A stretch of 24,565 nt of DNA from a virus. Positions 1-24,565 of this stretch are shown here, piece by piece; position 1 is the first letter of the stretch; every line of letters begins with the position of its first letter. The stretch covers positions 1 to 24,565 of IMG/VR virus record IMGVR_UViG_3300032271_000565; one strand, given 5' to 3'. The notes below the pieces were generated by a model, which saw only the letters and a program-made list of their open reading frames with translations, had not been told where the DNA came from and did not search any database. Made by a program: the position numbers and the translations under genes.

Positions 1-101
1 GGGCATAAGCACAAGAAGTCATCTGTCATTGTGCTGCATACTTTAATATTCAGGGCATGTAAAACAGATCGGATTTCCGACTGTGTGTAAATAGTTGTCA
101 T
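1..101 (-). CDS. DNA primase, N-terminal zinc-finger part (3' end beyond window)
   Basis: An ATG at 101-99 opens a frame that runs without a stop to the window edge (33 full codons). It reads MTTIYTQSEIRSVLHALNIK and then VCSTMTDDFLCLCP. The start resembles the zinc-binding domain of phage and bacterial DNA primases, where a short helix with the pattern xYxxxEIrxxL is followed by a strand ending in CP(F)H; the last residues visible, CLCP, would be the beginning of the CHC2 zinc-ribbon ligands. An AGGT sequence sits just before the start. It lies 7 nt after the stop of the 92-aa gene and one gene after the DnaB-type helicase, so a helicase and primase pair is expected. Only the N-terminus is visible, so catalytic motifs could not be checked. 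Confidence 0.72.
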   Translation of the reverse strand, partial: MTTIYTQSEIRSVLHALNIKVCSTMTDDFLCLC

Positions 102-108
102 TTTGTAC

Positions 109-387
109 CTATCTAGGAATAAATTGTTGTCCTGAAAATCCTTCGACTTCCCAAGACTTTCTTTTGCCGACAAAGACTCCATACATTTCAAGATTGAAAC
201 CATATTCATCTTTATCGTGATTATATCTTAAAGAAAATTGTATGTCAAGGTCTAATACTGGAACATACCCTTTTTCTCGCATTTCGTCTAACAAGAGCTT
301 TTCATACATATCTCTAAGGCGTGGAATATCTGAATCATTTTTAATGATTCCATTTATCCAAAATGTTTTGATATTCCGTTTTAACAT
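109..387 (-). CDS. Small conserved phage protein of unknown function, between helicase and primase
   Basis: This is a 92-aa soluble protein with no signal peptide or membrane segment. I do not recognise a named domain. The sequence has the pattern of a real, conserved phage protein: DSDIPRLRDMYEKLL and GYVPVLDLDIQFSLRY followed by a YGVFVGKRKSWEVEG stretch near the C-terminus, suggesting an alpha/beta fold. It sits between a DnaB-type helicase and a primase start, so a role in or near DNA replication is inferred from position only. The ATG at 387-385 has no Shine-Dalgarno sequence; instead a TGCTAAAAT box lies exactly where it would make a leaderless transcript beginning at this ATG. Confidence 0.75.
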   Translation of the reverse strand: MLKRNIKTFWINGIIKNDSDIPRLRDMYEKLLLDEMREKGYVPVLDLDIQFSLRYNHDKDEYGFNLEMYGVFVGKRKSWEVEGFSGQQFIPR

Positions 388-393
388 GCTTTA

Positions 394-402
394 ATTTTAG
401 CA
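394..402 (-). promoter_or_regulatory. Extended -10 promoter, probably leaderless
   Basis: On the minus strand the box TGCTAAAAT (extended -10 with hexamer TAAAAT at 399-394) is followed by exactly six bases and then the ATG of the 92-aa gene. With normal -10 to +1 spacing, transcription would begin on the A of that ATG. No Shine-Dalgarno sequence is present before this start, which fits leaderless translation. No good -35 box is visible. It lies in the 37-nt gap after the helicase stop. Confidence 0.5.
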
Positions 403-424
403 TAAATAAAGGGTTTTTCATAAA

Positions 425-1651
425 TTATGTGATTGGTGTATCGTATAATTCTTTGACAATACCCCTGTTAATATCCCAATCAAGATAGAAATCAAACTCA
501 TGTCCATGACGGTTCTTGCGACTTACAATTTCAATAATATTAGTGTCTGGTGTACGATGTACCGCCATAGCCATATCTGCATCATATTCAATAGCCTTTG
601 ACCAAGCAACCTGTGAAAGTAGTGGTGGGGCATCTTGATCTGAAATATCATCCATTGTGGCTGCAGTAATATCAATAATTGGGATATTATTGCGTACCGC
701 CAAAAGCTTAAAGTCACGAGAAATATTGCGATTACGCTCAACTTCTGATTTAGCTCCACGACTATCAGAAAACAATTGATGATAATCTAGAATAACTAAG
801 TCTGGCTTATGCTGGTCAATTTTAGCCTGTACAGTCTGTGCAGTAACTTCACCAACACCCTCGTTTGACACAAGGACAAATCCATTAGTGTTATCAAACT
901 TCTTTTTAGCCCAGTTGCTAAAGTCGTCAATATTAATATTACCTTTTGAAAAATCTGAAGCTTTGAACAAACCAGAACCAAGCATCGTGTAGATACGGTC
1001 ACGCATATTTTCGGGTGTCATTTCAAGAGAAATAATCATAGGCTTAAACCCTTGTTCCCATGCTTTGCAAGCAAGATAAGAACTCATCCAAGTCTTTCCA
1101 CGACCCGCCCAACCAATCATAACAATCAAATGACCTGGAGCCATGCCTGTTGGGTATGCAGTATCAATAGCACTAAATCCTGTCATAATTCCTGGGCTAC
1201 CACCCATTGCAAGAGAACGCTCACGAACAGACTCAAAATGTTTTTCTGCAAGTTCAAAGTCTGTTAAGTCAACATCTCGTACCGCATTTGTAAGGCGGGA
1301 TAGCTTTGAGATTTCAGACTGAATATCCCCAATTACTCGTTGTGCACCATTAGACTTTAAATCATTGCCACACTTAAGCAACATATTTTTTATTTGGCTA
1401 GTTAAATAATCATTCTTTAGTTTATCTAAGTAGTAGGCAGTTTCACCCTTTACAGGAACTGGCTCAAAGTCCTTAAACTTTTCTTGTAAAACTTCTGCAT
1501 CAGGAACAGCACGAAACTTTAGATAATATGCTTTTAATCCATTCCACACATCTTTGTGCGATTGAAAAACATCTTCAACATTTTCTGCCAGAACTACGGA
1601 TATGTCCTTAGTCTGACAAATTGATGAGATTAACTCTGCTTCACTATTCAT
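425..1651 (-). CDS. DnaB-type replicative DNA helicase
   Basis: The 408-aa protein has an N-terminal helical part (about 1-125) and a RecA-like ATPase domain (about 150-400). Walker A is GWAGRGKT at 180-187, the SLEM segment with the likely catalytic glutamate is at 209-212, Walker B is LVILDY at 285-290, and a basic SRKNRHGHE stretch at 377-385 lies where DnaB helicases carry the arginine finger region. The family unwinds DNA ahead of the replication fork as a hexamer using ATP or another nucleotide. The ATG at 1651 overlaps the stop of the upstream 107-aa gene by 8 nt, so the two are translationally coupled; the ribosome site (GGTAGAAGAG) is weak. The gene is somewhat shorter than typical bacterial DnaB (about 450-470 aa), mostly in the N-terminal part. 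Confidence 0.93.
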   Translation of the reverse strand: MNSEAELISSICQTKDISVVLAENVEDVFQSHKDVWNGLKAYYLKFRAVPDAEVLQEKFKDFEPVPVKGETAYYLDKLKNDYLTSQIKNMLLKCGNDLKSNGAQRVIGDIQSEISKLSRLTNAVRDVDLTDFELAEKHFESVRERSLAMGGSPGIMTGFSAIDTAYPTGMAPGHLIVMIGWAGRGKTWMSSYLACKAWEQGFKPMIISLEMTPENMRDRIYTMLGSGLFKASDFSKGNINIDDFSNWAKKKFDNTNGFVLVSNEGVGEVTAQTVQAKIDQHKPDLVILDYHQLFSDSRGAKSEVERNRNISRDFKLLAVRNNIPIIDITAATMDDISDQDAPPLLSQVAWSKAIEYDADMAMAVHRTPDTNIIEIVSRKNRHGHEFDFYLDWDINRGIVKELYDTPIT

Positions 1652-1967
1652 TCTCTTCTACCATTCTTTTTGTCTGTTCCCGCAATTTCTGACGGCGCAA
1701 TTCATCTTCTTGCTTTTTTGTCATAACATCATCAAGCCTGTCAAAATTATATAAAAACCAGTTCATTGGATGACCTGGCTTTGTAATTTTAAAATAATAC
1801 TCCATAATTTGTTTTGCTCTTTCGTAACCTACGCTATCTATGACATCTTGCATAGCCCACTTGTCTCTATGCTTATTAACCTTTGGGTCACGATTATAGA
1901 CGTTCTTGTATAAGTTAGTATATAGCGTTACTAACGCATATGCTAACTTTGCTTCATCTTTTGTCAT
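1644..1967 (-). CDS. Small helical protein coupled to the helicase, possible helicase loader
   Basis: The 107-aa protein is mostly alpha-helical and highly charged, with a basic and acidic C-terminal helix (TKKQEDELRRQKLREQTKRM). The central part, YERAKQIMEYYFKITKPGHP followed by NWFLYNFDRLDDV, is a distinctive conserved-looking block. I do not recognise a named family with certainty. Its ATG overlaps the previous gene's stop (ATGA type) and its own stop overlaps the helicase start by 8 nt. Small helical proteins directly before a phage DnaB gene are often helicase loaders or helicase partners, so this role is suggested by context only. An AGGTAATAA ribosome site precedes the start. Confidence 0.72.
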   Translation of the reverse strand: MTKDEAKLAYALVTLYTNLYKNVYNRDPKVNKHRDKWAMQDVIDSVGYERAKQIMEYYFKITKPGHPMNWFLYNFDRLDDVMTKKQEDELRRQKLREQTKRMVEENE

Positions 1968-2170
1968 TTATTACCTTTTAGTTCTGATTCAATTTCTGCC
2001 ATTTTGTCAATAAGTTTGCTTTCAACAAACTTGTAAACACGATCCATTGCTTCATTTGTGTTTTCACCAGAGCGTATAAAATCTTCCACTCCTAATGAAA
2101 CACGAATGCTTTCATAATTTCCAAGATTGCGAACATACTGCAAATCTACTTTAACAACTGTTTCACTCAT
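1964..2170 (-). CDS. Small conserved phage protein, replication cluster, unknown function
   Basis: From the ATG at 2170 this encodes 68 aa starting MSETVVKVDLQYVRNLGNYE. A frame-matched ATG at 2179 would add three residues, but it stands only one base from the AGGAG ribosome site, whereas the ATG at 2170 is nine bases from GGAG and is the better start. The protein combines a beta-rich N-terminal half (VKVDLQYVRNLGNYESIRVSLG) with a helical C-terminal half (NEAMDRVYKFVESKLIDKM). It resembles small proteins seen beside replication genes in actinobacteriophages, but I cannot name a function. It overlaps the upstream gene's stop by 8 nt and the downstream gene by 4 nt. Confidence 0.74.
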   Translation of the reverse strand: MSETVVKVDLQYVRNLGNYESIRVSLGVEDFIRSGENTNEAMDRVYKFVESKLIDKMAEIESELKGNK

Positions 2171-2375
2171 CTGTATCATCTCCTAATAATCCAAAGCCTA
2201 AAATACTTTTTTTACTTCCGCTTCCATCTTCTAACAAACCATATAATACCATAAGTCTATCGGCTATGGCAAGCATTGCTTCTAAATCTTCTTTTTTCTT
2301 TGCAAACTTATAACTTTTGTCCAATATTCTAATTGAAACTTTTAACAATTCTTCTGGATTTTTTTTAATATTCAT
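2163..2375 (-). CDS. Small helical hypothetical protein
   Basis: This encodes about 70 aa, predicted mostly helical (NPEELLKVSIRILDKSYKFA, then KKKEDLEAMLAIADRLMVLY) with a short acidic tail ending DDTDE. I chose the ATG at 2375, three bases after the TAA of the helix-turn-helix gene. In-frame ATGs at 2384 and 2399 lie inside that upstream gene, and none of the three has a clear Shine-Dalgarno sequence, so the start is uncertain and reinitiation after the upstream stop is likely. No known domain is recognised. Its neighbours are a DNA-binding protein upstream and replication genes downstream. Confidence 0.65.
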   Translation of the reverse strand: MNIKKNPEELLKVSIRILDKSYKFAKKKEDLEAMLAIADRLMVLYGLLEDGSGSKKSILGFGLLGDDTDE

Positions 2376-2377
2376 TT

Positions 2378-2887
2378 TTACCATTCTGGGGCTTTCCATA
2401 CAGGGACAAATTCACCCTCTGCATTTTTAGCATATAATACTTTTTCATTTCTAATTAATGCTTCAAGTTCTGCAACACTAGGAATATTACTTGGAGTAAT
2501 AAGACCATCTTTTCTTGGTCTACCTCTGTGAACAGTTTTGAAAAATTCTTGTAGTTCCCGCACTTCTTTTTCTGTAAAGAAATATTTGTTTGGTCTATGC
2601 TGACCATCAAGGGAATATGTACGGTAGGGCTTTCTAATTTCTCCTGCTCGCCAATAGCGTTTAATTGTATCTACGCTTCTATTTAGCATCTTAGCAGTTT
2701 CTGAAACAGTGTAAGCATGCTGCCTTCTCTTGTACACATCTGTGAGTGAAAAGGCAACACGCTTTTCCTGTTCGTAGTCCCAGACAATAATCACATCATC
2801 AGCACGATTTCTGTGCAAAGCTTTGTAAAGTTTATCATCTAAAAAGAAGTATGAAAACTTTTCTTTAACTTTTTTCTTTTGTGTCAT
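2378..2887 (-). CDS. Helix-turn-helix DNA-binding protein with AT-hook-like motif
   Basis: The 169-aa protein has three visible parts. Residues 10-55 form a beta-rich N-terminal region. Residues 58-85 (AYTVSETAKMLNRSVDTIKR and following YWRAGEI) are a MerR/HTH_17-type helix-turn-helix. Residues 121-128, RGRPRKDG, match the GRP core of an AT-hook, which binds the minor groove of AT-rich DNA. A conserved-looking TYSLDGQHRPNKYFFTEKEV segment lies between them and may be the wing. A GGAG ribosome site stands nine bases before the ATG. It is the first gene of the replication block after the holin, so it could regulate the early to late switch or bind the origin; this role is inferred. Confidence 0.8.
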   Translation of the reverse strand: MTQKKKVKEKFSYFFLDDKLYKALHRNRADDVIIVWDYEQEKRVAFSLTDVYKRRQHAYTVSETAKMLNRSVDTIKRYWRAGEIRKPYRTYSLDGQHRPNKYFFTEKEVRELQEFFKTVHRGRPRKDGLITPSNIPSVAELEALIRNEKVLYAKNAEGEFVPVWKAPEW

Positions 2888-2900
2888 TGCCTGTTACTCC

Positions 2901-3215
2901 TTATTTATTGCTAGGCAAAATGTTGAACTTTGTCAACCATGCATCAACGGTGCTGTTCTGAAGAGCAAAACCGTAAATTAGCTGTGATGCAGCGTATACA
3001 GCAGTTGAAACTTTTGTAACGCTAAACAATGCATCAGTACCATTCTTTGCAAAATATGTACTAACAGCACCAGTCAGAATACTGACTACAACTGTCAAAA
3101 AGTGCGACTGCTTTGGTGTAAAATTAACGCTCTTTAGAAAAGATGTTAGAACTACAACAACAAGTCCTAGACCTGCATAAAGCAGTGCATGATCTTGATT
3201 TAGTGTTAAATGCAT
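2901..3215 (-). CDS. Probable holin
   Basis: The 104-aa protein has three hydrophobic segments: about 10-29 (ALLYAGLGLVVVVLTSFL), 37-56 (SHFLTVVVSILTGAVSTYFA) and 68-86 (KVSTAVYAASQLIYGFALQ). The size and layout fit a class I phage holin, an inner-membrane protein that forms the lysis hole. There is no signal peptide and the loops are short. It lies at the boundary between the tail genes and the replication genes, a common lysis position, but no endolysin is seen in this window. The ATG at 3215 is preceded by AAGGAG, which is held in a small inverted repeat that could limit translation. A different small membrane protein cannot be excluded. Confidence 0.72.
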   Translation of the reverse strand: MHLTLNQDHALLYAGLGLVVVVLTSFLKSVNFTPKQSHFLTVVVSILTGAVSTYFAKNGTDALFSVTKVSTAVYAASQLIYGFALQNSTVDAWLTKFNILPSNK

Positions 3216-3216
3216 T

Positions 3217-3235
3217 TTAATCTCCTTTAGATTAA
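3217..3235 (-). promoter_or_regulatory. Inverted repeat around the holin ribosome binding site
   Basis: The 20-base gap between the phosphoesterase stop and the holin start contains a perfect 7-bp inverted repeat (TTAATCT, loop AAAGG, AGATTAA on the minus strand). The Shine-Dalgarno AAGGAG (3222-3227) lies in the loop and first stem bases. The stem is AT-rich and so weak, but it could tune holin translation. Chance is possible because a 7-bp AT-rich repeat is not rare. Confidence 0.35.
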
Positions 3236-4045
3236 TTAAACGGAAAACTTTTTTCCGTCAACAATGCAGGAATAATCTGGTGATACATGAATTAGTTGAA
3301 TATGTGGATATACACCATTTTCAATATGAGCAATAGCAAATGCTTTTTGCCAATTATGATTATTTGTATACATCATACCTGAACTCTTTTCATCACACAT
3401 ATGACCAATTTCATAGCCACGAAGTGTTTCACCTTTCCCGCCGTTTCGTAACTCGTATGTATTAAAATACACACCAGCACGATGGGAGTGACCACGAATT
3501 AGTGACACTCCAAAATTATCTACATCCTTACGAACTGATTCACCAGCATTCTGTGATATAGCATTTCCATGATGAACATGGATATCGCCAAATCTTAATT
3601 TTGGTGGCTCGTTGTAATAGATATAGTCGTATCCCAAAGAATCTAGACCCCATAATGTTTCTGGAGTAACTACTTCAATATGCTCTGGGAGCTTTGCATC
3701 AATATAATCAAAGATACGAATATCGTGATTACCCAACGCAGAGAATAGTTGAGCATTTTTAGCAATTTTTCTTGTCTTGGTATAAAAGTCTTTTGCTAAT
3801 TTTGCTTCATGTTGCATTAATGGAACGATTTGATCTCCATTATTATCCTTATACATTTTAAGGAATTCTGCAGATCTTCCCTCTGTATACTTGCTATAGC
3901 AAGCTTGATCATCAGTGTCTCCCAAATAATCGACAACATCTGGCTTAAACCATTTCATAATCTTGAACCAAAGTTCAATCATCTTGTCATCTTGATAGGG
4001 GAATTGCTGGTCAGACGAAATCATCCACTTAAGGTCGTTTCCCAT
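3236..4045 (-). CDS. Calcineurin-like metallophosphoesterase
   Basis: The 269-aa protein carries the ordered metal-binding motifs of the metallophosphoesterase superfamily: D12-x-Q14 in SSDQQFPY, GDTDD at 42-46, GNHD at 105-108, HVHHG around 156-160 and GHSH at 185-188. The first motif is usually D-x-H, so Q14 replaces a metal-binding histidine, a change I also associate with some phage members. The fold hydrolyses phosphoesters with a two-metal centre; the substrate here (nucleotide, DNA or other) is unknown. There is no signal peptide, so it should act in the host cytoplasm. The gene sits between an HNH endonuclease gene and the holin. The ATG at 4045 has only a weak upstream AGAAAG. Confidence 0.88.
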   Translation of the reverse strand: MGNDLKWMISSDQQFPYQDDKMIELWFKIMKWFKPDVVDYLGDTDDQACYSKYTEGRSAEFLKMYKDNNGDQIVPLMQHEAKLAKDFYTKTRKIAKNAQLFSALGNHDIRIFDYIDAKLPEHIEVVTPETLWGLDSLGYDYIYYNEPPKLRFGDIHVHHGNAISQNAGESVRKDVDNFGVSLIRGHSHRAGVYFNTYELRNGGKGETLRGYEIGHMCDEKSSGMMYTNNHNWQKAFAIAHIENGVYPHIQLIHVSPDYSCIVDGKKFSV

Positions 4046-4056
4046 TTATATACTTT

Positions 4057-4320
4057 CTACTTGTGAGCTTTTTTATGTTGCTCTCTTGTGCACAGAAATA
4101 GATTTTCTATTCTGTTATCTGTTTTATTTTCATTGATATGATGTATAGTTTCCCATACTTTTAATATTCTGTCAAGTGTTTTTTCAATTACAAGGCGATG
4201 CTCATAATACCAACCGCCAAAATTTTTAGGATGTTCAGGAACTTTAATTAAAACGTAGCCTTCTTTGGCAATCTTTTTTTCCCTGCCATCCCAGTTTTTT
4301 AAAACATTATAATTAAGCAT
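4057..4320 (-). CDS. HNH endonuclease, probable free-standing homing endonuclease
   Basis: From the ATG at 4320 this is an 87-aa protein with an HNH_3-type core: a YYEHRLVIEKTL strand-helix, then IHHINENKTDNRIENL (metal-binding H60, H61 and the conserved N73) and a C-terminal QH pair at 81-82. Such small HNH proteins nick or cut DNA and are common mobile insertions in phage genomes. An in-frame ATG at 4344 would add 8 residues but lies inside the upstream tail gene; the ATG at 4320 overlaps that gene's TAA by 8 nt and fits coupling better, though its ribosome site (CGGA) is poor. It interrupts a set of tail genes and the lysis region, as expected for a selfish insertion. Confidence 0.87.
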   Translation of the reverse strand: MLNYNVLKNWDGREKKIAKEGYVLIKVPEHPKNFGGWYYEHRLVIEKTLDRILKVWETIHHINENKTDNRIENLFLCTREQHKKAHK

Positions 4321-4756
4321 ATCCGATGGCAATAAGGTGAACATTTACGGAAATGTCTGACCCACTGCTGGTTTTTGCCTGAGAAATGTATACTGTAACA
4401 GAATTAGTTTTTGAATTATATACAGCATTATAATTAATATTATGAGGTGTTAGATCTTTGTCTGCACCAACTGTTATACTCAAAATTGGTGGAACGGCAA
4501 AATTTAATGTTGTCATATTAAATGTAGTAGTTGCCGTTTTTCCTGATTTTGGAAGACTAACATTTGGAGAGAGACCAGTATACATCTTTACAGACCCGCC
4601 TGTATCTCCTACAATTGGAAGTTGCTTGTCTGCTGCCTTGCTTGTACCTACCTGTGCATATTGATAATTAGGTACATTCAATCTTGCAATAGCAGTATCT
4701 CTTGAGTTTTTCAGATCATTAATATCTGATACTGTAATGCTAATATTGTCAGCCAT
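4313..4756 (-). CDS. Tail-associated protein with possible lectin-like C-terminal domain
   Basis: The 147-aa protein starts with a short helical part (SDINDLKNSRDTAIARLN), then a linker, then an all-beta C-terminal half containing FNMTTLNFAVPPILSITVGA and ending VNVHLIAIGYA. The order of a strand around F..PP..S, a middle variable stretch, and a terminal AIG strand is reminiscent of H-type lectin domains that tip some phage fibres, but the match is weak and is my reading only. The position right after fibre genes supports a structural or receptor-contact role. The ATG overlaps the upstream TGA by 8 nt and has GGAG nine bases ahead. Confidence 0.6.
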   Translation of the reverse strand: MADNISITVSDINDLKNSRDTAIARLNVPNYQYAQVGTSKAADKQLPIVGDTGGSVKMYTGLSPNVSLPKSGKTATTTFNMTTLNFAVPPILSITVGADKDLTPHNINYNAVYNSKTNSVTVYISQAKTSSGSDISVNVHLIAIGYA

Positions 4757-5135
4757 TTAATGGTTCTCCTTCTTTTTGGAATTCCGCTTCTTTTTTACTA
4801 ACAAGCAGAATGTCGTGTTTCTTAAATCCCAGTTCTATTAAAACATCTGGACTCGTAATTGAACATCTTTTATTGTCAACTATAACATATAGTTTACCAT
4901 TAGATATGTCTCTAATCAAAGTTCCGTCTCTGAATCCAACAATTCCTGATATTTGACAACGTGACATTGCTAGTTCAGATGTTTCAACTGTACGAAGTTT
5001 CCACGAGTCCCTTGCTCTATCAGAAATAAATTTAAATCGTTTTTCGCCTTTGACATAAAAGTAACCTTTTTCTGTCTTAGCAATCATTCCGCTAGGAACA
5101 CGGGGAGTATAATTAACTCTTTGCCTTTTGAGCAT
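4749..5135 (-). CDS. Hypothetical tail-region protein with a KLYVI..KR.I repeat-like unit
   Basis: The 128-aa protein is basic and beta-rich. Residues about 67-105 contain GFRDGTLIRDISNGKLYVIV, then DNKRCSITSPDVLIELGF. This resembles the small unit (G-T-L-[IV]-x-(5-6)-x-[VL]-Y-x-[IV]-x-x-x-x-[KR]-R-x-I) found singly or repeated in bacterial surface and phage structural proteins. The first half, GYFYVKGEKRFKFISDRA, looks like a diverged copy of the same unit, giving two in one protein. No function is known to me. The ATG overlaps the upstream coiled-coil gene by 23 nt and has GGAG nine bases ahead, so the pair is probably coupled. Confidence 0.65.
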   Translation of the reverse strand: MLKRQRVNYTPRVPSGMIAKTEKGYFYVKGEKRFKFISDRARDSWKLRTVETSELAMSRCQISGIVGFRDGTLIRDISNGKLYVIVDNKRCSITSPDVLIELGFKKHDILLVSKKEAEFQKEGEPLNG

Positions 5136-5328
5136 CTACAAGTGCTCCCTGTAATTCCTGAATACGCTGTTCACGAGCCTGAATTTCTTGTGTAGCCTGT
5201 GCTTTAAGTACGGCTAACTGTGTTTCGTACTGGCTTGTAATCTGACCAATACGCTGTTGTAGTTCCTGCACTAGCAATTCTAGTGTGGGGTCATTTTGAA
5301 ATGGTGACTGAATAGTCTGTTCTGACAT
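5113..5328 (-). CDS. Small coiled-coil protein
   Basis: The 71-aa protein is almost entirely helical after residue 14, with a heptad-like run rich in Q, E, L and I (LLVQELQQRIGQITSQYETQ through the C-terminus). It should form a coiled-coil oligomer. There is no cysteine, membrane segment or signal peptide. The start ATG follows AAGGAGAT and has its own promoter immediately upstream, so this gene begins a new transcript containing the 71-, 128- and 147-aa genes. A small fibre accessory or assembly chaperone is possible from position, but nothing in the sequence proves it. Confidence 0.68.
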   Translation of the reverse strand: MSEQTIQSPFQNDPTLELLVQELQQRIGQITSQYETQLAVLKAQATQEIQAREQRIQELQGALVDAQKAKS

Positions 5329-5353
5329 TATATCTCCTTTATTTGTCTATGTA

Positions 5354-5382
5354 AGTATACTATTTATTTTCTAAATATGCAA
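5354..5382 (-). promoter_or_regulatory. Sigma70-like promoter TTGCAT-N17-TATACT
   Basis: On the minus strand TTGCAT (5382-5377) and TATACT (5359-5354) are separated by exactly 17 bases. Transcription would start near 5347, giving a 19-base leader that contains AAGGAG before the ATG of the 71-aa gene. It occupies the 58-base gap after the fibre gene. No terminator is seen before it. Confidence 0.65.
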
Positions 5383-5386
5383 GTAT

Positions 5387-7201
5387 TTATCTAATGTACC
5401 ATTCTTCAACAGAATCTGATATATCTCTCATTTTTATCCATCTTGGATTAACTGGTTGACCTTTTCTTAATCTAAGTTTTCCTACCAAACCAATTGTAGA
5501 CCATTCTGGTCTATTTTCTCTATTTACATATTCTAAATTTTTATTAAAATTTGGATTTAATTTTTCTCTTTTTTCTTTAATAACAGTATGATTTTCTGGA
5601 ATAATAATTCCTTCTGGTATTTCATCTTCAGCAAAACTATGATTTATAATTTTTTCATTTTCCCTATCATCTTTAATAATTTCATCCCAGGCAATTACGT
5701 TATAATCTTCCCAAATTCTTCTATTAAAATCATCTTTAACATACTTGTCTGTCCAAAAATTCCAAGCAGAATCTCCTACAAAAGATGGATTTCCAGAAAC
5801 CACACCAATAACATTTTCTGAAGATTCTAAAGATTTAATAACTTGATTTCCAACAAGTTGAACAGAATATCCTACACGATCTTCATTATCTGGATTTCCG
5901 TCTTGCCACTCAAAATATTCTGCATAGTCAGCAGCTGGTGTAGTAGCAGCAATATCTGAAGATAGGGCACCATCGCCACGAACGTGAAATTTTAAATCTC
6001 CAGCACTATTTGCATATGCAGAAATAAAATCAAATGCGGAGTTTGAAGTTCTTGTTGTATATAATTGTATATGACCACCAGTATATGCAGCATGACTGAC
6101 GCTTGAATATAAGGCATATGTAGATGAGCCAGATTCCCTATATCTGTATCCAATATTAGAACCAGTAATTCTTGTATTTCCCGCACCATAACCTTGAGCA
6201 GTTATATAAATAGCAGTAGTTAAATTTCCAATATTATTATATAAAGTAACTGAACTTGATTTATTTGCTCCAAACCAATCTGTATAAAGACCGCTTTGAC
6301 CATTAATTACAACATACCCATCTCCATAATTATTACCACCAAGGCTTTGACCACCTCTATTTGGATCTCCTTTTCCAATAACCATAACTGCACTAGAGCT
6401 ATTAGCATTACTGACTCCATCTCCAAAAAAATGAACACTCGTTACAATTCCTAGACTGCTTTGGTCAGCGGATCCTTGATCTGTATACATATACGGTAAG
6501 GCATTTCCTTGACCAGATAAAGTAAGTGTTCCAGGAAGACCTTTATAACCACTACTTCCAGTAACAATACTAAATCCACCATAACCATCTGGACCAAGCT
6601 CTGTATAGTATCCAGTATTATTATTAGAATCATATACATCTATTTTATTATTTTGAATATTAATTCCAGCACCCGTTAAAGTTCCATTAAAAATTTTAAA
6701 ATTACCAATTTGACCAGCACCCGCATATACAGTTCCTCTAAAATAAGCGTTGCCATTTGCATTGCTTAAGAAAAATTGTGCCTGACCAGATGATGTAGAT
6801 CCAGGTGTCGCTGATGCAAAGGAATATCCTAAGATTCCCGTTGAATTAATAATAACAGCACCTGCACTTGCTGTTCCTGTAAGTGCAGGAATTGTTGTAT
6901 ATCCCGCCGATGTGCTATTCCAAACTGTTGCCAAATCTATTGAACCTGAGTTTGCAACGCCATTTGCATCTAATCCACCTGCAGTTAATGCTCCACCTAC
7001 TGCACTACCCGATGACGCTGCAAGTGCAGTCACAACTGCAGTATTTGTAGATGTAAGTTGTGTTCCACTTGATGTTGTAATTGGAGCGGTAAAAGTAATA
7101 ATTTGTGAATTAGGAGAATAGTTTCCTTCAGAATCAATAGACCTAACAACTAATTTGTAAGTTTTACCTGGAACAATATTATTTAATTCAAGACTAGCCA
7201 T
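5387..7201 (-). CDS. Tail fibre or appendage protein with C-terminal Peptidase_G2 autocleavage domain
   Basis: The 604-aa protein has three regions. Residues 1-40 (LNNIVPGKTYKLVVRSIDSE then GNYSP) look like the second half of a fibronectin type III domain. Residues about 45-410 are glycine, serine and asparagine rich and repetitive, typical of a beta-helical fibre shaft. Residues from about 424 on (ADYAEYFEWQDGNPDNEDRV, then VVSGNPSFVGDSAWNFW and DDFNRRIWEDYN) match the Peptidase_G2 intramolecular chaperone domain known from the neck appendages of phages phi29 and GA-1, which helps trimer folding and then cuts itself off. A Ser-Asp pair at 415-416, just before this domain, is a possible cleavage point. 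The protein probably contacts the host surface. Its ATG directly follows the upstream TAA, with only a weak GGTGA ahead. Confidence 0.85.
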   Translation of the reverse strand: MASLELNNIVPGKTYKLVVRSIDSEGNYSPNSQIITFTAPITTSSGTQLTSTNTAVVTALAASSGSAVGGALTAGGLDANGVANSGSIDLATVWNSTSAGYTTIPALTGTASAGAVIINSTGILGYSFASATPGSTSSGQAQFFLSNANGNAYFRGTVYAGAGQIGNFKIFNGTLTGAGINIQNNKIDVYDSNNNTGYYTELGPDGYGGFSIVTGSSGYKGLPGTLTLSGQGNALPYMYTDQGSADQSSLGIVTSVHFFGDGVSNANSSSAVMVIGKGDPNRGGQSLGGNNYGDGYVVINGQSGLYTDWFGANKSSSVTLYNNIGNLTTAIYITAQGYGAGNTRITGSNIGYRYRESGSSTYALYSSVSHAAYTGGHIQLYTTRTSNSAFDFISAYANSAGDLKFHVRGDGALSSDIAATTPAADYAEYFEWQDGNPDNEDRVGYSVQLVGNQVIKSLESSENVIGVVSGNPSFVGDSAWNFWTDKYVKDDFNRRIWEDYNVIAWDEIIKDDRENEKIINHSFAEDEIPEGIIIPENHTVIKEKREKLNPNFNKNLEYVNRENRPEWSTIGLVGKLRLRKGQPVNPRWIKMRDISDSVEEWYIR

Positions 7202-8146
7202 TTAATATGTCACCGAGATATGATACTCAACATCAACTTTCTGCCCATAATACTTATTTAAAATTGGGGTAGCAGAAGATGATGCCCTACTTACTAATTT
7301 ATCGTATTGTGTTTGTAAATCCCCGTTAATTGTTCTTAGAGAATCTAGATATATTTGATTTGCAGTCCCGCCTGTAAATGCAAGTCTAATTGTAGAAAGA
7401 TTATAATTAAAGCCCGTTGCTGGAGTTGAACTTAAAGCCACAGAAGCTGCATAATACCCCGATGCAGATAGGGCAACGCTTGCTGCGGGGCTTGTCCATA
7501 AATTTCCTAAAGTGTCTGAAAATGTTACTGTTACGCTAGTTGAATTTACTGTTGTAGCACTAGCAGGAACAAAATATAATAAATTTAAGCTATCAACTGT
7601 TCTATTATTAAATAAAGATAAATTAATATTAGACTGAAGAATAATAGCAACTGCAGAAGTTGTTGCAACTGGAATAGAAATACTTGCCGTTCTTGTATTT
7701 ACTGAATTAGGTGTTAAATAGCTCCCTAGTGTAGCACCAGTATTTCTCCATAAAGAGCTTGCTGAAGTTCCATACATTTCATCAAAATTGGTAATAATAA
7801 AGTTATGTCTACTAACAGCATAGCCCCTATTATATGTTGGAAAAATTCCAATTTCATAAACAGTTGAAATAAGTTCTGGTGGTAATTGTGATTTAAGAAC
7901 AATTTGTTTTGCAGAAGCATCATACAATCTAACATTAATTGGATATCTATCAATCTCATAAGATAGATATGTATCTGTAGATGCTGTTGTAGTTCCAAGT
8001 GCACCTATTGCAAGCTGTCCCGCCCATGCACCCACTTGTCCAGTAAGGTATTGGTTAATCATATTTAAACCATTAGCAGTTACAATATTTTCTTTTTCAG
8101 CAATAATTTGACCATCTTGCTTAAAAATGTATTTTCCAGTTATCAA
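7202..8146 (-). CDS. Minor tail or baseplate protein, fibre-like
   Basis: The 314-aa protein begins MITGKYIFKQDGQIIAEKEN and continues VTANGLNMINQYL, with LAIG and TDTYLSYEIDRYPI further on. This N-terminal pattern is common in phage tail fibre and tail-tip proteins that join to the tail. The rest is all-beta and rich in S, T and A, and includes a region near 150-265 (SISIPVATTSAVAIILQSNI and the strands after it) that resembles a carbohydrate-binding jelly roll. Function as a structural, possibly receptor-contacting protein is inferred. The start is TTG at 8146, preceded by GGAG at a seven-base spacing; it overlaps the upstream TGA in a TTGA arrangement. Confidence 0.72.
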   Translation of the reverse strand: MITGKYIFKQDGQIIAEKENIVTANGLNMINQYLTGQVGAWAGQLAIGALGTTTASTDTYLSYEIDRYPINVRLYDASAKQIVLKSQLPPELISTVYEIGIFPTYNRGYAVSRHNFIITNFDEMYGTSASSLWRNTGATLGSYLTPNSVNTRTASISIPVATTSAVAIILQSNINLSLFNNRTVDSLNLLYFVPASATTVNSTSVTVTFSDTLGNLWTSPAASVALSASGYYAASVALSSTPATGFNYNLSTIRLAFTGGTANQIYLDSLRTINGDLQTQYDKLVSRASSSATPILNKYYGQKVDVEYHISVTY

Positions 8147-8592
8147 CTTTCTACTCCAACCATATCATATTCGTAGCTTTGTGCTCCAATTACGTCATCA
8201 AAATACAATGATGCTTTCCATCTAACAGAGCCATCTGCAGCCCCCGCATTATCATCAATAGTAAAAGATGTTACGTCAAGATAAAGATTTTGAGGCACAC
8301 TTGAATTAACATAATCTTCTGCTTCAACCTTACCAATAATAATTGGTGGTTGAATATCTACATAATCTGTAAAATCTGTAATATCATATCCAGCAAGATT
8401 AATTGTATTTAAATAATCATCTGGAGTACCATCAATTGTTTCTAAATTGTTATCTGGTACAACCAAGAAGTTATCTGGAGATATTTTTTTATAATCTTCT
8501 GTATTTCTTGGATCATTTGGAGAAATTTGGATATCTCTAGTTTTAGGCACGTTAGTAGGATTAACATACTTTTCTACCTTTTTTATTTCCAT
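8143..8592 (-). CDS. Hypothetical tail-tip protein
   Basis: The 149-aa protein is acidic, with an extended, proline- and asparagine-rich N-terminal half (ISPNDPRNTEDYKKISPDNF) and a beta-rich C-terminal half (QNLYLDVTSFTIDDNAGA then WKASLYFDD). No named family is recognised. A protein of this type between two tail-tip proteins is probably a connector or minor tail component. The ATG at 8592 has an AGAGG ribosome site, and a promoter just upstream gives it a leader of about 17 bases. It overlaps the next gene by 4 nt. Confidence 0.65.
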   Translation of the reverse strand: MEIKKVEKYVNPTNVPKTRDIQISPNDPRNTEDYKKISPDNFLVVPDNNLETIDGTPDDYLNTINLAGYDITDFTDYVDIQPPIIIGKVEAEDYVNSSVPQNLYLDVTSFTIDDNAGAADGSVRWKASLYFDDVIGAQSYEYDMVGVES

Positions 8593-8615
8593 TATATACC
8601 TCTCATTTTCTTTCT

Positions 8616-8624
8616 ATTATACCA
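8616..8624 (-). promoter_or_regulatory. Extended -10 promoter TGGTATAAT
   Basis: A perfect extended -10 box (TGGTATAAT on the minus strand) fills the short gap after the 1454-aa gene. The predicted start near 8609 gives a leader of about 17 bases with AGAGG before the ATG of the 149-aa gene. There is no good -35 box, as expected for an extended -10 type. The same nine bases occur at 21021-21029. Confidence 0.58.
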
Positions 8625-8625
8625 T

Positions 8626-11600
8626 TTATGAAGTTATCAATGGTTTCAATGATAATTCTGTATTGACAACCCCCGCATTAAATCCTTGAGTAATATTTGT
8701 AACAATACAGGTTACTGGCAAAATACTAGGGTCTGTTGGGTCATAACCAATTCTTTTTAAAGAATATATAAATTTAGCAAAATCTCCAATTTGCACAAGT
8801 GGGTTTCCAAAGACTGTTGCATCAAAACTATTATAGAAAGTATTAAATCCTTTGGCTAATACGTTCATAGACCTTTCAATAGCATCATGTGAACTTGCCC
8901 AAGATGTTTGAAGTTCAGCAACATTGTTAAGGAAAGTCTGATCAACAATTCTTTGCGTAGTAAATTCATTTGACAATGTTTGATACTTAGCTAAAATTGT
9001 TAGAGGTGTTACCGAAGATTGCTGTTTAGAAGTTAGAAATATAACTCCATTTTTATTATTAACCACAGCAAATCTACAACTAAATGGTGTTGTATCAAGA
9101 TCTGATGACATTAAGTCTCCAGGGACAACTTGTTCAAGTTGGTATGCTGCACCTGCAATTGGTGGGATTCCATAGACGTGTGGCAAAAGCTTGGCGGTTT
9201 CAGGAATAATTGCTGGCTTACTATATTTAATATCATAAACTTTTAGTCCACGAGCAGTTGAGTGAACTGTAAAAATAAATGGTTTTACTTTTCTAGGTTT
9301 ATTTTTTACAATATGATTTAGTCCTTGCTTAGAATAAAAATAATATTTGGCACGAATATCATATTCAATAGCTGACCATTGTTTTCCAAAACTGTCTTCA
9401 ACACAATCAGCATAAATTTCAGATACATTAATATTATAACCTACTGCATCTTTACTGTGACAAAATACTCCAAAGGTTCCTGAGCTTGTAGGTATCTTTT
9501 CTAAAATATCTCTGGTAAAAATTCTTTCACCATCTAGTCCAATAGCCATTACAGAACCATTTAAATAAATATTTAGTCTATGATATTTATTATCATCAAG
9601 AATATTTAATATTGGAAATGTAAAAAGAACTTGATCCTTACTTCCTTTGTATACCCTAAATGTAGTAGAAATTACACCTTTGTTCGATTCTCTGTTAATT
9701 TCAAAGAAATAAATATTAGTAGCATCAGTACCATTTAGATTTAAAAACATTCCTGTTGATAAATCAAATTTTGATTTTTTATTTGAAGGACTATTGCCAC
9801 TGTGAGCAAATGTCATAGAAAACAAATTGTAATTATTGTTTCCCGCTTGTTGAGCAGCCAATAATTTATATTGTTGAGATTTTTTATTAGATAAAGAAAT
9901 ACTAGACTTAGACTTATCAATTGCTGGCATAGTTGTTGCTACAGCAGTTTTACTTTCAATACCATATGTATAAGCCTTAAAATATTTAGACATATCAGCA
10001 TCTGTTTTAACTGTATGATCTGAAACTGGCGTTCCATATTTACCTCTTTGAACATTTACAACATTTCCAGTAAAGTGGTAATCTACGGCTGATGCGGTAG
10101 GAACTTTATCCGTAACATCAGCAATGCCATCATCAATATCACTGCTATTTCGAATAATTTTTGTAATATACACATCTGAATTATTTTTTGGATAAAAAAC
10201 ATATTCCATTCCAGAGTAGCTTATAATTTCATCATCAATAAATAATTCACCTTCTTGATTAGTAATCCAGTAATTTGGATTAGATGTAAAAGAATACATA
10301 TTGTTTGGATTTACATAAAAAACTTTATCTGCTTTCATTAAAGACTTACCTAGCCCAAATGCTGGTAGTGCAACATCAGTATCTTCTTTCCATACCTCTC
10401 CAGTTGTTCTCACCTGTTGACCATAGGTGTTATTGCTAGAGATATTTGCTACTGATGGGTCTCCCGAAACACTATTTCCAGATATCTTATATCTTAATCT
10501 AAGTTGACCAATTTTATCTGTTACATTTTCTTTATAACTATCTGCTACAAGATTTGGAATATAAGTATAACTTCCAGTTCCCGCCGTTGTTGTTTTATCA
10601 GTAACAGCAAAACTATAATTAAAGTTTGTTTGATTTAATTGATTGAAATATTGTTTCAAACTATCAAAACGCAAAATTCCATACTCATCCATGTATGCAC
10701 CTATTTGATGCAATGTTAGCAAATCTTGAAGATTTTCAAAAATAGTCTTATTGTCATCTGTCCAGAAGTTTCTTGTTGGTTCCGCTAATTTACAAACTTG
10801 ATACAACTTGTCGTAATCATAATCACTAAATACACCAGAGTTGAGCATTCCTGTAATAATTTCAAATAGACTACCATTTACAGATGAGTATTGTGCAGAC
10901 TCTCTTGCCTGTGCTGCAAGCTTAGTACCATCAAAGATATCAACAGTAACACTATTAATATCATTAACTTGCCAGCCTTCTGAGTAGCCCACAAATACTG
11001 GAATTTTTTCTTTAAGGTCTGGCTGAAATGATGGTGATGTAAGCATAGCAGTAAATTTTACACCTTGTCTAATAAGATGATAAAAATTTCCATTTTTAGA
11101 ACCATTTTCAAATACAGAGAGCGGGAAAAAATTAGAATCATAAAAAGGAATATTGCTAAATTCAATAGTTCCCGAATTAGTATTAATATATGAAATTGGA
11201 AAACCTGCAGAATTTGGAGCATTAAGATCTTTCTTCCATTTATAATTCATTAAAATATTTGATAAATCTAATTCAAGTCTTGGAGACAATTCAATAATAT
11301 GTAATCTTTGTAAATCTTGGTTAGATACAGAATCTGTTGATGTTGGATTAAAATAATTACTATTGCTTCCTGAAGTTAATGACATGCTTCCAGATGTTAG
11401 TGAAATACCTCTGACCTGTGTTAATACATTTTGAAGTCCCCCGCTTGCTGTAAGTGTTGGGGGTCCAGACCACTGTGTGGTTGACCAACTTGTTCCATTA
11501 TAATAAAGAACGGTTATTCCTGTTAAATTAAAAGCAGATGCGGGCAATGCAATATTTGTTGCAGCGTAGCTTGACCCTGTATAAATTGTTAATTGTGCTG

Positions 11601-12990
11601 ACGATGGATAATTAATTGCTGGATTATACTTAATCACAATTTTATTAACATTAAGATATTGATTATATCTTGCCTGAATTGATTTTTGAGTTGTGTCTGA
11701 AACATAATAGTTATACTTGTCATATTGTGATGGCAATAGTTGAACAAACGGTCTAGTATAATCTTTTGCAAAAACAACTTGTGGAGTTTTGAATACTAGG
11801 CTTACTGGCTTAACAATGGGTGCAGTTGTATTTGTTCCAACTACTTTATCTCTAGTAGGTAACAAGGGATGCAACTGTGCCTCACCTGGTCTTAATTGGC
11901 TAAATGGTCCATCGGTAGAATAATAATCAGAAAGAAAATAATCATGCTCTGTAATTTGATGAAGAAGGGGATTGTCAAAAAGCAAAGGAGCATATTCAAA
12001 GTCGGCAAAGATATCCATATTTAAGACAACATTTGAAAAACTAGATGTAGAGTTGTCAGAAGGTAGTCCAAACCATACCTCTACCTTTTTCCATACATCT
12101 GGTACTGTTTCAATTGCGCTAGTAATTTTTGAAAACCCGCCATTAATAATATCTGTTGCTTTAACATAACTTACAATATTTACAAGAGAGCCTGAAGAGT
12201 CATATGCATTAACTGATGGAACCGCAAATATATGACCAATAAAGTTTCCATTTGCATAAGCTTCTGATACACAAGCATTTAAATCATCAACAAAACTTGT
12301 TTGAAAAGTAGTACTTCTAAAAGCAGTACTTGTTTTATTTATTGAACGATATACCCTATATGCTGCTGCTGATGTATCTGATAGCCAGGATATTGTTACA
12401 GATCCCGTTCCATTTGTTGATGCAGTAATAATATCTGTATTATTAATTAAATCTGGACCCAATGTTTCACCGTTAGAGCCAACGCCTACTACACGATAAT
12501 ATACCGATGTTGTTCCAGAATTTGTAACATTTGTGACACTGCCAGATGTGATTATATTTGGAGAACCGTTTGTATAAGTATTATTACCTTTTAGATAAAA
12601 TGTAAATTTATAAAATGAACCTGGAGTTCCTGTAAGTGTTATGTTATTAGACTTAACTCCACCTTGAATTTTTCCGCTATAAAGACCTGAATAAACTGGA
12701 TCAGTATTTTCAATTTTTTTACCAACTGTAAAGATTAAAGCAGTTCCATTTGGATCTTCAATACTAACAACACCAGTTCCTGATACTGACTGTGTAACAC
12801 TGGCATTATATGCTGAACTCCAGGATGCGGTAGTTGGGAAGTTACTATCCAAAATTTGTAAAGAGTTGTAGGAAGTAGTAACGTGTGGCGTTACAAAAGT
12901 ATTATAATTCCATTCTGCCCACATCTGTGGGATAACTGCAATAGAGTTTGCTGAAGCAAACAATTGTTGAGTTGATGCACTACCTAACAT
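8626..12990 (-). CDS. Large tail-tip (minor tail) protein with FnIII and LamG-like domains
   Basis: The 1454-aa protein is the second largest in the window and lies two genes after the tape measure, the usual place of tail-tip or tail-associated proteins. Residues about 147-242 form a fibronectin type III domain (TTSVYYRVVGVGSNGETLGP, then SVTISWLSDTSAAAYRVYRS). Residues about 940-1000 contain DDEIISYSG and VNVQRGKYGTPVSDH; the RGxxGT segment is typical of tail-tip proteins. Residues about 1057-1193 (LNLNGTDATNIYFFEINRES through HRLNIYLNGSVMAIGLDGER) look like a concanavalin/LamG-type sugar-binding fold. The protein probably closes the tail tube and carries the fibres. The TAATG overlap with the upstream gene and a GGAG site support the start. 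Confidence 0.82.
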   Translation of the reverse strand: MLGSASTQQLFASANSIAVIPQMWAEWNYNTFVTPHVTTSYNSLQILDSNFPTTASWSSAYNASVTQSVSGTGVVSIEDPNGTALIFTVGKKIENTDPVYSGLYSGKIQGGVKSNNITLTGTPGSFYKFTFYLKGNNTYTNGSPNIITSGSVTNVTNSGTTSVYYRVVGVGSNGETLGPDLINNTDIITASTNGTGSVTISWLSDTSAAAYRVYRSINKTSTAFRSTTFQTSFVDDLNACVSEAYANGNFIGHIFAVPSVNAYDSSGSLVNIVSYVKATDIINGGFSKITSAIETVPDVWKKVEVWFGLPSDNSTSSFSNVVLNMDIFADFEYAPLLFDNPLLHQITEHDYFLSDYYSTDGPFSQLRPGEAQLHPLLPTRDKVVGTNTTAPIVKPVSLVFKTPQVVFAKDYTRPFVQLLPSQYDKYNYYVSDTTQKSIQARYNQYLNVNKIVIKYNPAINYPSSAQLTIYTGSSYAATNIALPASAFNLTGITVLYYNGTSWSTTQWSGPPTLTASGGLQNVLTQVRGISLTSGSMSLTSGSNSNYFNPTSTDSVSNQDLQRLHIIELSPRLELDLSNILMNYKWKKDLNAPNSAGFPISYINTNSGTIEFSNIPFYDSNFFPLSVFENGSKNGNFYHLIRQGVKFTAMLTSPSFQPDLKEKIPVFVGYSEGWQVNDINSVTVDIFDGTKLAAQARESAQYSSVNGSLFEIITGMLNSGVFSDYDYDKLYQVCKLAEPTRNFWTDDNKTIFENLQDLLTLHQIGAYMDEYGILRFDSLKQYFNQLNQTNFNYSFAVTDKTTTAGTGSYTYIPNLVADSYKENVTDKIGQLRLRYKISGNSVSGDPSVANISSNNTYGQQVRTTGEVWKEDTDVALPAFGLGKSLMKADKVFYVNPNNMYSFTSNPNYWITNQEGELFIDDEIISYSGMEYVFYPKNNSDVYITKIIRNSSDIDDGIADVTDKVPTASAVDYHFTGNVVNVQRGKYGTPVSDHTVKTDADMSKYFKAYTYGIESKTAVATTMPAIDKSKSSISLSNKKSQQYKLLAAQQAGNNNYNLFSMTFAHSGNSPSNKKSKFDLSTGMFLNLNGTDATNIYFFEINRESNKGVISTTFRVYKGSKDQVLFTFPILNILDDNKYHRLNIYLNGSVMAIGLDGERIFTRDILEKIPTSSGTFGVFCHSKDAVGYNINVSEIYADCVEDSFGKQWSAIEYDIRAKYYFYSKQGLNHIVKNKPRKVKPFIFTVHSTARGLKVYDIKYSKPAIIPETAKLLPHVYGIPPIAGAAYQLEQVVPGDLMSSDLDTTPFSCRFAVVNNKNGVIFLTSKQQSSVTPLTILAKYQTLSNEFTTQRIVDQTFLNNVAELQTSWASSHDAIERSMNVLAKGFNTFYNSFDATVFGNPLVQIGDFAKFIYSLKRIGYDPTDPSILPVTCIVTNITQGFNAGVVNTELSLKPLITS

Positions 12991-13502
12991 TAAATCTCCG
13001 TAAATTCCATCTTAATGTTAACAATATCTGTTAATCCAAAACGGTTTACTACCGTATAATCAAAAGCAGTAATAAATGCATTAAACTGCTCAAAGTTTGC
13101 TGATGCTGTATTTGTTGGGGTTGAATAAAAAGCTGATGCTGCATTCTTGGTATAATCATCATGTGAATGATTTATTCTTACAACAACTGGAGTAAAAAGA
13201 TTGGCTTCATAGAATGATTTTATCCAAGCCCCGCCCTTTTGTCCATCTACAGTTAAAGTATATCCTGAATCCGTACCAGTTGGTGAGTATGTCCCTGATG
13301 GCAAATCTTTCCAGTCTGTACCGACTTTTCTCTTTTTTGCTACAACAAATTTTCTCATAGTTCCATCTGCCATTCTTGCCACTTGTTCAACAAGATCGTA
13401 AGATATACTAATTGCTGATCTGTTGTGATCAGTTAATTGGTAAAATGTTGTTGGTGCTGAATTGCTGGCAATCATTATACCTGCTGATGCTGCATACGCC
13501 AT
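12990..13502 (-). CDS. Minor tail protein after the tape measure (distal tail candidate)
   Basis: The 170-aa protein is mostly beta-strand: RSAISISYDLVEQVARMADG, then TMRKFVVAKKRKVGTDWKDL, a glycine-rich turn, and a C-terminal FDYTVVNRFGLTDIVNIKME strand pair. The strand order and size would suit a small tail-tube or distal-tail type fold, but I recognise no named family. Position between tape measure and tail-tip protein is where siphophages encode the distal tail protein, so that role is the leading inference; typical Dit proteins are longer (about 250 aa). Start and stop overlap both neighbours in TAATG form, with TAGGAG before the ATG, so it is tightly coupled. Confidence 0.7.
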   Translation of the reverse strand: MAYAASAGIMIASNSAPTTFYQLTDHNRSAISISYDLVEQVARMADGTMRKFVVAKKRKVGTDWKDLPSGTYSPTGTDSGYTLTVDGQKGGAWIKSFYEANLFTPVVVRINHSHDDYTKNAASAFYSTPTNTASANFEQFNAFITAFDYTVVNRFGLTDIVNIKMEFTEI

Positions 13503-16500
13503 TATATTGCTCCTAGTGTTCTATTTGTTGCAAGTGATTTAGAGTTTCTTTCAATCTCTTGCATAATTAAGTTTGCAAGAGCATTTGCATCCATTCCCGC
13601 TCCTGCGTTCACTGTAATATTATACACTGAATTGTCTGTGTTAACGGAAGAGTTTCCTCCGCCAGATCCCCCAGCAAAGTGGTATGCTCTTGCTATACCG
13701 CCCGTTGCAAAGTTTGGCACAAAAGTTCCAGAGTTGATGGCATCTAAAACGGCGGGACCATAGCGTTTTACAGAAGAAGCCCTAATTACATATTCTCCAT
13801 TAGACAACATTGCTGGAATCATATCATCTGTAGGTCCACCTGGACCCAGTACTCTACCTGCATTAGCAAAGTATGAAATTGGTCCACCATTTGCCCGCCC
13901 CACATGTGTATTTCTTCCTCCATTCAAAGATGTTCTATTTTGATGTTGTGCATCTCCTGTTCCGCCAGTTGGATTAATTATTGCTAATGCATCAGCATAT
14001 GCATTTTGTGCTCCTTTTGCGCCCTGATATTTTTTATCTCCCGACAAAATTAATTCAAACATTTTTGCTTGAACCGCAGCACTCTTAAGTCTTCCTTGTA
14101 AACCTTCAACTGCAGCAGCAGCTGGTCCAAGATTTGGGTTCTGTTTGTATAAGCTATCAAGTGCAGTTTTCAAATCACCAGAATTTGATCCTGCAGTTGC
14201 CAAAAGACCACCAATTCCCTTTTGTCCCATCATTGCTTTGAAGGCTTCTGCTGCTGTTGCATACTTACCCGTATTGATAGCATCAAGCATTTTTTGTTGT
14301 AATGTTTCAGCAGCATGTGCAGCAGTATTAGTATTAGTTGTTACTGTACTTGCAGCATTTGCTGCAGCAGTGCTAAGATTATTAATTTGATCGTTAAGTT
14401 TAGCAATTTTAACTTGTGTTTTATCAATTGCATTTTGATGTTTTTCAACCTGATCATTAAGATTATTAATTAATCTATCGTGAGCATCTTGTGCACTTTG
14501 ATCATTTACAGCAGCATTGTAAGCATTTTGTGCTTCTGCCATTGCAAATAAATCTCCAGATCCCGCTGCCTGAGAAACTTTTGCTTTTAGATCTGCAAGT
14601 GTTTGTTCATTTTGAATGCTTTGTTTTTGTTGCTGGAATCTTCTATCTTCTGCTTGAATTTCTTTATTAAGATCTTTAATGGCTGCTTCTTGAACTTTAA
14701 TATAATCATTCAAGTGTTTAATTTGATCTTGTTTTGCCTTTGTATTATTTTGTGTGGCTGTAGTAGCAGCGTTTTGACCACTTGCATCTTTTGCTGTAGC
14801 ATTTGACAAAATTCCGCCCATTGCGCCAGCAACTGCTTGCTGAGCATTGTATTTACCAATCATAGACGCAGCAAATGATGCATCTTGACCAATTTTAAGA
14901 TAATCTGCTTCTGACATTTTCATTCCAGTCATGGCTAATCTAGTAGCTACAGCAATTTGACCCGTACTTACATGCATAGTGTGAAGTTTATTATTTAGTG
15001 CTGCAAGTGCTGGATCATTTTGTTTTACTTGATCATTAAATGCTTTATAAGCATCACGGGTTTTTAAAACATCTGACATTACAGTTCCATATGCCCCTTT
15101 AGATCCTGCCCCCTGTGTTCCACCAGTTAAAGATGCTATTTGTTGAGGACTCATAGCTATTGTAGAATTATATAAGCTACTTCCTGTTGATTGAAATGAT
15201 GCTTGTGTATCTCCATATTGTACACCTGCTTTAGCATATTGCAACATTGTTTTATAATAGTCACGGGGAAATAATTTTGAATAATCTCCAGATTTACCAG
15301 TTGCTTCTGCTGCTGCTGTTGTTGCTGTAAGGAATGCGTCACCTGTAGACTTAGGAATAAGTTTAGATAATCCTGTTGAAATATTTCCTAAAGTAAGACC
15401 TGTTATTCCAGAACCCTGAATCATCCCAAGTGCATCGGCTTTTGATTTTGCTTTTGTTTGTCCTAAAGCTAAATCTGAAAGATATCTTTGTTTTGCCAAA
15501 TTAGAAATACTTGTAGTGTCTCCAGATTTTGCGTAATTTTGTATTTGTTGTCTTGCTGAAGCAATTGTTGGATCTTGAGAATTTGCGTAAACTTGAGCAG
15601 CAGCACTAATTGCTGATGAATTTTTGCTTACCGCTTTTTCAGCAGTAATATTAACATTAGTAAAATCAGCAACTTTAATTCCTAAATTTTGAATTGATTC
15701 TGCCGTCATATCTGTTGCAGTTTTTTGTGCATCTGCCAACATTTGAGCTTTTTGTCTTTGCTCATCCATATATTTACTTAGCAAACTAAATCCTGCAACA
15801 GCACCTGCAATACCCAATGCAACTGGACCAGTGGCACCAAACATCATAGCCATACCGCCCATATTCATACCCATGCCAAGACCGCTTACTGCTGATTGAC
15901 CCATTCCTGGTGCCATTTTTGAACCCAATTGATCAAGAAGCATTCCACTCATCTGCATACCCATCATGCCCTTCATGCCCTTCATGCCAGACAAGAAACC
16001 TTTTGATCCTCCGCCACCTTCTGCAACAACTTCAGATTGTAATTTTTCAGCAGCAGCTTTTGCTTGAGCAGGTGAATATCCTGCACCTCTATATGTACTA
16101 TAATAATCATACAAGCCTTTTGCTCCAGCACTTGGATTTGCAGCATACTGAGCTAAGTTTCTTTTCCTTTCAAGGTCTGCATTAAACATAGTCATTGTTG
16201 TTGAAATCTTAGCACCAGCTTCTTTGAATGAATCTGAGAACTGCATGCCTTTCATCATTACCGCTTCTTTAGTAGATGTAAAGGCTGTACCAATCTTATC
16301 AGCACCATATCTAATTTGAGAATTAAGCATGTCTGTTGCTGGCAATGATTCAACATTTCTTAGTACTCCTCTATTAGCATTTGAGCCTCCGTAATATTCA
16401 CCTGGTCGATTTCCAAATTGAAGATTATATGCAGATTCTCCCAAGAGAAGTTTTAATAAATCTCCACCACCCGACAAACGCATTGGCGATGATGGTCTAC

Positions 16501-19500
16501 CCATTCTAAATCCTACACCACCACCTGAAGCAAGGTGGGCGGTACCCGAATTAATTCCATCCATAAATGATGAGCCATGTGCAGCAACTGCTTCTGGAGA
16601 CATAACATACTCACCATTTGAAAGCATTGCAGGAATTTGACCACCTTGTGCAAATTCAAATAATGGAAGTTCTGCAACTGCTCCTTCTAAATTAAATATT
16701 GTATCAGACACAGTTGCAATTTTTTCAGGATTTGGCAAACTATTTCTTCTCATATGTGCAGCAATACCTGTCATCGAAGCTAATTTATTGGCATATGCTC
16801 TTTTCCCTCCAGCCAGCATCGATTGTTGAAAGGACATAGAGTCTGACTCATAAGGACTATTTGGATCAAATGGTCTAGAAGTTCTAATTCCTGCAGGACC
16901 TCTAGTTAATAATTTTTGTCCTATTAATCTTGGGTCTCTTAAAAATCTTGAAAATTCTAATGCTTCTTCATATGAAACTGGCTGACCATTTCTTAAAAGA
17001 ACATTATTTACTAATGGATAATCTTTTACTAAATCAGAATTAGCCCATCCATACATTTGTTTTAATAACTGATTGTAAGATGTTGGAGCCATTGTAGTTA
17101 GTCCAGGAGTGAATAATTTATTTCCTCCGAAAAAATGTGATTTGTCCCATCCACCAAAAGTATCCATATTGTTTAAAGAGATAAATTGATCTAATGCTGA
17201 ATAATTTAGAGATCTTGCAAGTTTGTCAAACTTCGGTCTCATCATTGTATCTTTTCTTGATACAGGTCCTGCATTAGAAAGATATTGAATTGCACCACCT
17301 GTAGCATATCCATTATTAATAGCATCTAATGTTCCACGACCATATTTACTTACTGAAGATGCTTTAATTACATATTCCCCGCCTGAAAGCATTGCAGGAA
17401 TTTTATCATCCGTTGGTCCACCAGGACCACTTATGTAGCCACCTGTGGCAAATTTAGGAGTTGTTGCAATTGCAGTTGCTTGTCTAATTAATTGATTTGA
17501 TTGACCAGTTGTAGCACCAATTGCTGAAAGTCCCGCCCGATCTGCTGCTAATGAAATTCCAGTTTGTATCTCTGCTGCACCTAGTGCTGCTGCTTCTGGG
17601 TTCATCATCATCATAGATTGCATAAGAGCTTCTCGCTCCATTGTAATTCTTTGAACAATGGCGGTGTCAATTGCATTAAGTTCTGCATCTAGACCCATTA
17701 ATGCAGTTCTAATTGCACCAACTTTTTGACCCGCTTCGCCTTCCATAGAGACTTTAATTTCTGAAATAATTGATTCAACTTTTGCAGAATTACGAATTCC
17801 CAATTCATAAATTTTTTGTTCCATTGCCAAGTGGTCTGCAAGCTTTGTATGAAATTCTTCTTCTGAGAAAATAACATCATTTATATAAGATTCTGCTTTT
17901 GCTTTTTGCTCTGTTGTTAAATTTTCTAATTTTACACTTTCTGTTCCAAAAAGATCTACCAGTTGTGCTTTTGCAATATCATCTGCTTTTGAAATGCCCA
18001 TAAGGAGTTTGTCATGCTCTTCAATTAGAGATTGCATATTCTTTTCTACAAGTGCTTCTTTTGTAACTCCCGTTTTTCCACCATAAATAGCTTCTGCAGA
18101 ATTCATCTTGTTATTAAGTACTGATCCTATACCTGCTGGAGCAACTGTCCATTGTGCAGGAAGTCCACCTCTTTCAAGATATCCGCCTTGTGCTGAAAAT
18201 GCTGGACCAATTTGTGATTCCATTGCCATCATGTTTGGATACTTCATTCTTTCTTCAGGAGACATATTGATATATGCTTCTCTTAAAGAAGAACCCGCAA
18301 ACATATGAGGTCTAACAATTCCAGTAGTTTTGCTTGCATTACTATAGAAAGGATTTACTGTTCTAAAGTCTGAGTAAGTTTGATTAGAAACAGGAATAGC
18401 TGGCATTCCAATTCCCATTCCAGGAATTCTTGCAAGTTGTTCAGCCATTTTTGCAATTGCTGCATTTAAAATTTCATAGGCATCTGCGGTAGTATGAACA
18501 GATGATGTAAGACCATCTTGAAGAGCTTTTGCTGCTTCAATTCCCTTGTCTGTTTGCTGAAACATTTCGTTCATAGACTTTATGCCTGTAAGCAAGCCAC
18601 CTTGTGCAAAGCCTCTTCTAAAAGCACTAAGAGAAGTATATGCTTTAAAAATTTGACCAGCTAAGTTAGTAAACAAACCGACTAACATAATAATTGGACC
18701 TGCAACAACCATACCTGTAAGACCGCCACCAATAAGCATGCCTAATATATGACCAACTGGACCAAGCATCTTGCCAATTCTTCCAACAAATCCTACTACT
18801 TTATCAAGTGCATTTCCAATTGCAGTAAAATCTTTTAGGAATGTTCTGCCTAATGGAATAAGGTCTGCTTGTAAAGTTGCTTTCATTTTTTGGAATTGTG
18901 CTGCTGGTGTTTTATTACTTGCAACATCAATTTCTTGTTTTGCAACTGCAGCAAGTTGAGCATTTGATTGTCCATAAAGTTGAAGCACTTTAGCACTCTG
19001 AGATCCAGACTTACCTAAGTTATCTAAGAGAGCGGTAACACGAGCAAACTGGAACTTACCAAAAAGTTCTTCAATTGCACGAAGCCTTTCAGATTTAGGT
19101 AATGCATCAAGAGATTGCTGAAGACCTTGAACCATTCCCATAACATTATTTGCATTTTTAGAAGCAAGTTGTTCTAAGTCAACACCCATTGACTTAAAGT
19201 CTTTCTTTGCCTGTGTGGTAGGTTTAATAATAGATGCAATCATAGATTTAATTGCGTTAGCACCTTGTGCAGCAGGAACACCTGACTCCTTCATAGCTAC
19301 AAGCATTGCAACGAAATCTTTATAAGTTCCGCCCATCTGTTGAATAATTGGACCAACACGAGGAATTGCGTCAATAATATCTTGCATTGTTGTAGATGTA
19401 GAGTGCTTTGCAGCATTAAGGAAGTCAACAGCACCTTGAATTTCATTTGTTTGTAATTTAAATACGTTTTGCAAAGATACCATAGCACCAGCTGCTTGAT

Positions 19501-20374
19501 TTGCTTGCAAGTCACCTAGTTTCATCAATCTGGTAGTTGCTTCAGTAGCACTAATAAGATTTTTTCCTTCAAGACCGATTGATGAAAATGTTTTTGCAAC
19601 TTCAACTGTATCGGACATTGCCACGCCCATAGTTCTTGCAGTTTTATCCGCAAGGTCTGTTACGGCTTTTTCAATTTGATCAAGTGTTGCTTGTGACTGA
19701 ACTACAGCATGAGCACCATAAACTTTCAACATAGAAGTCATTTGCTTATCAAAATCTAGATAAGCTTTAGATGCTGCTGCTCCAAACATTGCTAGAGGCA
19801 TTGTAAGACCTACTGTGAGCTGACGACCAGCCCACTGGGTATTTTTACCAAAGTTAATCATACCTGTGGAGATTGCTCTCATGGTGCTATTTAGAGCAGT
19901 CATTCTAACTGCTGCTGCTTCAGATGTTGCACCAAGTTCTTCTACGCTTGCATTGGTAGAAGTAATCATTTTTGCATATCCCGCCATTTGCGGGTCAGGC
20001 ATAAATACAGACTTCATTAACCTTGTTTGTCTATTAACAAGGTCATTCATTAATTGAGACCCACCCTTGGCTTCTTGTCGCCAAACTCTCCAAGCTTCGC
20101 TAAGTCCTACTTGACCTTTTGCCAATCTTGTTGCAAACTGATCCACATGATCAGTCATCTTGATAGATTCAATATTAAATGCTTTTGTAGCAAGAACAGT
20201 TCTTTCAAACTCTTGCCTAATAGTTCCGATTCTATCGGAAACAGCTTTCATCTGTGAAGGTCCACCAATTGGGACACTTTGTAATTCTGCTACACTTGCT
20301 TTAAGTGCAGCAAGTTGGCTCTCAAGTTGTTTAAAGTTAGCAATTGCCTCAACTTGAATTCTTACATTAGCCAC
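13502..20374 (-). CDS. Tail tape measure protein
   Basis: The 2290-aa protein is the longest in the window and follows the frameshifted chaperone gene, which is the classic tape measure position. Residues 1-60 are coiled coil. Residues about 175-500 form the TP901-type core (NTQWAGRQLTVGLTMPLAMF through the VAMKESGVPAAQGANAIKSM region). Hydrophobic segments lie at about 540-580 and 1500-1530; long coiled coils at about 1880-2010. Three copies of a GGPTDD.IPAML..GEYV unit occur. I see no lysozyme or NlpC/P60 motif. The protein sets tail length; at the usual 0.15 nm per residue it predicts a tail near 340 nm. The start is GTG, sharing one base with the previous TAG and seven bases after GGAGG. 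Confidence 0.95.
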   Translation of the reverse strand: MANVRIQVEAIANFKQLESQLAALKASVAELQSVPIGGPSQMKAVSDRIGTIRQEFERTVLATKAFNIESIKMTDHVDQFATRLAKGQVGLSEAWRVWRQEAKGGSQLMNDLVNRQTRLMKSVFMPDPQMAGYAKMITSTNASVEELGATSEAAAVRMTALNSTMRAISTGMINFGKNTQWAGRQLTVGLTMPLAMFGAAASKAYLDFDKQMTSMLKVYGAHAVVQSQATLDQIEKAVTDLADKTARTMGVAMSDTVEVAKTFSSIGLEGKNLISATEATTRLMKLGDLQANQAAGAMVSLQNVFKLQTNEIQGAVDFLNAAKHSTSTTMQDIIDAIPRVGPIIQQMGGTYKDFVAMLVAMKESGVPAAQGANAIKSMIASIIKPTTQAKKDFKSMGVDLEQLASKNANNVMGMVQGLQQSLDALPKSERLRAIEELFGKFQFARVTALLDNLGKSGSQSAKVLQLYGQSNAQLAAVAKQEIDVASNKTPAAQFQKMKATLQADLIPLGRTFLKDFTAIGNALDKVVGFVGRIGKMLGPVGHILGMLIGGGLTGMVVAGPIIMLVGLFTNLAGQIFKAYTSLSAFRRGFAQGGLLTGIKSMNEMFQQTDKGIEAAKALQDGLTSSVHTTADAYEILNAAIAKMAEQLARIPGMGIGMPAIPVSNQTYSDFRTVNPFYSNASKTTGIVRPHMFAGSSLREAYINMSPEERMKYPNMMAMESQIGPAFSAQGGYLERGGLPAQWTVAPAGIGSVLNNKMNSAEAIYGGKTGVTKEALVEKNMQSLIEEHDKLLMGISKADDIAKAQLVDLFGTESVKLENLTTEQKAKAESYINDVIFSEEEFHTKLADHLAMEQKIYELGIRNSAKVESIISEIKVSMEGEAGQKVGAIRTALMGLDAELNAIDTAIVQRITMEREALMQSMMMMNPEAAALGAAEIQTGISLAADRAGLSAIGATTGQSNQLIRQATAIATTPKFATGGYISGPGGPTDDKIPAMLSGGEYVIKASSVSKYGRGTLDAINNGYATGGAIQYLSNAGPVSRKDTMMRPKFDKLARSLNYSALDQFISLNNMDTFGGWDKSHFFGGNKLFTPGLTTMAPTSYNQLLKQMYGWANSDLVKDYPLVNNVLLRNGQPVSYEEALEFSRFLRDPRLIGQKLLTRGPAGIRTSRPFDPNSPYESDSMSFQQSMLAGGKRAYANKLASMTGIAAHMRRNSLPNPEKIATVSDTIFNLEGAVAELPLFEFAQGGQIPAMLSNGEYVMSPEAVAAHGSSFMDGINSGTAHLASGGGVGFRMGRPSSPMRLSGGGDLLKLLLGESAYNLQFGNRPGEYYGGSNANRGVLRNVESLPATDMLNSQIRYGADKIGTAFTSTKEAVMMKGMQFSDSFKEAGAKISTTMTMFNADLERKRNLAQYAANPSAGAKGLYDYYSTYRGAGYSPAQAKAAAEKLQSEVVAEGGGGSKGFLSGMKGMKGMMGMQMSGMLLDQLGSKMAPGMGQSAVSGLGMGMNMGGMAMMFGATGPVALGIAGAVAGFSLLSKYMDEQRQKAQMLADAQKTATDMTAESIQNLGIKVADFTNVNITAEKAVSKNSSAISAAAQVYANSQDPTIASARQQIQNYAKSGDTTSISNLAKQRYLSDLALGQTKAKSKADALGMIQGSGITGLTLGNISTGLSKLIPKSTGDAFLTATTAAAEATGKSGDYSKLFPRDYYKTMLQYAKAGVQYGDTQASFQSTGSSLYNSTIAMSPQQIASLTGGTQGAGSKGAYGTVMSDVLKTRDAYKAFNDQVKQNDPALAALNNKLHTMHVSTGQIAVATRLAMTGMKMSEADYLKIGQDASFAASMIGKYNAQQAVAGAMGGILSNATAKDASGQNAATTATQNNTKAKQDQIKHLNDYIKVQEAAIKDLNKEIQAEDRRFQQQKQSIQNEQTLADLKAKVSQAAGSGDLFAMAEAQNAYNAAVNDQSAQDAHDRLINNLNDQVEKHQNAIDKTQVKIAKLNDQINNLSTAAANAASTVTTNTNTAAHAAETLQQKMLDAINTGKYATAAEAFKAMMGQKGIGGLLATAGSNSGDLKTALDSLYKQNPNLGPAAAAVEGLQGRLKSAAVQAKMFELILSGDKKYQGAKGAQNAYADALAIINPTGGTGDAQHQNRTSLNGGRNTHVGRANGGPISYFANAGRVLGPGGPTDDMIPAMLSNGEYVIRASSVKRYGPAVLDAINSGTFVPNFATGGIARAYHFAGGSGGGNSSVNTDNSVYNITVNAGAGMDANALANLIMQEIERNSKSLATNRTLGAI
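13705..13855 (-). repeat. Tape measure IPAML repeat, copy 3
   Basis: This encodes roughly residues 2174-2224, including GPGGPTDDMIPAMLSNGEYV and then IRASSVKRYGPAVLDAINSG. It is nearly identical in protein sequence to the copy near residue 1000, but the DNA has diverged at many codon third positions, so it is an old duplication under selection or a conserved unit. Confidence 0.75.
15965..15988 (-). repeat. 9-bp tandem repeat in the tape measure gene
   Basis: About 2.7 perfect copies of a 9-bp unit (CATGCCCTT on the plus strand) encode the GMKGMKGMM part of a methionine-rich stretch. The reading frame is kept because the unit is a multiple of three. Confidence 0.8.
16545..16652 (-). repeat. 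Tape measure IPAML repeat, copy 2 (diverged)
   Basis: This encodes about residues 1242-1277, with GGQIPAMLSNGEYVMSPEAV and AAHGSSFMDGINSG. The GPGGPTDD lead-in of the other copies is missing, but the IPAML.(N/G)GEYV core and the C-terminal INSG element are kept. Confidence 0.7.
17300..17455 (-). repeat. Tape measure IPAML repeat, copy 1
   Basis: This encodes about residues 974-1025, including GPGGPTDDKIPAMLSGGEYV, then IKASSVSKYGRGTLDAINNG and a GYATGG turn. It matches copy 3 at most positions of the core. Confidence 0.75.
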
Positions 20375-20993
20375 TAGATTTCCTCCACATATCCCAGACC
20401 TAAATCAATACCAAAGCCAGCTTCTGCTGCTTTGTATCCTTTAAGACCTGTGATGTCATTTTCATTTTTGTCTTGCTCAACTTTTTCAGAAAGATCAACT
20501 CCCTGAATAGCTGCATTGAATTTGTTTGACCTATCTTCTTTTTTGTGAATTGCTTTAACTGTTGCAAGCAATTCATCGATAGATAATTCAGATTCAAGCT
20601 CTTCATAATTTTTCCAACGACCTAAGAGGAAAACCTCTGATTCTAACTCGGCTAAGTCTAGTTCAGACCAACTAGACCCGCCGTTTGAAGGTTTGGGTCG
20701 TTAAGTTTCAGTCCTCCAGCCACTTCAAGAATTCTCATCATAGTTGGAACTTCAATGATTTCTTCAAAAGCATCTTTGTCTTTAGAAAGCTCTGGCTTAA
20801 ACTGCTCTAGGCAAACCATTGCTGCTTCAATGAAAATCTCCATAACCTGATCTTCTGTTGTAATATCTTCTTGTTCAGTCTTTTTAATGACTTCCATAAA
20901 TTTCTTTAAATTTTTAATGGATAGTGGTCTAATAGTCAAAGACGAACCATCCGAAAGTTGAATTTCCTCAACTTCATATACTGTTGTTGGCAT
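20374..20993 (-). CDS. Tail assembly chaperone G-T fusion, made by -1 frameshift
   Basis: The frame of the G protein continues, after one base is read twice at CCCAAAC (20697-20691), through an open frame to TAG at 20376-20374. The product is about 206 aa: 101 residues of G, then 105 residues starting PSNGGSSWSELDLAELESEV and FLLGRWKNYEELESEL. The WSELDL and LGRW pattern is typical of the T part of siphophage G-T chaperones, which binds the tape measure while the G part recruits tail tube subunits. The T part has no start codon or ribosome site of its own in the right place. It ends one base into the tape measure start. Lambda gpG/gpGT is the model for this family. Confidence 0.88.
20658..20993 (-). 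CDS. Tail assembly chaperone G (unshifted product)
   Basis: Normal decoding from the ATG at 20993 gives 111 aa beginning MPTTVYEVEEIQLSDGSSLT and stopping at TAG 20660-20658. It is acidic and helical in its second half (EDQVMEIFIEAAMVCLEQF), as expected of gpG-like chaperones that coat the tape measure during tail assembly. A TTG 27 bases upstream could open the frame further, but AGGAG stands seven bases before the ATG at 20993 and the predicted transcription start lies downstream of that TTG, so the longer form is rejected. The gene follows the major tail protein and its terminator. Confidence 0.87.
   Translation of the reverse strand: MPTTVYEVEEIQLSDGSSLTIRPLSIKNLKKFMEVIKKTEQEDITTEDQVMEIFIEAAMVCLEQFKPELSKDKDAFEEIIEVPTMMRILEVAGGLKLNDPNLQTAGLVGLN
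20691..20697 (-). promoter_or_regulatory. Programmed -1 frameshift slippery heptamer C CCA AAC
   Basis: The zero-frame codons GAC CCA AAC contain CCCAAAC, an exact X XXY YYZ heptamer, 33 bases before the G stop codon. Slipping back one base joins G to the open T frame. It is the only perfect heptamer of this kind I found in the overlap between the two frames. Confidence 0.82.
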
Positions 20994-21020
20994 ATTTTTA
21001 CTCCTAAATATCTTATACAA

Positions 21021-21029
21021 ATTATACCA
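21021..21029 (-). promoter_or_regulatory. Extended -10 promoter TGGTATAAT before the chaperone genes
   Basis: A perfect extended -10 box follows directly after the terminator of the major tail protein unit. The predicted start near 21014 gives a leader of about 20 bases with AGGAG before the ATG at 20993. The region 17 bases upstream (TATGTT, 21049-21044) is a weak -35 and overlaps the terminator's T run. Confidence 0.65.
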
Positions 21030-21039
21030 AAATATATAG

Positions 21040-21076
21040 AAAAAACATAAATACCCCCCAAAATTTGGAGGGTATT
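21040..21076 (-). terminator. Intrinsic terminator after the major tail protein gene
   Basis: On the minus strand a 10-bp stem (AATACCCTCC paired with GGGGGGTATT, one G-U pair) encloses a 7-base AT loop and is followed by TATG and six T. It lies 20 bases after the major tail protein stop and works only in the direction of transcription, as the other side has no matching A/T run. Confidence 0.85.
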
Positions 21077-21096
21077 CATGTTAAGATATTTGATTC

Positions 21097-22164
21097 TTAT
21101 GCGTTTGTGTAAACACGGTCAATAATTACACCGTATTCTGCACCATCGTACAAGTCACTATCGTCTGGAAGACAACGGAACTCCACTGGGAATTCTGTTG
21201 CAGCATCACGCTTCAATCCATGAGATGATGTAATCACCTGAACAACACGGCGAGCAACGTATACACGCTCCTTGTTTGTAGTTGTTACATTTGAAGTACC
21301 ATTCTTGATTGTACCTGAAGCAGTTCCAATACCTGATGCAGTAGCACCAAACTGTGCTGGAGCATTACCAACAGCAACAATAGAACGCTCCACTGGGGCA
21401 TCACCAAGAGCACCAGCTTCAATGTTTAAGGTTGCATTAGCATTGCTTGCTGTATCAACAACAATGTTGATTGTAACATCATTAGCTGCAGATCCAGTTA
21501 CACCACCTGGGTAGAACTGTGCTGAACCATAAAGAGTTGCACTACCTGAAGCTGCAGTGTTACCTGGATCAACCAAGATCACAGTAGCTACGGCACCAGA
21601 AGAGTTGCGAACAACATTCCACAATGCGCCACCCGCAGAAATTGGGCTAGTTGTAACCGAATTTGCTGCAGTTGCTAGTGTTGAACCTGATGCTGAAATG
21701 CTTGCGCTTGTTGCACCACCAGTGTTGTTATTAAGCATAACTGGATAGTTACCTGCACCACCTGCGTATGTTGTGTACTTCTCGTTCTGACCAAATACAA
21801 GCTGCAAGTTCTCAAGAGTACCTTCTGTAAGAGAAGTTCTCAAGATAACCTTTAGAGTGTGCTTGAAAAGACGGGCAGCATCAAGAAGCTGATCAACAAC
21901 AACATCATTGTAACCTGGTTCGTAAGAGACCTCAAGTCCAGTGTTTGTGTATCCTGCATCTCTCCAGTAAGAGGAGTTTGTAAGATAGTTTCTTGCACTG
22001 GTGGCTGGGGTCCAGTTAACATCACCCTGTGTGTTTACTAGAGATGAGATTGTTTGTGCCTGTGTCATTGAGACACCTGGCTTTGTTACTGGGCGGTATG
22101 CACCCGTACCACGAGATACGAATAATTGTGCAGCACCGACCAAAATATTTCTAACGTCTGACAT
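21097..22164 (-). CDS. Major tail (tube) protein
   Basis: The 355-aa protein begins MSDVRNILVGAAQLFVSRGT and GAYRPVTKPG. The N-terminal part (NTQGDVNWTPATSARNYLTN, later NTGLEVSYEPGYNDVVVDQL) and the C-terminal part (RVYVARRVVQVITSSHGLKR then EFPVEFRCLPDDSDLYDGAE) form the tail-tube-like fold seen in siphophage tube proteins. Residues about 150-270 are an A, S, T, G and V rich insertion that may be a surface-exposed domain on the tube. The gene has its own promoter and terminator, and its G+C in sampled 60-base lines is 42-52 percent against about 27 percent in a sampled tail terminator line, which fits codon selection in a very highly expressed structural gene. Its place before the G/GT chaperone is diagnostic. 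Confidence 0.87.
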   Translation of the reverse strand: MSDVRNILVGAAQLFVSRGTGAYRPVTKPGVSMTQAQTISSLVNTQGDVNWTPATSARNYLTNSSYWRDAGYTNTGLEVSYEPGYNDVVVDQLLDAARLFKHTLKVILRTSLTEGTLENLQLVFGQNEKYTTYAGGAGNYPVMLNNNTGGATSASISASGSTLATAANSVTTSPISAGGALWNVVRNSSGAVATVILVDPGNTAASGSATLYGSAQFYPGGVTGSAANDVTINIVVDTASNANATLNIEAGALGDAPVERSIVAVGNAPAQFGATASGIGTASGTIKNGTSNVTTTNKERVYVARRVVQVITSSHGLKRDAATEFPVEFRCLPDDSDLYDGAEYGVIIDRVYTNA

Positions 22165-22223
22165 ATTAAATTTTCACCTACTTTCATTTTATGAAATATT
22201 GGCTAATTCACTTCCTCATCTTT

Positions 22224-22252
22224 ATGGTATCACAGATAGCCAGTAAGAACAA
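22224..22252 (-). promoter_or_regulatory. Sigma70-like promoter TTGTTC-N17-TACCAT
   Basis: On the minus strand TTGTTC (22252-22247) and TACCAT (22229-22224) are separated by exactly 17 bases. The -35 box begins two bases after the stop of the tail terminator gene. The predicted start near 22217 gives a leader of about 53 bases with AGGTGA before the ATG of the major tail protein. Confidence 0.68.
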
Positions 22253-22253
22253 A

Positions 22254-22769
22254 TTAAGAGTATCTGTTTGAACTATCTAGATTTCTTACATATGAGTAGT
22301 TTATGATGGCTTCTCCCAACATAAACCCGCCTTCATTTTGAAAATGCAATGGGGATGTAATTTTTTCTATGTTAATATAATGATATTTAAATGGACTATT
22401 TTTGCCCAAATTATAAGTATTTACAGACTTTGCTGATTCATCAAATCGTCTTAATAAATCTTGTATAAAATTAAGAATAAGACTAATTTTGTCATAATCT
22501 GTAGACAAAACGCTATACATAACTAATTCATCTGTAATCCAAAAATGCTCACGATAAGGTTTTACTTGGTAATCATAGACAATATATGTTTTTCCAGGAA
22601 GTAGGTTATTAAATTCTGGTATCTGTTGTGCTGGAATAATTGGAGTAATATAGGTTCCAAGTTCATCTACATAGTAATCTGTTTTTGTTAAAAGCCCCGC
22701 ATCTTGTAGCGACTGCCACAAAAATGCATTAATTTCATAAATTGCTAATTTTGAATAATCTGCTGTCAT
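22254..22769 (-). CDS. Tail terminator protein
   Basis: The 171-aa protein is an alpha/beta protein with ELVMYSVLSTDYDKISLILN followed by FIQDLLRRFDESA, the strand-helix arrangement of tail terminators (lambda gpU, SPP1 gp17 type). Such proteins cap the tail tube end and join it to the head. The C-terminal block ends in a beta strand (FMLGEAIINYSYVRN). The family call rests mainly on the position between the HK97 gp10-like gene and the major tail protein and on length, since the sequence is diverged. Start and upstream stop overlap as TAATG. It is the last gene of the neck transcript before the tail tube promoter. Confidence 0.75.
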   Translation of the reverse strand: MTADYSKLAIYEINAFLWQSLQDAGLLTKTDYYVDELGTYITPIIPAQQIPEFNNLLPGKTYIVYDYQVKPYREHFWITDELVMYSVLSTDYDKISLILNFIQDLLRRFDESAKSVNTYNLGKNSPFKYHYINIEKITSPLHFQNEGGFMLGEAIINYSYVRNLDSSNRYS

Positions 22770-23524
22770 TAAATCTCAACCTTTTCCATAGAATATCTTC
22801 TTGCTGTTTCTCTAATTGCCATTCTTGCTGCATTCTTACCTGCACGATTTACATTAAGTGCTTTTGCAACTGTTTTGGATAAACTTGTAAACATTCCTGA
22901 TTCTTCTACAGCAGTAGATGCATATGTACTAAACCAAACTTCAAAGAAATCAGTTAAAGCATTTGTAGAACCAATTCCCCCAGGATGTTGAATAAGGACT
23001 GTTTTATTTGGCGGGAGGAAAGTAATGCTATTTTTATCTTGAGATAGAAAAGCAATATATTGTTTTGTTGTAAATGTTACTGGTTTACCTGATTCTACAA
23101 TAGAAGCTTTCTTTGTAAATACCCCGCTTTTTTGAACATATTTTCCAGTTTTACCAGCTTGTAGTAACAGTTCTGGAATTGGAGTTTTAGCTCTTGCTGG
23201 AAGATATTGAACTCCAATTGTTAGTGCTCCGCCCGTAACACTTTTTCTTAAAATCTTAAATAATCTTTTTGTATAAGCACGTTCGTTTCCAACATATCTA
23301 TTTCTGTTGCTATAAGATTCTCCCCATTCATAAAGATGGGAATACTTTGTTGGATTTGTCATAGCCTCTAAACTAAATTGATGTAAAAACTTTTTTGACG
23401 TAATTGTAAAAACTGCTTTAGCAAGTTCAGTTCTAGTAGCAATAGAAGAAAATTCTTGAAATCCTTCAATCTTATAAACTATTTCGTCAATTAAATCTTT
23501 TGCTCTAACTTTGAGTTGTATCAT
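22769..23524 (-). CDS. HK97 gp10-like neck or tail completion protein
   Basis: The 251-aa protein is basic. The N-terminal helix region (KVRAKDLIDEIVYKIEGF) is followed by SHLYEWGESY at about 63-72, resembling the H.YE(W/F/Y)G motif of the HK97 gp10 family. A long central part holds PARAKTPIPELLLQ and a lysine-rich stretch. HK97 gp10-like proteins act in head to tail joining. At 251 aa it is longer than the usual 130-150 aa of the family, so it carries an extension of unknown role. Its ATG lies 20 bases inside the upstream closure gene; no good ribosome site is near, so coupling is likely. Confidence 0.7.
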   Translation of the reverse strand: MIQLKVRAKDLIDEIVYKIEGFQEFSSIATRTELAKAVFTITSKKFLHQFSLEAMTNPTKYSHLYEWGESYSNRNRYVGNERAYTKRLFKILRKSVTGGALTIGVQYLPARAKTPIPELLLQAGKTGKYVQKSGVFTKKASIVESGKPVTFTTKQYIAFLSQDKNSITFLPPNKTVLIQHPGGIGSTNALTDFFEVWFSTYASTAVEESGMFTSLSKTVAKALNVNRAGKNAARMAIRETARRYSMEKVEI

Positions 23525-23951
23525 TGTTTTGAATTGGTGCCCTTCTAATATTTACAGAATAGTGACTAACTTTACCAAATGGGTCAAGAACGGGGTGACA
23601 AGAGATAACATCAAAGACTGTATCCTTTTCATCATATCTCATAATTTCTTGAAAAACACTTGTGTTATCATTACTCTTAATTCCACTAACCCTCATACGC
23701 TTACTAAGATAATCAAAAGTTTTCATCTTTAATTGTAAAGACTCAACATAGCCATCTACACCAAGACCAAAGTTTTCACCATCGCCACGAATACTTGCTC
23801 CTCTTTGGGATAATGGTTCGACTTTACATGGAACAGTTCTATTATATTCCCATTTTCTTTCCATAGTTCCGCTTGAGTTTTGCTTATTACTTTGGACATA
23901 AATGTCTGCAGTCATATTCATAATACTTCCGATAAAAGAATTATTAATCAT
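23505..23951 (-). CDS. Head closure (head-tail stopper) protein
   Basis: The 148-aa protein has a beta-rich layout with MTADIYVQSNKQNSSGTMER, then WEYNRTVPCKVEPLSQRG in its N-terminal half and a DEKDTVFDVISCHPVLDPFG stretch in the C-terminal half. The size, the small beta-barrel-like strand pattern and the position directly after the connector match head closure proteins of the SPP1 gp16 type, which seal the portal channel after packaging and dock the tail. The call rests on order and size more than on conserved residues. The start ATG is two bases after the connector stop; it has no strong ribosome site. Confidence 0.72.
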   Translation of the reverse strand: MINNSFIGSIMNMTADIYVQSNKQNSSGTMERKWEYNRTVPCKVEPLSQRGASIRGDGENFGLGVDGYVESLQLKMKTFDYLSKRMRVSGIKSNDNTSVFQEIMRYDEKDTVFDVISCHPVLDPFGKVSHYSVNIRRAPIQNNDTTQS

Positions 23952-23952
23952 T

Positions 23953-24565
23953 TTATATCACTATAATTCCAAGGTTACGGTAGTCATCAAGAATTTGATC
24001 TACAATAACATTTCCTGTACCACTAAAAGCCCCGCCAGCCATTTCAAAAGAAATTTCTGCAAGGTCAACTTTCTTAAGGTACTTATTTCTCCATTCATAA
24101 TCACGGGACAAATAGTCTCCCGCTAAAAGGGTTGCACATAATTTAATATCTTGTGGAACATACTTGTATCCAATATTTCCTGTAAACTTGTAGCGATATC
24201 CATCCCTAAATTTTCCATAGTAGACAACGGTTGGGTCTACTTGATTATCATAAGGAATAGATTCAAAATCATTAATAATTCTTACTGCATTGTTTGTTTG
24301 TGTTAATTCAACATCAAAGCCAAAATTGTTATATGTTGGACTAACAGTATAATCAATAACCAGAACTCCATTTTCATAAATTTTGTCTAGATTAATCATT
24401 TTTTCGGTTAATTCAATTGCATCGGCACCGATTCCAAAAATCTCTTGTGTTCCATATCGTCTGCCAAAATTTTGATTAGTGTAGCTATTGATTTGCATTC
24501 TTGCAATTCTTTCAGCCATTAATATTTGTTGTTCTGATTTATAGTTTGGATCTGATACTTTTGTA
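23953..24565 (-). CDS. Head-tail connector protein (5' end beyond window)
   Basis: The frame is open from the window edge to TAA at 23955-23953. Upstream of the ATG at 24519 it continues in frame for 15 codons as TKVSDPNYKSEQQIL before MAERIARMQINSYTNQNFGR, with no stop and no ribosome site before that ATG. The whole stretch matches the first helices of HK97 gp6/SPP1 gp15-type connectors, where a loop plus helix leads to a motif like Y.N..FG. So the true start lies outside the window. Residues further on (VTLLAGDYLSRDYEW-like block at the helix near the C-terminus) and the C-terminal ILDDYRNLGIIVI fit the family. The connector ring binds the portal and carries the closure ring. Confidence 0.82.
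   Translation of the reverse strand, partial: TKVSDPNYKSEQQILMAERIARMQINSYTNQNFGRRYGTQEIFGIGADAIELTEKMINLDKIYENGVLVIDYTVSPTYNNFGFDVELTQTNNAVRIINDFESIPYDNQVDPTVVYYGKFRDGYRYKFTGNIGYKYVPQDIKLCATLLAGDYLSRDYEWRNKYLKKVDLAEISFEMAGGAFSGTGNVIVDQILDDYRNLGIIVI

Follow-up and report, generated by a model that had tools for sequence, protein, structure and literature searches.

The closest described system is the G/GT gene pair of phage lambda, in which the slippery heptamer is GGGAAAG and for which the frameshift was reportedly documented by Levin in 1993 and Xu in 2004. According to a published account of lambda (PMC5009743), G coats the tape measure protein, T recruits tail tube subunits, and the rate of slippage sets the G:GT ratio. 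Homologous proteins are encoded by Streptomyces phages of the Stanwilliamsviridae (Yaboi, Moab, Faust, and others), with identities of 39 to 46% for G (39 Streptomyces phage matches listed) and 40 to 54% for T (20 matches listed of 127). Most of the listed Streptomyces phage homologues are annotated as tail assembly chaperone and the rest as hypothetical protein, and some records annotate the two halves as a join.

Here, we analyzed a window of 24,565 nt from an uncultured tailed phage (IMG/VR record IMGVR_UViG_3300032271_000565, positions 1 to 24,565). The window carries an ordinary, well-supported member of the known lambda G/GT-type recoding system. The novelty is comparative: a hairpin that covaries, a slippery site that differs between lineages, and relatives in which duplication has apparently replaced frameshifting. 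As in lambda, the gene pair sits between the tail tube and tape measure genes, G is followed by GT through a −1 shift, and T forms a C-terminal extension. On sequence grounds, the locus would be classed as lambda G/GT type, with overlapping frames between tail genes, a −1 frame that lacks an early ATG, GTG, or TTG start, and a conserved heptamer. The likeness is one of arrangement, and the heptamer here is CCCAAAC.

All features of the locus lie on the minus strand. The major tail (tube) protein gene (21097..22164) matches phrog_2175 (protein with Ig domain; E value, 6.8e-25), a label that related phages also carry on their major tail protein, and it matches Phage_TTP_17 at an E value of 6e-5, under the Pfam cut-off. 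Between the tube gene and G lies a terminator-like hairpin of 18 pairs followed by a T run (21044..21082). It is followed by an extended −10 element, TGGTATAAT (21021..21029), which precedes the G start by 27 nt and is absent from the list produced by a two-hexamer promoter scan, and by the Shine-Dalgarno sequence AGGAGT (21000..21005), 6 nt before the G ATG. Gene G, the predicted short tail assembly chaperone of 111 amino acids, runs from ATG at 20993 to TAG at 20658. The T frame, −1 relative to G and open from stop to stop (20374..20700), overlaps G by 14 codons and ends with a TAG at 20374, where it overlaps the GTG start of the tape measure gene (13502..20374; PF10145, E value of 2.7e-30). 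The upstream signals recur among relatives with the frameshift-type arrangement: an extended −10 element (≤1 mismatch) was found within 60 nt upstream of 96 of the 104 distinct G starts, 22 to 30 bases upstream in 92 of those 96, and a Shine-Dalgarno run (≥5 bases) was present at 97 of the 104.

A programmed −1 frameshift very probably joins G to T at this locus, giving the short G and a 206-amino-acid GT. The case draws on the position between tube and tape measure genes, the conserved −1 relation, the conservation of synonymous codons, the downstream hairpin, purifying selection on T, and fused kin. Most ribosomes would end at the G stop, and the G open reading frame (ORF) presumably yields the short chaperone. 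A minority would pause at the hairpin, both tRNAs would move back by one base at C CCA AAC, and the slipped ribosomes would continue into T, the halves and signals for which are present in the sequence. The GT read from the sequence comprises 101 amino acids from G and 105 from the shifted part (20374-20691), with the junction LNDPN|PSNGGSSWSELDL. By analogy with lambda, the G half would coat the tape measure, the T half would recruit tube subunits, and the slip rate would set the ratio of G to GT.

The first-pass annotation of this stretch had proposed such a programmed frameshift, and the sequence-level evidence supports it. Its reading of the overlapping frames, the perfect heptamer within the overlap, the missing start codon of T, the junction (DPN followed by PSNGG), and the end of T on the tape measure start proved accurate. 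Its placement of the heptamer 33 bases before the G stop stands if the stop codon is counted; 30 bases lie between the end of the heptamer and the stop. It also foresaw that a gene caller could report T as a short TTG-started gene, and the ORF list does so (20374-20571, 65 amino acids). Recognizing T as the C-terminal part of the chaperone, instead of a small TTG gene or a gap, corrects a likely annotation error. The hairpin, the CCCGGAA variant, and the branch without a frameshift described below lie outside that annotation's observations.

In PHROGs, G matches phrog_10504 (E value, 8.9e-30) and T matches phrog_10474 (E value, 4e-10), both families without an assigned function, and named chaperone families match the pair weakly (phrog_344; E value, 0.011). 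A Pfam search with the window's G returned no chaperone family. Among 30 members of the G family, Pfam matches were scattered and weak, with T4_baseplate in 2 (best E value, 0.0011) and the mycobacteriophage tail assembly family GP24_25 in 2 (0.033); named chaperone families in PHROGs were each matched by 1 or 2 of the 30 (best E value, 0.0047), and phrog_10504 by all 30. The predicted fold of G (mean pLDDT, 76) had as its top Foldseek match the HK97 tail assembly chaperone 2OB9 (probability, 0.94; E value of 0.09, not significant alone). A second aligner placed YqbN (3KLU; Z score, 6.4), which we take to be a prophage chaperone, 5IR0 (5.1), and 2OB9 (5.0) as its top three, all with middling values. 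Sequence-profile matches to the PDB were discarded, the best (E values of 0.041 for G and 0.29 for GT) being to unrelated proteins.

The heptamer C CCA AAC (20691-20697) is in register with G, so that slippage would move the P-site tRNA from CCA to CCC and the A-site tRNA from AAC to AAA. Across the 22 ORFs of the window (7,803 codons), 55 in-frame XXXYYYZ heptamers occur, including 3 of the form CCCAAAN, which corresponds to a chance of ∼10% for any heptamer and ∼0.5% for CCCAAAN within the 14-codon overlap. Because an in-frame heptamer is expected by chance in about 1 such overlap in 10, a single sequence does not prove frameshifting; the proof lies in conservation. In Escherichia coli constructs with the IS3 pseudoknot, 61 of 64 heptamers were frameshift prone, and CCCAAAC was not among the 3 failures given there; AAG and AAA slipped better than AAC or AAT, and CCCAAAC fell outside the 21 patterns that were searched for in that work (PMC4066793). 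Based on the codon preference and the search patterns that this source describes, the slip strength of CCCAAAC in the host of this phage is unproven. A Shine-Dalgarno-like run (≥5 matching bases) precedes the heptamer in 25 of 52 representatives, compared with a mean of 15.8 (standard deviation, 3.3; maximum, 29) in 300 codon-shuffled sets, which makes a 5′ Shine-Dalgarno stimulator suggestive but not established.

Relatives were collected by searching IMG/VR and phage records with G and T, taking at most the best 80 of up to 581 relatives per scan. In the first set, all 99 of the other two-half loci (among at most the best 80 of up to 581 per scan), many of which are on near-copy contigs, have T in −1 relative to G and CCCAAA[C/T] at the matching position; one entry (L015) is the window itself, and another (L063) lacks a matching G. 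The latter and L155, which represent one contig (3300008262_000552) with a deletion inside G, were excluded from the tests. Wider scans brought the set to at least 209 two-half loci with 139 distinct 180-nt junctions. These comprise 116 with CCCAAA[C/T], 17 with CCCGGAA, 3 with other canonical heptamers (GGGAAAA in L108, AAATTTG in L154, and GGGAAAC in L176), 2 in-frame fusions of G and T (L127 and L130), and the one G deletion (L155). The first-pass annotation had named loss of the heptamer in close relatives with an intact frame as evidence against a shift; wherever CCCAAA[C/T] was lost, we found a canonical heptamer, CCCGGAA, or an in-frame fusion in its place.

Codon usage at the site points the same way. 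We located the site by its residues, [DN]P[NE] close to the C terminus of G, independently of the nucleotide motif, in 70 representatives with <90% identity, which are still related, so no probability is quoted. (Location by nucleotide motif fails in 1 of 109 loci, L108.) The pattern was present in 66 of the 70. Among these, Asp was encoded by GAC in 65 of 65 cases, and Pro before Asn by CCA in 58 of 58, with Asn as AAC (37) or AAT (21), as the slippage model allows; GAC CCG GAA accounts for the remaining 8 of the 66, and in a single Asn row the Asp is itself replaced by Asn. Elsewhere in G, the shares among synonyms are 0.42 for GAC and 0.68 for CCA. The Asp and Pro codons at the heptamer are, by this comparison, fixed beyond amino-acid need. 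Furthermore, the heptamer of L176 is G GGA AAC, encoding other residues (EGN), and that of L154, A AAT TTG, lies one codon further along; what is conserved is slipperiness, and not DPN.

The slippery site itself varies by lineage within the Stanwilliamsviridae. All 8 fetched Loccivirinae records carry CCCAAAT, whereas in all 5 fetched Boydwoodruffvirinae records GAC CCG GAA takes the equivalent position and the −1 frame is closed a short distance upstream of it. A hairpin of five to seven pairs lies 6 bases downstream of CCCGGAA in 6 of 9 folded cases; for the remaining 3, a different fold is best. Both this hairpin and the position, homologous to that of CCCAAA[C/T], support CCCGGAA as a candidate slippery sequence. 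This exact motif, common to relatives here although the window itself has the classical heptamer, was proposed by PRFect as a hypothetical slippery site of the “threetwotwo” type through G:U re-pairing (PMC10885494). CCCGGAA is not a classical heptamer, and the 17 of 139 junctions that carry it count against the frameshift model.

Seven nucleotides after the heptamer begins a hairpin of 14 pairs (20649..20683), the 3′ arm of which contains the G stop codon (z score of −2.8 for the 80-nt stretch). For 52 representatives, the mean z score of the 50-nt stretch was −1.55, versus −0.52 in the interior of G and −0.20 in the interior of T; for the 80-nt stretch, the contrast with the T-interior control was smaller (−1.61 versus −1.10). 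Among 23 distinct sequences that share the spacing of the window, pairing holds in 87.5% of cells. Double-change cells numbered 27; the shuffled sets gave 12.4 (none of the 500 as high), and slid versions of the structure gave ≤13. Examples are GGC/GCC changing to GAC/GTC and to AAC/GTT. Pairs with a double change (7 versus 5.6; 109 of 500 shuffles as high) and further pair types (17 versus 16.7; 291 of 500) showed no excess over shuffles. Overall, three of the five measures exceeded all 500 shuffles and all five exceeded the slid versions, with the structure tested taken from the window itself, which favors the cells-paired measure. A group of 20 sequences with a spacing of 40 showed no double-change pair in RNAalifold, its stem hardly varying, and in L046 the stem is, by eye, kept in a register shifted by one base. 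An Rfam search gave no match in 20500-20800. In relatives with fused G and T, the same coding segment had a mean z score of −0.26 (33 sequences) versus −1.93 in 40 CCCAAA sequences, a comparison in which G+C also differs (0.37 versus 0.51); based on this weak fold signal, the T protein alone seems not to force the hairpin. Comparative analysis identifies this element as a covarying 3′ hairpin of predicted stimulatory function, a feature that counts toward membership in the recoding class.

That T could be a gene of its own, with its own start codon or with re-initiation after the G stop, is how most of the fetched phage records would have it: 12 of 15 give G plus a separate or truncated T (down to 19 amino acids in Faust), and only those of Francob, Yaboi, and Francesca have a joined chaperone feature. 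However, the first ATG, GTG, or TTG in the T frame of the window is a TTG at codon 44, with one further start after it (GTG, codon 105), and none of 106 loci has any of these codons in that frame upstream of a conserved Trp (found in 106 of 108 loci, with 2 unscored). In nearly every listed locus, moreover, the frame becomes open just a few codons upstream of the heptamer, and kin carry G and T as one continuous ORF. We consider a separate T gene very unlikely. The part of T after the G stop is, judging from codon substitutions, under purifying selection (dN/dS of 0.11 to 0.31 against 4 of 6 relatives; synonymous sites were saturated in the other 2).

G and T would be joined by a change of one base, as expected if sequencing error or a frameshift mutation of recent date had split a single gene, but the same arrangement is retained in 136 of the 139 distinct junctions, which come from numerous samples and isolates, leaving this explanation with a negligible probability. 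Slippage of the polymerase during transcription would yield the same protein as a ribosomal shift; the runs at the site, however, are just three C and three A, and the conserved register of codons, the distance to the hairpin, and the replacement by CCCGGAA would fit re-pairing of tRNAs and not slippage of the polymerase, so that transcriptional slippage is highly improbable, if somewhat less so than a split gene.

A branch of relatives appears to do without the frameshift. In 60 loci that are kin of L127, G and T form one ORF in 53, and the −1 overlap is kept in 7; tape-measure similarity was found in 55 of the 60. A separate G gene lies directly downstream of the fused ORF in 51 of the 53, and the contigs of the other two end 51 and 122 bases on. 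With start codons chosen by rule, none of 38 distinct upstream regions of fused GT had a Shine-Dalgarno run of ≥5 bases, and 31 of the 38 had an extended −10 element (≤1 mismatch) ending 5 to 7 bases before the start, so the fused GT message should be leaderless. The separate G had a Shine-Dalgarno run in 36 of 36 cases and such a −10 element in 0 of 36. The model of a fused GT had a mean pLDDT of 70.8, with a poor C-terminal part.

In the T tree (97 rows), 20 fused sequences and the frameshift-type L176, L264, and L265 form a clade of 23 (99/97) inside the frameshifting family, and the fused rows form a clade of their own in 54% of bootstraps. The G tree (70 rows) places the GT copies in one clade (100/97); adding the separate G copies and those three loci gives a clade of 43 (100/96), within which the three group with the separate G copies (98/89). 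L176, L264, and L265 may therefore descend from the duplicated state, or fast-evolving GT copies may be misplaced. That frameshifting is the older state is suggested by its spread and by a root placed on a single long-branched row (L108). It is likely, on balance, that one branch swapped programmed frameshifting for gene duplication, with GT made as a single ORF from a mostly leaderless message without a Shine-Dalgarno sequence and a second gene with a strong one supplying the excess of G; the G:GT ratio would now come from initiation and transcription, while in sister groups the slippery site changes between CCCAAA[C/T] and CCCGGAA. A family with classical sites, CCCGGAA, and a frameshift-free branch that has a second G gene offers a natural experiment on the need for two forms in a fixed ratio and on how a recoding mechanism can give way to plain gene regulation.

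One study is said, by its title, to concern tail chaperones made without a frameshift, and on the title alone it resembles the state proposed for the fused branch, whose own features are its kinship to frameshifting relatives and its second G gene. The literature entries consulted on chaperones that are made without a frameshift, duplicated, or leaderless, mainly listings and the openings of abstracts with incomplete coverage, contained no description of this branch. The mycobacteriophage Cluster O paper reports a frameshifted chaperone, and the leaderless promoters that it describes belong to other genes. Among 130 phage records, none exceeded 60% identity to the fused protein, and all 15 listed of the 130 match it in two pieces. 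A scan of a genome collection with the fused family returned one relative, a frameshift-type pair with CCCAAAC on a contig labeled uncultured cyanobacterium.

In one branch of relatives (L211-L263), G and T are fused in frame and a second, separate G gene lies downstream of the fusion, as in L211, where the GT fusion occupies 3998-4684 and the separate G 4731-5072. The GT start in this branch is for the most part leaderless-looking, and the separate G has a strong Shine-Dalgarno site. The branch has apparently adopted duplication in place of the frameshift. Two of its kin, L264 and L265, are of the frameshift type; their G/T overlaps are unusually short, and the heptamers (CCCAAAC and AAACCCA) begin 10 nt ahead of the G stop.

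At the homologous slip position, L102-L104, L106, and L109 carry CCCGGAA rather than CCCAAA[C/T], as do IMG/VR kin within L112-L126, with a hairpin 6 nt 3' of the motif in six of the nine CCCGGAA junctions folded. On one contig (L063 and L155), G is mostly deleted and the heptamer and T are still present, a loss that could reflect either an assembly error or a defective phage. A homologous G-T pair with heptamer CCCAAAC (L271:4001-4605) came from a metagenome-assembled genome labeled “uncultured cyanobacterium”; the contig that carries it may be from a phage and have been misbinned.

The joined chaperone feature was absent from 12 of the 15 phage records fetched, and T appears in public phage records as a 19-aa gene or with a late internal start (e.g., L017:1792-1851 and similar).

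Between the tail tube gene and G, minus-strand positions 21021-21082 of the window hold a strong terminator-like hairpin followed by an extended -10 element, so G, T, and the tape measure gene may have their own transcript.
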